A DNA stretch of 54,800 nt from Candidatus Siliceabacter maunaloa (GCA_024330185.1 JANDLV010000026.1:1-54800); one strand, 5' to 3'. Positions 1 through 54,800 are shown, counted from the stretch's first letter. The notes: a model not told the origin generated them from the sequence alone. Numbers and translations are program-made.

Positions 1-55
1 AGCCGTTCTCCTCGCCCGCTTGCGGCGACCGGAGGCGAAAGCCGTTCTCCTCGCC
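1..55. repeat. 16-bp direct repeat at the left edge
   Basis: AGCCGTTCTCCTCGCC occurs at 1-16 and again, identical, at 40-55 (period 39). The array is cut by the window edge, so the number of copies is unknown. No coding region is visible in 1-80. Two copies are not enough to call a CRISPR array; a local duplication is the simplest reading. Confidence 0.5.
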
Positions 56-80
56 GGGTTCCAGCGGGGACGGGTGACAG

Positions 81-383
81 TCAGGCGCTGGTCAGCGGCC
101 GGATCTCGTCAAGGGTGGGCGTGAGTCGGTCTCGTTCGACTTCCACGTCGTAGCGGCCCTGGAGGTTCAGCCAGAATCGCTCCGTGGTCCCGAAGTAGCG
201 CGCAAGTCGCAGGGCCGTGTCAGCGCTGATGCGGCGCTTCCCGTGGACGATCTCGTTGATCCGACGTGGCGGGACGCCGATTGCCAGAGCCAGCCGATGC
301 TGGGTGACGCGCAGCGGCTCCAGGTATTCCTGCATCAGTACCTCGCCGGGGTGGATGGGAGACATGGGCGGGGTGGTGTTCAC
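81..383 (-). CDS. higA: HigA-type antitoxin, XRE-family HTH protein
   Basis: About 100 residues with the layout of HigA antitoxins: the N-terminal HPGEVL motif, a helix-turn-helix over roughly residues 25-65 (LRVTQHRLALAIGVPPRRIN) and the FWLNLQ motif near residue 80. It should bind and neutralise the HigB toxin encoded just upstream and repress the shared promoter. The GTG start at 383 is chosen because GAGGAGG lies 5 bases before it; a longer upstream reading would overlap higB and has no family similarity. The gene follows higB after a 9-base gap, the toxin-first order typical of higBA. Confidence 0.88.
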   Translation of the reverse strand: MNTTPPMSPIHPGEVLMQEYLEPLRVTQHRLALAIGVPPRRINEIVHGKRRISADTALRLARYFGTTERFWLNLQGRYDVEVERDRLTPTLDEIRPLTSA

Positions 384-393
384 GTGATCCTCC

Positions 394-675
394 TCAGTGG
401 TAGTCAACGATCTCGACGTCCTCGGGGCCAGCAGCGGTCCAACGGAAGCAGACCCGCCACTGCCGGTTGACGCGGATGCTGTACGTGTCGGCACGATCGC
501 CCCGGAGCTTCTCGAGCCGGTTCCCCGGTGGCACCCGAAGGTCACTCAGGGCATCGGCAGCGTCGAGGATGAGGAGCTTTCGCAACGCCATCCGCTGCGT
601 GTCGTCGTCGAGCTTGCGAAGCCGCTGTCGCTGCCATACGCGTTCGGTGTCCTTGTCTGCGAACGACCGCAGCAC
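394..675 (-). CDS. higB: HigB-type toxin (RelE/ParE superfamily)
   Basis: A 93-residue protein starting MLRSFADKDTERVW, the usual HigB opening, and continuing with LRVPPGNRLEKLRGDR and YSIRVNRQWRVCFRW, the core beta-strand motif of RelE-like mRNA interferases. HigB cleaves mRNA on the ribosome when not bound by HigA. The length matches the family. The start is GTG at 675, 6 bases after a -10 box, so the transcript is probably leaderless. It forms one operon with higA downstream. Nothing looks broken, so the module is probably active. Confidence 0.88.
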   Translation of the reverse strand: MLRSFADKDTERVWQRQRLRKLDDDTQRMALRKLLILDAADALSDLRVPPGNRLEKLRGDRADTYSIRVNRQWRVCFRWTAAGPEDVEIVDYH

Positions 676-681
676 GTCCCG

Positions 682-718
682 ACCATAACGCTACGCGTTA
701 TGAACGTCAAGCGTTATG
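682..718 (-). promoter_or_regulatory. higBA promoter with overlapping operator
   Basis: On the minus strand TTGACG (705-710) and TATGGT (682-687) are separated by exactly 17 bases, and the higB GTG follows 6 bases later. A perfect inverted repeat CATAACGC-TAC-GCGTTATG (684-702) overlaps the -10 and spacer, and a third half-site GCGTTATG lies at 711-718. This fits autorepression by HigA or HigBA; binding itself is inferred. Confidence 0.75.
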
Positions 719-932
719 CCACGGCGGAAGCCGTTCTTCTTTGCCGCGTCGCACCGAAACCCACGTCAGGATCCGATCGCGGGCGACGAGGACCCCACAG
801 CGGGAGAGTCGCATCTCCGAGAGCACTCTCACCTCAAGATGCTCCGAGATGCGTCAGGGGGGCGAGTGCTAGCAGTCCGAACCCGCCGCCACGCCCCCGC
901 GTGCGCCCGCCCAACTCAGCCTCAGGAGCCGG

Positions 933-1901
933 TCACCGGTGGGCCTCGCGCCAGGCCTCAAGGATCTCAGGGCGCAGGCGGCCGCGGTCGGAAACGGGGA
1001 GCCCGTTCGCTCGCGCCCACGCGCGGACTTCGGCGGTCGATGGAGCGGGCTGGAGCGGGGCGTGCGCAGCGCCGTCCTCGCCGGTACCGATCCGGGCGAG
1101 CGCTGGCTGTTCGGCCTGCGCCCAGGCGTGGGCGGCGGCCAGGTAGCGATAGGTCCACTCCTCGGCGAGCTTGCGGGTCTCGCAGAACACGATCGGGATG
1201 GTGGGCCAGCGGACCTGCAGCTCGGCCAGGCCGTCGGCGACCTGGGCGGGGCGGACCCGGTCAAGGGTGAAGACCTGGGAGTAGCGTTCCTCTACGACCA
1301 CCGCGGCGCGGGGCAGCGTGGCGAGCTCGCCCAGAGCGAAGCGCAGCCGGCCGCCGGTCAGGCTGGACACCAGGTCGGCGAGGGACTTGCGCTCGACCGC
1401 CGCGACGAGCCGCCCGCCGTGAGTGGTGGCGTAGTCCCCGCACTTCAGGCCGCGGGTGACGGTGCGCACCTGCTGGGCGGTGAACCGGTACGGGTAGCGC
1501 TCGTGGGCGTCGACCACGATCTCCAGCTCGGCGATCCCAGCCGCCCTCGCGGTCGGCACGCGCACGTCGGGCCGGGCCTGCCTGCGCGTCCGCGGGGACT
1601 GCCAGAACACCATCTCCCGGCCGCGGGCATGGGTGAACACGATCTGGGAGCGGTGCTCACGGCTGCGGTCGGCGACCACGTCGATCGCCGCGCCCCGACG
1701 GGCGCAGGCCCGCAGCGGTACCCGCTCGACGATGTCGGGCTGATCGGGCCACTCGGTGGCCGCCACCGGGTGGCAGTACAGCGCGGTGGTCCGCGGCCAG
1801 GTGTCCTTCGTGCGAAACACCAGACCAGCGGCGATCGGTAGCCACAGCAGGAAGGGCAGCGAGCTGTCTGGGTCCGGGTTGCGGGCGATGAGCAGCTCCA
1901 C
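933..1901 (-). CDS. ERCC4-domain nuclease fused to an Lsr2-type DNA-binding tail
   Basis: 322 residues. The middle part carries the ERCC4/XPF nuclease signature: VVDAHERYPYRF, then GDYA, then ERKSLADLVSSL (about residues 150-185), which supplies the acidic and basic residues of the GDX(n)ERKX3D active site. The last ~35 residues (STAEVRAWARANGLPVSDRGRL...) match the C-terminal DNA-binding domain of Lsr2, the actinobacterial xenogeneic silencer that binds the minor groove of AT-rich DNA. The first ~120 residues are not recognised. Similar fusions are known in actinobacteria but their function is unsettled; DNA repair or action on foreign DNA are both possible. The gene lies alone between higBA and the RNase D gene. 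Confidence 0.8.
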   Translation of the reverse strand: MELLIARNPDPDSSLPFLLWLPIAAGLVFRTKDTWPRTTALYCHPVAATEWPDQPDIVERVPLRACARRGAAIDVVADRSREHRSQIVFTHARGREMVFWQSPRTRRQARPDVRVPTARAAGIAELEIVVDAHERYPYRFTAQQVRTVTRGLKCGDYATTHGGRLVAAVERKSLADLVSSLTGGRLRFALGELATLPRAAVVVEERYSQVFTLDRVRPAQVADGLAELQVRWPTIPIVFCETRKLAEEWTYRYLAAAHAWAQAEQPALARIGTGEDGAAHAPLQPAPSTAEVRAWARANGLPVSDRGRLRPEILEAWREAHR

Positions 1902-1969
1902 GCCGTGCAGTCTGCCCGCCGCGAAGGTGGGTTACGAGTGTGGGGGCGGCGGGCTGCGCAGGGCCCGGA

Positions 1970-1975
1970 TAGGGT
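1970..1975 (+). promoter_or_regulatory. Probable -10 box of the RNase D gene
   Basis: TAGGGT ends 8 bases before the ATG at 1984, and no Shine-Dalgarno sequence lies between. This is one of a series of such boxes in the window. No clear -35 is seen. Confidence 0.4.
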
Positions 1976-1983
1976 CCGCCCCG

Positions 1984-3165
1984 ATGCCGGTGCTCGCCGA
2001 CGCCTCCGCCCTGGCCGCGCTCGCTGCGCGGGCGCACGAGCTCGGCCGGCTGGCCATCGACACGGAGTTCATGGGCGAGGGGCGCTACCGGACGCTCCTG
2101 TGCCTCGTCCAGGTCGCCGTCCCGAGCCCCGACGGAGACCTCGACGACGTGACCATCGAGGTCGTCGACCCGCTCGACGAGGCGCTGGACCCCTCCCCGC
2201 TGGCCGCCGCGCTGGCCGACCCCGCCATCGAGGTCGTCATGCACGCCGCGCGCCAGGACGTGGCGCTGCTGCGGCGCACCTGGGCGACGGAGATCACGGG
2301 CCTGTTCGACACCCAGCTCGCGGCGGGCTTCGCCGGCCTGCGTGCGCAGATGGGCTACGAGCCGATGCTCTCAGAGGTGCTCGGGGTGCGCCTGGGCAAG
2401 TCGGCCAGCTTCACCCGCTGGGACGCTCGGCCCCTCAGCGACGAGCAGGTCGACTACGCGCGCGACGACGTGCGCCATCTGCTGCGCCTAGCTGCGTCCC
2501 TCCAGGAGCGCCTGGGGGCCGGCGGCCGCCTGGAGTGGGCCCGCGAGGAGTGCCGCGCACTGGAGCAGGTCAGCGACGTGCGCGAGCCCGACGCCGTCTT
2601 TGCCCGCCTGCCGCGCGTCAACGGCCTCGACCCGCGCGCGCGTGCCGTGGCCCGCGAGCTGGTCGGCTGGCGCGAGGAGGCTGCCCGTAGCGCCGACCGA
2701 CCGATCGCCTCGGTGCTCAACGACGCGGCGCTCGTGGAGGTGGCCAAGCGCAAGCCCCGCGACACCGACGGGCTGCGCCAGGTCCGCGGCATGAACGAAG
2801 GGACGCTGCGCCGTCGCGGCAAGGCGGTCCTCGAGGCAGTCGAGCGCGGACGCGAGCGCCCGCCTCTGCCCTACGAGGGCGACCGCCAGCCGCCGCACGA
2901 CCACCAGGACGCGCCCGTCGTCGCGCTGTGCGAGGCGATGGTGCGCGCCCGCGCCATGGAGGCCGAGCTGGCCTATGAGCTCATCGCCGCGCGGGCCGAC
3001 CTCCAGCAGGTGGTCACCGCCGTGCGCACCGGCGCCGGTGAACCCGGCGTGCGCACGCTGGAGGGCTGGCGGCGGGAGCTGGTGGGCGAGGAGCTGCTGG
3101 CCCTGCTGCGCGGTGATCGCGCGCTGCGCGTCGACGGCGAGCACCGGGTGATCGTCGACGGCTGA
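1984..3165 (+). CDS. rnd: Ribonuclease D-type 3'-5' exonuclease
   Basis: 393 residues. The DEDDy exonuclease motifs are in order: DTEFMGEGRY near residue 26 (Exo I), the MHAARQDV/FDTQLAAGF region (Exo II) and YARDDVRHLL near residue 160 (Exo III). An HRDC domain follows (about residues 205-290, ARELVGWREEAARSADRP), then a second helical segment, as in RNase D proteins that trim tRNA and other structured RNA 3' ends. The ATG at 1984 is chosen because the exonuclease fold starts right after it and a -10 box precedes it. The same frame is open further upstream but that part shows no family similarity. Confidence 0.9.
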   Translation: MPVLADASALAALAARAHELGRLAIDTEFMGEGRYRTLLCLVQVAVPSPDGDLDDVTIEVVDPLDEALDPSPLAAALADPAIEVVMHAARQDVALLRRTWATEITGLFDTQLAAGFAGLRAQMGYEPMLSEVLGVRLGKSASFTRWDARPLSDEQVDYARDDVRHLLRLAASLQERLGAGGRLEWAREECRALEQVSDVREPDAVFARLPRVNGLDPRARAVARELVGWREEAARSADRPIASVLNDAALVEVAKRKPRDTDGLRQVRGMNEGTLRRRGKAVLEAVERGRERPPLPYEGDRQPPHDHQDAPVVALCEAMVRARAMEAELAYELIAARADLQQVVTAVRTGAGEPGVRTLEGWRRELVGEELLALLRGDRALRVDGEHRVIVDG

Positions 3166-3247
3166 GCGCAGTCAAGGGCCATGGACACACGGACGATGGT
3201 GCGCGAGAACCCTCGACCGCCGGCGCCCACAGGCCGATACCGGGGGC

Positions 3248-4981
3248 ATGAGCCACCGTCATGGGCAGGAGGGACCCTCGCTGCGCAGCATCGCCGAGCC
3301 GGCCCGCATCGTCTCCCACGAGGCGCCGAGCACCGAGGTCGATCGGCTGTTCGTCGAGCACCCGGAGCTGACGTGCGTGGTCGCGGAGGGTGGCGTTCAC
3401 CCGTTGCGCATCGTGACGCGGCGCACCCAGGCGACCGAGATGACTGGTCGACTCGGATACGGTCGCGCTCTCCACACCACAAGAGGCGTGGGCTCCCTCG
3501 CGTTCGCCGCGCCCGCGCTCGTGGTCGAGGGCGCGACCAGCCTCGTGGAGGCCGGACGCCTCGCCCTATCGCGCGAACCGCGGGACCGCTATGAGGATCT
3601 GATCGTCCGCGATCGCGACGGCTCCCTGCGGACGCTCGGCATCGCAAGCCTGTGCTCGAAGCTGGTCGACCCCCACGCCGAGCAGGCGATGCACGACCGC
3701 CTCACCGGGCTGCCCAACCGTGAGCTGCTGATCTCCCGCCTGGAGACGGCGCTGCGTGCCGGGCCGGGCAGCCCGCGACCGTGTGTGCTGTTCATCGACA
3801 TCGACGACTTCAAGCACGTCAACGACAGCCTCGGCCACCCCGCCGGGGACAGCCTGCTCGTCGCCGTGGGCGAGCGGCTGCGCAGCGCCTTCCGCGCCCA
3901 GGACACGATCGCTCGGGTCGGGGGCGACGAGTTCGTGGTCCTCCTGTCCGCCGACTCTGAGGAGGACGCGGTCACCACCGCCGACCGGGTCCTGCTGGCC
4001 CTGGCCTCGCCCTTCGTCGTGGACGAGCACCGCGTCCGGGTAACCGGCAGCATCGGCATCGCCGCGGCGAACGCCGACGGCTCGGTCGAGGAGCTCCTGC
4101 GCAACGCCGACCTTGCGCTGTGCGCAGCCAAGCGGGAGGGCAAGTCGCGCTTCGCACTCTACGAACCCTCCATGCACGTCGCGGCCATGGCCGAGCTGGA
4201 GCTGCGCGCCGACCTTCCCGCCGCCACCGAGGCGGGGCAGCTGCGCCTGGTCTACCAGCCCATCGTCGATCTGCGGACGGGCATCGCCAAGGGCGTCGAG
4301 GCGCTCGTGCGCTGGGAGCATCCGATCCGCGGCACCGTGGCGCCGCTCGAGTTCATCCCCTTGGCCGAGCAGACCGGCGCCATCGTGGAGATCGGGCGGT
4401 GGGTACTGGAGACCGCGTGTCGTCAGATGCGCGCGTGGGAGGACGAGGCGCCCGGCGCAGCGGACCTCATGCTCGGAGTGAACGTCTCCCCGCGCGAGCT
4501 GCAGGTCGAGGGCTTCGTCGGCCAGGTGGCACGGACGCTGCTCGCCACGGGGCTCCCGCCCGAGCGATTGACCCTCGAGATCACCGAGACGGCCTTCGCG
4601 CGCGACGACATGGCGACCGTGGCGACACTCCACGCCCTCGACCAGCTCGGCGTCCGCCTCGCGATCGACGACTTCGGAGCCGGATACTCCTCGCTGCGCC
4701 GTGTACAGGGTCTGCCCGTCGGCCTGCTCAAGATCGACAAGGCGTTCGTCGACCCGCTGGGCACGGCCGGCCCCGGGCTCGTGCGCTGCATGCTCGATCT
4801 GGCCCAGGCGCTCGGGGTGCAGGCCCTGGCCGAGGGCATCGAGGACGCGGGCCAGCTCGAGGCGCTCGAAGAGCTGGGATGCGAGCTGGGCCAGGGCTAC
4901 CACCTCTCGCGGCCCCTGCCGCCCGCCGCCGTGCCCGCCTGGCTGGCCGCCCAGCTCCCTCTGGCCGCCGCGAACGCCTGA
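3248..4981 (+). CDS. GGDEF-EAL cyclic-di-GMP protein with N-terminal CBS-like region
   Basis: 577 residues. The first ~140 resemble a degenerate pair of CBS modules (VSHEAPSTEVDRLFVEHPELTCVV). A GGDEF domain follows with intact GGDEF at residues 225-229 (RVGGDEFVVLL), then an EAL domain with EALVRWEHP at about 351, NVSPREL, EITETAF, IDDFGAGYSSL, KIDKAFV and ALAEGIE, i.e. all usual metal-binding and catalytic residues of a c-di-GMP phosphodiesterase. Both halves look competent, so the protein could make or break c-di-GMP depending on the N-terminal input; direction cannot be told from sequence. No membrane segment is seen. It lies between rnd and ftsH on the same strand. Confidence 0.9.
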   Translation: MSHRHGQEGPSLRSIAEPARIVSHEAPSTEVDRLFVEHPELTCVVAEGGVHPLRIVTRRTQATEMTGRLGYGRALHTTRGVGSLAFAAPALVVEGATSLVEAGRLALSREPRDRYEDLIVRDRDGSLRTLGIASLCSKLVDPHAEQAMHDRLTGLPNRELLISRLETALRAGPGSPRPCVLFIDIDDFKHVNDSLGHPAGDSLLVAVGERLRSAFRAQDTIARVGGDEFVVLLSADSEEDAVTTADRVLLALASPFVVDEHRVRVTGSIGIAAANADGSVEELLRNADLALCAAKREGKSRFALYEPSMHVAAMAELELRADLPAATEAGQLRLVYQPIVDLRTGIAKGVEALVRWEHPIRGTVAPLEFIPLAEQTGAIVEIGRWVLETACRQMRAWEDEAPGAADLMLGVNVSPRELQVEGFVGQVARTLLATGLPPERLTLEITETAFARDDMATVATLHALDQLGVRLAIDDFGAGYSSLRRVQGLPVGLLKIDKAFVDPLGTAGPGLVRCMLDLAQALGVQALAEGIEDAGQLEALEELGCELGQGYHLSRPLPPAAVPAWLAAQLPLAAANA

Positions 4982-5051
4982 GACCCCGGGAGTCGGGCGG
5001 GGGCGCGCCAACCGGCGGGCCCCCGTGGTCAAGACCCCGTGGGGAGGGCCC

Positions 5052-5057
5052 TAGACT
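5052..5057 (+). promoter_or_regulatory. Probable -10 box of ftsH
   Basis: TAGACT ends 8 bases before the ftsH ATG at 5066. The short distance implies little or no 5' leader. No clear -35 is visible. Confidence 0.45.
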
Positions 5058-5065
5058 TGCGACCG

Positions 5066-7138
5066 ATGGCCAAGACGGCCCCAGACCGCCACCGGGCCCG
5101 CAACCGCGGCACCGAGAAGGAGCAGGACCGGCCCGCCCCCTGGCGGGTGGAGGGCGATCGTGGCGAGACGACCCGGGGCGACGACGACGAGCAGAGCGGC
5201 AGGCGCTTCCGACCACCCGGCGGGAAGGTCTTCTGGATCCTCCTCGGCGTCCTGCTGGTCATCAACATCGCGATCGGCTCGCAGGTGCCCGAGGGCGACG
5301 ACCGCGCCGATGTCCCCTACACGTTCTTCCTCCAGGAGGTCGAGGCCAACAACGTCACCGAGGTCAACTCGGTCGGCGACATCATCCAGGGCGAGTTCAC
5401 GCGTGAGGTGCGCCCGCCCGTCGAACCCGACGCCGAATCGCAGGACGACGCTCCGCCGCCCGAGCCCACCGAGCTGTTCGAGACCGTCCTGCCGACCTTC
5501 GCGCAGGACACCGAGCTGCTCAACGACCTGCGCAGGGGCGGCGTGGTGGTCAACGCCGACACCATCGACCAGGGCCGCTCGATCCTGGCCGACTTCCTCC
5601 TTTTCTTCGGGCCCACGCTGCTGATCATCGGCCTGATCGTCTTCTTCTTCCGCCGCGCGGCCAAGTCGGGCGGCATGGGCGGCATGACGGGGATGGGCCG
5701 CTCGAAGGCCAAGCGCTACGACGCCACCGAGCAGCGCGTGAAGTTCTCCGACGTGGCCGGGATCGACGAGGCCGAGGAGGAGCTGGTCGAGATCGTCGAC
5801 TTCCTCAAGAACCCCGATCGCTACCGCAAGCTGGGCGCGGCGATCCCCAAGGGCGTGCTGCTCAGCGGCATGCCGGGCACGGGCAAGACCCTGCTTGCCC
5901 GCGCGGTGGCGGGAGAGGCCGAGGTGCCCTTCTTCTCGATGTCTGCCTCGGAGTTCATCGAGATGGTCGTCGGCGTGGGCGCCTCGCGCGTGCGCGACCT
6001 CTTCGAGCAGGCCAAGAAGATCGCCCCGGCCATCATCTTCATCGACGAGCTGGACGCCATCGGGCGCCAGCGCGGCGGCTCGGGCGGGGGCATGGGCGGC
6101 CACGACGAGCGCGAGCAGACGCTCAACCAGATCCTCACCGAGATGGACGGCTTCAGCGGCACCGAGGGCGTGATCGTGCTGGCCGCGACCAACCGCCCCG
6201 ACGTCCTCGACCCGGCGCTGCTGCGCCCCGGGCGCTTCGACCGCCGCGTGGTGGTCAACCCGCCCGACAAGGACGGGCGGCGCCTGATCCTCGAGGTCCA
6301 CACCCGCTCGGTGCCCATCCACGACGAGGTGCGCCTCGCCGATCTGGCCGCCACGACGCCGGGCATGGTGGGGGCCGACCTGCGCAACCTGGTCAACGAG
6401 GCGGCGCTGCTGGCCGCCCGGCGCGAGCACACCGACGTGCGCACCGAGGACTTCACCGACGCCATGGAGCGCATCGTGCTGGGCGCGGAGCGACGCATCA
6501 CCATCTCCCCCCACGAGCGCGAGCGCACCGCCTACCACGAATCCGGCCACGCCGTGCTCGGGATGCTCGAGCCGGGCGCCGACCCGGTGCGCAAGGTCTC
6601 CATCGTGCCCCGCGGCCGGGCTCTGGGCGTCACCTTCCAGTCGCCGGAGGCCGACCGCTACGGCTACGACAGGAAGTACCTGCTGGGCAAGATCGTCGGC
6701 GCCCTGGGCGGCCGCGCGGCCGAGCAGATCATCTACGGCGACGTGACCACCGGCGCGGAGTCCGACCTGGAGCAGGTCACCAGCATCGCGCGCCAGATGG
6801 TCGGGCGCTGGGGCATGAGCGATCGCATCGGCCTGGTCTCGGTCCTCCCCCGGCCCGACGACGGGCCCCTGTTCCCCGGCGTCGACGGGACGTCCGAGTC
6901 GACGCGGGAGATGGTCGACCAGGAGGTGCGGCGCATCGTGGAGGAGTCCTACGCGCGCGCCTGCACGATGCTGGGCGAGAACCGCGAGCGCCTGGAGTCG
7001 CTGACCCAGGCGCTGCTGGAGCACGAGACCCTCGACGAGGACGACGCCCTCCAGGCCGCCGGCTTCGACCGCCGCCCCAAGGCAGTCGACGAGGGCGGCA
7101 AGGAGGCCACGATCACAGCGCCGAGCCCAGCCCCGTGA
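5066..7138 (+). CDS. ftsH: ATP-dependent zinc metalloprotease FtsH
   Basis: 690 residues. Order: basic cytoplasmic N-terminus (~54 residues, longer than usual), membrane segment about 55-71, an extracytoplasmic domain, second membrane segment about 175-195, AAA+ domain with Walker A GMPGTGKT (about 269-276; the more common form is GPPGTGKT), Walker [12 protein letters not shown] (~323), second region of homology [18 protein letters not shown], then the zinc protease with HESGH at 491-495 and the third ligand in GAESDLEQ (Asp ~567). FtsH degrades membrane and unstable cytosolic proteins as a hexamer. The ATG at 5066 is preferred over an in-frame GTG at 5039 because a -10 box lies between them. 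Its 3' end overlaps the convergent ATPase gene by 26 bases. Confidence 0.95.
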
Positions 7139-8909
7139 CGCGGGTGACCTCGGCCACCGAGGTGACCCCGTTGGCGATCTTCTCCAGGCCGTCGTCGCGT
7201 AGGCGGCGCATGCCCTCGCGTACCGCGACCTCGGCGATCTGGTCGGTGGGAGCGCGGGCGACCACGAGCTTGCGGATCTCCTCGCTCATGGTCATCACCT
7301 CGTAGAGGCCGACGCGGCCGCGGTAGCCGCTGCCCGAGCAGCGCGCGCAGCCCACCTGCTCGTAGGCCTCCACGTCGAAGCGCGCCGGGAAGCCGTGCTC
7401 GCGCAGCACGTCGACCGACACGACCGTGCGCGCCTTGCAGTGGCGGCACAGGGTGCGCGCCAGGCGCTGGGCGACGACCGCGTCGATGGCGCTGGCCACC
7501 AGGAAGGGCTCGATGCCCATCTCGGTCAGCCGGGTGATCGCCGTGGGCGCGTCGTTGGTGTGCAGGGTGGAGAGCACGAGGTGACCGGTCAGCGCGGCCT
7601 CCACGGCGATCTGGGCGGTGTCGCGGTCGCGGATCTCGCCGACCATGATCACGTCGGGGTCGGCGCGCATCATCGAGCGCAGGCCGGTGGCGAACTGCAG
7701 GCCGGCGCGCGGGTTGACCTGCACCTGGGTGATCCCGTCGACCTGGTACTCGACGGGGTCCTCGATGGTGATGATGTTCTTGTCGGGCGTGTTGAGCTCG
7801 CCCAGAGCTGCGTAGAGGGTCGTCGACTTGCCCGAGCCCGTCGGGCCGGTGGCCAGCACGCAGCCGTGGGGCTTGCCCACCGAGCGGCGGAAGCGCTCCA
7901 GCTCGCCCCCGGCCATGCCCAGGCGGTCGAGCTCCATGATGACCGCCTCCTTGTCGAGGATGCGCATCACCACGCTCTCGCCGTGGACGCTGGGCAGGGT
8001 CACGACGCGCAGGTCGACGTGGTGGCCGGCGACGGTCAGCCCGACCCGGCCGTCCTGGGGCAGGCGGCGCTCGGCAATGTCCAGCTCGCTCATGATCTTC
8101 ACGCGGGAGACCACCCCGCTGACCATCCGCTTGGGCACGGTGGTGGTCTCCTGCAGCACGCCGTCGATGCGAAAGCGCACGCGAAGGTCTCGGCCGTTGG
8201 GCTCGAGGTGCACGTCGCTGGCGCCCTGCTCGACCGCCTGGGCGATGATCTGGTTGACCAGCTTGACCACCGGCGCGTCGTCGGCGGACTCGCGCAGGTC
8301 GACGACCTCGGCCGGGCCGCCCTCTGCCTCCTCCTCGATCGAGGCGTCGCGGACCGCGTCGTCGAGCGTGCTGAGGCGGCCCACGAGGGCCAGTACGTCC
8401 TCGCGCGAGGACACGCCGGGACGCACCTCCAGGCCGGTCATCAGGCCGATGTCGTCCAGGGCCAACACGTTGGTGGGGTCGGCCATGGCCACCAGCAGCG
8501 TGCGATCGTCCAGGCGCGCGACGGGGACGGCCTCGAAGCGCTTGGCCTGCGCCGGCTTGAGCAGGGCCGCGACCTGCATGTCGGGGCGAAAGACGGTGAG
8601 GTCGACGTGGTGCAGGCCGTGGCGCTCGGCCAGCGCGCGCGCCAGGCCGTCCTGGGTGATCGTGCGCTCGGTCAGGAGCACGCGCTCGGGCGTGGTGCCC
8701 TGGGCGCGCGCGGCCACGACGGCCTGCTCCACCCGCTCGCGGTCGGCCAGGCCCAGGTCGACGACGACGTCGGTGAGGAAGCGCGGGGGCCCGCTGGGGC
8801 GGGTCGCCGGGGAGGTGACGCCGGCCCAGAGGTCGGACAGGCGCCGGCCGGCCGGGCTGTGGCGCTCTGGTTCGCCCTCGGGGTCGGGAACGGAGTGCAG
8901 GATGCTCAT
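7113..8909 (-). CDS. PilB/GspE-family secretion or type IV pilus assembly ATPase
   Basis: 598 residues. A GspE/PilB N-terminal domain (about 45-190, [21 protein letters not shown]) precedes the T2SE ATPase: Walker [10 protein letters not shown] at 355-363, Asp box ([10 protein letters not shown]), Walker B ([12 protein letters not shown]), His box ([11 protein letters not shown]), and a tetracysteine zinc motif CRHCKA...[12 protein letters not shown] near the C-terminus. This hexameric ATPase powers pilin polymerisation or type II-like secretion. It is last in the minus-strand run after aroE; in related genomes the pilus genes often follow aroE, but here no pilC/pilT or pilin gene accompanies it. 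Sequence alone cannot separate pilB from gspE. Confidence 0.9.
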
Positions 8910-8911
8910 CG

Positions 8912-9052
8912 ATCCGCCTGGCCGCGGGCCGCGGCGCGCTCACGCCCGAGCGTGACGAGCGGGGTGTCTTCTGCTCTGTAGACGAGGTTGACCACGGACA
9001 TGACTGTGGACATATGATCGGCAAGAGGCGGCAGATCCTTGAGCTGGTCGCT
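8912..9052 (-). pseudogene. Remnant of a second aroE C-terminal region
   Basis: In one frame this stretch reads DQLKDLPPLADHMSTV and then SVVNLVYRAEDTPLVTLGRE, which parallels the intact aroE downstream half (RQLAELPSLTNVV / SVVDLVYTSQGSTPL). The DNA is also visibly alignable with aroE around 9415-9520, for example the shared GTAGACGAG followed by CCACGGA. The catalytic half is missing and the frame has no sensible start. It is a partial duplication lying between aroE and the pilB-like gene. Confidence 0.6.
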
Positions 9053-9081
9053 TCCAGGCGGGGGATCGCGAGGACTCCTCG

Positions 9082-9255
9082 TCAGTCGCCGAGGTCGAGC
9101 CAGGTGACGCCGTCGTCGACGCACTCGGGCGGGAGCCCCATGCCTGTCGTCGTGCCGAAAGGTCGCGACGAGTCTGGGCGGCCGCGCCGAGCGATCCACG
9201 TGTCTCGGTCATGTGCCTCGTACGCGATCATGGGTAGCAGATTCTCGGCTCTCAT
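9082..9255 (-). other. Possible small ORF overlapping the end of aroE
   Basis: A frame ending at 9082 encodes about 57 residues (start near MRAENLLPMIAYEAH, ending ECVDDGVTWLDLGD). The acidic C-terminus looks more protein-like than chance, but no family is recognised and most of its 5' part overlaps aroE. It may be a decayed end of the duplicated segment rather than a gene. Confidence 0.2.
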
Positions 9256-10078
9256 CGGTACGTGGTGGCCGGTCGACCGCGCCACGCGCAGCCGCACGCA
9301 TCGCATCCAAGGGCGCGGGACGGCCGGTCCAGCGTTCCAGGCTGAGCGCCCCCTGGCGCACGAGCACTTCGAGGCCGTCGGTAACGCGTGCGCCGCACTC
9401 GCGAGCGAACGCGATCAGCGGCGTCGAACCTTGAGAGGTGTAGACGAGATCCACCACGGAGGTACACCCGTGAACCACGTTGGTCAGGGACGGCAGCTCT
9501 GCGAGCTGCCGTCCCGGCCTCAGCAGGCCGGCGGCGGTGCACTGCACGAGCACGTCGACGGCCGGTAGCGGGGCCTCGACGGGCTCCCCGCCCAGCTCGC
9601 GCGCCAGCGCGGCCGCCCTGGCGGCGGTGCGGTTCCAGATCAGTACGCGCGCCGCGCCGGCGGTGCGCAGCGCGTGCACCGCGGCGCGGGCGCTGCCGCC
9701 CGCCCCCAGGACGAGCGCGGTGGCGTCGCGGGGGTCGGCGGGCAGGGCGGCCAACAGGCCGGGCGCGTCGGTGTTGTCGGCCTCCAGCGCCCCGCCGTCG
9801 CCGAACGTGAGCGTGTTGGCGGCGCCGATCGTGCGGGCCGCCTGCGTGGCGGTGTCGGCCAGCGCGAGCGCCGCCTCCTTGTGGGGCACGGTGACGTTGG
9901 CGCCGGCGAACCCGGCGGATGGCAGGGCGCGCACCGTCTCGGCGAACAGCTCGGGCGGGACGGGCAGGTGCTGGTAGGCCCAGTCCTCCCCCATGCCCAG
10001 GTACGCCAGCGCGGCGGCGTGCATGGCGGGCGAGCGGCTGTGGGCGACCGGCCAGCCGAGGACGCCCAGGCGGGGCAA
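9209..10078 (-). CDS. aroE: Shikimate dehydrogenase
   Basis: 289 residues. Shikimate-binding motifs SRSPAMHAA near residue 15 and NVTVPHKEAAL near 62 (catalytic Lys), the partner Asp in EADNTDAPG, the NADP-binding loop GAGGSARAAVHALR and NRTAARAAAL, and the C-terminal VVDLVY...TPL and DGLEVLVRQGALSLERWTG. It reduces 3-dehydroshikimate to shikimate in aromatic amino acid synthesis. The usual VNxTxxG motif reads VQCTAAG, so one conserved Asn is replaced by Gln. The start is TTG at 10078, directly after the mltG stop, so translation is probably coupled. About 23 residues after the WTGRPAP region are longer than typical. Confidence 0.9.
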   Translation of the reverse strand: MPRLGVLGWPVAHSRSPAMHAAALAYLGMGEDWAYQHLPVPPELFAETVRALPSAGFAGANVTVPHKEAALALADTATQAARTIGAANTLTFGDGGALEADNTDAPGLLAALPADPRDATALVLGAGGSARAAVHALRTAGAARVLIWNRTAARAAALARELGGEPVEAPLPAVDVLVQCTAAGLLRPGRQLAELPSLTNVVHGCTSVVDLVYTSQGSTPLIAFARECGARVTDGLEVLVRQGALSLERWTGRPAPLDAMRAAARGAVDRPPRTDESRESATHDRVRGT

Positions 10079-12394
10079 TCAGCAGGTGGTGGGCGAGTTG
10101 CCGCCCGCGGCGTCGCGCGCGCGGTTGTACTCGGCGGCGTCCTGCTGGAACTGGGCGTCGGAGTTGGAGAAATTGTGCTCGCCGCAGGTGCCGGGCTTGA
10201 CCACGTAGTAGAGGAAGTCCTCGTCGGCCGGGTTGGCGGCGGCCTCGATCGAGGCCAGGCCCGGGTTGCCGATCGGCGTGGGCGGCAGGCCGGTACGGGT
10301 GCGCGTGTTGTACGGACCGTCCTCCTGCAGCTCGCTCTGCTTGAGCGGGCTGTCCCAGTTGTCGTTGGCGTAGCGGATCGTCGCGTCGATGCCCAGCGGC
10401 ATGCCGTCCGAGAGACGGTTGTAGATGACGGCGGCGACCAGGCGGCGCTCCTCGGGAACGCTCGTCTCGCGCTCGACCATGGAGGCTACGACGAGCACCT
10501 CGTAGGGCGTGAGGTTGCCCTCCTCCGCCTTGGTGAGGTCGACCTCGGCGAAGTTCTCCTGGAAGGCCTCGAGCTGGTCGGCGACGAGGTCCTCGGCGTC
10601 GGCGTCCGCGGCCAGCTCGTAGGTGGCCGGGAAGAGGAAGCCCTCCAGCGTGTCGGTGCCCTCGGGCGCGTCGAAGTCGCCGCGCGGGCTGAAGCCCTCG
10701 AATGACTCCGAGGCGTCCTCGTAGTCGCCCTCGATCCCGGCCTCCTCCACGATGGGGGCGATCTCGCCGCGCGAGAGGCCCTCGGGGATGACCACGTCGA
10801 CCACGTCGGTCGGGCCGGCGTCGGTCGGGGGAGTGGAGATCGCTGTGATCGCCGAGGAGTAGGACATGCCCTGGCGCAGGTCGTGGGGCCCCGAGCGCAG
10901 CGCGGCGCCGTCGCCCGAGAGGGTGGCGCGTGCGCGGAAGAACAGGCCGGAGTCCACGACGCCCTCGTCGGCGAGGATGTCGCCGATCTCGCCGACGCTG
11001 GCGCCCTCGGGGATGGTCACCGCGACGGTGCCCTCGCCGTCGCCGCCGAGGGGCTGGAACAGGGCGGCCAGGAACCACACGACCGCGATGACCGGCGCGA
11101 GGAACAGGGCCAGGGCGAGCGGCCGGCGGCCACGGCGCGGCGGCGGCGCGGCGGCGGCGGCGGCAGGAGCGGCGGAGCTGGTCGCCGAGGCCGTGGCCGG
11201 GGGTGTGCCGGTGGTGGCGGCGTGCCCGCCGTTGCGCTTCGTGGCGCGACCGACGCCTGCAGCGCGACGGGCGGGCAGCGGCGGCGGGCCGGGGGCACGC
11301 GGCGGGCGCCGGGAGAAGCGGCCGCGGGCAGGCTCCTGCTCGGGCTCCGGCTCGGGCGACGAGGTGACGGGGTCGGGCGCCGGCTGGGGCTCAGGGGCGG
11401 GTGCGTGCTGCTGGACGTAGCCCTGGGCGGCGAACTCGCCGGTGGCCGCCTCGTCGTGCCACGCGAGATCGTCGTCGTGGCCCAGCTCGTCGTGGTAGCC
11501 GAGCTCGTCGTGGTGGCCCAGATCATCCGCCGGCCCTCCGATCGCCGGCGGGTGAGCGCTCGCGCCGTTGCCGTTGACGTCGTGCGTCGTGGTGGCAGCC
11601 GGCGGCGGGTCCCAGGGATCGCGCGCATCGTTCCGGCCATCATCGTGGTCCTCCCAGGCCTGCATGTCCTGTTCGTTCCACGCCTCCCGATCATCCTCCT
11701 GCGCCACGTCCCACGCGGCGGTCGACTGCGCGACGTCCTCGTGGACCGGCGCAGCGGGCGAGGGAGTGCCCGCGTAGCGGCCCACCGGCTCGGGAACCGG
11801 TTCGGCGCTGCGCACGGGCGCCTCACGCCGGGGGGCCGGGAAGGGCTCCTCCCGGGGAGGCACGATGGGCTCCTCGCGAGGCGGCACGACAGGCTCCTCA
11901 CGGGGCCGCGCGACAGGCTCCTCGCGAGGCGGCACGACAGGCTCCTCACGGGGCGGCACGACAGGCTCCTCGCGAGGCGGCACGACAGGCTCCTCACGGG
12001 GCGGCACGACAGGCTCCTCACGGGGCCGCGCGACAGGCTCCTCGCGGGGCGGCGCGACAGGCTCCTCGCGGGGCGGCGCGACAGGCTCCTCACGGGGCCG
12101 CGCGACAGGCTCCTCACGGGGCCGCGCGACAGGCTCCTCGCGGGGCGGCACGACAGGCTCCTCACTCCGCGGCGCAGCCGTCGGCTCCTCGCGGCGCTGG
12201 GATGGCACGGACTCGGCGCGGGGGCTCTCGCTGCGCGGCGCGGGCGCGGGCGCGGGCGGCGCCGGCTCGCCGAAGTCGGGTGGCGGCTCGCCGCGGCGGG
12301 CGGCGCGCTGCGCCTCGCGGGCGCGACGGGCGGCCTCGCGCTCCTCGGTCGAACGCGCGCGCGGAGCTTCCTCCCTGCTGCCGAAGAGGCCCAT
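10079..12394 (-). CDS. mltG: MltG-type endolytic murein transglycosylase with long repeat-rich N-terminus
   Basis: 771 residues, about twice the usual MltG length. Residues ~1-420 are a cytoplasmic low-complexity region with a run of EEPVxPPR repeats (see repeat entry) and acidic/His-rich stretches (DDLGHHDELGYHDELG). One membrane segment follows (LALALFLAPVIAVVWFLAAL), then the extracellular YceG domain with MVERETSVPEERRLVAAV, whose Glu is the catalytic residue, and TRTGLPPTPIGNPG near the end. MltG cuts nascent peptidoglycan and sets glycan strand length. The ATG at 12394 is chosen because a TACGCT -10 box sits 8 bases upstream; an in-frame GTG at 12415 is the alternative. It lies between ruvX and aroE, the common actinobacterial order. 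Confidence 0.88.
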   Translation of the reverse strand: MGLFGSREEAPRARSTEEREAARRAREAQRAARRGEPPPDFGEPAPPAPAPAPRSESPRAESVPSQRREEPTAAPRSEEPVVPPREEPVARPREEPVARPREEPVAPPREEPVAPPREEPVARPREEPVVPPREEPVVPPREEPVVPPREEPVVPPREEPVARPREEPVVPPREEPIVPPREEPFPAPRREAPVRSAEPVPEPVGRYAGTPSPAAPVHEDVAQSTAAWDVAQEDDREAWNEQDMQAWEDHDDGRNDARDPWDPPPAATTTHDVNGNGASAHPPAIGGPADDLGHHDELGYHDELGHDDDLAWHDEAATGEFAAQGYVQQHAPAPEPQPAPDPVTSSPEPEPEQEPARGRFSRRPPRAPGPPPLPARRAAGVGRATKRNGGHAATTGTPPATASATSSAAPAAAAAAPPPRRGRRPLALALFLAPVIAVVWFLAALFQPLGGDGEGTVAVTIPEGASVGEIGDILADEGVVDSGLFFRARATLSGDGAALRSGPHDLRQGMSYSSAITAISTPPTDAGPTDVVDVVIPEGLSRGEIAPIVEEAGIEGDYEDASESFEGFSPRGDFDAPEGTDTLEGFLFPATYELAADADAEDLVADQLEAFQENFAEVDLTKAEEGNLTPYEVLVVASMVERETSVPEERRLVAAVIYNRLSDGMPLGIDATIRYANDNWDSPLKQSELQEDGPYNTRTRTGLPPTPIGNPGLASIEAAANPADEDFLYYVVKPGTCGEHNFSNSDAQFQQDAAEYNRARDAAGGNSPTTC
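11852..12163 (-). repeat. 24-bp tandem repeat (13 units) inside mltG
   Basis: Thirteen consecutive 24-base units encode EEP-[VI]-x-x-P-R with VVPP, VAPP, VARP or IVPP variants; degenerate units flank both ends. The repeat keeps the frame, so copy number can change without breaking the gene. It lies in the predicted cytoplasmic tail. Confidence 0.9.
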
Positions 12395-12402
12395 GGCCGA
12401 CC

Positions 12403-12408
12403 AGCGTA
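12403..12408 (-). promoter_or_regulatory. Probable -10 box before mltG
   Basis: On the minus strand TACGCT ends 8 bases before the mltG ATG (12394), inside the ruvX-mltG gap. It would give mltG its own leaderless transcript in addition to read-through from ruvX. Confidence 0.4.
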
Positions 12409-12455
12409 GCGACACGGCGCCCTCGGTCGACGTGCCGGCGAACTGTCACGCACGC

Positions 12456-12851
12456 TCACCGGGCCCGCGCGAGCCATCCCTCCAGGAGGTGCGCCGCGGC
12501 GCGGGAGTCCTCGTCGCCGCGCGCGCCCACGGGGTCGCGCTGGGCCATCCGGGTCGTGTAGCGCTCGTCCTCCAGGTCGACGGACACCCGCTTGCCCAGC
12601 CGCCGCGCGAGCGCGCCCGCGAACGCTCGCGCGGCGCGCGCCTGGGCGCTCTCACCGCCGTCCAGCGACGTCGGCAGGCCCACGACGACACGCTCGACCT
12701 CCCGCTCGCGCACAAGCGCGGCGATCGCGTCGAGTCCCCGGCCGCTGTCGGGCCTGTCGATCACCGCCAGCGGCGTGGCCAGCGTGCCGGTCGGGTCGCT
12801 CACCGCGACCCCGCAGCGCGCGCGGCCGTGGTCGAGGGCGAGCACCCTCAC
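12456..12851 (-). CDS. ruvX: Putative pre-16S rRNA nuclease / Holliday junction resolvase-like YqgF
   Basis: 131 residues with the YqgF/RuvX RNase H-like fold: VRVLALDHGRARCGVAVSDP at the N-terminus (first catalytic Asp), VERVVVGLPTSLDG in the middle, VDLEDERYTT (second acidic motif) and DEDSRAAAHLLEGWL at the end. The family processes the 5' end of 16S rRNA. The GTG start at 12851 overlaps the alaS stop in a GTGA four-base overlap, a sign of translational coupling and the usual alaS-ruvX-mltG arrangement. Confidence 0.9.
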   Translation of the reverse strand: MRVLALDHGRARCGVAVSDPTGTLATPLAVIDRPDSGRGLDAIAALVREREVERVVVGLPTSLDGGESAQARAARAFAGALARRLGKRVSVDLEDERYTTRMAQRDPVGARGDEDSRAAAHLLEGWLARAR

Positions 12852-15490
12852 CCGGCACCCAGCGCGGCCTCGATCGCCGCGCGAGCGGCCGCGAGAGCAT
12901 CGGGCAGCTTGTCGGGGTCGCGGCCGCCGGCCTGGGCCATCGTGTCGCGTCCCCCGCCTCCGCCGCCGGCCACCTGGGCGGCGGCCCTGACGACCGCGCC
13001 GGCCTTGACGCCGCGTTCCACGAGCGCCGGTGCGACCGCGGCGACCAAGTGCACGCGGGTGGGTGGGCCCGGGTTCACGCTGCCCAGCACGACCGCCGCG
13101 TCGCCAAGCTTGCCCTTCACGCGGTCGGCGAGGTCCATCAGCGCCTTGGGGTCCCCTCCGGGCACCGCCTCGGCCAGCACCCGCGCGCCGGCGATCTCGA
13201 CGGCACGCCCCGCCAGCTCGGCGAGATCCACCGCGCCGTTGGCACCCGACGGCCGCCGGCGCGCCTCCTTGAGCTGGGCCCGCAGGTCGCTCACGCGCGC
13301 GGGCACGTCCTCGACGGCGCTTCGCACCGCTCCCGCCGCCTGGACGAGCAGGTCGTCGTGGTGGCGCAGCAGCGCGACGGCGGCCGGGCCGGTCAGGGCC
13401 TCGACCCGGCGCACGTTCGCCGCGCTCGAGCCTTCGGAGGTGAGCTTGAACAGCCCGATCTCCGCGGTGGAGCGCACGTGGGTGCCGCCGCACAGCTCGC
13501 GTGAGTAAGAGCCGTCGCCGACCTCGACCATGCGCACCACGTCGCCGTACTTCTCGCCGAACAGCGCCATCGCGCCCAGGGCACGCGCCTCCTCCAGCGT
13601 GGTCTCCAGGGCGCGGACGCGGTCGTTGCGCAGGATCCATTCGTTGACCATGTCCTCGACCTGCCGGCGCTCGGCGTCGCCCAGCGCCCCGCCGTGGGTG
13701 AAGTCGAAGCGCAGCTTGTCGGGGCCCACGTGGGAGCCGGCCTGGCGGACGTGGTCACCCAGCACGCGGCGCAGCGCCGCGTGCAGCAGGTGGGTGGCCG
13801 TGTGGTTGCACTCGGTTGCGTGGCGCGCGTGCGCGTCGACACGGGCGACGACGCGCTCGCCGGCGCGCAGCGCCCCCTCCAGCAGCTCGATGACGACTGC
13901 CTGGTCGTCACCGACACGCAGCACGTCGGCCACCGTCGCGCGGCAATCGCGGCCCTCGCACGTGATCTCGCCCGTGTCGGAGACCTGTCCGCCGCCCGCG
14001 GCGTAGAACGGGGACTCGGCCAGCTTGATCAGCACGCTGCCGTCGTGCTCGCCCACCGAAGCGACCGTCGAGTGCTGCTCGAGCACCTCGTAGCCGGTGA
14101 AGGCACTGGGAGGGGCGGGCGGGCTCAATTCCACGACGGTGACGGCCGCGTGGACGCGACCGCCCGCCGCGCGGGCCCGCGCACGCTGCTCGTCCATGCG
14201 CGTCTCGAAGCCCTCCTCGTCCACCCCCAGGCCCCGCTCGGCCACCAGCTCCCTCGTGAGGTCGAAGGGAAAGCCGTGGGTGTCGTGGAGGGCGAAGGCG
14301 TCGTCGGCCGCGATGCCCTCGGCGCCCTGCTCGCGTGCGCGCTCGATGAGCTCCTCCATGCGCCGGGTGCCCTGGTCCAGCGTGCGCGTGAAGGACTCCT
14401 CCTCCCCACGGACCCAGCGGTCGATCGCCGCCCACTCGCGGTCGAGCTCGGGGTATGCGCCGCCCATCAGCTCGCGCACCCGCTGCGCGAAGGCGATGAG
14501 GAAGCCTGGCTCGAAGCCCAGGCGCCGGCCCTGGAAGATGGCCCGGCGCATGATGCGACGCAGTACGTAGCCGCGATCCTCGTTGGAGGGAACGACGCCG
14601 TCGGCGATGAGGAAGGTCATCCCGCGCGTGTGGTCGGCCAGGATGCGCAGCGCGCGGTCGCTGGCCTCGTCGGCGCCGTAGCGCCGGCCACTGCGCTGCG
14701 CTCCCAGCTCGATCAGCGGCTTGAACTGGTCGGTCTCGAAGACGGAGGGCGTGTCCTGCAGGATGGCGGCGAGGCGGTTGAGGCCCAGCCCGGTGTCGAT
14801 GTTGCTGGCCGGCAGGGGCGTGAGAGTGTTGGGCGGGGCGGGTGGTCCTTCTTGGTGATAGGTCATGAAGACGAGGTTCCAGAACTCCAGGAAGCGGTCG
14901 TTGTCGCCGCCGGGCAGGTCGTCGGGCGCGCCGAAGGCCACGCCGCGGTCGAGGTAGAGCTCGGAGGACGGGCCGCACGGACCGGTGTCCCCGGCCTGCC
15001 AGAAGTTCTCGCTGCGCGGCAGCAGCACGATGCGCTCGCGCGGGAAGCCGATCGACCGCCAGGCCTCGATGGCCTCCTCGTCGGGGCCCAGATCCAGCTC
15101 GTCGTCGCCCGCGAAGACCGTGACCCAGATCTTCTCGGGGTCGAAGCCGAAGCCCTGGGTGGAGAGCTCCCAGGCGAACTCGATGGCGCCCTGCTTGAAG
15201 TAGTCGCCCACCGAGAAGTTGCCCAGCATCTCGAAGCAGGTGAGGTGGCGGGCGGTGACGCCGATGTTGTCGATGTCGACCGCGCGGAAGCACTTCTGGC
15301 ACGAGGTCAGTCGCGGATGCGGCGGACGCTCCCGACCCTGGAAGTAGGGCTTGAGAGGCTGCATGCCCGCGGTGGTCAGCAGCACCGAGGGGTCGAAGGC
15401 GGCGGGCACCAGCGAGGCCGAGGGCAGCCGCCGGTGATCGCGCTCCTCGAAGAAGTGCAGATAGGTCTCGCGGATCTCGTCGGAGGTCAT
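12848..15490 (-). CDS. alaS: Alanine-tRNA ligase
   Basis: 880 residues, the normal length for bacterial AlaRS. The class II catalytic core is at the N-terminus (EIRETYLHFFEERDHRRLPS, LTTAGMQPLKPYF, TSCQKCFRAVDIDNIG), followed by the tRNA-recognition helices, the editing domain with ECNHTATHLLHAALR and SRELCGGTHVRSTAEIG (zinc-binding His/Cys residues), and the C-Ala region with a glycine-rich stretch (AQVAGGGGGGRDTMAQAGG). It charges tRNA-Ala. The ATG overlaps the mnmA stop (ATGA at 15487-15490) and its stop overlaps ruvX, so the three genes are tightly coupled. Confidence 0.97.
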   Translation of the reverse strand: MTSDEIRETYLHFFEERDHRRLPSASLVPAAFDPSVLLTTAGMQPLKPYFQGRERPPHPRLTSCQKCFRAVDIDNIGVTARHLTCFEMLGNFSVGDYFKQGAIEFAWELSTQGFGFDPEKIWVTVFAGDDELDLGPDEEAIEAWRSIGFPRERIVLLPRSENFWQAGDTGPCGPSSELYLDRGVAFGAPDDLPGGDNDRFLEFWNLVFMTYHQEGPPAPPNTLTPLPASNIDTGLGLNRLAAILQDTPSVFETDQFKPLIELGAQRSGRRYGADEASDRALRILADHTRGMTFLIADGVVPSNEDRGYVLRRIMRRAIFQGRRLGFEPGFLIAFAQRVRELMGGAYPELDREWAAIDRWVRGEEESFTRTLDQGTRRMEELIERAREQGAEGIAADDAFALHDTHGFPFDLTRELVAERGLGVDEEGFETRMDEQRARARAAGGRVHAAVTVVELSPPAPPSAFTGYEVLEQHSTVASVGEHDGSVLIKLAESPFYAAGGGQVSDTGEITCEGRDCRATVADVLRVGDDQAVVIELLEGALRAGERVVARVDAHARHATECNHTATHLLHAALRRVLGDHVRQAGSHVGPDKLRFDFTHGGALGDAERRQVEDMVNEWILRNDRVRALETTLEEARALGAMALFGEKYGDVVRMVEVGDGSYSRELCGGTHVRSTAEIGLFKLTSEGSSAANVRRVEALTGPAAVALLRHHDDLLVQAAGAVRSAVEDVPARVSDLRAQLKEARRRPSGANGAVDLAELAGRAVEIAGARVLAEAVPGGDPKALMDLADRVKGKLGDAAVVLGSVNPGPPTRVHLVAAVAPALVERGVKAGAVVRAAAQVAGGGGGGRDTMAQAGGRDPDKLPDALAAARAAIEAALGAG

Positions 15491-16920
15491 GGCGCTGCGA
15501 TCGTCGCGCAACCCACGACGGCATCGCCGGCCAGGAAGACCGCGGTCTGCCCGGGGGCGGCGCCGTCGAAGGGCTCGTCGAGATGCAGGACGTCCTCCTT
15601 CAGGCGGCAGGGAACCGCCCTGGTGGCGTAGCGCAGCTTCACGGCGTCGGGGATGGCGTGGACGCTGGCGTCGCGCACGCGGACGGTCTGCGTCGCGAGC
15701 TGGTCGCGCGGGCCGACGGTCACCGTGTTGGCGTCGGCGTCGGTGGCCAGCACGTAGAGCGGCTCGGGCCCGGCGACGCCGATGCCGCGGCGCTGGCCGA
15801 CGGTGAACTGGTGGTGGCCGCGGTGGCGCCCCAGGCGCCGGCCGGCGCGGTCGACGATGTCGCCGGGACGCTCGCGCAGGTTGGCGTGGCGGGCCAGGAA
15901 GGCGGTTCGGCCGGTGCCGGCCAGGAAGCAGAGATCCTGCGAGTCTCGCTTGTCTGCCACCGGGAGGTCGTGCTCGCGGGCCAGCGCGCGGACCTGCGGC
16001 TTGGTCAGCTCGCCGAGGGGAAAGCGCAGCCGCCCGAGCGTCCGGGGGGCCACCGCGGCGAGCATGTAGGTCTGGTCCTTGGCCGGGTCGGCGGCGAGCC
16101 TGAGGAGGCCGTCGCGCGTACGCGCGTAATGGCCGGTGGCCAGGGTGGCCGCGCCGAGGCGGTCGCCGAGCTCGAGCATCCCGTCCAGGCGCACATGGCC
16201 GTTGCAGCGCACACAGGGGTTGGGCGTCAGGCCCGCTGCGTGGTCGACGAGGTAGGGCTCCACGACGCCCGCGCGGAACTCCGCGCGCAGGTCCAGCGTG
16301 AAGTGCGGGAGACCGAGGCGGTGCGCGAGCGCGCGCGCGCAGCGCACCGCGCTCGCCGAGCAGCACGAGGACTCGGCGTCGTTGGCCGGGTCGCGCCAGA
16401 GCTCGAGGGTGACGGCGGCGACACGGGGCGGCTCGCCCGCCGGGCGTGAGGCCGGCGGCGGCTTGCCCCGCGCGCACAGCAGCGCGGCCACCGCGCTGTC
16501 CACGCCGCCGCTCATGGCGACGAGCGTGCGGTCCGCGACCAGCTCGCGCGGTGGGGCGGCGCGGACGGCGTCGCCCAGCGCACGGTGGAGGGCGTCGGCG
16601 ACGAGGTCGGCTGCGTGGAACTTGCCCGCGGTGAGGCCGCCCAGCTCGTCGGCGATGGCGTGGGCGCCGACGCGGGCGGCGTCGAGGACGTCTCGGTGTT
16701 CGACGAGCGTGACCGCAGCGCTGGCCGCCGCGGTCAGCGCGCCGCAGCCGGCGGCCTCGAAGCGTGCTGTGGCGACGCAGCCGTGCTCCAAGACGATCCC
16801 GACTGTGACCAGGTCGCCGCAGGGGGCGCCGCCCGCGGCGCCCACGTGGGCGGCGGCGGCGCCCTCGATCCCGCGCCCCGCGGGGCGCTCGAGGTGCTCG
16901 GCGAAGCGCTCGTCGGCCAT
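15487..16920 (-). CDS. mnmA: tRNA 2-thiouridylase MnmA with N-terminal NifU/IscU-like domain
   Basis: 477 residues, ~110 longer than ordinary MnmA. Residues ~1-120 resemble the Fe-S scaffold fold of NifU/IscU: APCGD (Cys34), AAGCGAL (Cys59), but the third scaffold cysteine position reads GKFHAADL, so that Cys is absent. The MnmA part then has the PP-loop SGGVDS (137-142), SCCSASAV, the catalytic NPCVRCN (Cys236) and DSQDLCFLAG (second catalytic Cys). MnmA makes the s2U34 modification of tRNA-Lys, -Glu and -Gln with ATP and a relayed sulfur. The fused domain may help sulfur delivery or hold a cluster; that is inference. First gene of the minus-strand run. Confidence 0.9.
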   Translation of the reverse strand: MADERFAEHLERPAGRGIEGAAAAHVGAAGGAPCGDLVTVGIVLEHGCVATARFEAAGCGALTAAASAAVTLVEHRDVLDAARVGAHAIADELGGLTAGKFHAADLVADALHRALGDAVRAAPPRELVADRTLVAMSGGVDSAVAALLCARGKPPPASRPAGEPPRVAAVTLELWRDPANDAESSCCSASAVRCARALAHRLGLPHFTLDLRAEFRAGVVEPYLVDHAAGLTPNPCVRCNGHVRLDGMLELGDRLGAATLATGHYARTRDGLLRLAADPAKDQTYMLAAVAPRTLGRLRFPLGELTKPQVRALAREHDLPVADKRDSQDLCFLAGTGRTAFLARHANLRERPGDIVDRAGRRLGRHRGHHQFTVGQRRGIGVAGPEPLYVLATDADANTVTVGPRDQLATQTVRVRDASVHAIPDAVKLRYATRAVPCRLKEDVLHLDEPFDGAAPGQTAVFLAGDAVVGCATIAAP

Positions 16921-16926
16921 ACGCCC

Positions 16927-16932
16927 AGTCTA
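16927..16932 (-). promoter_or_regulatory. Probable -10 box of the mnmA-alaS-ruvX run
   Basis: TAGACT on the minus strand ends 6 bases before the mnmA ATG at 16920, implying a leaderless mRNA. Its upstream region runs into the palindromic element at 16954-16994. No good -35 is seen. Confidence 0.45.
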
Positions 16933-16953
16933 GGCGCGCCGTTTCCGGGCTAC

Positions 16954-16994
16954 CGTCCTGCTTTGGTGTTGCTATACGACAGTTGGGCAGGACG
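16954..16994. repeat. Palindromic element, copy 1
   Basis: CGTCCTGC (16954-16961) and GCAGGACG (16987-16994) form 8-bp perfect arms around a 25-base loop containing TGGTGTTGCTATA. A second copy at 46072-46118 has the same arm core and loop (TGGTGTTGCCATA). Copy 1 lies between the divergent mnmA and ABC-transporter genes, outside coding sequence. Confidence 0.75.
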
Positions 16995-17022
16995 CTTGGC
17001 GGTTCGGGCCCCGTCGGGGGCC

Positions 17023-17028
17023 TACGCT
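17023..17028 (+). promoter_or_regulatory. Probable -10 box of the ABC exporter operon
   Basis: TACGCT ends 7 bases before the GTG at 17036, with no Shine-Dalgarno sequence between. Confidence 0.4.
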
Positions 17029-17035
17029 CCGCGCC

Positions 17036-17878
17036 GTGTCCCCGTCCGCCCTCGTCACCCGCGCGCTGACCAAGCGCTACGGCACCCAGGAGGCGCTCGC
17101 GGGTGTCGACCTCGAGGTCGGCGAGGGCGAGCTCGTCGGCCTTCTGGGCCCCAACGGAGCCGGGAAGTCGACGCTGGTCAAGATCACCGCCGGCCTGGTG
17201 CACGCGACCTCCGGCAGCGCCGAGGTGGCCGGCGCCCCCGCGGGCTCGGCGGCCGCCCGCGCGACGCTGGGCTACCTGGCCGAGCTGTTCCGCTTCCCCG
17301 GCTGGTGCACCGCCGACGAGCTGCTGCGCCTCCACCAGCGCCTGGCCGGCTCGCGCGGCGCCGCGGCCGAGCGCGCCGACCTCCTACAGCTCGTGGGCCT
17401 CAGCGACGCCGCCCGCAAGCCCGTCGAGCAGATGTCCAAGGGCATGCAGCAGCGCCTGGGCATCGCGCAGGCGCTCGTCGGCGAGCCGCGCCTGGTGCTC
17501 CTCGACGAGCCCACCAGCGCGCTGGACCCAGCGGGACGCCGCGCGGTCCGCGGCCTCCTGGAGGAGCTGCGCCGCCGCGGCGTCGCGGTGCTGCTCAACT
17601 CCCACCTGCTGGGGGAGGTCGAGCAGGTCTGTGACCGTGTCGCGATCGTCGCGGGCGGCCGCCTGGTCGCCGAGGGCAGCCCCCGCGAGCTCAGCGGGGC
17701 CGGCGGGGTGGAGATCGAGACGGCGCAGGGCACCAGGATCTTCCCCGACGCCGCTCGCGACGATGTCCCCCAACTCGTCGCAGGCCTGGTCGCCGAGGGC
17801 GAGCGCATCTACGGCGTGCACGTCGTGCGCGGCACCCTGGAGGACGCCTACCTGCGCGCCGTGGAGGCCCACCGGTGA
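17036..17878 (+). CDS. ABC-2 type transporter ATP-binding protein
   Basis: 280 residues. Walker A GPNGAGKST (~residues 38-46), a Q-loop region reading LAELFRFPGW without a clear Gln, signature SKGMQQRLG, Walker B LVLLDEPTSALDP and switch His in LLNSHLLGEVEQ. The C-terminal ~60 residues look like the regulatory tail of multidrug or NosF-type exporters. It pairs with the permease that follows; the stop overlaps the next GTG by 4 bases (GTGA). The substrate cannot be told from sequence. Confidence 0.9.
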   Translation: MSPSALVTRALTKRYGTQEALAGVDLEVGEGELVGLLGPNGAGKSTLVKITAGLVHATSGSAEVAGAPAGSAAARATLGYLAELFRFPGWCTADELLRLHQRLAGSRGAAAERADLLQLVGLSDAARKPVEQMSKGMQQRLGIAQALVGEPRLVLLDEPTSALDPAGRRAVRGLLEELRRRGVAVLLNSHLLGEVEQVCDRVAIVAGGRLVAEGSPRELSGAGGVEIETAQGTRIFPDAARDDVPQLVAGLVAEGERIYGVHVVRGTLEDAYLRAVEAHR

Positions 17879-18726
17879 GCGGCCTGATGACCATCGCCGG
17901 CTACGCGCTGCGCGAGAGCATCCGCCGCCGCGTGCTGACCGTCGTCTGCGTCCTCACGGCCGTCTTCCTGGGCCTCTACGGGTGGGGCACCAGCGCGGTC
18001 TTCGACGAGGTACGTGACAGCGCCGGCGGGCTGCCGCTGGACGAGCAGGTGCTCACCGGCGCGACGCTGCTTGGCCTGGCCATGTTCGTGACGTTGTTCC
18101 TGGGCGTCGTGCTGGCCGTCTTCCTCACGCTTGGCGCCGTGCGCGGCGACGCCGAGCGCGGGCTGCTGCAGCCCCTCGTGGTGCGCCCCGTCGGTCGGCG
18201 CACGCTGCTGGCAGGGCGCTTCCTGGCCTCGGCCGGTGTGTGCACGGCCTACGTCCTCGTCGTCTACACGACGGCGCTCCTGCTCACCGGGCTCATCGGC
18301 GGCTTCTGGCCCGGCTCGATCGTGACCCCCGCGCTGGCGCTGGCCGGCGCGGTGGCGATCGTCGTCGCCCTGGCCCTGCTGGGCACGACGCTGCTGTCCG
18401 CGACCGCCAACGGCATCGCGATCTTCATGCTCTTCGGCGCCGGGCTGACCGGCGGCCTGCTGGGCCAGATCGGCGCAGCGCTGGACTCCGAGACCCTGGG
18501 CACGATCAGCGAGGTCGTCCTCTGGGCACTGCCCTTCGAGGCCCTCTACCAGGACGCCCTGCACGCCCTGACGGCGGACATCGACGGCGTCACGGGCATC
18601 GCCGTCCAGCTCGGCCCCTTCGGGGGCGCGGCCGACGCGAGCGGTCCCATACTGCTGTGGGCCGTGGTCTACGCCGGGCTCGCAGGCGCCGCGGCGGTGC
18701 GCGTCTTCGCGCGCAGCGACCTCTGA
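17875..18726 (+). CDS. ABC-2 type transporter permease
   Basis: 283 residues with about six hydrophobic segments: VLTVVCVLTAVFLGLYG, LLGLAMFVTLFLGVVLAVF, CTAYVLVVYTTALLLTGLIGG, LALAGAVAIVVALALLGTTLL, GIAIFMLFGAGLTGGLLG and LLWAVVYAGLAGAAAV. The GDAERGLLQPLVVRPVGRRTLLAGR loop after the second segment is typical of NosY/ABC-2 permeases. It forms an exporter with the overlapping ATPase gene. Whether the EAL gene 59 bases downstream belongs to the operon is open. Confidence 0.85.
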   Translation: MSGLMTIAGYALRESIRRRVLTVVCVLTAVFLGLYGWGTSAVFDEVRDSAGGLPLDEQVLTGATLLGLAMFVTLFLGVVLAVFLTLGAVRGDAERGLLQPLVVRPVGRRTLLAGRFLASAGVCTAYVLVVYTTALLLTGLIGGFWPGSIVTPALALAGAVAIVVALALLGTTLLSATANGIAIFMLFGAGLTGGLLGQIGAALDSETLGTISEVVLWALPFEALYQDALHALTADIDGVTGIAVQLGPFGGAADASGPILLWAVVYAGLAGAAAVRVFARSDL

Positions 18727-18785
18727 TCAGCGCTGCTCGGAGCGCAGGGGTGCAGCTCGGGCCCGGGGCGGCCGATAAGAAGACC

Positions 18786-20132
18786 ATGCGGACCCTCCCC
18801 CCCATGCTCGCCCGCCCCCTCAGCGCGAAGCCCGCCCGCCGCGCGCTCGACGCACGGCCCGCGCCCATGACGGCGACGCCCGGGCCAGCGGCGGGTGGGA
18901 GCGAGACGAGCCTGCACGAAGTCCTCGCCGGCGATGGCCTGCGGGCCGTCTTCCAGCCGCTGGTCGAGCTCACGTCGCGTGAGGTCGTCGGCTATGAGGC
19001 GCTCGTGCGGGGGCCCGCCGGCACGGAGCTCGAGCGGCCCGACGCCCTCTTCGCCCGCGCCCGGGCGGACGGCCTCCTGGGCGAGCTCGACTGGGCCTGC
19101 CGCGCGGCGGCGGTGCGCGGCGCGCTGGACGCCCGACTTCCCGTGGGGTTGCGTCTCTTCGTCAACATGGAGCCCGAGGCGCTGGGCGTCCCCTGCCCCG
19201 ATCATCTCCGCGAGCTGTGGACGGACGCGAAGGACCTCGACGTGGTCGTGGAGGTCACGGAGCGGGCGCTGACCTCGCGGCCCGCCGACCTCCTCCACGC
19301 GCTCGAAGCCTTCCGCGAGCTCGGCTGGGCGATCGCGCTCGACGATGTCGGCGCGGACTCCCGCTCCCTCGCCCTGCTCGCCCTCCTGCGTCCCGATGTC
19401 GTCAAGCTCGACCTGCGCCTCATCCAGGCGCGTCCCGACGCGGAGACCGCCGAGATCATCACCGCGGTCAACGCCTACGCCGAGCGCACGGGCGCCTCCG
19501 TGCTGGCCGAGGGCATCGAGAACGAGGAGCACCTCGCCGCCGCTCTCGCCGCCGGCGCCACCCACGGGCAGGGCTGGTTCTTCGGTCCCCCGGCGACGTT
19601 GCCGGCGTCGCTGGAGTCCAACGCGCCCGCGCTGTCGTCCGTCGCGCATCCGGCTCGCGCGGCCGGCACCACGCCGTTCGAGGTCGTCAGCCAGGTGCTG
19701 CCGGCGCGCCGGGGCGCCAAGCCCCTGCTGCTGGCCATGAGCTGGCTGCTCGAGCGACAGGCGCTCGCGCTCGGCGAGACCGCCGTCCTGCTCTCCGCCT
19801 TCCAGACCGCGCAGCGCTTCACGCCCGGGACCCGCGAGCGCTACAGCCACCTCGCAGATCGTGCGGCCTTCGTCGCTGCGCTGGGCAGCGGCCTCGACGG
19901 CGAGCCGGCGCCCGGCGTCCGCGGCGCGACGCTGGCCGACGACGACGCGCTCAAGGACGAGTGGTCGGTCGTCGTCCTCGCGCCGCACTTCGCCGGCGCC
20001 CTGGTGGCGATCGACCTCGGCGACCACGGTCCCGACGACGAGCGCCGCTTCGACTTCGCCCTCACCTACGACCGCGACCTCGTCATCGACGCCGCGAGCT
20101 CGCTCATGGGGCGAGTGCAGCCACTGGCCTGA
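18786..20132 (+). CDS. EAL-domain c-di-GMP phosphodiesterase with C-terminal DICT sensory domain
   Basis: 448 residues. After ~50 flexible residues comes an EAL domain: YEALVRGP (~85), LFVNMEPEAL, VVEVTERAL, ALDDVGADSRSLALL (DDVG instead of the usual DDFG), VKLDLRLIQ and VLAEGIENEEH, so metal ligands and the catalytic Glu remain. Residues ~300-448 fit the DICT domain (FEVVSQVLPARRGAKPLLLAMSWLLE, TRERYSHLADRAAFVAALG, DEWSVVVLAPHFAGALVAIDLGD), a sensory module linked to cyclic-di-GMP and two-component proteins and often tied to light responses. ATG at 18786 is the first plausible start; later in-frame ATGs exist within 30 codons. Confidence 0.85.
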   Translation: MRTLPPMLARPLSAKPARRALDARPAPMTATPGPAAGGSETSLHEVLAGDGLRAVFQPLVELTSREVVGYEALVRGPAGTELERPDALFARARADGLLGELDWACRAAAVRGALDARLPVGLRLFVNMEPEALGVPCPDHLRELWTDAKDLDVVVEVTERALTSRPADLLHALEAFRELGWAIALDDVGADSRSLALLALLRPDVVKLDLRLIQARPDAETAEIITAVNAYAERTGASVLAEGIENEEHLAAALAAGATHGQGWFFGPPATLPASLESNAPALSSVAHPARAAGTTPFEVVSQVLPARRGAKPLLLAMSWLLERQALALGETAVLLSAFQTAQRFTPGTRERYSHLADRAAFVAALGSGLDGEPAPGVRGATLADDDALKDEWSVVVLAPHFAGALVAIDLGDHGPDDERRFDFALTYDRDLVIDAASSLMGRVQPLA

Positions 20133-20153
20133 GCTGCGGCGCGGCGTGGCGCG

Positions 20154-20192
20154 GCGCGGCTAGCGTGGCGCGGCACCGCGCGGCTAGCGTGG
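20154..20192 (+). promoter_or_regulatory. Duplicated 15-bp segment carrying TAGCGT boxes before the YczE-like gene
   Basis: GCGCGGCTAGCGTGG is present at 20154-20168 and 20178-20192. Each copy holds TAGCGT; the second (20185-20190) ends 9 bases before the GTG at 20200 and fits a -10 box. Confidence 0.4.
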
Positions 20193-20199
20193 GCCGCGC

Positions 20200-20841
20200 G
20201 TGTCGGCCGTCTCCTCGCCGCCCCTTCCCCTCGCCCACTCGCGCTGGCGCGCGGGCCCGCGCACGCTCGCGCGGCTCATGGCAGGGCTGTGGCTGTTCGG
20301 CACTGGCGAGGGCCTGCTGGTCGTCTCGGCGCTGGGCGTCTCCCCATGGACGGTGCTCGCCGAGGGGGCCGGGCGGCGGACGGGCATCGGCGTCGGCGCG
20401 GCGACCATCGCCATCTCCTTCGTCGTGCTGGCGCTGTGGATACCCCTGCGCCAGCGCACCGGCCTGGGCACCGTGCTCAATGCCGTGGTCGTCGGCCTGG
20501 CCCTCGCGGCCACCGTGGCGCTGGTGGCCACGCCGGGTGGCCTGGCCGTCCGCCTCCTCCTGGTGGCCGTGGGCATCGCCCTCGTCGCCGTGGGCAGCGG
20601 CCTCTACCTCACCTGCCGCCTGGGCCCCGGCCCCCGCGACGGCCTGATGACCGGCCTGCACCGGCGCACCGGCCGCTCCGTGCGCCTCGTGCGCGTCTGC
20701 CTCGAGCTCACCGTCCTGGGCACCGGCTTCCTGCTGGGCGGCACCGTCGGCCTGGGCACCGTCGCCTTCGCCCTGGGCATCGGCCCGGGCGTACAGGCGG
20801 CCCTCGTCCTCGTGGGCGGCGGGCGCACGGACGATCTCTGA
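20200..20841 (+). CDS. YczE/YitT-like integral membrane protein
   Basis: 213 residues with about five hydrophobic segments and motifs usual in the YczE group: LMAGLWLFGTGEGLLVVSALGVSPWTVL near the N-terminus, GSGLYLTCRLGPGPRDGLMTGLHRRTG in the middle and GTVGLGTVAFALGIGPGVQ at the end. The molecular function of the family is not established. GTG at 20200 starts right after the duplicated -10 segment. Confidence 0.8.
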   Translation: MSAVSSPPLPLAHSRWRAGPRTLARLMAGLWLFGTGEGLLVVSALGVSPWTVLAEGAGRRTGIGVGAATIAISFVVLALWIPLRQRTGLGTVLNAVVVGLALAATVALVATPGGLAVRLLLVAVGIALVAVGSGLYLTCRLGPGPRDGLMTGLHRRTGRSVRLVRVCLELTVLGTGFLLGGTVGLGTVAFALGIGPGVQAALVLVGGGRTDDL

Positions 20842-20870
20842 GCAAAGCCGCGCGTCTTTCGGCACGCGGC

Positions 20871-20886
20871 GTGACACATACGTCAC
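20871..20886. promoter_or_regulatory. Inverted repeat upstream of the AbiEi/DUF559 gene
   Basis: GTGAC (20871-20875) and GTCAC (20882-20886) flank ACATAC; the symmetry extends outward with GCGGC at 20866-20870 and GCCGC at 20889-20893. An operator or small hairpin in the leader of the next gene is possible. Confidence 0.3.
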
Positions 20887-20910
20887 ATGCCGCTGGTGAG
20901 GATGGGGTGC

Positions 20911-21862
20911 GTGAGCGAAGCGTGGACAGTTGACACCGATAATCGAGCACAACTGTCCACGGAAGTCCGTGAGCGGCGGATCGCAGAACTCGCGCGACGC
21001 CAGCATGGCGTGGTGCACCACCGCCAGCTCATCGCGCTGGGGCTGAGCCGGCAGGCGATCCAGCGCCGCGTCGCCGCCCGCCGGCTCCACCCCGTGCATC
21101 GGGGCGTCTACGCCGTCGGCCACAGCCGCCTCACCCTGCGAGGACGTTGGCTTGCCGCGGTGCTGGCCTGCGGCCCCGGCGCGGCCCTGAGCCACCGCGA
21201 CGCCGGCCATCTGCGCAACCTGCGCCACTCGCAGAACGCGCGCATCGAGGTGATGGTGCCGGCCACCGCGCACCCACGGCGCCCGGACCTGCGCGTTCAC
21301 CGCACCACCCTGGCCCCCGAGGACATCACGATCGTCGACGGCGTCCCCGTCACCAGCCTCGCCCGCACGCTCCTCGACCTCGCAGCAATCCTCAAGCCCC
21401 ACCAGCTCGCCCGGACCATCGAGGCCGCCGAGCGCCAGCGCCTCCTGGACTACACACCGCTCCACGCCCTCCTCACCAGCCATCCCCGCCACGCCGGCGC
21501 TCGCAACCTGCGCAGCGCACTGGCCACCTATACCGAAGGCACCATCACCGAGAGCGATTACGAGGCGCTGCTACTGCACCTCTGCGCCATTCACGGCCTG
21601 CCGCGACCGCAGACCAACGCAGTCCTCACGCTCAAGGACGGCACCACGATCCGCCCGGACGCCATGTGGCCCGCCCACCGCCTCGTCGTCGAGGTCGACG
21701 GCGACGACTGGCACGCCCACCGCTCGGCCCGCCGGCGCGACTACGCCCGCGACGCCGACGTCCAGGCGCTGGGCTTCATCGTCGTGCGTCCTGGCCGACG
21801 ACCTCGACCATCGCCCGCACGAGGTCGTCGCGCGGCTGCGGACCTTCCTCAGAGCGGCCTGA
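20911..21862 (+). pseudogene. AbiEi-type/DUF559 protein gene, frameshifted near its end
   Basis: About 317 residues if the frame is corrected. The N-terminus has the AbiEi-like winged helix (HGVVHHRQLIALGLSRQAI, RRLHPVHRGVYAVGH) found in type IV toxin-antitoxin proteins, the C-terminus a DUF559/Vsr-like nuclease core (VEVDGDDWHAHRSARRRDYARD). At about 21788-21790 the frame breaks: the expected tail ADDLDHRPHEVVARLRTFL is read one frame over and ends at TGA 21860-21862, overlapping the aspS 3' end by 14 bases. As sequenced, the frame instead runs ~100 nonsense residues across aspS antisense. GTG 20911 (with GTGAGGATGG before it) or ATG 20887 could be the start. Sequencing error is as likely as true inactivation. 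Confidence 0.75.
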
Positions 21863-23606
21863 GCCCCAGCTCGCGCACCTGCCGCTCGTCCACCGCGGCG
21901 GGAGCGCCCGTCAGCGGGTCCGCCCCGCTGGCCGTCTTGGGGAAGGCGATGACGTCGCGGATCGAGTCGCGGCCCGCGAGCATCGCGACGATGCGATCGA
22001 TGCCCAGGGCGATGCCGCCGTGGGGCGGCGCGCCGTGGCGCAGCGCGTCGAGCAGGAAGCCGAAGCGCCGCTGGGCGTCGTCGGCGTCGATGCCGATCAG
22101 GTCGAGAACCTTCTGCTGCACCTCGGCCTCGTGGATGCGGATCGAGCCGCCGCCCAACTCCACGCCGTCGGCCACGAGGTCGTAGTTGCGCGATCCCAAC
22201 GACCCCGGGTCGTCGAGCGACCCGGTCGGCGCCGTGAAGGGATGGTGCAGCGGGTCCCACCGCTCCTCGCCGGCGTTCCACCCGAACATGGGGAAGTCGA
22301 CGACCCACAGCACGTCGTGGCCCGAGCGCTCGAGGCCCAGGCGCTGCGCGAGCTCCACGCGCAGCCCGCCCAGCGCCTCCAGGGCGACCTGCCGGTCGTC
22401 GGCGGCGAAGAGGAGCAGGTCGCCGGGCTCGCCGCCCGCCGCGGCGATCTGCTGCGGGGTGAAGAACTTGGCGATGGGCGAGCGCCAGCTCGGGGTGGGT
22501 GGGCCGGATTCCACGAACGCCCAGGCGACGGCCTTGCCGCCGTGGCGCTGGACGACCTCGTTGAGCCCGTCGAGCTCACTGCGGGACAGCTCGACGCGCC
22601 CGGCGTTCAGGACGACGACCGCGCCCCCGGAGTCCAGCACCGACTGGAAGACCTTGAACTGCGAGCCGCGCAGCGCGTCGGACACGTCGCGCAGCTCGAG
22701 GCCAAAGCGGCGGTCCGGGCGGTCGGAGCCGTAGCGGGCCAGCGCCTGCGCGTAGGTGACGCGATCCCAGGGCGGCGGGGGCACGTCGAAGCCGCCCACC
22801 TCGAACACGCGCGCCATCAGCCCCTCGACAAGCTCCAGGACGTCGTCCTCCTCGACGAAGGCAAGCTCCACGTCGAGCTGGGTGAACTCGGCCTGGCGGT
22901 CGGCGCGCATGTCCTCGTCGCGGAAGCAGCGGGCGATCTGGAAGTAGCGCTCGTAGCCGCCGATCATCAGGAGCTGCTTGAAGAGCTGGGGCGACTGGGG
23001 CAGCGCGTACCAGGTGCCCGGCTCGCGACGGTTGGGCACGAGGAAGTCGCGCGCGCCCTCGGGCGTCGAGCGCGTGAGGATCGGCGTCTCGATCTCCAGG
23101 AAGTCGTGTTCGCCCAGGTGGCCGCGGATCGTCGCGACGACCTCGTGACGCAGCTCCAGGGCGGTGCGCATCGTCTCGCGGCGCAGGTCGATGGCGCGGT
23201 GGCGCAGGCGGGTCATCTCGTCCAGCGGGCGGTCCTCGTCGACCGGGAACGGAGGGGTCTGGGCCTCGGCCAGCGTGCGCAGCTCGCGCACCGCGATCTC
23301 GATCTCGCCCGTGGACAGGTCGGAGTTGACGTTGCCCGCCTCGCGCGCCACGACCTCGCCGGTGACGCTGACCACGTGCTCGGGGCGCAGCGCCTCGGCC
23401 GCCGCGAAGGTCTCGTCGCCGGGCTGGGGATGGATGACCAGCTGCAGCAGCCCGGAGCGGTCGCGCAGGTCCAGGAAGATCAGCCCGCCGTGGTCGCGGC
23501 GGCGGTGGACCCAGCCGGCCACCGTGACCGTGGCTCCCACCGCGTCGGCGCGCAGGTCGCCGGCCCAGCGGTCGCGGTAGGGATTGGCGCGCGGGGCGCG
23601 CTTCAC
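21849..23606 (-). CDS. aspS: Aspartate-tRNA ligase (bacterial type)
   Basis: 585 residues. An OB-fold anticodon-binding domain (VAGWVHRRRDHGGLIFLDLRDRSG), the class II core with TPEGARDFLVP and QSPQLFKQLLM, motif 2 FRDEDMRADRQAEFTQLDVE, the GAD insertion domain of bacterial AspRS, and motif 3 GIALGIDRIVAMLAG. The tail SIRDVIAFPKTASGADPLTGAP is the usual bacterial ending. It charges tRNA-Asp; whether it also charges tRNA-Asn is not decided by what is visible here. GTG at 23606 is chosen because GGAGG lies 9 bases upstream and the N-terminus aligns there. It follows hisS by 88 bases. Confidence 0.95.
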   Translation of the reverse strand: MKRAPRANPYRDRWAGDLRADAVGATVTVAGWVHRRRDHGGLIFLDLRDRSGLLQLVIHPQPGDETFAAAEALRPEHVVSVTGEVVAREAGNVNSDLSTGEIEIAVRELRTLAEAQTPPFPVDEDRPLDEMTRLRHRAIDLRRETMRTALELRHEVVATIRGHLGEHDFLEIETPILTRSTPEGARDFLVPNRREPGTWYALPQSPQLFKQLLMIGGYERYFQIARCFRDEDMRADRQAEFTQLDVELAFVEEDDVLELVEGLMARVFEVGGFDVPPPPWDRVTYAQALARYGSDRPDRRFGLELRDVSDALRGSQFKVFQSVLDSGGAVVVLNAGRVELSRSELDGLNEVVQRHGGKAVAWAFVESGPPTPSWRSPIAKFFTPQQIAAAGGEPGDLLLFAADDRQVALEALGGLRVELAQRLGLERSGHDVLWVVDFPMFGWNAGEERWDPLHHPFTAPTGSLDDPGSLGSRNYDLVADGVELGGGSIRIHEAEVQQKVLDLIGIDADDAQRRFGFLLDALRHGAPPHGGIALGIDRIVAMLAGRDSIRDVIAFPKTASGADPLTGAPAAVDERQVRELGLRPL

Positions 23607-23694
23607 GCGGTCGCCTCCGGCTGACGAGGCCCCGCGCGGTGGCGCACGCCGCCGCGGCAGGCCCCGGGCGAGCGTCCGACGCGGTCGCGCGCCC

Positions 23695-24963
23695 TCACGC
23701 GCCCAGCCCTCGCTCGCGCAGGATCCTCGCGACGATCGTCTCGGTCTCGACATCGGTCTGCTCTCCGGTGTCCATGTCGCGCAGCGCGCTCGAGGTGTCG
23801 CCCACGACGGCAACGTAGCGAGCGCGGACGCGAGCGGCCTGCTTGAGCTGGCCCTTGAGCGAGCGCCCGGCCAGCTCGAGCTGGGCGTGCATCCGCGCAC
23901 GGCGGCCCTCCGCGGCCACCGCGAAGGCGGCGGTACGGGCGCCATCGCCGCCGTCGACGGCGACGAAGAGGTCGACCTCTGGCGCCGCGACGGGCTGCTC
24001 CCCGGCGGCCAGGAGGATGCGCTCGACCCCCGCCGCCCAGCCCATGCCGGGCGCCTGGCGCCCGCCGAGCTGCTCGACCAGCCCGTCGTAGCGCCCGCCG
24101 CCGCCCACGCCGCTCTGGGCCCCCAGCGCGTCGGAGGTCAGCTCGAAGACGGTGCGCGTGTAGTAGTCCAGCCCGCGCACCAGCGTCGGATCGACCTCGT
24201 AGGGCTGGCCGGCGGCGTCGAGCATCGCGCGCACGGCGGCGAAGTGCTCGGCGTCCTGCGGGCTCAGCGCATCGATCATGCGCGGGGCCTCGCGCATGAC
24301 CTCCCGGGTGCCCGGGTGGTCGCTGTCGAAGGCGCGCAGCGGGTTGAGGTCGATGCGCACGCGGACCTCCTCGGCCAGCTCCTCCTCGTGCGCACGCAGG
24401 TGTGCCACCAGGCGCTCGCGGTAGGCCACGCGGCTGTCGGGCGACCCCAGGGACCCGATGCGCAGGCGCACCTCGCGCACGTCCAGCTCGTCCAGCAGCG
24501 TGGCGAGGAGGAGGATGGACTCGGCGTCCACGGCGGGGTCGTCGGAGCCGATGGCCTCCGCGCCGACCTGCCAGAACTGGCGGTAGCGCCCGGCCTGGGC
24601 GCGCTCGTAGCGGAAGAAGCTGCCCAGGTACCAGAGCTTCACCGGCTGGGGCAGGCGGTGCATGCCGTGCTCGGCGTAGGCGCGGCAGATCGGAGCGGTG
24701 CCCTCGGGACGCAGGGTGAGCGAGCGTCCGCCGCCGTCCTCGAAGGTGTACATCTCCTTCTGGACGATGTCCGTCGAGTCGCCCACGCCCCGCGCGAACA
24801 GCTCCGTGGCCTCGAAGGCGGGCGTCTCGATGCGCCGGTAGCCCGCGCCGCCCAGCACGCGGCGCGCGGCGGACTCGACCGCCTCGCGGCGCTCGCTGTC
24901 GTCGGGCAGCACGTCGAACGTGCCGCGCGGGGCCTGCAGGCGCTCGGCCACTCGGTAGACCAC
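23695..24963 (-). CDS. hisS: Histidine-tRNA ligase
   Basis: 422 residues. Class II motifs: APRGTFDVLPDDSERRE at the N-terminus, TLRPEGTAPICRAYAEHG, the FRYERAQAGRYRQFWQVGAE motif 2, the histidine-specific GLDYYTRTVFEL and GGGGRYDGLVEQLGG, motif 3 GMGWAAGVERI, and a C-terminal anticodon-binding domain. The GTG start at 24963 immediately follows the TGA of the metallo-beta-lactamase gene, so the two are coupled. A second in-frame GTG four codons later is an alternative start. Confidence 0.95.
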   Translation of the reverse strand: MVYRVAERLQAPRGTFDVLPDDSERREAVESAARRVLGGAGYRRIETPAFEATELFARGVGDSTDIVQKEMYTFEDGGGRSLTLRPEGTAPICRAYAEHGMHRLPQPVKLWYLGSFFRYERAQAGRYRQFWQVGAEAIGSDDPAVDAESILLLATLLDELDVREVRLRIGSLGSPDSRVAYRERLVAHLRAHEEELAEEVRVRIDLNPLRAFDSDHPGTREVMREAPRMIDALSPQDAEHFAAVRAMLDAAGQPYEVDPTLVRGLDYYTRTVFELTSDALGAQSGVGGGGRYDGLVEQLGGRQAPGMGWAAGVERILLAAGEQPVAAPEVDLFVAVDGGDGARTAAFAVAAEGRRARMHAQLELAGRSLKGQLKQAARVRARYVAVVGDTSSALRDMDTGEQTDVETETIVARILRERGLGA

Positions 24964-25605
24964 TCAGGCGATCGCGCGCAGGAACGGGTTGGAGGCCCGC
25001 TCGCGGCCCAGCGTCGTGATCCCCATGTGCCCCGGGTACACGGTCGCCTCGTCGGGGAAGCGCTCCAGCAGGGTGGCGATCGAGGCCTCGAGCGTGGGCC
25101 AGTCGCCGCCGGGGAGGTCGGTGCGCCCGACGGAGCCGTCGAAGAGCACGTCGCCGGCGAACAGCGCGTCGTGCTCCGTGGCCGCCCAGGTCACGTGCCC
25201 GGGGCTGTGGCCGGGTGTGAACACCACGTCGAAGGCGATGCCGGCGAGCTCGAGGCTCTCCCCTCCGGCGATGGTGTGGTCGGCGTCGTAGGACTCGTAG
25301 GGCCCGAACCCCGGCCACGGGATGTAGCGCATGATGTCGGCCAGCACCCCCACCTCCATCTCCGGGCACCACACGGGCGCGCCCGTGGCCTTCGCGACGG
25401 GCGCGACCGCGCCGATGTGGTCGAAGTGGGTGTGGGTGAGCAGGATGGCCTCGAGGGTGACCCCGAGGCGATCGAGCTCCCCGAGCAGTCGCTCGGGCTC
25501 CTCCCCCGGGTCGAAGAGCACCGCGCGGTCGCTGCCGGGCAGGCGCGCCAGGTAGGCGTTCTCGGCCAACATCCCGACGGTGAGCTGGTGGACCTCGAGG
25601 CTCAC
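24964..25605 (-). CDS. Metallo-beta-lactamase fold hydrolase, glyoxalase II-like
   Basis: 213 residues. Metal-binding motifs THTHFDHIGA (~60), PGHSPGHVTWA, DVLFDGSVGRTDLPGGDW and YPGHMG are those of glyoxalase II-like hydrolases acting on thioesters such as hydroxyacyl-glutathione or -mycothiol. Actinobacteria use mycothiol, so a mycothiol-linked substrate is a guess. GTG at 25605 overlaps the upstream stop by 4 bases (GTGA). An MBL hydrolase next to hisS recurs in actinobacterial genomes. Confidence 0.85.
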   Translation of the reverse strand: MSLEVHQLTVGMLAENAYLARLPGSDRAVLFDPGEEPERLLGELDRLGVTLEAILLTHTHFDHIGAVAPVAKATGAPVWCPEMEVGVLADIMRYIPWPGFGPYESYDADHTIAGGESLELAGIAFDVVFTPGHSPGHVTWAATEHDALFAGDVLFDGSVGRTDLPGGDWPTLEASIATLLERFPDEATVYPGHMGITTLGRERASNPFLRAIA

Positions 25606-25970
25606 CGCGCCCCTTCCGCCTCGCGCTTGCGCTGGCGACGGCGATAGAGGAACAGGTCGGTGTAGTAGCCCAGGGGCGTGTAGACGAGCATCATCGCCGC
25701 GGCGAGGAGGACCGCCTGGCGAATGGTGTTGTCCATGGCGACGACGAGCAACACGCCGAACATCGCCGTGGCCAGCAGCGCACGGACGAACGCACCGCGC
25801 CAGGTCGGCGGGCGCTGCGCGCGGTCCAGGCGCCGCTGGCGGGCCTCCTGCTTGGCGTCGGCCTTGCTGTCGGCCGCGGTCATCGGCCGCCCGGTACGCC
25901 CGCGCACCTCGACCATGCCGGCTGCGTTGCCGCGGTGCTTGGAACGTCGACGCTTCTTGGTCTGAGCCAT
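25602..25970 (-). CDS. Small conserved membrane protein, function unknown
   Basis: 122 residues: a strongly basic N-terminus (MAQTKKRRRSKHRG), a charged middle, then two adjacent hydrophobic segments (AFVRALLATAMFGVLLVVAM and AVLLAAAMMLVYTPLGYY) and a basic tail RRRQRKREAEG. No family function is known to me. Its stop overlaps the MBL gene start, and a TAGACT box (25982-25987) lies 11 bases before the ATG, so it may have its own promoter within the run. Confidence 0.75.
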   Translation of the reverse strand: MAQTKKRRRSKHRGNAAGMVEVRGRTGRPMTAADSKADAKQEARQRRLDRAQRPPTWRGAFVRALLATAMFGVLLVVAMDNTIRQAVLLAAAMMLVYTPLGYYTDLFLYRRRQRKREAEGAR

Positions 25971-25976
25971 GGGCGG

Positions 25977-26852
25977 CTACGAGTCTAGGGCCTGTTCGAC
26001 CGTCCGACGGTTGCGCACGGGGACGTCGTCGGGAAAGCCGGCGAAGGCCCGCTGGGGCGCCAGGCCGACCAGCTCGCACCCCGCAACACGGGCCCGGGCG
26101 GCGACCGCCGCGACCAGGGCCGCGAGGGGCACGGCCTCGTGGTCCTCGACGTTGCACGAGACCTGCGCGACGTCGTCGCGGGCGGGTAGCAGGAGGCCGA
26201 TCGCGCGCACGCCGGGCAGGCCGTGGGGGCCCCCCTCGCGCAGGTCGGCGGCGATGGTCCTGGCCTGTTCCAGGGTCGCGGGGGGCTCGAGCTCGACGTT
26301 GAAGGCGACGAGCGGCGGACGGGCGGCGACGAGGGTGGCCCCGGCGGTGGGATGGGGGTCCGACGGCCCGAAGTCGGGGCGCAGCTCGCCGTCGGCCAGG
26401 CGCTGCGCGAGACGCTCGAGCCCGTCGCGGCGCAGCTCCGCGCGCGTACGCTCATCCGCGAGCGCGCCGTAGAGGAGCACCGGCAGGCCGAGGCGGCCCA
26501 GCTCGTGGGCAGCCACGAGGGCCTCCGCACAGGCGGCCCCGCGCCGGGCGGTGTCGAGGTGGACGATGGGCACGACGTCGAGGGCGCCGACGTGCGGATG
26601 GCTGCCACGCGGGGTGGTGAGGTCGACGCGTGCGATCGCCTCGCGCGCGCCCGCTACGAGAGCTTGTGCGAGCTCCCCCGGCGCGCCCGCCAGCGTGTAG
26701 ACGCTGCGGTGGTGGTCGGGGTCGGCGTGGACGTCGAGCAGCCGCGCGCCGGTGGAGGCGAACGCCTGGCCGATCGCGTCGATGGTCGCGCGGTCGCGGC
26801 CCTCCGAGACGTTGGGGACGGCAAGCAGCGGCCCGGGAGCGCCGGTGCTCAC
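25977..26852 (-). CDS. Formiminotransferase-family protein (FTCD N-terminal domain-like)
   Basis: 291 residues matching glutamate formiminotransferase: LLAVPNVSEGRD at the start, LDVHADPDHHRSVYTLAG, GSHPHVGALDVVPIVHL (with the catalytic-type His), and LVAFNVELEPPATLEQARTIA. The enzyme transfers a formimino group to tetrahydrofolate in histidine breakdown, or acts as a 5-formyl-THF:glutamate transferase. No other histidine-degradation gene is nearby, so the folate-salvage role may be more likely; this is inference. The GTG start at 26852 overlaps the upstream aminopeptidase stop (GTGA). Confidence 0.85.
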   Translation of the reverse strand: MSTGAPGPLLAVPNVSEGRDRATIDAIGQAFASTGARLLDVHADPDHHRSVYTLAGAPGELAQALVAGAREAIARVDLTTPRGSHPHVGALDVVPIVHLDTARRGAACAEALVAAHELGRLGLPVLLYGALADERTRAELRRDGLERLAQRLADGELRPDFGPSDPHPTAGATLVAARPPLVAFNVELEPPATLEQARTIAADLREGGPHGLPGVRAIGLLLPARDDVAQVSCNVEDHEAVPLAALVAAVAARARVAGCELVGLAPQRAFAGFPDDVPVRNRRTVEQALDS

Positions 26853-27796
26853 AGGACGAGGCGCCCGGCGTCCACGACGGTCGCGCCGCCGACGGTGACC
26901 GTCGGCTCGAGCACCACCACGTCGAGGTGCACCGGCACGGCGACCGTGCCCCCGATCGCCGCGCTCGCCCCGAACGCGACGTGCGCGGTGCCCAGGATCT
27001 TCTCGTCCTCGAGGATGTTGCCCGTCAGGGTCGCGCGGTCATTGGTGCCCACCCCCAGCTCGGCCAGGTTGCGCCCCGCCGAGCCGTGGGCGTCGAGCTG
27101 CTCGAGGTAGGCGGCGGCGTGGCGCCCGGTTGCGTCGGCGAGCCGGCCGGCGCGGACAGTGAGCGTCACCGGCTCGTCGCGCACCACGCCCGGCCCGGGC
27201 ACGCTGGAGGCCACGAGCGTCCCCTCGCCGTCGAAGGGGGCGACGAAGCCCTCGCCGCAGGGGAGGTTCCCGAAGGCGCCGGGCGTGGTCAGGTCGCCGT
27301 GGTCGGAGATGCCGGCGCGGCCGGTGAGGTCCAGGCGCAGGTCGGTTCCGCGGGGGCACGTGAGATGGGCCTCGGTCGCGTCGGTGAGCAGCGCGGCGAC
27401 GGCCTGCGAGCGCTTGGTGAGCGCGTCGAAGTCGGCACTCATGAGACGGGCGAGGAGGTCCTCCGTGACGCCCGGCAGCGTGGCGCCCCGCACGCCGACC
27501 TCGGTGGCCGCCCTGCGCGCCCGCGTGTGGGAGATCGATGGTAGGCAGGGAGCCAGGTAGGCGTCGGCGCGCGCCATCGCGGCGGCCACGCAGCGCGGCG
27601 GCTCGGTGCCCCGCCGCGCGTCGGGCGCCACGACGACCAGCGCACCGTCCCCTCCGGCAGCGAGCACCGCCTCGTGCAGGGCCCGGCCCAGATCGGCGCC
27701 GTCCGGGTCGGCGACGACGAGGAGCTCCTCCCCCACCGCGACCCCCAGGCAGCGCTCCACCACCGTGGCCACAGCGCGGTCCAGGTCGGCGCTCAC
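26849..27796 (-). CDS. M29-like (thermophilic) metalloaminopeptidase family protein
   Basis: 315 residues. The C-terminal half carries the family signature: ELGVGTNDRATLTGNILEDEK, GTAHVAFGASAAIGG and VPVHLDVVVLEP, containing the Glu/His/Asp residues that bind the metal pair in AmpS/PepS-type peptidases. The N-terminal half is a Rossmann-like domain (VGEELLVVADPDGADLGRAL). The GTG at 27796 is preferred because a TACGGT -10 box (27804-27809) lies 7 bases upstream; a GTG three codons earlier would fall inside that box. First gene of the run leading to hisS and aspS. The substrate is not known. Confidence 0.75.
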   Translation of the reverse strand: MSADLDRAVATVVERCLGVAVGEELLVVADPDGADLGRALHEAVLAAGGDGALVVVAPDARRGTEPPRCVAAAMARADAYLAPCLPSISHTRARRAATEVGVRGATLPGVTEDLLARLMSADFDALTKRSQAVAALLTDATEAHLTCPRGTDLRLDLTGRAGISDHGDLTTPGAFGNLPCGEGFVAPFDGEGTLVASSVPGPGVVRDEPVTLTVRAGRLADATGRHAAAYLEQLDAHGSAGRNLAELGVGTNDRATLTGNILEDEKILGTAHVAFGASAAIGGTVAVPVHLDVVVLEPTVTVGGATVVDAGRLVL

Positions 27797-27803
27797 GCCC
27801 GGC

Positions 27804-27809
27804 ACCGTA
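27804..27809 (-). promoter_or_regulatory. Probable -10 box of the aminopeptidase-hisS-aspS run
   Basis: TACGGT on the minus strand ends 7 bases before GTG 27796; the layout implies a leaderless start and fixes the start codon choice. Confidence 0.4.
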
Positions 27810-27837
27810 CCTTCCGGGTACGCCCGCGCCCGCCGCG

Positions 27838-27843
27838 TAGACT
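27838..27843 (+). promoter_or_regulatory. Probable -10 box of the tRNA gene
   Basis: TAGACT ends 10 bases before the mature tRNA 5' end at 27854, the same hexamer as upstream of ftsH and mnmA. It lies back to back with the promoter of the minus-strand aminopeptidase run. Confidence 0.5.
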
Positions 27844-27853
27844 GCGCGACCCC

Positions 27854-27927
27854 GCCGGAGTAGCTCAGTCGGTTAGAGCAGCGGAATCATAATCCGCGTG
27901 TCGGGGGTTCGAGTCCCTCCTCCGGCA
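27854..27927 (+). tRNA. tRNA with anticodon CAU (tRNA-Met, elongator most likely)
   Basis: A full cloverleaf can be drawn: acceptor GCCGGAG paired with CTCCGGC (27920-27926), D stem GCTC/GAGC, anticodon stem GCGGA/TCCGC with loop ATCATAA (anticodon CAT at 27888-27890), T stem GGGGG/CCCTC with TTCGAGT loop, discriminator A. CCA is not encoded. The acceptor pairs fully from position 1, which argues against an initiator tRNA. A lysidine-modified tRNA-Ile2 also has CAU and cannot be wholly excluded. Confidence 0.92.
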
Positions 27928-28038
27928 TCGAAGAGTGCCGCGATCCATATCCCCGCCTGGCAGACGAAGCCAGGGAGCGCGGATCCCTGGACGGACGCTC
28001 CTCTTTCCCGCAGCACCGGGTCGTGCGACGCTCAGGCC

Positions 28039-28173
28039 ATGACCACTGCACGCTGGACGTCGGCCGACCTGCCCGACCTCGCCGGGCGCACGGTCGTCGT
28101 GACCGGTGCCTCGAGCGGCCTTGGCACCGAAACCGCCCGCGCGTTGCCCGGAGCCGGAGCGCGCGTTGTGCTG
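28039..28173 (+). pseudogene. N-terminal fragment of a short-chain dehydrogenase
   Basis: ATG at 28039 opens a frame reading ARWTSADLPDLAGRTVVVTG, then ASSGLGTETARAL and GAGARVVL: the cofactor-binding TGxxxGxG start of an SDR. After about 45 residues similarity stops and the frame runs into unrelated sequence. Only the 5' end of the gene was kept. Confidence 0.7.
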
Positions 28174-28195
28174 CCGTCCGCGATCCCGTTCCGAC

Positions 28196-28435
28196 AGCGG
28201 CACGACGCTCACATTGATCGCCCTGCCCGAGGACCGCCGCGACCCTGAGCTTTCCGACCTGGCCCGCGAGGCGGTCATCGCCGCCATCACCACCGACGCC
28301 CCCACCGACCAGGCCCCGGGTCCGGTCAGCGCCGCCGTGGCCCTTCGCGCCGTACTCGGACAAACGGACGCGCTGACACCTCACGAACAGGCGCTGATGC
28401 GCGATTGGCTCGACCGCATCGCCGCGGCCACGTAG
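28196..28435 (+). pseudogene. C-terminal fragment of an unknown protein
   Basis: One frame encodes an alpha-helical, protein-like tail: TLTLIALPEDRRDPELSDLA, AVALRAVLGQTDALTPHEQA, ending MRDWLDRIAAAT and TAG. No start codon belongs to it; it abuts the truncated SDR, so the two pieces look joined by a deletion around 28175-28195. Family not recognised. Confidence 0.45.
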
Positions 28436-28454
28436 CCCTGTCCGGGATGAGACG

Positions 28455-28828
28455 ATGACGCGCATGAGCGAACCCATGCCCGAGACGGGCCCTCGCATCG
28501 TCGGCGTCGATGCGTCCATCGGCGAGCAGGCCCAGGGCGCCTTGCGCAAGGCCGGCCTGCGAGCGACGGTGATTACCGTCACCGACGACGAAGCGGGCGA
28601 CGCAGTCCTCCGTGAAGCGCTGACCGCGGGCGACTACGACGCGGTGAACCTCGGAGCGGGCATCAGCGGTCAGGCCCGCCGAAGTTCGCCGCGACCCCCG
28701 AGTCGACCGTGTGGTTCAACCGCTTGCTCAACCTGGTCCACGCTGGAGCGCCGCGGGCGAAGATCGTTCTGGCGCGCGGGCCGGACGACGTGCTGCCCGC
28801 TATCAAGCGCGAACTTGGCGAGTCCTGA
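28455..28828 (+). pseudogene. Frameshifted small gene, unknown function
   Basis: The ATG frame gives MTRMSEPMPETGPRIVGVDA, TDDEAGDAVLREAL and DYDAVNLGAGISGQ; then at about 28672 coding moves one frame: FAATPESTVWFNRLLNLVHA, KIVLARGPDDVLPAIKRELGES and TGA at 28826-28828. Adding one base near CAGGCCCGCCG restores a continuous protein of about 124 residues with a Rossmann-like pattern. No known family. A true mutation or a sequencing error are both possible. Confidence 0.6.
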
Positions 28829-28897
28829 CGAGCACCACCATCTCGTGTCGGCCTGCCCCGAGGGACTGCGCTGGAACCGTGCAGCCTGTCGCGAGCG

Positions 28898-28925
28898 TTG
28901 GCGTCGCTGTTCGCGCGTGTGATGC
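28898..28925. repeat. 28-bp direct repeat, copy 1
   Basis: TTGGCGTCGCTG then T, then TCGCGCGTGTGATGC; it matches 33349-33376 with one mismatch, same orientation, 4451 bp apart. A weaker match (GGGCGTGG) continues to the right of both copies. Confidence 0.6.
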
Positions 28926-28970
28926 TGCGAGGGGCGTGGAGAGCGGACCTCGAGCGATGAAGGAGAGAGC

Positions 28971-30161
28971 TTGGTCGTGCTGACGGTCTCTGACAGCCAG
29001 CGGCGCGCGCGCCTGGCTACAAGGCACGCGCTTGCGCCTGACCACCGCGTGGCCTCGGTGGAGGCTGTCGTCGCGGCGATGACCTGCCTCCACGCGACCG
29101 AGCCCGCGAGCGTCCACCTCTCCGCGCACGCACGGAGCGGCGCGACCCGCGACGACGTCCGCCGCGCGCTTCACGAGGATCGCACGGTGGCCCTGCAACT
29201 GGCGATGCGGCGGACCGTCTTCGCGTTCCCGCGCGACCTCCTCCCGGCGGTGCGGGGCAGCGCCGCGGCCCGCGTCGCCGCGCAGCTCAGCGCCCGGCTG
29301 GCCAAGGAGGTCGAGGCCAACGGCCTCGCCGACGACGGCGCCACCTGGGTCGCGGACACGTGCGTGGCGGTGCACAGCCGGCTGCGCGAAGCTCCCGCGA
29401 CCACGCGGCAGCTGCGCGAGGCGCTGCCCGCGCTCGAACTGCGGCTCGAGAGGGCACCCGGGAAGAGCTACGGCGGGCAGTTCCCGATCGCGCCCCAGAT
29501 CCTCGGCGTGCTCGCCGCCGGCGGCAGCGTGGTCCGCGGCGAGCCCGCTGCGGGATGGAAGGTCTCACGCCCGTTCTGGACGACGGCCGAGGACTGGCTC
29601 GGCGCTGACCCCGAACGCCTGGGGGAGCGCGAGGGGTACGCCGAGCTCGTGCGCCGCTGGCTCTGGAGCTTCGGGCCGGGCACCGAGGCCGATCTCGTGT
29701 GGTGGCTCGGCGGGACGAAGGGCGTGGTGCGCCAGGCGCTCGCCGACGTCGGCGCCGTCGAGGTTCGCCTAGCCGACGGGAGCCCCGCCTGGGTTCGTCA
29801 CGACGACACCGCCGAGGTCGCAGCCACCGAGCCGTGGGCGATGCTCCTTCCCGCCCTCGATCCGACGACGATGGGCTGGAAGGGGCGCGACTTCTACCTC
29901 GGCGAGCTGGCGCCGCGCCTGTTCGACACCAACGGGAACGGCGGCCCGACCGCCTGGTGGAACGGGCGTATCGTCGGCGGCTGGACGCAGGAGCCCGACG
30001 GCGCTGTCGCCGTGGTCCCGGCCGTCCCGCTCCCCCGCACAGCCCGCCGCGCGCTCACGGCCGAGGCGGAGCGCCTCACGGCCTGGCTCGACGGGGAGAT
30101 CGTCCGGTCGCCGTATCAGTCGCCGCTCGTGCGCGCCCATCAAGCCGCCAGCGGGGCCTGA
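28971..30161 (+). CDS. Winged-helix DNA-binding protein of the HTH_42/AlkZ-like family
   Basis: 396 residues. The pattern DVRRALHEDRTVALQLAMRRTVFAFPRD in the first quarter, TEADLVWWLGGTKGVVRQAL in the middle and LLPALDPTTMGWKGRDFYLG later are characteristic of the YcaQ/AlkZ-like winged-helix family, some members of which are DNA glycosylases that remove interstrand crosslinks or bulky bases. Whether this one is a glycosylase is not shown by visible motifs. Start: TTG at 28971 sits 5 bases after AAGGAG; GTG at 28977 is the alternative. The gene looks intact amid fragments. Confidence 0.8.
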   Translation: MVVLTVSDSQRRARLATRHALAPDHRVASVEAVVAAMTCLHATEPASVHLSAHARSGATRDDVRRALHEDRTVALQLAMRRTVFAFPRDLLPAVRGSAAARVAAQLSARLAKEVEANGLADDGATWVADTCVAVHSRLREAPATTRQLREALPALELRLERAPGKSYGGQFPIAPQILGVLAAGGSVVRGEPAAGWKVSRPFWTTAEDWLGADPERLGEREGYAELVRRWLWSFGPGTEADLVWWLGGTKGVVRQALADVGAVEVRLADGSPAWVRHDDTAEVAATEPWAMLLPALDPTTMGWKGRDFYLGELAPRLFDTNGNGGPTAWWNGRIVGGWTQEPDGAVAVVPAVPLPRTARRALTAEAERLTAWLDGEIVRSPYQSPLVRAHQAASGA

Positions 30162-30170
30162 CGGATCAGA

Positions 30171-30345
30171 TCACCCGGGCTGTGCTTCGCCTCCTCGAGC
30201 GGCCACTGATTGCTCACGGGAGTCCCGGCTGGAGATCAGCACGAGGGCGATGCCCGATCCGACGAGGGCGATGCCCGATCCGACGAGGAACGCCGTGAAG
30301 TGTCGTGGAAATGCCAGGGCGTGGGCAGAGCCCCAGCGCGGTCAT
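30171..30345 (-). pseudogene. C-terminal remnant of a membrane transporter
   Basis: Read on the minus strand one frame gives SAHALAFPRHFTAFLVGSGI then ALVGSGIALVLISSRDSREQ and a TGA at 30171-30173: a last membrane helix and tail like that of an MFS drug exporter. A stop lies upstream in the same frame, so only about 55 residues remain. The helix contains the VGSGIAL duplication described separately. Confidence 0.5.
30242..30283. repeat. 21-bp perfect tandem duplication
   Basis: CGAGGGCGATGCCCGATCCGA plus one more identical copy head-to-tail. On the minus strand it encodes a doubled VGSGIAL inside the transporter remnant, an in-frame duplication of seven helix residues. Confidence 0.8.
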
Positions 30346-30348
30346 CGC

Positions 30349-30516
30349 TCACGTGCTGGATCGTCCCCCAGCACGGCGGCCCTGGCCGCCGCTGGGCATA
30401 CGGACGGAATGGCGGGCAACGTCCAGCGCGTCGCGGAAGCGCTCCCCGTCGGCGCGCCCGTGCAGGGCGCGGGCCAGGTCGATCCACTTGGACTGATCGA
30501 GGTAGACGGTGACCAC
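30349..30516 (-). pseudogene. Truncated PIN-like protein fragment (YLDQ-type)
   Basis: GTG at 30516 opens VVTVYLDQSKWIDLARALHG then RFRDALDVARHSVR, after which the sequence becomes arginine/glycine-rich and stops. The beginning is alike in plan to the plus-strand gene facing it (VYLDQNHWSTLAAARHG). Aspartate after the first strand suggests a PIN-like nuclease fold, but this is inference. Only about 40 residues of real protein remain. Confidence 0.5.
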
Positions 30517-30533
30517 CGCCGCAGAATGGCATC

Positions 30534-31310
30534 GTGCCGCCTCTCCGTCGCTACCGTCCGGCGGTGCCCGCGAGCCGGCTGGCCATCGATCTGCAGCGCC
30601 GCACCCTGAGCTTCCGGTCCTCAGACTGGTCGGGGACTCGACATGCCTATGCCGGACGACATGTTCGTCGAGCCCACCAACTTGCAGTGCGTTGAGCTCG
30701 ACGTCGACGCGACCCGGCTGATGATCACCATGCCCGGCGAGCGCGGTGGTCGAGCTGCGTCTTCCCGGCGAGGACCTCGACGAGCTGCGCGCGGGGCATC
30801 CCACGGTCTACCTGGATCAGAACCACTGGTCCACGCTGGCCGCCGCCCGTCATGGACACCGGCCGGTGCGCGAGGGCGAGGCCGAGGCGGCGTTGCGCCT
30901 CGCCGAACTGGTCGAGGCCGGCCGGATTCTGCTGCCCGTCTCGGCCGGCCACCTGGTCGAGACCACACCGCTCTACGGCGCTCCACGCGTGGCGCTGGCC
31001 GGCACGGTCCTGTCACTCGGCCGGGGTTGGCAGATGCGCAACCCGCTGCACGTGCGCGTGGAGGAGATGTTTCACGCGGTGTTGGGCGTCGAGTCGGTCG
31101 CCTTCGAGGTCTTCGCGCCCGGCGCCGATGGCTTCTTCAGCAGCGTCGGAGATCCCGGTGCGAGCCCGTCGGCCAAGCCGGAGATGGCCACTGCGCTCGA
31201 GCAGGTCGGGGGACTGCTGCCCGATGTACTAGGGCTCTACGACGGTGGTGCGACGTTGATTGCGGACACGCCTTGTGGACGCCGCAGAGCGCTGGGACGG
31301 CACGGCCGGC
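30534..31310 (+). pseudogene. PIN-like (YLDQN-type) gene broken by several frameshifts
   Basis: Coding similarity hops frames: GTG 30534 starts VPPLRRYRPAVPASRLAIDL; from about 30645 MFVEPTNLQCVELDVDATRL in another frame; from about 30746 VVELRLPGEDLDELR, then VYLDQNHWSTLAAARHGH, AALRLAELVEAGRILLPVSA, LVETTPLYG and GWQMRNPLHVRVEEM; near 31262 a further shift to LVDAAERWDGTAGAVSR. The intact gene would encode roughly 260 residues with a YLDQN motif as in the minus-strand fragment. At least three shifts make this a true pseudogene rather than a single error. A CAGAAT box 6 bases before the GTG looks like its former promoter. Confidence 0.6.
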
Positions 31311-31501
31311 GCGGTGTCTCGGAATCGTTCGTTTGTGAGCCGCGCGATCGTCTGCCTGAGGCTCAAGGCTGCTTGGGTCCGCCGGCAGCCGACGTCTGGG
31401 CGCCCGCCTTCGACCTGTGTCACAAGGGATCCTCCAGCGAGACAGCAGAGGGCGTCGCTATAGTCATCATTCGATGAAGAAGCCGATGCGGAGGGTCTGC
31501 G

Positions 31502-31699
31502 ATGAGAACGACGCTGTCGCTCGATGACGACTTGGTCGCCGAAGCTCAGCGCCTCACCGGCACGCCGGAGAAGAGCGTCCTGGTCCGAGAGGGGCTGCGC
31601 GCGCTGATCGAACGCGAGAGCGCGCGGCGGCTGGCGAGGCTAGGCGGCAGCGAGCCTGCCTTGGGCGAGGTGCCTCGCCGTCGCCAGGCTGCCTCTTGA
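31502..31699 (+). CDS. vapB: VapB-type antitoxin
   Basis: 65 residues starting MRTTLSLDDDLVAEAQRLTG, the ribbon-helix-helix opening of VapB antitoxins that act on PIN toxins, with LVREGLRALIERESARRLARLGG as the helical part and a basic, flexible toxin-binding tail. GGAGGG lies 6 bases before the ATG, and TATAGT (31459-31464) is a candidate -10. The stop overlaps the toxin start (TTGA). Confidence 0.85.
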   Translation: MRTTLSLDDDLVAEAQRLTGTPEKSVLVREGLRALIERESARRLARLGGSEPALGEVPRRRQAAS

Positions 31700-32073
31700 T
31701 CCTGCTCGATACGTCGGTTTGGATCGATCATCTGCGCCACGGCGACCCTGTCGTAGTGCGCCTCCTCGAGGATGACCAGGTCTTGGCCCACCCGTGGGTC
31801 CTCGGTGAGATCTCGCTCGGACGGCTCGTCAACCGTCAGGAGGTGCTCGGCCTGCTCGCCAACCTGCCGCAGGCGGTCGTCGCCACCCACGCCGAGACGA
31901 TGACGTTGATCGACACGCACGAGTTGTGGGGGCGCGGAATCAGCTTCGTCGACGCAGAGCTGCTCGCGGCGACGCTCCTGTCGTCCGACGCGCAGCTCTG
32001 GACGCGCGACAAGCGCCTCGCAGCAGTCGCCGTAGACCTGGCGTGCGTTGCCGAGATCGAGAAGGCGACATGA
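31696..32073 (+). CDS. vapC: VapC-type PIN-domain ribonuclease toxin
   Basis: 125 residues with the PIN acidic residues in place: LLDTSVWIDH (Asp5), WVLGEISLGRL (Glu ~38), GISFVDAELLAA (Asp ~95) and LWTRDKRLAAVA (Asp ~113). VapC toxins cut tRNA or rRNA; the target cannot be read here. TTG at 31696 overlaps the vapB stop by 4 bases. The module appears intact, in contrast to the decayed genes to its left. Confidence 0.88.
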   Translation: MILLDTSVWIDHLRHGDPVVVRLLEDDQVLAHPWVLGEISLGRLVNRQEVLGLLANLPQAVVATHAETMTLIDTHELWGRGISFVDAELLAATLLSSDAQLWTRDKRLAAVAVDLACVAEIEKAT

Positions 32074-32128
32074 GCCGGTGTCGGGCAGGATCGGTATGCG
32101 GCACATCGTCGATCGCGTGCCATCGCGG

Positions 32129-32134
32129 TAGATT
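32129..32134 (+). promoter_or_regulatory. Probable -10 box of the methionine aminopeptidase gene
   Basis: TAGATT ends 6 bases before GTG 32141; no ribosome binding site lies between, which implies a leaderless mRNA. Confidence 0.5.
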
Positions 32135-32140
32135 GCTTGC

Positions 32141-32893
32141 GTGTCGGTGGACAGTCCGGAGCAGCTGGTTGGCCTCGAGCGCGTGGGGCGGGTGGTCGCT
32201 GAGACGATCGCCACGGTTTCCGATGCGGCGGCGCCTGACGTAACGACCGGGCACCTCGACTCGGTCGCCCAAGCGGTGTTCGATCGTCGGGGCGCACGCT
32301 CGGGACCGGTGCTGACCTACCGCTACCCGGCCGCCATCTGTCTTTCGATGGACGCCGAGATCGTCCACGGCGTGCCGGGCGAAAAGCGCTTGCGTGAAGG
32401 GCAGCTGCTGACGATCGACGTGGCCGCCGAACTGGACGGCTACCACGCCGACGCGGCGACCACGATCGCCATCGGGCAGGTCCGCGGAACCGCGCGACGC
32501 CTGATGGCGGCAGGTTCAGCGGCGCTTGGCGCGGGCGTTCGAGCCGCCCAGCCGGGAGCCACCCTGCGCGACGTCGGGGCGGCGGTCGAGCGGGTGACCA
32601 ACGGCCGCGGCTTTCGGGTGGCCCGACAGCTCACCGGCCACGGGGTCGGTCGGGCGATGCACGAACCGCCCACGGTGTTCAACTGGCCCGATCCTAGCCG
32701 CGACGCCGACCTCGAGCTGACCGAGGGCCTGGTGTTCACTATCGAGCCGATGATCACCACCGGACGACCACGCCTGGGAACCGGCTCAGACGGATGGACC
32801 GTCACCGACCACGACGGCGCCCTCTCCACCCACGAGGAGCACACCGTCATGGTCTGCCACGACGGGCCGCTCGTGCTCACCGCACCAGGCTGA
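32141..32893 (+). CDS. map: Type I methionine aminopeptidase
   Basis: 250 residues. All five metal ligands of the family are visible: LTIDVAAELDGYHADAATT (two Asp), TGHGVGRAMHE (His), FTIEPM (Glu) and STHEEHTVMV (Glu). CLSMDAEIVHGVPG corresponds to the substrate-pocket segment with its His. It removes the N-terminal Met from new proteins. It stands apart from the ribosomal-protein/adk cluster where the main map gene usually lies, so it is probably a second copy. No frameshift. Confidence 0.92.
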   Translation: MSVDSPEQLVGLERVGRVVAETIATVSDAAAPDVTTGHLDSVAQAVFDRRGARSGPVLTYRYPAAICLSMDAEIVHGVPGEKRLREGQLLTIDVAAELDGYHADAATTIAIGQVRGTARRLMAAGSAALGAGVRAAQPGATLRDVGAAVERVTNGRGFRVARQLTGHGVGRAMHEPPTVFNWPDPSRDADLELTEGLVFTIEPMITTGRPRLGTGSDGWTVTDHDGALSTHEEHTVMVCHDGPLVLTAPG

Positions 32894-33207
32894 CCGCGCC
32901 GTCCCGCGGGGGATCCGCCTACGGCGACGATGAGCTATGAGCTCTTCCCGGTCCCATACGCCGCCTTCCCGGACCGCACGACGCTGCACCCGGCGCTCGA
33001 GAACCCCGACTACCAAGTGCCACCACAAGGCGACGCCGCCGACGACAAGGCCAGCCAACTGTGCTTCGACGGGGCCGCGCTCAACAAGCAGCAGGCGATC
33101 CACGTCGTCCGCCAGCGGTGCTGCCAGTGCTCCTGGCCCAGTAGTCGCAGTGCCCGACTTCACGGTCGTCCGACGACCTGGGCCGGCGAAGCCTCACCTC
33201 CGTGGGA

Positions 33208-33227
33208 GTTCACAGGATTCTGTGAAC
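33208..33227. promoter_or_regulatory. Perfect inverted repeat, operator-like
   Basis: GTTCACAG-GATT-CTGTGAAC: 8-bp perfect arms around 4 bases, less GC-rich than its surroundings. It resembles a dimeric repressor site or a small hairpin. No intact gene starts directly beside it. Confidence 0.4.
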
Positions 33228-33348
33228 TTCAGTACGACCCCAGACGGGTGTCGGGAGAGACGGTTGGCCGTTGGCCAAGCGATCACTCATCCGCCCGGCA
33301 GGCGTCAAGCGCGCCGTCCTCGAACGGCAGCGCCGTCGGCCTCGCGGT

Positions 33349-33376
33349 TTGGCGTCGCTGCTCGCGCGTGTGATGC
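33349..33376. repeat. 28-bp direct repeat, copy 2
   Basis: Same orientation as 28898-28925, one C/T difference. The copies bracket the HTH_42, PIN-like, vapBC and map genes. Confidence 0.6.
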
Positions 33377-33395
33377 GCCAGCCACGGGCGTGGCA

Positions 33396-33776
33396 TCAGT
33401 CCCAGAAGTCTTGGATCCGCTCGGTGTCGCCGCCCTTCGGCTTGCGGCCGCCGATGCAGATGAGGTCAAGACCTTCAGGGCCGGCCTCGAACGAGCGGAC
33501 CACTGTGGGAGCGACGCGCAGCACGTCCCACGCTGTGAGCTCGACGACCTCGTCGTCGAGCTTGGCGCGACCGGAGCCCGCGACGACGACATAGGCCTCT
33601 TCCTGCTCGCGATGTCGGTGGCCGAACGGCATGCGGGCACCCGGCTCGTGGGTGAAGCGGCTGACGCCCAGCTCAGGCGAGCCCAGGGCATCGCGCGCGA
33701 GCTTCCACCGCATCGGAGCATCCCGCGGACTCTGATCGCGGAGGCGCTGGAAGTTCTTCTTCGTCCAATCGGGCAT
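33396..33776 (-). CDS. Small cupin-domain protein
   Basis: 126 residues; cupin motif 1 is GARMPFGHRHREQEEAYVVVAG (metal-binding His, His, Glu) and motif 2 follows weakly (LTAWDVLRVAPTVVRSFEAG). N-terminus MPDWTKKNFQRLRDQ. Such single-domain cupins bind small ligands or metal; the function is not predictable. It lies 65 bases after the end of the broken flavoprotein gene on the same strand and may once have formed an operon with it. Confidence 0.75.
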   Translation of the reverse strand: MPDWTKKNFQRLRDQSPRDAPMRWKLARDALGSPELGVSRFTHEPGARMPFGHRHREQEEAYVVVAGSGRAKLDDEVVELTAWDVLRVAPTVVRSFEAGPEGLDLICIGGRKPKGGDTERIQDFWD

Positions 33777-33841
33777 GCTCGGAACCCCCGGCTGCTACGG
33801 AGTGACCGGCTCAGGGCGTGGCGGCCGCACGGCCCCGGCGG

Positions 33842-34798
33842 TCATCGGGCCGCGCTCGAGCCGGCGGCGGATGCGGCGAGGCCGCCCGGTGCCGTCATGA
33901 GGCTCTGCACGAGCATCCCGGCGGCGGTGTTGCCCGAGGCGACCGCGTTGGCCACCGACGGCATCGCCGCGCTGTTGTCGCCCGCGGCGAACAGGCCGGG
34001 CACACTGGTCGCGAAGGCGGCGTCGACGGCCACGGCATCGGCGGCGAGGGGCCCCGGCTTGGCGGTGGCCGCACCGAGCTGCGCGGCGAGCGCGGAGCGC
34101 TGGTGCAGCGTGACCGCCACGAGCAGGCCGCCCAACGGGTGCTCGCCGCCGTCGGCGAACGCCACCGCCGTCAGGGCTCCGTCGGGGCCGCGCAGACCGG
34201 CGACGGGTCGCTCGTCCACCGCGACCCCCGCCGCGCGGAGGCGGTCGGCGTCGTCGGGCTCCAGCGCCGCGTCGCCGTCGGTCAAGAGCGTGACGTCCTC
34301 GCTCCAGCCGCGCAGCAGGAGCGCGCGGTGCACACCCTAGGCACCACGGTCGAGCGCGGCGAGCGGCTCGTCGCGGTGCTCCCACCCGTGGCAGAACGGG
34401 CAGTGGAACACCGACCGGCCCCAGCGCTCCTCGATGCCCGGGAGCGTTGGATAGCGGTAGTCCATCCCGGTCGCGAGCAGCACGCGCCTGGCCGTCTCGC
34501 TCGAGCCGTCGGCGAGCTCGAGCGTGAAGTCGTCGTCGTTGCGCTCGCCCCTGGCGACCTCCCCGAAGCGCAGCTCCACGGACGGATAGGCCGCGAGCTC
34601 CGCGCGGCCGGCCGCGTAGAAGTCCACCGGCGGGCGGGTGTCATGCCCGAGCAGGCCGCCGATCCCGCCGGCGACGCGGTTGCTCTGGCCCTCTGCGTCG
34701 ACGACGAGCGTCCGGCGCCGTGCGCGACCGAGCACCAGCCCGGCGCTCAGGCCGGCAGCACCCGCTCCGACGACGATGCAATCCCAAGTCGAGTTCAT
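33842..34798 (-). pseudogene. FAD-dependent oxidoreductase (thioredoxin reductase-like) with an in-frame TAG
   Basis: From ATG 34798: FAD-binding CIVVGAGAAGLSAGLVLGRA, VLLATGMDYRYPTLPG, the redox motif FHCPFCHGWE, then TAG at 34337-34339. The same frame continues without any shift as ALLLRGWSEDVTLLTDGD, and closes with TSVPGLFAAGDNSAAMPSVA, the usual FAD-domain ending, to the stop at 33842. Total 318 residues if read through. A single base change explains it. It is divergent from an XRE-cupin regulator that probably controlled it. Readthrough cannot be excluded, but there is no positive sign of it. Confidence 0.8.
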
Positions 34799-34924
34799 GC
34801 TTCCACCGTCGCACGCATCGAGAGCCTTGGCAACACGTCTTGCTTTACAGGCAAACCCGCCCCCAGGGGTTCTCCATGCCCCCGACCGTGACACGCCGCC
34901 ATCCATGTGCCAAGCTCATTTGCC

Positions 34925-35500
34925 ATGTCGGAAAACCCTGAGGAGTCCGTCGATGCTCGCGTCCGCCGACGGCTGCGCGAACTGCGCACCGAAAGGGGAC
35001 TGACGCTGCAGCAGGTCGCCGAGCGCGCGAGCATCGACCTCTCGACGCTCAGCCGCCTGGAGTCGGGCAAGCGCCGACTGGCCCTCGACCACATCCCCGC
35101 GCTGTGCGCCGCGCTGGGGGTGAGCGCCGACGAGCTGCTGGCCTCGGCGCCGCCGCAGGACCCCCGCATTCGCGGCCGGCCGTGGAAGTGCGACGGGATG
35201 ACGATGTGGCCGCTCACCCACCGCGGCCCCGCGGCCGGGCTCCACGCCTACAAGATCCACATCAGCGCCAGGCAGCGCAGGCCACCCGACAAGCTCCCCG
35301 TACACGAAGGCCACGACTGGCTCTACGTCCTCGATGGCCGCCTGCGACTGCTACTGGGCGACGAATCCTTCGTCATCGAACCGGGAGAGGCCGTCGAGTT
35401 CACGACCTGGACGCCGCACTGGTTCGGCGCAGTCGACGGGCCCGTCGAGCTCATCATGATCGCCGGCCCCCAGGGAGAGCGGCTGCACCTCCATCCCTAG
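34925..35500 (+). CDS. XRE-family regulator with C-terminal cupin domain
   Basis: 191 residues. A helix-turn-helix at about residues 12-65 (LRELRTERGLTLQQVAERAS, DLSTLSRLESGKRRL) and a C-terminal cupin (LPVHEGHDWLYVLDGRLRLL, IEPGEAVEFTTWTPHWFGAV). These two-domain regulators bind DNA and sense a small ligand through the cupin. ATG at 34925 starts at MSENPEES; another in-frame ATG lies six codons upstream. The gene is divergent from the flavoprotein pseudogene across a 126-bp intergenic region, a typical regulator-target pair. Confidence 0.85.
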   Translation: MSENPEESVDARVRRRLRELRTERGLTLQQVAERASIDLSTLSRLESGKRRLALDHIPALCAALGVSADELLASAPPQDPRIRGRPWKCDGMTMWPLTHRGPAAGLHAYKIHISARQRRPPDKLPVHEGHDWLYVLDGRLRLLLGDESFVIEPGEAVEFTTWTPHWFGAVDGPVELIMIAGPQGERLHLHP

Positions 35501-35551
35501 ACGCGCTTCCCGCGCGGGTGCGGTCATGCTGCGCCGGCTGCCGCGTACGAA

Positions 35552-36107
35552 CCGCCGTCACGAACATTGGACGTGCGATCGGCTACTTGCTGTCTGCCTC
35601 CGGTTCATCGGTGCAGCACGTGGACAAGGCCGAGGACGCGACGATCACCGGCGACATCGTCGTCCTCGCCGTTCCGTACGAGGCGCTACATGAAATCGTC
35701 GAGCAGTACGGGGAGCAGCTCCGAGGCCGGATCGTCGTCGACATCACCAATCCGGTGGACTTCGAGACGTTCGACGCGCTCAAGGTGCCAGCCGGCAGCT
35801 CCGCGTCGGCCGAACTCCAAGCCGCGCTTCCCGACGCGCGCGTGCTGAAGGCGTTCAACATCAACTTCGCGGCCACTCTCAGCGCGGAGCAGGTCGGTCC
35901 GAACACGACGACTGTGCTCGTCTGCGGTGACGACGAGGGCGCCAAGGAGACGCTGATCAAGGCTGCGCGAGGTTGCGGCCTCGCGGCCCTCGACGCGGGG
36001 GGCGCTCGCACGCGCACGAGCTTGAGGCGATCGGGTTCCTCCAACTCACCCTCGCCAACGACGAGAAGATCAGCTGGTCGGCCGGGTTCGGCCTCGTGAC
36101 CGGCTGA
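35552..36107 (+). pseudogene. Decayed NADPH-dependent F420 reductase-like gene
   Basis: Similarity to the F420-dependent NADP oxidoreductase family: NIGRAIGYLLSASGSSVQHV, DIVVLAVPYEALHEIV, RIVVDITNPVDFETFDALKV, RVLKAFNINFAATLS and TTVLVCGDDEGAKETL. The first strand and dinucleotide GxGxxG loop are missing or altered and no proper start is found. Near 36000 the frame shifts; the tail LEAIGFLQLTLANDEKISWS ends at TGA 36105-36107. Two separate defects suggest real decay. Confidence 0.7.
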
Positions 36108-36269
36108 TCACGCAGGAAGAGGACGGCACGTGCCGAGCTCGTCGAGCAGAAGGAGGTCGACGCTGTCAAGGATCGTCGAGGTTCCCCACCTTTCGATCGT
36201 GAGAACTCCCCAGGGTCGGAGCGGCCGGTGAGGGCGGTTCGGAGGCGAACCGTCCGCAACCACCGAGCG

Positions 36270-37232
36270 TCAAGCAGCATCAGCGCGCGCGGCGTCCAGA
36301 AGCTCGAGCGACACCTCCCAGAGCCGGCGTGCCGCGACTGGGTCGAGGGCGTAGTCGCGCACGCCGGTGAGGCCGCGGATCTCGGGGACGACCTCGGCCT
36401 CGTTGCAGTCGGCGAAGTAGCGGCCGCCGACGCCTTCGACGACCGGCGAGGTGGCCAGCAGGACCGAGGTCGCGGCGCCCTGCTGCGGCGTCTTCATCGG
36501 GATGGCGTCCCCGGCGCGGGCGGCGAAGGCCTCCTGCTCGGCGCGGTGCTCGGCGCTCCAGTGGCGCTGCAGGTTGGTCCAGATGCCGCCGGGCATCAGC
36601 GCGTTGGCGGTGACGCCGTCGCCGGCCCAGCGCCGCGTGGCCTCGACCGCGAACAGCACGTTCGCCGTCTTGGACTGCCCGTAGGAGAGCGACGGGTCGT
36701 AGGGGCGCCGCTCGAAGAACAGGTCGTCGAACACGATGGGTGAGGCGCCGTGCCCGCTCGAGCTGACCGAGACGATGCGTGCCGCGCCGTCCGCAGCCAG
36801 CGCGTGGTGCAGGCCGAGGGCCAGCGCGAAGTGGCCCATGTGGTTCGTGCCGAACTGCAGTTCCCAGCCCTGCGCCGTACGTCCCTCGGGCGTGGCCATG
36901 ACGCCTGCGTTGTTGACCAGCACGTGCAACGGGCCGTCCCACGCCGAGGTGAACGCGTCAACGGAGGCCAGGTCGGCCAGGTCGAGGTGCGCGACGTCAA
37001 CGCCCTCGTTGCCTGTTGTCGCGACGATGTCTTCGGCGGCCTGCTCTCCCGCCGCGACGTCTCGGACCGCGAGGGTGACCCGAGCGCCGGTCCGCGCGAG
37101 CGCTCGCGCCGTCTCCAAGCCGATGCCAGACGCTGCTCCGGTGACGATCGCCCGGCGTCCGGAGAGGTCGATGCCGGCGGCCACCTCCGTGGCGGTGGTC
37201 CTGTGGTCGTAGATGGTCGTGATACGGCTCAT
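36270..37232 (-). CDS. Short-chain dehydrogenase/reductase
   Basis: 320 residues. Cofactor motif VTGAASGIGLETARALARTG near residue 31, VAHLDLADLASVDAF, VLVNNAGVMATP, the catalytic IVSVSSSGH and YGQSKTANVLFA (Tyr-x-x-x-Lys). The arrangement is that of WW-domain oxidoreductase/retinol dehydrogenase-like SDRs acting on unknown carbonyls. ATG at 37232 (MSRITTIYDHRTTATEVAAG). A stretch of about 160 bases before it (36108-36269) holds no gene. It ends next to the F420 reductase remnant and begins beside patatin piece 1. Confidence 0.88.
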   Translation of the reverse strand: MSRITTIYDHRTTATEVAAGIDLSGRRAIVTGAASGIGLETARALARTGARVTLAVRDVAAGEQAAEDIVATTGNEGVDVAHLDLADLASVDAFTSAWDGPLHVLVNNAGVMATPEGRTAQGWELQFGTNHMGHFALALGLHHALAADGAARIVSVSSSGHGASPIVFDDLFFERRPYDPSLSYGQSKTANVLFAVEATRRWAGDGVTANALMPGGIWTNLQRHWSAEHRAEQEAFAARAGDAIPMKTPQQGAATSVLLATSPVVEGVGGRYFADCNEAEVVPEIRGLTGVRDYALDPVAARRLWEVSLELLDAARADAA

Positions 37233-37237
37233 TGGTC

Positions 37238-37583
37238 TTATGCGTCCTCGCGGCCTGCAGCGATCGCCGCCGGCGAACTCCGGCTGGAAGAAGAGGTAGG
37301 AGAGCAGCTCGGCGTGGGCGGGCGACGAGCCGCCGAGCAGCCTCGACAGCAAGCCACGGCGTGGCCTCCTGCGCGCCGAGCCGGTCGGCCAGCACGTTGA
37401 TCTTGCCCAGGGTCCGCAGGTCCTGGATGAGCGGGTCGACGAGGGTCGCCTGGACGAGCTCGAAGGCGCCGTCGGCGAAGTCGGGTGGGGGCTGCGTCTC
37501 GGCCCCCTGCTCCCGGCGGCAGTAGGGCGCGGGTGCGGGTGGCCACGACGACGACGCGGTCGACGTCGAGGTCGAGCGCGGGC
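37238..37583 (-). pseudogene. Patatin-like phospholipase, 3' piece (piece 1)
   Basis: Read 5' to 3' on the minus strand in shifting frames: DLDVDRVVVVAT, DFADGAFELVQATLVDPLIQ, DLRTLGKINVLADRLG, then directly LLSRLLGGSSPAHAELLSYL, FFQPEF and finally AIAAGREDA with TAA at 37238-37240. This is the C-terminal part of a bacterial patatin, with frameshifts and an internal deletion. Bases 37355-37583 are nearly identical to 40148-40373. Confidence 0.65.
37355..37583. repeat. About 220-bp direct repeat flanking CHAD-nitrilase, copy 1
   Basis: Starts near ACGGCGTGGCCTC, is almost base-for-base identical through CAGGTCCTGGATGAGCGGG, and ends at GGTCGAGCGCGGGC. The partner is 40148-40373, same orientation, 2.79 kb away. 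By eye about 90% identical, with small indels in the middle. Confidence 0.8.
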
Positions 37584-37651
37584 GCTGCGGAGGGCGCCCG
37601 TTCAGCGCGCCCGCAGTCTCCCGCGCAGGGCACGCGTGAGAGACTCAGAGG

Positions 37652-38956
37652 ATGGGCTTCAGCCTCGAGCGCCACGAAGGGATCGCCAGCGGCATCCGGC
37701 GGATCTTCGACGAGGAGCTCGCCAGGGCGATCGACAGCCTCGAGGGGCGCGGCCCGGCAGACCGCGACGCGGCGGTGCACGACGCCCGCAAGCGCCTGAA
37801 GAAGGCGCGCGCTGCCGTGCGCCTCGCGCGCGCCGGCCTGGGCCGCGACGTACAGCGCACGGAGACGACTGCGCTGGGCGGCGCAGCCCGGCGACTGTCG
37901 GGCGTGCGCGACGCCCACGTGCTGCTCGAGACGCTCGCCGCTCTGGAGGAGCATGCCACCGCCCTGCCCGCGGCGGCGGTCGGCGACCTGCGCGCCGCGC
38001 TGGAGTGCCGGCGCGACGAGCTGCACGCCGCCGCGCTGCAGGACGGCGACGTGGTGGGCGAGGTCACCGCTCAGATCGCCGCGGTGCGCGAGCGGGCACA
38101 AGACTGGCCGCTGCACGACGAGGGCTTCGGCTCGGTGGCCAAGAGCCTGCAGCGCATCTACAGGCGCGGCCACGGAGCGATGGACGCCGCCATCGAGCAG
38201 GGCGACGACGAGTCCTGGCACGATTGGCGCAAGCGCGTGAAGGATCTCTGGTATGCCCTGCGCATCCTCGAGCCGATCGCTGCACGCCAGCTCAAGGGCA
38301 TGGTGGCCGAGGCCGATCGGCTCAGCGAGGTGCTCGGTGACCACAACGACATCGCGATCCTCGGCGAGGCGCTCGAGGAGCACGCGAGCGCGCTGGACAA
38401 GGGCCAGCTCGAGCTCGTGCGCTCGGCGATCGACCGGCGGCGTGACGAGCTGCGCCTGGCCGCCGTCCCGCTCGGGCGCCGTCTCTATGCCGAGGCGCCC
38501 AAGCGCTTCGTGCGCCGCACGCGGTCCTACTGGCAGACGCGCAGCGCGCAGGAGGCCGCCGAGGCGATCTGGCTCGACCCCGTGCTCGCGGGGCGCATCC
38601 GTGAACTGCTCGCCGCCAGGGAGTCGGCCGACGCCGCGGGCAAGCGCCGGATCGCCGCGCAGCTCCGCGGGCTGGGTGTGCGCATCACCGACCTCGCCGA
38701 GCGTGTGGCGCGCCGGCCCGGCGGGTTTGCGGCCCAGGACTTCGACACGCTCGTCGCCCGTGGGGTCATCCGGATCGGCGGCGTGCCCGCCCCCGGCGAC
38801 CGGCCGGCTGCACCGCCGGTGCCCGCACCGCAGAAGGCGCAGGAACCGGCAGGCGGCGACGGCCTCCGGCTGCCCTCCCCGGTCGATCTCGTGCGCGGCT
38901 CCGCCGGCCTCGCACTCGACGCCGCGCGGCGCATGCGCGGGAAGCTGGGGCTCTGA
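37652..38956 (+). CDS. CHAD-domain protein
   Basis: 434 residues, almost wholly helical. The two half-repeats of the CHAD domain each carry the conserved basic signature: VHDARKRLKKARAAVRLAR (~residue 42) and WHDWRKRVKDLWYALRILE (~190), with LSGVRDAHVLLETLAAL and LSEVLGDHNDIAILGEAL as the paired acidic helices. CHAD domains bind inorganic polyphosphate through these His/Lys/Arg residues. The C-terminal ~110 residues are extra (Pro-rich PAPGDRPAAPPVPAPQ). The next gene starts 2 bases after its stop, so the two are co-transcribed. Intact. Confidence 0.88.
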   Translation: MGFSLERHEGIASGIRRIFDEELARAIDSLEGRGPADRDAAVHDARKRLKKARAAVRLARAGLGRDVQRTETTALGGAARRLSGVRDAHVLLETLAALEEHATALPAAAVGDLRAALECRRDELHAAALQDGDVVGEVTAQIAAVRERAQDWPLHDEGFGSVAKSLQRIYRRGHGAMDAAIEQGDDESWHDWRKRVKDLWYALRILEPIAARQLKGMVAEADRLSEVLGDHNDIAILGEALEEHASALDKGQLELVRSAIDRRRDELRLAAVPLGRRLYAEAPKRFVRRTRSYWQTRSAQEAAEAIWLDPVLAGRIRELLAARESADAAGKRRIAAQLRGLGVRITDLAERVARRPGGFAAQDFDTLVARGVIRIGGVPAPGDRPAAPPVPAPQKAQEPAGGDGLRLPSPVDLVRGSAGLALDAARRMRGKLGL

Positions 38957-38958
38957 CC

Positions 38959-39930
38959 ATGGAGACCGTCGACGAGTTCCTGGTCGCTGAGCGCAGCTAC
39001 TCCGACGACGAGTCGAAGCTCTCGGTGGGCCTGGCCAACATCCACGCCGAGGTGCCCGACGTGGAGGCCAACAAGGACAAGATCCTGCGGGCCGCGAGCA
39101 TCTTCAGGGAGCGCGGCGTGAACATCGCGGTGTTCCCCGAGCTCTGCCTGTCGGGGTACTTCTGGGACGAGCATGAGGACTGCCTCGCCTACATCAGGGA
39201 GGCGGTCACCGAGAACCACGCCGACTGGATCGAGAACGATCTGCAGGCCCTGATCGGCGACGACCTCGAGGCCGTCGTGCTCAACAACCTGACCGCGGCC
39301 AAGGAGCCGGACCGCTTCTTCAACCGCACGTTCGCCGTGGGCCGCGACTCCGACTACCTGGCCGACGAGAACACCTATGACAAGGTCTTCCTCCCGGGGA
39401 TCGAGAAGGACTACACGCAGAGCGGCCGCGACGACCGCCTGGTCCTGCAGACCCGCCATGGCCGGCTCGGGTTCACCACGTGCTACGACTACCTCTTCAG
39501 CGAGCTGCTGCGCGAGTACTCGATGGTGGCGGAGGTCGACGCCATCGTGCAGATCGCGTCGTGGCGCGCCGCGGGGAGCCGTGACTACCCCGGCATGAAC
39601 CTGCGCACCGACCACTACTACGGCGAGCTGTGGGACTACGTGATGCCGGCCTCCTCGGCCACCAACCAGATCTGGACGATCGCGTGCAACGCCGTGGGCC
39701 GCCACGGCGTGACCGGTAGTTCCTTCTGGGGCGGCTCGGGCATCTGGGCACCGTCGGGCCACTGCCTCATCCAGGCCTCGCGTGAGAACGAGGAACTGGT
39801 GATAGTGCACAACGTGGACATCGAGGGAGCCCAGGACTCCGAGAAGGACGACTTCGACTACGCCTTCGACTTCAAGCAGATCTACCGTCCGCTGGGAGAA
39901 GGGGGCACCTTCACCCGCGACATGTCCTAG
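38959..39930 (+). CDS. Nitrilase-superfamily (carbon-nitrogen hydrolase) protein
   Basis: 323 residues with the catalytic triad of the superfamily: Glu in NIAVFPELCLSGYFW, Lys in TYDKVFLPG and Cys in LGFTTCYDYLFSE. It hydrolyses amide or nitrile C-N bonds; no substrate can be assigned, and the long DSDYLADENTYDKV and GTFTRDMS parts do not match a well-known subfamily. The base composition looks slightly less extreme and the codons more regular than in the neighbouring fragments. It is paired with the CHAD gene. Confidence 0.85.
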   Translation: METVDEFLVAERSYSDDESKLSVGLANIHAEVPDVEANKDKILRAASIFRERGVNIAVFPELCLSGYFWDEHEDCLAYIREAVTENHADWIENDLQALIGDDLEAVVLNNLTAAKEPDRFFNRTFAVGRDSDYLADENTYDKVFLPGIEKDYTQSGRDDRLVLQTRHGRLGFTTCYDYLFSELLREYSMVAEVDAIVQIASWRAAGSRDYPGMNLRTDHYYGELWDYVMPASSATNQIWTIACNAVGRHGVTGSSFWGGSGIWAPSGHCLIQASRENEELVIVHNVDIEGAQDSEKDDFDYAFDFKQIYRPLGEGGTFTRDMS

Positions 39931-39949
39931 CCGGCGTCGTCCGCGCCCG

Positions 39950-40467
39950 GGGCCGGCCGTGGACCCTCGATCGGTCCGACGCGCCAAGGATCGCCCGACG
40001 CGAGCAGCTCGCGCGCATCCTCGCGGCCCGTCGGGCGAGCGCAGGGCGCCGGCCGCTCCGGCGAAGTGGCGGGAGAAGACCTCGGAGACCACGCGCCCGA
40101 GACGACCCGTGACGTGGGGCCCGGCGAAGAGGTAGGGGACGGTGCGATACGGCGTGGCCTCGTACCTGCCGAGCCGGTCGGCCAGCACGTTGATCTTGCC
40201 CAGGGTCCGCAGGTCCTGGATGAGCGGGTCGACGAGCGTCGCCTGGACGAGCTCGAAGGCGCCGTCGGCGAAGTCGGGGCGGGGGCTCGGCCTCGGCCCC
40301 CGGCTCCTGGCGGCGGTGCGGCGCGTGCGTGGCCACGACGACGACGCGGTCGACACCGAGGTCGAGCGCGGGCTTGATCGGTGTGTTCAGCCGCGTTCCG
40401 CCGTCGTAGTACCAGCCGGCGCGCAGCTCCGGGCGCCCGACGCTGACCGCCGGGAACGCCACACGCC
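39950..40467 (-). pseudogene. Patatin-like phospholipase, 5'-ward piece (piece 2)
   Basis: On the minus strand: AFPAVSVGRPELRAGWYYDG then GTRLNTPIKPALDLGVDR and VVVVATHA, a frameshift, then DFADGAFELVQATLVDPLIQ, INVLADRLGRYEATPYRTVP, YLFAGPHVTGRLGRVVSEVF. The GWYxDGGTRLNTPIKPAL motif contains the patatin DGG with the catalytic Asp. The N-terminal GxSxG half is missing, and so is the C-terminal end found in piece 1. Confidence 0.7.
40148..40373. repeat. About 220-bp direct repeat flanking CHAD-nitrilase, copy 2
   Basis: Same orientation as 37355-37583 and inside patatin piece 2. The identical core includes the segment for VQATLVDPLIQDLRTLGKIN. Confidence 0.8.
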
Positions 40468-40485
40468 ACTCTTGGTATTACTTGC

Positions 40486-40491
40486 TAGTCT
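40486..40491 (+). promoter_or_regulatory. Extended -10 box of the AbrB-PIN module
   Basis: TTGC followed by TAGTCT (extended TGn form) ends 6 bases before the ATG at 40498. The surroundings are AT-rich for this window. Leaderless start likely; AbrB-type antitoxins usually bind such a site to repress themselves. Confidence 0.5.
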
Positions 40492-40497
40492 TACGCC

Positions 40498-40713
40498 ATG
40501 CGGGTCACCTCCAAGGGCCAGGTCACCGTACCGCTCGACGTGCGCCGGGCGCTGGGCATCGTTCCGGGCAGCGACGTCGCGTTCGAGCTCGACGACCGTG
40601 GCGCCAGGCTCGTCGTCGACCCCGATCGCGCCGCGCAGGAGATCGCCCGCATGCGCGGCGCCGGGGACATCGCGATGACGACCGACGAGATCCTCGCGCT
40701 CACTCGCAGGTGA
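40498..40713 (+). CDS. AbrB/SpoVT-type antitoxin
   Basis: 71 residues; MRVTSKGQVTVPLDVRRALG and VPGSDVAFELDDRGARLVV form the swapped-hairpin AbrB DNA-binding fold. The tail AARMRGAGDIAMTTDEILAL-type segment (residues 45-71) is the toxin-binding part seen in VapB-like antitoxins. The stop overlaps the next start (GTGA). Confidence 0.87.
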   Translation: MRVTSKGQVTVPLDVRRALGIVPGSDVAFELDDRGARLVVDPDRAAQEIARMRGAGDIAMTTDEILALTRR

Positions 40714-41135
40714 CGCGCGCCGCCGGGACGGTGGTGGACAGCAGCGTCCTGCTCGACGTCTTCACCGAGGATCCCGTGTGGCTCGCCTGGTCCGCCGAGC
40801 AGCTCACCGAGGCGGCGCAGCGCGGGGCGGTGATCCTCAACGCCGTGGTCCTGGCCGAGATCGCCGCACGGTTCTCCCGCCTCGAGGCGCTCATCGACGC
40901 GCTCCCCTCGATGGCGGTGGTCGAGGAGATCCCTCCTGCCGCGGCCTTCCTCGCAGGCCACGCCCACGCCGCCTATCGCCGGGCGGGAGGCACGCGCGCG
41001 GCGATTCTGCCCGACTTCCTCATCGGCGCGCACGCCGCCGTCACCGCCCGTCCACTCCTCACCCGGGATCCGCGGAGGGTGGCCACCCACATTCCCGGTG
41101 CGACGCTTCTCGCGCCGGGGTCCGGCGACCGGTAG
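40710..41135 (+). CDS. PIN-domain toxin, VapC-like
   Basis: 141 residues. Acidic PIN residues: GTVVDSSVLLDVF (Asp), VVLAEIAARF (Glu), AAILPDFLIGAHA (Asp) and PLLTRDPRRV (Asp). Partner of the AbrB-type antitoxin it overlaps by 4 bases. It belongs to the group of PIN toxins in which the third acid lies in LPDFxIGAHA. Intact. Confidence 0.87.
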   Translation: MTRAAGTVVDSSVLLDVFTEDPVWLAWSAEQLTEAAQRGAVILNAVVLAEIAARFSRLEALIDALPSMAVVEEIPPAAAFLAGHAHAAYRRAGGTRAAILPDFLIGAHAAVTARPLLTRDPRRVATHIPGATLLAPGSGDR

Positions 41136-41145
41136 GTTCGCCTGC

Positions 41146-41615
41146 ATGCGATCGACCCGCGTGACCATCGCGCTCGTGGCGCTGGCGGCTGCGGGGAAGG
41201 GGCTCCGACGGATCCGGCGCCCAGGGAGGACCGCGGTGCTTCCGGCGAGGATTCCCGGGGCGGTGACGTCTCGCAGCAGATCCAGCAGCAGATCGACGGG
41301 ATCGAGCAGCGTCTGGCGGCCGATCCGCAGGACGCCGCGGCGCTGGCCGACCTGGCCCGCCTGCGGTTTCAGTCGGCGAGCTTGGACGAGACCACCGGCA
41401 TGTTCGACGACGAGGGTCGCGAGCAACTCCGCCAGGCCGAGCAGGCGTGGGACCGCTACCTGGCCACCGATCCGGCCCGGCCCGACGCGGACGTCGCGGC
41501 GGTCATGGCACAGGCGCTGGGACCCGGCGCACTGAACGAGCTGGACAAGGCGGTCACCGCTCTGCAGATCGTCGCCGAGGAGCGGCGGACTCTGCAGACC
41601 CAGCCGGACCCGTGA
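41146..41615 (+). pseudogene. Putative small lipoprotein with TPR-like helices, frameshifted at the signal peptide
   Basis: ATG at 41146 gives a signal-like start MRSTRVTIALVALA. One frame over from about 41187 the sequence reads GGCGEGAPTDPAP, a lipobox-like LA-GGC, then QQIQQQIDGIEQRLAADPQD, AAALADLARLRFQSA, QLRQAEQAWDRYLATDPARP and LDKAVTALQIVAEERRTL. A single-base change near 41187 would join both into a lipoprotein of about 155 residues with TPR-like repeats. The second frame has no own start codon until 41382. Possibly a sequencing error. Confidence 0.55.
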
Positions 41616-41662
41616 TGCGGACGGGCTGGGCGGCCGGTCGATCCCGCGGGGCGTCCTCGTTC

Positions 41663-43081
41663 TCAGCACCCCCGCGGCGGGCGCACGTCGCGGAACTTCG
41701 CCACCTTGTCGAGGAGCGGCATCGCCGGCAGCGCGGCGGCGCTGGCCCGGGTCGTGCGCGCCGTCTCCTCGCCGCCGTCCACCGCGACGAACGTCGCGCT
41801 CGTGCTCGGCCGCAGGCGCAGGTAGCGCTCGAGCTCAGAGCGCACGAGCAGGGCATCATCCCGCGTGCGCTGCTCGAGCACCGGGTCGTTGGTGTCGGTC
41901 ACCCGCACGAGCTGGTCCTGGTAGGGGAACACCTTGACGGCCTCGGGGATGAAGGCGTGGTTCCAGTAGGGCCCCTCGGTCTTGAGGTTGCTGAACATGG
42001 TGAACGAGCTCTCGGTCTTCAGACCGAGGTACGGACTCAGGCTGTTGAGCACGAGGAGGGCGATCCCCACGGCGAACGCCGGATGTCCGAGGCGCAGGGA
42101 ACGGGCCGGGTGGGCGGTGGGGCCTCCCTGCGCCCGGCAGAGGACCACCACCACCCCGGCCGCGAGCACCAGCGCCACCACGACGAGCCGCGTCCCGTTG
42201 TCGATCAGCTCGCGACCGGCTGCGGGCTCCGCGGAGAACACGGCGGCGCACGCCAGCCAGCCGCCCACCGCGACCGGGAAGGCGGCGCGGGAGCCGGCCC
42301 AGCCCCGCACCCGTCGCGCCCACGCGCGCAGGCCCGGCCGCTGCACGATGACGGCGCGTACGCGGGCCGGCGTGTCGCTGGGCAGGAAGGCCACGTAGAG
42401 GGCCAGCGCCAGGGCCGAGAACGGGACGTTGCCCGCCAGCGCGAGCACGGCATGGAACGCCCCGCCCACCACGAGCCCGAGCATGCGGGTGCGCGGGATC
42501 GCGAGCAGCACGGGGAGCGCGAGCTCGATCGCCACGGTGCCCCAGATCGCCGGCACGACACGCCACGACCAGTCCAGCAGCGAAGGGTCGAACCACGCCA
42601 CCCGGGCCGACAGCGGGACCGCACAGCTATAGGCCGGATCGAAGAAGCCGGTGTTCATCTTGGCCACCACCGCCGTCGCGTACACCAGCAGCAGGGAGAC
42701 CCGCAGGAAGGGCGCGCTGCGCGCGAACAGGGCACCCGGCCCGGGGAGCCGCCGGTTTCGCAGGGTCGTCGCGACCGCGTAGGCGAGTACGCAGGCCCCG
42801 AGGACGAGCACCAAGAAGGTGTGGCTGCCCACACCCGGCATGTCGACCGCCACCGCGAGGACCTCCGCGGCGAGCATGATCAGCAATCGCACGACCGACG
42901 TTGGCCCCAACATGACCCACAGCGCGGCCAGGATCACGAGGAAGTGCGGCGAGAGCACCTCGAAGCCGTCCCACCAGAGCTGGTGCAGGATCAGCGAGAG
43001 GGCGAGCAGCACGGCGAAGAGGCCGAACAGCCACCGCCCGTCGGCGTCCGCGGGGCTGCGGTCGTGGACGCGGGTGCCCAT
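41663..43081 (-). CDS. HTTM-domain (vitamin K-dependent carboxylase-like) membrane protein
   Basis: 472 residues with about ten hydrophobic segments, e.g. WLFGLFAVLLALSLILHQLW, HTFLVLVLGACVLAYAVATTL, TVAIELALPVLLAIP and LVVVALVLAAGVVVVLC. YATAVVAKMNTGFFDPAYSCAV and PYLGLKTESSFTMFSNLKTEG are characteristic of HTTM proteins. The C-terminal ~110 residues are soluble. The family shares its membrane fold with gamma-glutamyl carboxylase; bacterial function is mostly unknown. It is divergent from the PH-domain gene pair across 66 bases. Confidence 0.8.
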   Translation of the reverse strand: MGTRVHDRSPADADGRWLFGLFAVLLALSLILHQLWWDGFEVLSPHFLVILAALWVMLGPTSVVRLLIMLAAEVLAVAVDMPGVGSHTFLVLVLGACVLAYAVATTLRNRRLPGPGALFARSAPFLRVSLLLVYATAVVAKMNTGFFDPAYSCAVPLSARVAWFDPSLLDWSWRVVPAIWGTVAIELALPVLLAIPRTRMLGLVVGGAFHAVLALAGNVPFSALALALYVAFLPSDTPARVRAVIVQRPGLRAWARRVRGWAGSRAAFPVAVGGWLACAAVFSAEPAAGRELIDNGTRLVVVALVLAAGVVVVLCRAQGGPTAHPARSLRLGHPAFAVGIALLVLNSLSPYLGLKTESSFTMFSNLKTEGPYWNHAFIPEAVKVFPYQDQLVRVTDTNDPVLEQRTRDDALLVRSELERYLRLRPSTSATFVAVDGGEETARTTRASAAALPAMPLLDKVAKFRDVRPPRGC

Positions 43082-43135
43082 CGCCGTTCATACGCTGAGT
43101 AGCCCCGGGCTGTCTCAGTCGATCCACCGATCGGG

Positions 43136-43141
43136 TAGGAC
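43136..43141 (+). promoter_or_regulatory. Possible -10 box of the PH-domain pair
   Basis: TAGGAC ends 6 bases before GTG 43148. The same TAGGAC hexamer and spacing precede the ZIP gene (50308-50313, GTG 50320). The final C is a poor match to a -10 consensus. Confidence 0.3.
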
Positions 43142-43147
43142 CCGCGG

Positions 43148-43666
43148 GTGACCGCAAACCATGATGAAGGATCCGGGCTGGCGCCCCGCGCGCCCGAGCC
43201 GGCGCGCACGCTGGCGCCCAACGCGCGCGGCTACTGGGCCGTCGAGGCGCTCGGCTGGGCGGTCCCGCTGGTCATCGTCAGCCTCGTCGCCGCGCGCGGC
43301 CTCACCGAGGGGGCGGGTGCACCTGGAGCGCTGAGCGTCCTGCTGCCCGCCGTAACGGCGCTGGCGGGCCTGGTGGGAGTCGTCGTGATCCCCCGCCTGC
43401 GCTGGGCGCACTGGCGCTACGACGTCCGCGACGAGGAGATCGACCTGCGCAGCGGCGCGTTCACGATCACCCGCACGCTGATCCCCATGGCGCGCGTCCA
43501 GCACGTCGACACGAAGCGCACCGTGGTCTCTCAGCTCTTCGGCCTGGCCGCTGTGACGATCCATACCGCCGCGGGGCGCAACGCGATCCCGGCCCTGGCC
43601 GAGCCCGACGCCGCGGCCATCCGCGACCGCATCGCCGAGCTCGCCCGCACGCCCGATGAGCCCTGA
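43148..43666 (+). CDS. Bacterial PH-domain membrane protein, YdbS-like
   Basis: 172 residues: two membrane segments (AVPLVIVSLVAARGLTEG, VLLPAVTALAGLVGVVVIP) followed by a bacterial PH domain with WRYDVRDEEIDLRSGAFTITRTLIPMARVQHVDTKRTVVSQLFGL-type pattern (positions ~95-140). It is the small partner of the YdbS/YdbT pair; function unknown, possibly envelope-related. The next gene starts 10 bases before this one stops. Confidence 0.85.
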   Translation: MTANHDEGSGLAPRAPEPARTLAPNARGYWAVEALGWAVPLVIVSLVAARGLTEGAGAPGALSVLLPAVTALAGLVGVVVIPRLRWAHWRYDVRDEEIDLRSGAFTITRTLIPMARVQHVDTKRTVVSQLFGLAAVTIHTAAGRNAIPALAEPDAAAIRDRIAELARTPDEP

Positions 43667-45044
43667 GCCCCGGCGCCTGCACCCGGCGGGCGCGGTGCTG
43701 GAGACGTTGAAGGCGGCGCGCGAGGCGCTGCTGCCGATCATCGTGCTGATCGTGGTCGGCGGCGCCCAGGCCAGCACCGCCGTGCTGGCCCTGGGCGGCG
43801 TGGTCGTCGCCGCGGTGGCCGGCTACCTGCGCTGGCGGTCCACGACCTACCGCGTGGGCGAGGACGACACGCTGATCCTGCGCCGCGGAGTCTTCTCCCC
43901 CAGCGAGACGGCGGTGCCGGTCTCCCGCGTCTCGAGCGTCGACGCCGAGCAGGGCCCGATCCAGCGCCTGTTCGGCGTCCAGGAGGTGCTCGTGCAGACC
44001 GCCGGCGGCGGCGCGAAGCCCGAGGTCGTCCTCGGTGCGGTGGCCGCGCCCGAGGTCGCGCGCCTGCGCGAGGTCCTGGGCCACCCCGAGCGGGCCGTCG
44101 CCGACCAGGAGGAGCCCGCCGCGCGGGTGCGCCTGTCGGGCGGCGCCCTGGTGGCCGCCGCGGTGACCGGGCCGCAGCTCGGCGTACTGCTGCCCCTCGT
44201 GGCCGGGCTGGGTGCGGTGGCCGACGACCTCTTCGAGGAGTCCGTTGACGGCGGACTGGTGGATCGCCTGCCCGACACGGTCGCCGGCATCGCGCTGCTC
44301 GCCACCGCCGTGCTGGGCGCTCTGCTCCTGATCTCCGTCCTCGGCGCGATCGTCGCGTTCTCGGGCTTCACGGTGGAGCGCGACGCGCAGCGCCTGCGCA
44401 TCCGCCGCGGCCTGCTCCAGCGCCGCGCGGCAAGCCTCCCGCTGCACCGCGTGCACGCGGTGCGCGTCGTGGAGGGCCTGCTGCGCCGCCCCTTCGGGCT
44501 GGCCACCCTGCGGGTGGAGACCGCCGGCTACCGCAATGAGCCCGTGAGCACCCGCACCCTCTTCCCGCTCGTGCGCACGGCCCGGGCCCCTGCGCTGATC
44601 GCGGAGCTGGTCCCGGCCCTGGCCACCGACCTGCAGCCCCTCGAGCCCCCGCCGCGCCGCGCGCTGCGCCGCTACCTGCTCACGCCCATCTTCCTGGCGG
44701 CGGTCGCCGGGACCGTCCTGGGCCTGACCACCGGCGCCTGGTGGACGCTCGTCCCGCTCGTGGTCCTCGCCGCCCTGCAGGGCCTGGGCCGCTTCCGCGC
44801 GGCGGGATGGCGGCTGGCCGGCGGGCGCATCGTCGTGCGCGAGCGCCTGATCGCCCGCCACACCATCGTCGCCCGCGCCGAGCGCCTGCAGGAGCACGCC
44901 CGCAGCCAGACCCCGTTCCAGCGCCGCACCGGCCTGGCCGACCTCGCGGTGGCCGTGGGCTCGGGGCGCCGCGGACGCCTGATCCACCTCGAGGCCGCGA
45001 CGGCCGACGAGCTCTTCCAGCGCCTGCGCGCGGCGTCCCGTTGA
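43656..45044 (+). CDS. Bacterial PH-domain membrane protein, YdbT-like
   Basis: 462 residues containing three PH-like units, each after a hydrophobic pair: TYRVGEDDTLILRRGVFSPSE with VPVSRVSSVDAEQGPIQRLF, FTVERDAQRLRIRRGLLQRR with LPLHRVHAVRVVEGLLRRPFG, and AGWRLAGGRIVVRERLIARH with TIVARAERLQEHARSQTPFQ. This triple arrangement is that of YdbT. The ATG lies inside the end of the YdbS-like gene. Its stop is 3 bases from the convergent yihY-type stop. Confidence 0.85.
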   Translation: MSPEPRRLHPAGAVLETLKAAREALLPIIVLIVVGGAQASTAVLALGGVVVAAVAGYLRWRSTTYRVGEDDTLILRRGVFSPSETAVPVSRVSSVDAEQGPIQRLFGVQEVLVQTAGGGAKPEVVLGAVAAPEVARLREVLGHPERAVADQEEPAARVRLSGGALVAAAVTGPQLGVLLPLVAGLGAVADDLFEESVDGGLVDRLPDTVAGIALLATAVLGALLLISVLGAIVAFSGFTVERDAQRLRIRRGLLQRRAASLPLHRVHAVRVVEGLLRRPFGLATLRVETAGYRNEPVSTRTLFPLVRTARAPALIAELVPALATDLQPLEPPPRRALRRYLLTPIFLAAVAGTVLGLTTGAWWTLVPLVVLAALQGLGRFRAAGWRLAGGRIVVRERLIARHTIVARAERLQEHARSQTPFQRRTGLADLAVAVGSGRRGRLIHLEAATADELFQRLRAASR

Positions 45045-45047
45045 GGC

Positions 45048-46010
45048 CTACTCGTCGGTCGGCGCGGTCGGCGTATTCACAGGCCGGTCGAGCTTCGGCC
45101 CCGGTACCCCGGCGCGCACCGCCTCGAGCTGGGCGGTCAGGGCCAGGCCGCCGAAGAGGGCGCAGGAGCTGCCGAAGGTCCACAGCAGCACGCCGATGGT
45201 GCCCGCGAGCGGGCCGTAGGTGGCGCCGAAGGTGCCGGTCGCCTCGATGTAGGCGACGAGGAGGACCATGAAGGTCACCCACAGCGCCGCCGCCGCGCCC
45301 GAGCCGAAGGCCAGCCACGACGGCTCGGGCTGGCGGCGGTTGGGCGCGACCTCGAAGAGCAACGCGATGGCCCCCACCGTGCAGGCCAGGCCGACCGGCC
45401 AGCGGGCGATCGCCCACGCCGTGTCGAAGCCCTCGTCCCAGCCGGCGGCGTCGCGAATGGCCGCGCCCCCGACCAGCGCGGCCAGCGCGGCCAGGACGAG
45501 CACCCCGGCGGTCAGCGCGAGCCCCAGCGCTACGAGGTAGCGACGCGCGAACGGGCGGTCCTGCTCGACCCCGTAGATGCGGTTGGCCCCGCGCTCGACC
45601 TGGGCCATCGCCGACGTGCCGGCCAGCACCGCGGCGACGAGCCCCGCGACCAGCGCGGTCTCGCCGGACTCGCGTGCCGCGCTCGAGGATCCCTGGCGCA
45701 GCGCATCGGTGAGCAGGGCGCCCACCGAGCCCGGCGCGACCGCCTCGATGGTCTCCTGCAGGACGCGACGCAGCTCGGTCTGCTCCTGGCCCAGCGCCGC
45801 GGTCAGCCCCACCAGGGCGATCAGGGCGGGCAGCAGCGTCAGCGTGGACTGGAAGGCCAGCGCACGAGCGTGGCTGAAGCCGTCGGCGGCGCGGAAGCGG
45901 GCGATCGCGTCGACGACCAGGCGCCGGCGCCCGCACCGGCGCAGGGTCTCCAGCGCCTCGTCGCCCTCGAGCTCGTGCCAGGTGCAGGGGACGGACTCGG
46001 CGGTGCTCAC
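45048..46010 (-). CDS. YihY/BrkB-family inner membrane protein
   Basis: 320 residues. N-terminal soluble part, then six hydrophobic segments. Family signatures: ADGFSHARALAFQSTLTLLP near residue 42, VAAVLAGTSAMAQVERGANRIYG, and TGTFGATYGPLAGTIGVLLWTFGSSCALFGG near the end. The YihY family was once mis-named RNase BN; it is now treated as an uncharacterised transporter-like family. GTG at 46010 follows a TACGGT -10 box by 8 bases. Confidence 0.88.
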   Translation of the reverse strand: MSTAESVPCTWHELEGDEALETLRRCGRRRLVVDAIARFRAADGFSHARALAFQSTLTLLPALIALVGLTAALGQEQTELRRVLQETIEAVAPGSVGALLTDALRQGSSSAARESGETALVAGLVAAVLAGTSAMAQVERGANRIYGVEQDRPFARRYLVALGLALTAGVLVLAALAALVGGAAIRDAAGWDEGFDTAWAIARWPVGLACTVGAIALLFEVAPNRRQPEPSWLAFGSGAAAALWVTFMVLLVAYIEATGTFGATYGPLAGTIGVLLWTFGSSCALFGGLALTAQLEAVRAGVPGPKLDRPVNTPTAPTDE

Positions 46011-46018
46011 GGCGGGGG

Positions 46019-46024
46019 ACCGTA
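46019..46024 (-). promoter_or_regulatory. Probable -10 box of the yihY-type gene
   Basis: TACGGT on the minus strand ends 8 bases before GTG 46010. The same hexamer precedes the aminopeptidase gene at 27804-27809. Confidence 0.4.
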
Positions 46025-46071
46025 GTAGCCCCTCCTTCGACGCGTCGCACCCCAGATCGTCAGATCCTCCC

Positions 46072-46118
46072 AGCCGTCCTGCCCTGGTGTTGCCATAGAA
46101 CGGTTAGGCAGGACGGCT
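46072..46118. repeat. Palindromic element, copy 2
   Basis: AGCCGTCCTGCC (46072-46083) and GGCAGGACGGCT (46107-46118) are 12-bp perfect arms; the 23-base loop contains TGGTGTTGCCATA and AACGGTTA. The hydrolase stop codon (TAA on the minus strand, 46104-46106) lies in the loop, so on that strand the hairpin could act as a terminator, though no U-run follows. Confidence 0.8.
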
Positions 46119-47804
46119 GAGGCGTTGAGTGCTCGGTAGCACGACGACCGAGGGTCGCGCGGCGTCGTGGAAGACCTCCTGGTCGGCGGCGACCAGGCGC
46201 GTCGCTGTGGCCGGGTCCTCCCCCGTGCCCGGGTTGCGCGCGTAGCGCGGATGCGCGCCCGCGGAGACCTGCAGGCGGATGGCGTGACCGGCGGCGAAGC
46301 GGTGGGCGGTGGGCCACAGGGCGAAGACAAGACGCACCACGCCATCGGGCCCGCGCTCGTGCCGCGCGGGCGCCACCCGCTCCAGCGCGTCGCAGACGTT
46401 GCGCGATACTCCGGCGGTGTCGACGTCGCACACGCGGGCGAAGACGTCGAAGTGGTCGCGGCTGGAGCGCACGTGCAGCTCGACCCCGATGGGCCCGATG
46501 GCCTCGAGGGCGGCGTCCAGCGGCGCCGTCGTGTAGGTCAGCACGTCGTCGCGCGCCTCGAGGGTCGCGTTGTCCACGCTCGGCGTACGCCCGAGGAGCA
46601 GGGGCCCGCCCAGCGAGGGCGTCGGCGCGGCGGGGTCGTAGCGGAAGCGGTCGGGCGCGGTGTCGTCGTCCTCGCCGAACGGGCCCTCGTCCGCCCCGCC
46701 GGACGGCGCTCCCTCCCCCGGGGCCTCCTCTTCCAGCCGCCCCCCTGCGCGCAGGCGCAGGCGCAGCGCCGTCGCGGGCGGCGGCCAGGCGGGCAGCGCG
46801 CGCCAGCCTCCCCCTCCCTCGCCGCCGACGTGCACCCGCACAGGCGCGTCGCCGAGCATCCTCGGATCGTCCAGCAGGTGCGCGCGCAGCCAGGCCAGCC
46901 CCTCGCGCAGGCTCGCCGCGAAGGCTCCTGGCGAGGTGTGCGTCCAGGGGCCGACGACGAGCTGTGCGCGGCGCCCGGCGGCCTGCAGGGCGGCGAAGTC
47001 GTCGAGCATCCAGGGCAGGAAGATGTCGTGCCAGCCGCCGACGAGCTGGACGGGGGCCGTGACCTCCCCCACGCCGGCCGAGTGGTCGCGCGCGGCCCAA
47101 TAGGGGTCGTCGGCGGCGGTGTGGGCCAGCCAGTCGGCGAAGGCCGGCAGGTCGTAGCCCACCGCCGCCGCGGGCAGGTCGCCAAGCGGCAGGAGGTCCC
47201 ACAGCCCGGGCAGGCGGCGCAGGCCGCGCACCATGCGCACGGTGCCCAGCCGGCGCTGCTGGGCGGCGACCATGACCAGCCACGAGACCGCGGTGTCCAG
47301 CGAGATGCTCCCGCCCCCGTAGGCCTGGCCATGGAACTGCGAGGCGGTGATGCTGGGCGCGATCGCCCCCAGCGCCTCGCCGGCCTCGCGGGCCACCGCC
47401 CACTGGGTCAGCCCCATGTAGCTGGGGCCGAACATGCCGATCGACCCGTGGTGCCACGGCTGGGCGGCCAGCCACCGCAGCGTGGCCAGGCCGTCGGCGC
47501 GCTCGTCGAACGGGTTGAGCTCCCCGCCCGAGCCGAACGTCCCGCGCGTACTCTGGACCACCACCTGCAGCCCCCGCTCGGCCAGCAGGCGGCCCAGCAG
47601 CACGCCGACCACGCCACTGCGGCCGTAGGGCGAGCGCACGAGGACCGTCGGGCCGGGCCGTGCCCCTCGCGGCGCGTAGCGGTCGGCCAGCAGCACGGCG
47701 CCGTCCTCCATGGCCACCTCCAGGTCGGCCTGCACGGCGATCGCGCGCGTCTGCGGGCGCACGAGGCGCAGCCTGCGCGCGGCGATCGCGCTGGCCAGGC
47801 TCAC
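46104..47804 (-). CDS. CocE/NonD-family serine hydrolase
   Basis: 566 residues. An N-terminal alpha/beta-hydrolase domain with MEDGAVLLADRYAPRG, the nucleophile motif SIGMFGPSYMGLTQWA (Ser near 125) and a lid; the oxyanion-type Tyr may be in VLVRSPYGRSG. The C-terminal jelly-roll typical of X-Pro dipeptidyl peptidase/cocaine esterase enzymes follows (TYTTAPLDAALEAIGPIGVE, ARVCDVDTAGVSRNV, HAIRLQVSAGAHPRYARNPG). It hydrolyses esters or amides; substrate unknown. GTG at 47804 is 7 bases from a -10 box that lies inside a 20-bp palindrome. Confidence 0.88.
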   Translation of the reverse strand: MSLASAIAARRLRLVRPQTRAIAVQADLEVAMEDGAVLLADRYAPRGARPGPTVLVRSPYGRSGVVGVLLGRLLAERGLQVVVQSTRGTFGSGGELNPFDERADGLATLRWLAAQPWHHGSIGMFGPSYMGLTQWAVAREAGEALGAIAPSITASQFHGQAYGGGSISLDTAVSWLVMVAAQQRRLGTVRMVRGLRRLPGLWDLLPLGDLPAAAVGYDLPAFADWLAHTAADDPYWAARDHSAGVGEVTAPVQLVGGWHDIFLPWMLDDFAALQAAGRRAQLVVGPWTHTSPGAFAASLREGLAWLRAHLLDDPRMLGDAPVRVHVGGEGGGGWRALPAWPPPATALRLRLRAGGRLEEEAPGEGAPSGGADEGPFGEDDDTAPDRFRYDPAAPTPSLGGPLLLGRTPSVDNATLEARDDVLTYTTAPLDAALEAIGPIGVELHVRSSRDHFDVFARVCDVDTAGVSRNVCDALERVAPARHERGPDGVVRLVFALWPTAHRFAAGHAIRLQVSAGAHPRYARNPGTGEDPATATRLVAADQEVFHDAARPSVVVLPSTQRLSRPA

Positions 47805-47806
47805 GA

Positions 47807-47826
47807 CGACGACGCTAGCGTCGTCG
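47807..47826 (-). promoter_or_regulatory. 20-bp perfect palindrome overlapping the hydrolase promoter
   Basis: CGACGACGCT followed by its exact reverse complement. On the minus strand it contains TAGCGT (47812-47817) ending 7 bases before GTG 47804. A repressor bound here would block transcription; a TetR- or GntR-like protein is a guess, and no such gene is adjacent. Confidence 0.5.
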
Positions 47827-48012
47827 ACACGCTGCCAGGCGCCCCGGGGAGGTCGGCGTCCCGCCGGCGCGTGGGGATCGCGTGACGGTGGGGGTGGGCC
47901 TGCAGCGGGAGCGGATCGTCGGACACGGCTGTGAGACCGTACTCAGGGAGCATTCCCGCCGTCCCCGTGGGGTAACGCGGAGCACACGAATCCGACAAGG
48001 AGTTGATACAGC

Positions 48013-49920
48013 GTGGCCACCAACGTCAGCGAGCGCGAGGCACGCGAGGTCACAGAGGCCGCGCGTGAGAAGGAATGGAAGCTCCCCAGCTTCGGCAGGG
48101 GCCTGTTCATGGGCGACTTTCGCCTGGACCTCATCCACCCCCAGCCCACGCTCGATCCCGATTCCGTCCAGAAGGGCGATCGCTTCCTGGAGGCGCTTCG
48201 CCGGGTTCTCCTCGAGCACGTCGACCCGCTGGCCATCGAGCGCGACGACAAGATCCCCGAGGAGGCCATCGACGCCCTCAAGGAGATCGGCGCGCTGGGC
48301 ATGAAGGTCCCCGAGCGCTACGGCGGCCTCGGGCTCTCCCAGGTCCACTACAACCGCGCGCTGGTGCTCGCCGGCGCCTGGCACGCGTCGATCAGCACGC
48401 TGCTGTCCGCGCACCAGTCCATCGGCGTGGCCGAGCCGCTGCAGCTCTTCGGCACCGAGGAGCAGAAGCAGAAGTGGCTGCCGCTGGTCAGCGCCACGCA
48501 CATCTCGGCCTTCCTGCTCACCGAGCCCGACGTCGGCTCCGACCCCGCGCGCATGGGCTCGACGGCCACGCCCACGCAGGACGGCAGCGGCTACCGGCTC
48601 AACGGGCGCAAGCTGTGGGCCACCAACGGCGTCATCGCCGACGTCGTCGTCGTGATGGCCACGGTGCCCAAGAGCGAGGGCCACAGAGGCGGCATCTCCT
48701 CCTTCGTCGTGCCCTGCGACAGCGAGGGGATCACGATCGAGACGCGCAACCGCTTCATGGGCCTGAGGGGGATCGAGAACTCCCAGACGAGCTTCGAGGA
48801 TGTCTTCGTCCCGGCCGAGAACCGCATCGGGCGCGAGGGGCAGGGCCTCAAGGTGGCGCTGAGCACGCTGAACACGGGCCGCCTGGCGTTGCCGGCCATC
48901 TGCGTGGCCGCGGGCAAGTTCGCCACCAAGGCCTCTCGAGAGTTTGCCCGCGAGCGCGTGCAGTGGGGCCAGCCGGTGGGCAAGCACGACGCCGTCGCCC
49001 AGAAGATCGCCTTCATCGCCGCCAGCACTTTCGGCATGGAGGCGGTGCTCGACGTCTCCAGCCGCCTGGCCGACGACAAGAAGAACGACATCCGCATCGA
49101 GGCCGCGCTGGCCAAGCTCTACGCCTCGGAGCTGGGCTGGAAGGTCGTCGACGAGCTGATGCAGGTACGCGGCGGGCGCGGCTACGAGACCGCCGAGTCG
49201 CTCAAGGCGCGCGGCGAGAAGCCCGTACCCGTGGAGCAGGTCATGCGTGACATGCGCATCAACCGCGTCTTCGAGGGCTCCACCGAGATCATGCACCTGC
49301 TCATCGCGCGCGAGGCCGTCGACCAGCACCTGCAGGTGGCCGGCGACATCCTGGATCCCGAGGTCGCGCTCAAGGACAAGGTGCAGGTCGCGGTGCAGGC
49401 GGCGGAGTTCTACGCGAAGTGGCTGCCCCAACTGGTCACCGGTCAGGGCCGGCGCCCCGGCTCCTACGACCAGTTCGGCCCGCTGGCCGGCCACGTGCGC
49501 TTCGCCGAGCGCACTGCACGCAAGCTCGCCCGCTCGATCTTCTACGCCATGGGGCGCTACCAGGCAGGGCTGGAGAAGAAGCAGGCCGTGCTGGGACGCA
49601 TCGTGGACATCGGCGCCGAGGTGTTCGCAATCGCCGCGGCCGTGGTCTACGCCGACACGCTGCGCAAGGAGCACCCCGAGCGCGGCGAGGAGGCCGTCGA
49701 GCTGGCCGATCTGTTCGCCAAGCAGGCTCGCCGGCGCATCGACGTGCTGTTCAGCGCCCTGTGGGCCAACGACGACGACGCCAACTACAAGCTGGCCCAG
49801 CAGGTCCTCCGGGGCCGCCACACCTGGCTCGAGGAGGGCTTCCTCGACCCGTCGGGCGACGGGCCGATGATCGCGCAGCAGCCCGACTCGGTCGACGACC
49901 GGGCGACAGCGCCCGGGTAG
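48013..49920 (+). CDS. Long acyl-CoA dehydrogenase (VLCAD/FadE-like)
   Basis: 635 residues; the extended C-terminus and overall plan match very-long-chain-type acyl-CoA dehydrogenases. Motifs: IGALGMKVPERYGGLGLSQV, ISAFLLTEPDVGSDPARMGS (FAD/substrate region), KLWATNGVIADVVVVMATVP, VQWGQPVGKHDAVAQKIAFI and the catalytic-region MRDMRINRVFEGSTEIMHLL. FAD-dependent alpha,beta-dehydrogenation of acyl-CoA in beta-oxidation. GTG at 48013 has AAGGAG 10 bases upstream, one of the few clear Shine-Dalgarno sequences here, and a long untranslated region (from 47827) without another gene. Confidence 0.92.
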   Translation: MATNVSEREAREVTEAAREKEWKLPSFGRGLFMGDFRLDLIHPQPTLDPDSVQKGDRFLEALRRVLLEHVDPLAIERDDKIPEEAIDALKEIGALGMKVPERYGGLGLSQVHYNRALVLAGAWHASISTLLSAHQSIGVAEPLQLFGTEEQKQKWLPLVSATHISAFLLTEPDVGSDPARMGSTATPTQDGSGYRLNGRKLWATNGVIADVVVVMATVPKSEGHRGGISSFVVPCDSEGITIETRNRFMGLRGIENSQTSFEDVFVPAENRIGREGQGLKVALSTLNTGRLALPAICVAAGKFATKASREFARERVQWGQPVGKHDAVAQKIAFIAASTFGMEAVLDVSSRLADDKKNDIRIEAALAKLYASELGWKVVDELMQVRGGRGYETAESLKARGEKPVPVEQVMRDMRINRVFEGSTEIMHLLIAREAVDQHLQVAGDILDPEVALKDKVQVAVQAAEFYAKWLPQLVTGQGRRPGSYDQFGPLAGHVRFAERTARKLARSIFYAMGRYQAGLEKKQAVLGRIVDIGAEVFAIAAAVVYADTLRKEHPERGEEAVELADLFAKQARRRIDVLFSALWANDDDANYKLAQQVLRGRHTWLEEGFLDPSGDGPMIAQQPDSVDDRATAPG

Positions 49921-49932
49921 CGCACAGGTCGG

Positions 49933-50271
49933 TCAGGGCTCCCGGCGCCGCGGGGCGACGCGTGTCGGGTCCTCGGGCGCCGTCGGGCGGCGCGGGGAGC
50001 GCGGGCGCTGGGGCAGCACGGGGTCGTAGGTCGGCTCCGGCCGGCGGCGGGTGGCCTCGGGCTCGGCGTCCTTGCGCGGGCGCTGCCGGCGCGGGCGCGG
50101 CTGGCGGTTCTGAGCCAGCTCCAGACCCACGGTGAAGACCAGGCCCAGCAGGCCCATGATGAACAGGATGGAGCCCAAAGCACCCAGGTCGATGACGGGG
50201 ATGTCGAACTCGATCGCCGCGGCCAGGATGCCGCCGACGATGATCAGCGTGATGGACGTGCCGATGCGCAT
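49933..50271 (-). CDS. DUF6458-like small membrane protein
   Basis: 112 residues: starts MRIGTSITLIIVGGILAAAI, the usual opening of this small actinobacterial family, with a second hydrophobic segment (LGALGSILFIMGLLGLVFTV) and a long basic, Pro/Arg-rich tail. Function unknown. A TACGAT -10 box lies 6 bases before the ATG. It is divergent from the ZIP gene and convergent with the acyl-CoA dehydrogenase. Confidence 0.8.
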   Translation of the reverse strand: MRIGTSITLIIVGGILAAAIEFDIPVIDLGALGSILFIMGLLGLVFTVGLELAQNRQPRPRRQRPRKDAEPEATRRRPEPTYDPVLPQRPRSPRRPTAPEDPTRVAPRRREP

Positions 50272-50277
50272 GGCCCC

Positions 50278-50283
50278 ATCGTA
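50278..50283 (-). promoter_or_regulatory. Probable -10 box of the DUF6458-like gene
   Basis: TACGAT on the minus strand, ending 6 bases before ATG 50271. Confidence 0.45.
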
Positions 50284-50319
50284 CGGCTCGATCGGGCGGA
50301 GGCCGGGTAGGACGCGCGG

Positions 50320-51042
50320 GTGCTGCTGACCGCACTCCTCTACGGCCTGGCCGCCTCGAGCGCCCTGCTCATCGGGGCCGCCGTCGGCGTCGTGTGGGAG
50401 CCGCCCCGGCGCCTGACCGGCGTCCTGCTGGCCTTCGCCAGCGGCGCCCTCATCTCCGCGCTGTCCTTCGAGCTCTTCGAGGAGGCCTTCGCGCTGGGCG
50501 GCGCCACCCGCTCGGGGCTGGGGCTGCTGGCCGGCGCCGCGACGTTCGTGGCCCTGGACTCGTGGCTGGACCGCCGGATGACCTCGGACTCCGGGCCGCG
50601 CCAGCGCGACGTGGCGGCGGGTGGGGTCGGCCTGTCGCTGCTGGCCGCGGTGACCCTCGACGGCGTGCCAGAGAACATCGCGCTGGGCGCGTCGCTGGCC
50701 GGCGGGGCCTCGGCCACCCTCCTGCTGGCCGTCTTCGTCTCCAACCTGCCCGAGGCGCTGGTCGGCGCGGTGGCCATGCGCTCCACCGGGCGCAGCCGCG
50801 GCGCGGTGCTCGGCCTGTGGGCCGGCTGCGGCGTGCTGCTGGCCGCAGCCGTCGTCCTGGGGCGCCTGGTGGCGGGCAGCATGGGCGACGACGTCCTCGC
50901 CGTCACCCTGGGCTTCGCCGGCGGCGCCGTGCTCGCCTCCCTGGCCGACACGCTCCTGCCCGAGGCCTTCGAGTCAGCCGGCCCGGTGACCGCCCTTGCC
51001 ACGGCGGCAGGGTTCTTCCTGGCCTTCGTCCTGGCCGCCTGA
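50320..51042 (+). CDS. ZIP-family metal transporter
   Basis: 240 residues and about eight hydrophobic segments. Metal-site motifs of the ZIP family are present: TLDGVPENIALGASLAGG in the fourth helix and VSNLPEALVGAVAMRSTGRS in the fifth, plus ALISALSFELFEEAF. Likely imports zinc or another divalent metal. The GTG start is preceded by TAGGAC with a 6-base gap. Sequence after the stop holds two GC-rich palindromes. Confidence 0.85.
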   Translation: MLLTALLYGLAASSALLIGAAVGVVWEPPRRLTGVLLAFASGALISALSFELFEEAFALGGATRSGLGLLAGAATFVALDSWLDRRMTSDSGPRQRDVAAGGVGLSLLAAVTLDGVPENIALGASLAGGASATLLLAVFVSNLPEALVGAVAMRSTGRSRGAVLGLWAGCGVLLAAAVVLGRLVAGSMGDDVLAVTLGFAGGAVLASLADTLLPEAFESAGPVTALATAAGFFLAFVLAA

Positions 51043-51045
51043 GCA

Positions 51046-51112
51046 GCCGGTGCCGGCACCGGCACCGGCGATGAGTGAGGCTCCCCAGGGCCGCCGGCGC
51101 CGTATGCCCTGG
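51046..51112 (+). terminator. GC-rich hairpins after the ZIP gene
   Basis: GCCGGTGCC/GGCACCGGC form a perfect 18-bp palindrome (51046-51063) and CCAGGGC/GCCCTGG (51085-51091, 51106-51112) a second stem. Neither has a U-run, so factor-independent termination would be atypical. Confidence 0.35.
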
Positions 51113-51135
51113 CGCCGACGGTCCTAGAGCGTTGG

Positions 51136-51948
51136 TCAGGCGGGCATCCTGATGTTGACGGCCTCCGGGTCGGGCGTGCGCGGCGAGACCTCGTCGTACT
51201 CGTAGAACTTGCCGGGCGTGGCGCCCTCCTCGTCGAAGCCGAAGCCGGCCTCCTCGAGCAGCGTGACCGCGGTGAGGATGTTGCGGAAGCCGAACTCTCC
51301 CTGGTTGGCCACGGGAGCGGGCTCCTCCTGGTTGAACTTCGCGTAGGCGCGATCGTTGCCCAGCAGCCCCAGGGACTGGAGCGCGAGCGCGCGGTGGACC
51401 ATCTCCACGCCCATGAACTCCGCCGCGATGCGCGCCAGGCGCGAGTTCTGCAGGCCCTGCGAGCTCGTGGGCCGCGCGAACACCGTGGTGCCCAGCAGGT
51501 AGGCGTTGACGAAGATCTGGTCGCCCACGGCCAGCGTGTTGAGCAGGTTCTCCTGGCTGGCGAACACCATGTCGGGCACCCAGATGCGCTTGGTCACCGG
51601 GCTCCCGCCGATCTCGTCGGAGACCAGCGTGTCGTAGTGGATGACCTCGTGGCGCGCCGCCGCTTCGACGTTGCTCTGCGTGACGGGGTCGAGGATCCCG
51701 GCCTCGGAGCCCACGGTGTTGACGATCGTGGCCAGGACCTCGGCCGTCGCGGCGACCGTGAGGATGTTCTCCGGCGTGTTGGGAGTATCCTCGTCGATCT
51801 GCGCGTCGGCGCTCTCGGCCAGGGCCAGCATGCCCGTGGCGCCCAGCACCATGGTGGTGCCGGCGATGAGCTGGCGACGGGTCGACGCCGACTCGTGCGC
51901 GTGCACGCGATCGATGGACGCGTAGACCTCGTTCAGGTTGTCAGGCAT
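51136..51948 (-). CDS. Ferritin-like domain protein with Tat-type signal peptide
   Basis: 270 residues. The N-terminus has a twin-arginine signal: ASTRRQLIAGTTMVLGATGM then LALAESADAQ with a cleavage-type end. The mature part is helical with ARHEVIHYDTLVSDEIGG and AEFMGVEMVHRALALQSLG, the Glu/His pattern of ferritin-like domains, though the metal site cannot be confirmed by eye. Probably exported folded. Its position next to a sigma factor gene suggests a stress role, which is inference. ATG at 51948 has GGAGG upstream (51960s). Confidence 0.8.
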   Translation of the reverse strand: MPDNLNEVYASIDRVHAHESASTRRQLIAGTTMVLGATGMLALAESADAQIDEDTPNTPENILTVAATAEVLATIVNTVGSEAGILDPVTQSNVEAAARHEVIHYDTLVSDEIGGSPVTKRIWVPDMVFASQENLLNTLAVGDQIFVNAYLLGTTVFARPTSSQGLQNSRLARIAAEFMGVEMVHRALALQSLGLLGNDRAYAKFNQEEPAPVANQGEFGFRNILTAVTLLEEAGFGFDEEGATPGKFYEYDEVSPRTPDPEAVNIRMPA

Positions 51949-52036
51949 ATGGGGGTAATCCTCCCAGGGGTGGTGGTCGGAGGCTCGATACGCAACCGAC
52001 CCCCGACTGGACGCATCGGATTTGCCCGCCAACGCA

Positions 52037-52065
52037 GAAGGGCCCCGGCGATACCGGGGCCCTTC
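52037..52065 (-). terminator. Strong hairpin after the sigma factor gene
   Basis: GAAGGGCCCCGG and CCGGGGCCCTTC are 12-bp perfect arms with a 5-base loop, 28 bases past the sigma factor stop. No U-run follows, but the stem is the strongest intergenic one in the window. It may stop transcription from the sigma gene before the ferritin-like gene. Confidence 0.6.
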
Positions 52066-52092
52066 GCGCACTGCATGCTTCTCGATCGAGCC

Positions 52093-52953
52093 CTACGCGG
52101 CCTCGCGCAGCGCCTGCAGACCGGGGATCTCGGCCAGGCGCGCCAGCGCGCGCTCCTGCACCGCGTCGGCCTCCTGGCGGCTGAGCCCCAGCGGGCGGGT
52201 GTCGTTGCCGGTACCGAAGCGGGCCTCGATGACCCGGCGCTCGCGCTCGGGCAGCGCCTCCAGGGCCTCGCGCAGGCGCATGGTGACCTCCGCGTTGACG
52301 ACCTGCTCATCGGGGCCTGCGCCCTCGATGGGCAGCAGGGCGCCCAGGGTGGCGGCGTCATCGTCGTCACCCACGCGCCGGTCGAGGCTGGGCGGCTCGT
52401 AATCGAGCGTGCGCAGCTCTCCGACCTCCTCCACCTCGAGCTCGGCCGCCGCCGCCAGTTCGGCGTCGGTGGGGTCGCGCTCCAGCTTCACCGTGAGCTC
52501 GCGCTCGACCCGGCGCAGCTTGCGGACCTTCTGGGCCACGTGCGCGGGCAGACGGATCTGCCGCGCCGTGTTGTCCAGGCCGCGCTGAATGGCCTGGCGG
52601 ATCCAGAATGTCGCGTAGGTGGAGAACTTGTAGCCCTTGCGCCAGTCGAACTTCTCGACCGCACGGATCAGCCCAAGCATGCCCTCCTGAATCGTGTCGC
52701 CAAGCGAGAGGCCCTGCCCCTGGTAGCGGCGGGCGAGCGAGACGACCAGGCGCACGTTGGCATTCACCATGCGCGCCTTGGCCTCCAGATCACCGCGCTC
52801 CACGCGCTGGGCCAGCTCAACCTCCTGCTCCTTGTTCAGGAGCGGGTAGCGTGAGGCTTCCCGCAGCAGCAGGTCGACGCTGTCAAGGCCCTCTAGGACG
52901 ACATCCTCTCGACGGATCAAGTTCATCCCTTCCTTCATCTCATTCCGACTCAT
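52093..52953 (-). CDS. Group 2 (RpoD-like) sigma factor with shortened region 4.2
   Basis: 286 residues. Regions 1.2-2.4 are complete: LNKEQEVELAQRVERGDLEA, VNANVRLVVSLARRYQGQGL, DTIQEGMLGLIRAVEKFDWR, GYKFSTYATFWIRQAIQRGL. Region 3 follows (RKLRRVERELTVKLERDPTD). Region 4 starts normally (LPERERRVIEARFG) but the usual TLEEVGxxL helix is absent; after NDTRPLGLSRQEADAVQERA the protein ends 23 residues later. ATG 52953 lies 9 bases after a good promoter; ATG 52926 with AAGGA upstream is an alternative start. Confidence 0.85.
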   Translation of the reverse strand: MSRNEMKEGMNLIRREDVVLEGLDSVDLLLREASRYPLLNKEQEVELAQRVERGDLEAKARMVNANVRLVVSLARRYQGQGLSLGDTIQEGMLGLIRAVEKFDWRKGYKFSTYATFWIRQAIQRGLDNTARQIRLPAHVAQKVRKLRRVERELTVKLERDPTDAELAAAAELEVEEVGELRTLDYEPPSLDRRVGDDDDAATLGALLPIEGAGPDEQVVNAEVTMRLREALEALPERERRVIEARFGTGNDTRPLGLSRQEADAVQERALARLAEIPGLQALREAA

Positions 52954-52962
52954 GGAGTAGGA

Positions 52963-52991
52963 ATTCTAGCGGGTGTTGGTTGCTCGTGCAA
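52963..52991 (-). promoter_or_regulatory. Sigma factor gene promoter
   Basis: On the minus strand TTGCAC (52986-52991) and TAGAAT (52963-52968) with exactly 17 bases between: the best housekeeping promoter match in the window. Transcription would start within a few bases of ATG 52953. Confidence 0.7.
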
Positions 52992-53068
52992 CCTGTTCAA
53001 GGCCCTCTCCCGACCAGTGGGTGCGGCGAGGTCGCTAAGGTCTACGGGCTGTTCCTAAAGGATGGTTC

Positions 53069-53096
53069 AGGGGCGGACGTGGATTCATACGCCCCT
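53069..53096 (-). terminator. Hairpin after the htrA-type gene
   Basis: AGGGGCG and CGCCCCT arms with a 14-base loop, 42 bases beyond the protease stop on the minus strand. TTAGGGG symmetry extends it slightly. No U-run. Confidence 0.4.
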
Positions 53097-53137
53097 AACA
53101 CGCGTCAACACTGGCTTGATGCGCTCGCGCGCCCGCC

Positions 53138-54291
53138 CTACGCGCCATCGGGCGGTGGAGCGAGTTCGATCTCGATCTCTTCGCGCTCGCTGTCCTGCAC
53201 CACCGTGAACGTGAGGTTCTCCCCCATCTCGCCTTCCGCGATCGCCGCCGCCAGGTCCCCTGCGCCGCGGATGGGCTCGCCGTCGACCTCCAGGATGACG
53301 TCGCCCCCGCCCAGCAGCGCGCCGGCCGCGAAGCCGCGGTCACCGCGCAGGCCGCCCTCGGCGGCGGGGCTGCCGTTCACGACGCCGTAGACGTAGGCGC
53401 CACCCGGCGTCTGAAGGCCCAGCCGGTCAGCGAGGGCGGGGCTGACGTCGAGGGCCGAGACCCCCAGGAACGGCCGGCTGACCTCGCCGTCGTCGATGAG
53501 GTCGGGGACGATCTCGCGCACCGTCGCGGCCGGCACGGCGAAGGCGATGCCGGCGGACTGCCGGCGCCCGCCTGGCCGGTGGCGATCTGGGAGTTGACCC
53601 CGATGACCTCCCCCTCGAGGTTGACCAGCGGGCCGCCCGAGTTGCCGGGGTTGACGGCGGCGTCGGTCTGGATGACGTCCTCGATCGTGAAGCCGTCGGG
53701 TCCCGAGATGCGCCGCTGCTTGGCCGAGACGATCCCCGACGTGATCGTGTCGTCCAGACCGAAGGGGTTGCCCATGGCCACCGCGGGATCACCCACCTCG
53801 ACAGCGGCCGAGTCGCCCAGCGGCAGCGGCTCGGCGTCCAGCTCCCCGGGGTCCACCCGCAGGACGGCGAGGTCGGTCGAGAGGTCGAGGCCGACCAGCT
53901 CCGCGGGCAGCACCCGGTCGTCGGCGATGCGCAGCCCGACCTGCGCCGCACCCTCCACGACGTGGGCGTTGGTGACGATGTGGCCCTCGTCGTCGATCAG
54001 GAAGCCCGTGCCGGTCGACACGCCCTGGCGCGGGCGGACGCCGAAGGCGGAACGTTGCTCGCCCGCCACGCGCGCCTGGATGAACACCACGCCGGGCGAG
54101 TAGCGCTCGTAGATGGCCTGGACGCGCTCGCCGCTGGAGTCCCGCGCGCCGGCGAAGGGCACGGCACCCAGCTCACCCAGGTCGCCCGGCTGGTCACCAT
54201 CGTCGAATACCCCGGCCAGCGCGAGCACGCCGACGACCAGCAGGGCGCCGAGCGCGCCGAGGGCCACACGGAGGTCGAGGAATCGTCGCAC
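53138..54291 (-). pseudogene. HtrA/DegP-type serine protease gene with one frameshift
   Basis: From GTG 54291: a membrane anchor (LRVALGALGALLVVGVLALAG), then the trypsin-like domain with the full triad: His in IVTNAHVVEG, Asp in DLSTDLAVLRVD, Ser in VNPGNSGGPLVN. After NSQIATGQAGAGS (about 53556) the frame breaks; one base over it resumes AGIAFAVPAATVREIVPDLI and a PDZ domain (RPFLGVSALDVSPALADRLG, GAYVYGVVNGSPAAEGGL) to the stop at 53138. One inserted base restores about 384 residues. All active-site residues are intact, so a sequencing error is quite possible. Extracytoplasmic quality-control protease if functional. Confidence 0.8.
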
Positions 54292-54354
54292 TCCCCGGAC
54301 TGGTACACCGCCGGCTGCACGGTCAAACGGGGCCGCTGCGGGTAGGTCCGGCGC

Positions 54355-54778
54355 ATGTCTCGAGAGCCCGATCTCCTGACCCTGTCCGCGGTCGTCCGCC
54401 GCGCGGCAGAGGTAGTCGACCCCGGAGGGCGACGACAGCGCGGTGGGCGCGTTGGAACAGCACTTCGAGGACGCCGACGAGCCCATCACCGCGATCGACA
54501 CGCTGGAGCTGCGCCTGGCCACAGCCGCCGAGGAGGTCGACGTCGACGTCGAGGACCCCGCCGTCTCGATGGCCGTGGCCACCGTGCTCTACCTGGCGCA
54601 CCGCCGCGACGAGCTCGACGCCCCCGCCGACGACGTCCTGCGCCTCGCCGCGCGCGCCGAGTGGAAGGCCGATCCGCCCGACGCGGGGGGTCGTCTGAGT
54701 AACGGCGGCAAAACTGCCAACAATTCGTCTATTAACGCGGGTTTAGGAGATATACCCAGATGTTGTGGATGGGCTTGA
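54355..54778 (+). pseudogene. Small acidic protein gene, frameshifted; unknown function
   Basis: ATG 54355 starts MSREPDLLTLSAVVRRAAEV then VDP; at about 54424 coding shifts one base to EGDDSAVGALEQHFEDADEP, ITAIDTLELRLATAAEEVDV, VSMAVATVLYLAHRRDELDA and DDVLRLAARAEWKADPP. Adding one base rejoins a helical, acidic protein. I do not recognise the family. The frame then runs on to 54778 through less GC-rich sequence that may not be part of the native protein. Divergent from the htrA-type gene. Confidence 0.55.
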
Positions 54779-54800
54779 GAACGAAGGCGGCGTACCTTCC
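54760..54800 (+). CDS. Possible start of a gene cut by the window edge
   Basis: AGGAG at 54745-54749 precedes ATG 54760 by 10 bases; the frame reads MLWMGLRTKAAYL and runs off the window. The region from about 54700 is distinctly less GC-rich, as intergenic sequence before a new transcription unit often is. Only 13 codons are visible. Confidence 0.35.
   Translation, partial: MLWMGLRTKAAYL

What the first reader, a model, noticed from the sequence alone, without database searches (positions are those of the whole stretch)
15487..16920. NifU-like domain fused to MnmA, with one scaffold cysteine missing
The first ~120 residues fit the IscU/NifU fold with CGD and GCGA cysteines, but the third Cys site reads FHAADL. 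MnmA itself is complete. Some tRNA thiolases bind an Fe-S cluster, so a built-in, altered scaffold could feed sulfur or carry a cluster with a His ligand. Known facts are the two families; the mechanism is inference.
Basis: partly seen in the sequence, partly recalled or inferred. Interest (0 to 1): 0.6.

Follow-up and report, generated by a model that had tools for sequence, protein, structure and literature searches.

The report
tRNA thiolase with repurposed IscU domain
A bacterial enzyme that puts sulfur on tRNA carries, fused to its front, a copy of the protein that normally builds iron-sulfur clusters; across two groups of actinobacteria this copy has given up one key residue in a regular way, which suggests it was converted from a cluster builder into a built-in sulfur-delivery or docking part.

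Summary
The gene at 15487-16920 (minus strand) encodes an IscU/NifU domain (residues 5-117) fused to a complete MnmA (130-476). The third scaffold cysteine is Ala103. This is a conserved lineage trait, not a local mutation. In Solirubrobacterales only C34, D36, C59, H102 and L96 are invariant in the domain, and position 103 is Ala (rarely Gly). The same fusion runs through the class and occurs in other actinobacterial families. Of 134 distinct full-length fused domains none keeps the five-residue IscU site; 115 keep C-D-C plus exactly one of the adjacent His or Cys. Separate NifU proteins encoded beside mnmA keep all five. The lost residue corresponds to the only persulfide acceptor of human ISCU2; the four kept residues are the resting metal site. 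The window's order has also lost IscS-class desulfurases, so sulfur probably comes from SufS. I read the domain as an in-cis desulfurase-docking and sulfur-acceptor module with a four-ligand, probably zinc, site (SufU-like), not an Fe-S scaffold. Fold and conservation are shown; metal, partner and sulfur transfer are inferred. I found no published description. The distance from Cys34/59/His102 to the MnmA site could not be measured: no coordinates were returned.

The parts
15487..16920 (-). Gene for the NifU(IscU)-MnmA fusion protein, 477 aa (P0001)
16570..16908 (-). NifU_N/IscU-like domain, residues 5-117
16819..16821 (-). Cys34 (IscU C37 / SufU C41 position), invariant
16813..16815 (-). Asp36 (IscU D39 position), invariant
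16744..16746 (-). Cys59 (IscU C63 position), invariant
16615..16617 (-). His102 (IscU H105 position), invariant in the order; Lys in SufU
16612..16614 (-). Ala103 in place of the third scaffold Cys (IscU C106, ISCU2 C138)
15493..16533 (-). MnmA moiety, residues 130-476, PP-loop SGGVDS at 137-142
16360..16365 (-). Cys186-Cys187, first motif of C-type MnmA (CC-CxxC-C)
   Evidence: nearly invariant; motif definition PMC11784392
16204..16215 (-). Cys236-x-x-Cys239, MnmA active-site CxxC
   Evidence: invariant
15928..15930 (-). Cys331, MnmA catalytic Cys (E. coli C199 position)
   Evidence: invariant; alignment to 2der
12848..15490 (-). alaS, start codon overlapping the mnmA stop by 4 nt; conserved downstream neighbour

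Best explanation
The protein is a C-type MnmA (tRNA U34 2-thiouridylase) with an IscU-derived N-terminal domain taken in from an iscS-nifU-mnmA gene cluster. Freed from building Fe-S clusters, the domain now works in cis as the docking and sulfur-acceptor module between a cysteine desulfurase and the MnmA active site. SHOWN here: fold, fusion, class-wide conservation, the four invariant site residues C34/D36/C59/H102, regular loss of one of the two adjacent residues H105/C106, and absence of IscS-class desulfurases in the window's order. INFERRED: the four residues hold one metal, most likely Zn; the partner is SufS, the only housekeeping desulfurase found in the genome; when SufS docks, its conserved His takes over the place of C34 on the metal, as in SufU-SufS, and C34 accepts the persulfide and passes it to MnmA C239/C331 or to a cluster held there. 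The weaker form of the claim, likelier than the C34 step, is that the domain docks the desulfurase and sulfur then goes straight to MnmA. My confidence covers 'docking and/or sulfur relay, not a scaffold'; for C34 as acceptor it is about 0.35.
For: Only C34, D36, C59, H102 and L96 are invariant among 56 distinct Solirubrobacterales sequences. Site states: fused 0/134 five-residue, 115/134 C-D-C plus exactly one of His/Cys; unfused neighbours 8/9 full CDCHC, the ninth cut by the end of the fetched stretch. iscS-nifU-mnmA stand as three adjacent genes in class family f6, and iscS still adjoins the fusion in f10, f11 and family f23. No IscS-class enzyme in the 60 nearest relatives; the window genome's one such hit is DndA-like beside a dndB-like gene. 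The window genome has SufB, SufD, SufS and SufU on contig C28 and no TusA. Its SufS carries the VHPHD motif that aligns by eye with the Zn-swapping His354 of M. tuberculosis SufS (PMC10216065). Human ISCU2 binds Fe2+ through C69, D71, C95 and H137, and C138, the residue lost here, is the sole persulfide acceptor (PMC11021402). SufS feeds MnmA in the Plasmodium apicoplast (PMC10219651).
Against: No metal, complex or sulfur transfer has been measured. Families f7 (about 65-residue remnant, mostly without Cys), f9, f12, f16 and f72 have lost the site, so a Cys-based relay cannot be common to all fusions; only docking or a structural role can. Family f23 keeps the same CDCHA site with an active-looking IscS next door, so the site is not tied to SufS. 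The distance between the two active sites is unknown. MnmA of B. subtilis takes sulfur from its desulfurase YrvO without an intermediate carrier (PMC11784392).
Confidence: 0.6

Rival explanations
1. Cis Fe-S scaffold: the domain still binds a [2Fe-2S] or Fe2+ through C34, D36, C59 and H102 and loads or repairs the [4Fe-4S] cluster of the C-type MnmA.
For: The MnmA moiety has the CC-CxxC-C motif of cluster-binding MnmA (C186, C187, C236, C239, C331; PMC11784392, PMC8584467). The four kept residues are those that hold Fe2+ in free ISCU2 (PMC11021402).
Against: 0 of 134 fused domains keep the five-residue site and the ISCU2 persulfide acceptor is the residue lost. The genome carries SUF for cluster building. 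MnmA without any fusion is common in the phylum.
Confidence: 0.15
2. Purely structural or docking remnant: the domain holds the enzyme together or orients tRNA or the desulfurase, and its metal site only stabilises the fold.
For: Site lost in f9, f12, f16 and f72; domain shrunk in f7, yet kept as part of MnmA. Zn is reported to matter for IscU stability (title of PMC4243993).
Against: In f1-f5 and f23 the four site residues are kept in 100 of 100 distinct rows while the rest of the domain varies (mean identity to canonical NifU 29-41%); a fold-only site would be expected to tolerate more change.
Confidence: 0.2
3. Regulatory sensor: the metal site senses Zn, Fe or oxidative stress and gates tRNA thiolation.
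For: Site conserved but without the acceptor Cys.
Against: No direct evidence; operon context is alaS-ruvX-mltG, not metal or stress genes.
Confidence: 0.05

Closest known systems
IscU / NifU N-terminal domain (PF01592; A. fulgidus IscU 4eb5_C, human ISCU2)
   Same: Fold over the whole domain (Z 21.3, 136 residues, 2.3 A), C34/D36/C59/H102 at the scaffold positions, gene neighbourhood iscS-nifU-mnmA in relatives.
   Different: Third Cys replaced by Ala in the whole order; fused to MnmA; no IscS left in the order.
SufU, Zn-dependent sulfurtransferase
   Same: Same fold (Z 14.9 to 6jzv_D), a four-ligand site, would work with a SufS of the His-bearing kind; the f8/f10/f11/f55 fusions reach the same CDC-x-C set.
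   Different: SufU keeps the third Cys and has Lys for His, and has a 21-23 aa insert (PMC10216065); the window protein has the opposite choice (His kept, Cys lost). The genome has its own separate SufU.
MnmA, C-type (CC-CxxC-C; T. thermophilus, M. tuberculosis)
   Same: All motifs and domains.
   Different: N-terminal IscU-like domain.
ThiI with a rhodanese domain (from general knowledge, not tested)
   Same: A sulfur-acceptor domain fused in cis to a PP-loop tRNA thiolase.
   Different: Unrelated acceptor fold, different tRNA position.

Membership tests
IscU Fe-S scaffold | IscU/NifU_N fold | tested here: met
IscU Fe-S scaffold | Three cysteines (C37, C63, C106) plus D39 and H105 | tested here: not met
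   C106 position is Ala103; CDCHA in 65 of 66 distinct rows of the order, CDCHG in one
IscU Fe-S scaffold | Assembles and transfers [2Fe-2S] | not testable with these tools
   needs spectroscopy
IscU Fe-S scaffold | Partner IscS in the genome | tested here: not met
   no IscS-class hit in the 60 nearest relatives; own genome only a DndA-like one; the genome is 95% complete
SufU Zn sulfurtransferase | C41, D43, C66, C128 ligand set with Lys before the last Cys | tested here: not met
   C34, D36, C59 present, but His102-Ala103 replaces Lys-Cys
SufU Zn sulfurtransferase | 21-23 aa insert between second and third Cys | tested here: not met
   the domain aligns to IscU/NifU without such an insert; SufU model only 20.5 bits against 59.0 for the NifU model
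SufU Zn sulfurtransferase | Works with a SufS that carries the Zn-swapping His | tested here: inconclusive
   SufS of the genome has VHPHD; interaction not testable here
MnmA | PP-loop SGGVDS, catalytic cysteines, central and C-terminal domains | tested here: met
   NF001138 305 bits against cut-off 284
C-type MnmA | CC-CxxC-C motif | tested here: met
   C186 C187, C236 C239, C331
C-type MnmA | Binds [4Fe-4S] | not testable with these tools
   known for T. thermophilus MnmA (PMC8584467)

The most novel reading that the evidence does not exclude
Fusion to MnmA turns an Fe-S scaffold into a built-in sulfur carrier: in at least two actinobacterial lineages the fused IscU domain has dropped exactly one of the two adjacent residues His105/Cys106, giving two four-ligand sites (C-D-C-H and C-D-C-C) that accept persulfide from the available desulfurase (IscS in f23, SufS in Solirubrobacterales) and hand it to the MnmA moiety in cis; this let the host lose its IscS.
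Probability: 0.3. Interest if true: 0.8.

Novelty: new variant of a known kind. Interest (0 to 1): 0.6.

Why it matters
How MnmA gets its sulfur outside E. coli and B. subtilis, and whether it needs an Fe-S cluster, is disputed (PMC11784392). These fusions give a single-chain system in which desulfurase docking and thiolation could be studied together, plus a natural series in one class: separate canonical NifU, fusion with iscS next door, fusion without IscS, and a shrunken remnant. They also offer a clean test of which of the five IscU site residues are needed for scaffolding and which for mere metal binding or sulfur acceptance.

Tried and rejected
(1) Sequencing or assembly artefact or chance Cys loss: rejected, the same state is in every relative. 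(2) Frameshifted gene pair read as one: rejected, open frame in dozens of genomes, though true adjacent pairs exist in f6 and f29. (3) Site loss as an adaptation to IscS loss: not supported as the cause, since f23 has CDCHA with iscS adjacent. (4) One single fusion event: the tree needs at least three changes and holding all fused rows in one clade gives p-AU 0.034, a marginal rejection on a quick tree; a second clade test did not finish. (5) Measuring Cys34/59/His102 to Cys236 in the model: impossible, coordinates are not returned. (8) Literature: searches for IscU/NifU with MnmA fusion found no report; the library lacks most subscription papers and all preprints.

Full report
WHAT IS THERE. 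The minus-strand ORF 15487-16920 encodes 477 residues. Residues 6-116 match NifU_N (E 5e-16) and 131-474 match the three MnmA domains; the NCBIfam MnmA equivalog scores above its cut-off, the NifU and IscU models match well below theirs. PDB relatives of the first 126 residues are IscU proteins (best A. fulgidus IscU, E 2e-16), with 'KFHAADL' aligned to 'KMHCSNL'. AlphaFold2 gives pLDDT 93.1 and pTM 0.92 for the whole chain, and the fold comparison gives Z 21.3 to A. fulgidus IscU, 18.6 to E. coli IscU, 14.9 to B. subtilis SufU and 35.0 to MnmA 2hma. The MnmA moiety keeps SGGVDS, C236-x-x-C239 and C331 and C186-C187 as invariant or nearly invariant residues, which is the CC-CxxC-C signature of C-type MnmA (definition in PMC11784392); C-type MnmA of T. 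thermophilus has a [4Fe-4S] cluster (PMC8584467). The mnmA stop overlaps the alaS start by 4 nt, and mnmA-alaS(-mltG) is a conserved order in relatives.

WHERE IT OCCURS. The nearest named relatives are Solirubrobacterales such as Svornostia, Solirubrobacter, Patulibacter and Conexibacter. Relatives in which both halves lie on one contig have the fusion. A class survey of 249 genomes and closer looks show a series. Families f10 and f11 have iscS directly before a fused nifU-mnmA. Families f1-f5, f8, f9 and f12 have the fusion without iscS near it in the loci read. Family f7 has about 65 residues left before MnmA, homologous to the NifU domain by profile comparison (probability 96.6%, E 7e-10), mostly without Cys (13 of 18 rows have none). 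In the rest of the phylum, f23 has iscS beside the fusion, f16, f55, f72 and f73 have fusions, and f29 has separate adjacent genes. An MnmA tree needs at least three changes of the fused state; one clade for all fused rows has p-AU 0.034, so more than one fusion event is likely but not firmly shown. The separate f6 group lies inside the fused Thermoleophilia part of the tree, so a split after fusion is also possible.

THE FOUR-OF-FIVE RULE. Lined up on the IscU site (C37, D39, C63, H105, C106), separate NifU neighbours read CDCHC in 8 of 9 distinct rows, the ninth being cut by the end of the stretch fetched. Distinct full-length fused domains read CDCHC in 0 of 134 (Fisher p 3e-12; relatedness makes this optimistic). 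In 115 of 134 the first three are kept together with exactly one of the last two: f1-f5 and f23 keep His and lose Cys (100 of 100), and f8 (6 of 8), f10, f11 and f55 lose His and keep Cys. The remainder, f9, f12, f16, f72, f73 and two rows of f8, have lost more. In 56 distinct Solirubrobacterales sequences the only invariant residues of the domain are C34, D36, C59, L96 and H102, while its identity to canonical NifU has fallen to about 31-34%. So in the window's lineage the site is under strong selection, but not as a five-residue scaffold.

WHAT THE LOST RESIDUE DOES. In human ISCU2 the free protein holds Fe2+ by C69, D71, C95 and H137, and C138 is the only residue that accepts persulfide from NFS1 (PMC11021402). 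The window protein keeps the exact counterparts of the first four and lacks the fifth. In SufU the acceptor is C40/C41, the counterpart of C34 here; it is freed when a His of SufS takes its place on the Zn (PMC10216065). A C-D-C-H site could work the SufU way with C34 as acceptor. It could not work the ISCU2 way.

THE SULFUR DONOR. The window genome has a SUF set on contig C28 (SufS, SufU, SufB, SufD), a second class V desulfurase beside a dndB-like gene, and no TusA match. None of the 60 nearest relatives has an IscS-class enzyme, only SufS-level matches. In class family f5 the single IscS-like protein has lost the PLP lysine in 10 of 10 sequences but keeps the catalytic Cys. So SufS is the likeliest donor; SufS is reported to serve both cluster assembly and MnmA in the Plasmodium apicoplast (PMC10219651). 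The SufS here has VHPHD, where M. tuberculosis SufS has the Zn-swapping His354 (placed by eye from the motif described in PMC10216065).

READING. The best-supported account is that an iscS-nifU-mnmA cluster gave rise to a NifU-MnmA fusion; the domain lost its scaffold role and kept, in most lineages, a four-ligand metal site used to dock a cysteine desulfurase and take or steer its sulfur to MnmA. Shown: fold, fusion, conservation, site rule, IscS loss. Inferred: metal identity, partner, sulfur path. The main weaknesses are the lineages that lost the site and the absence of any distance between the two active sites.

NOVELTY. IscU, SufU and MnmA are known; no report of this fusion was found, but the library is incomplete and domain databases may list the architecture. 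I rate it a new variant of a known kind.

Noticed in passing
L254 (G100:C8 134000-143000), L255 (G115:C10), L256 (G223:C103): A cysteine desulfurase of the IscS class is fused to the C-terminus of a molybdopterin oxidoreductase (Molybdop_Fe4S4, Molybdopterin, Molydop_binding, then Aminotran_5; Pfam run on the L254 frame only; the other two frames read alike). Formate-dehydrogenase-type enzymes need sulfur from IscS on their Mo cofactor (general knowledge), so this looks like a second in-cis sulfur supply fusion in the same class.
   Followed up: partly
L257-L264, L266, L267 (class family f5): IscS-like proteins that have lost the PLP-binding lysine (A/S/T/P instead) in 10 of 10 sequences but keep the catalytic Cys, His and Asp: a likely inactive desulfurase that may still carry or dock sulfur.
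   Followed up: partly
L113-L118, L138, L139, L217-L226 (class family f7): The NifU domain before MnmA is shrunk to about 65 residues and has mostly no Cys; the middle of the domain is deleted.
   Followed up: yes
Genome contig C56, L004 1444-3783: Class V cysteine desulfurase divergent from a DGQHR/DndB-like protein: a probable DNA phosphorothioation (dnd) locus in the window's genome (read from the sequence, not tested by a family search).
   Followed up: no
window 10079-12415 (-): mltG-like gene whose N-terminal half holds a long run of PREEPV(V/A) repeats.
   Followed up: no
L041 (CAMCUD010000010.1): Record titled Bifidobacterium breve MAG, but its mnmA region matches Solirubrobacterales (identical match figures to L012): the title looks wrong.
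   Followed up: no
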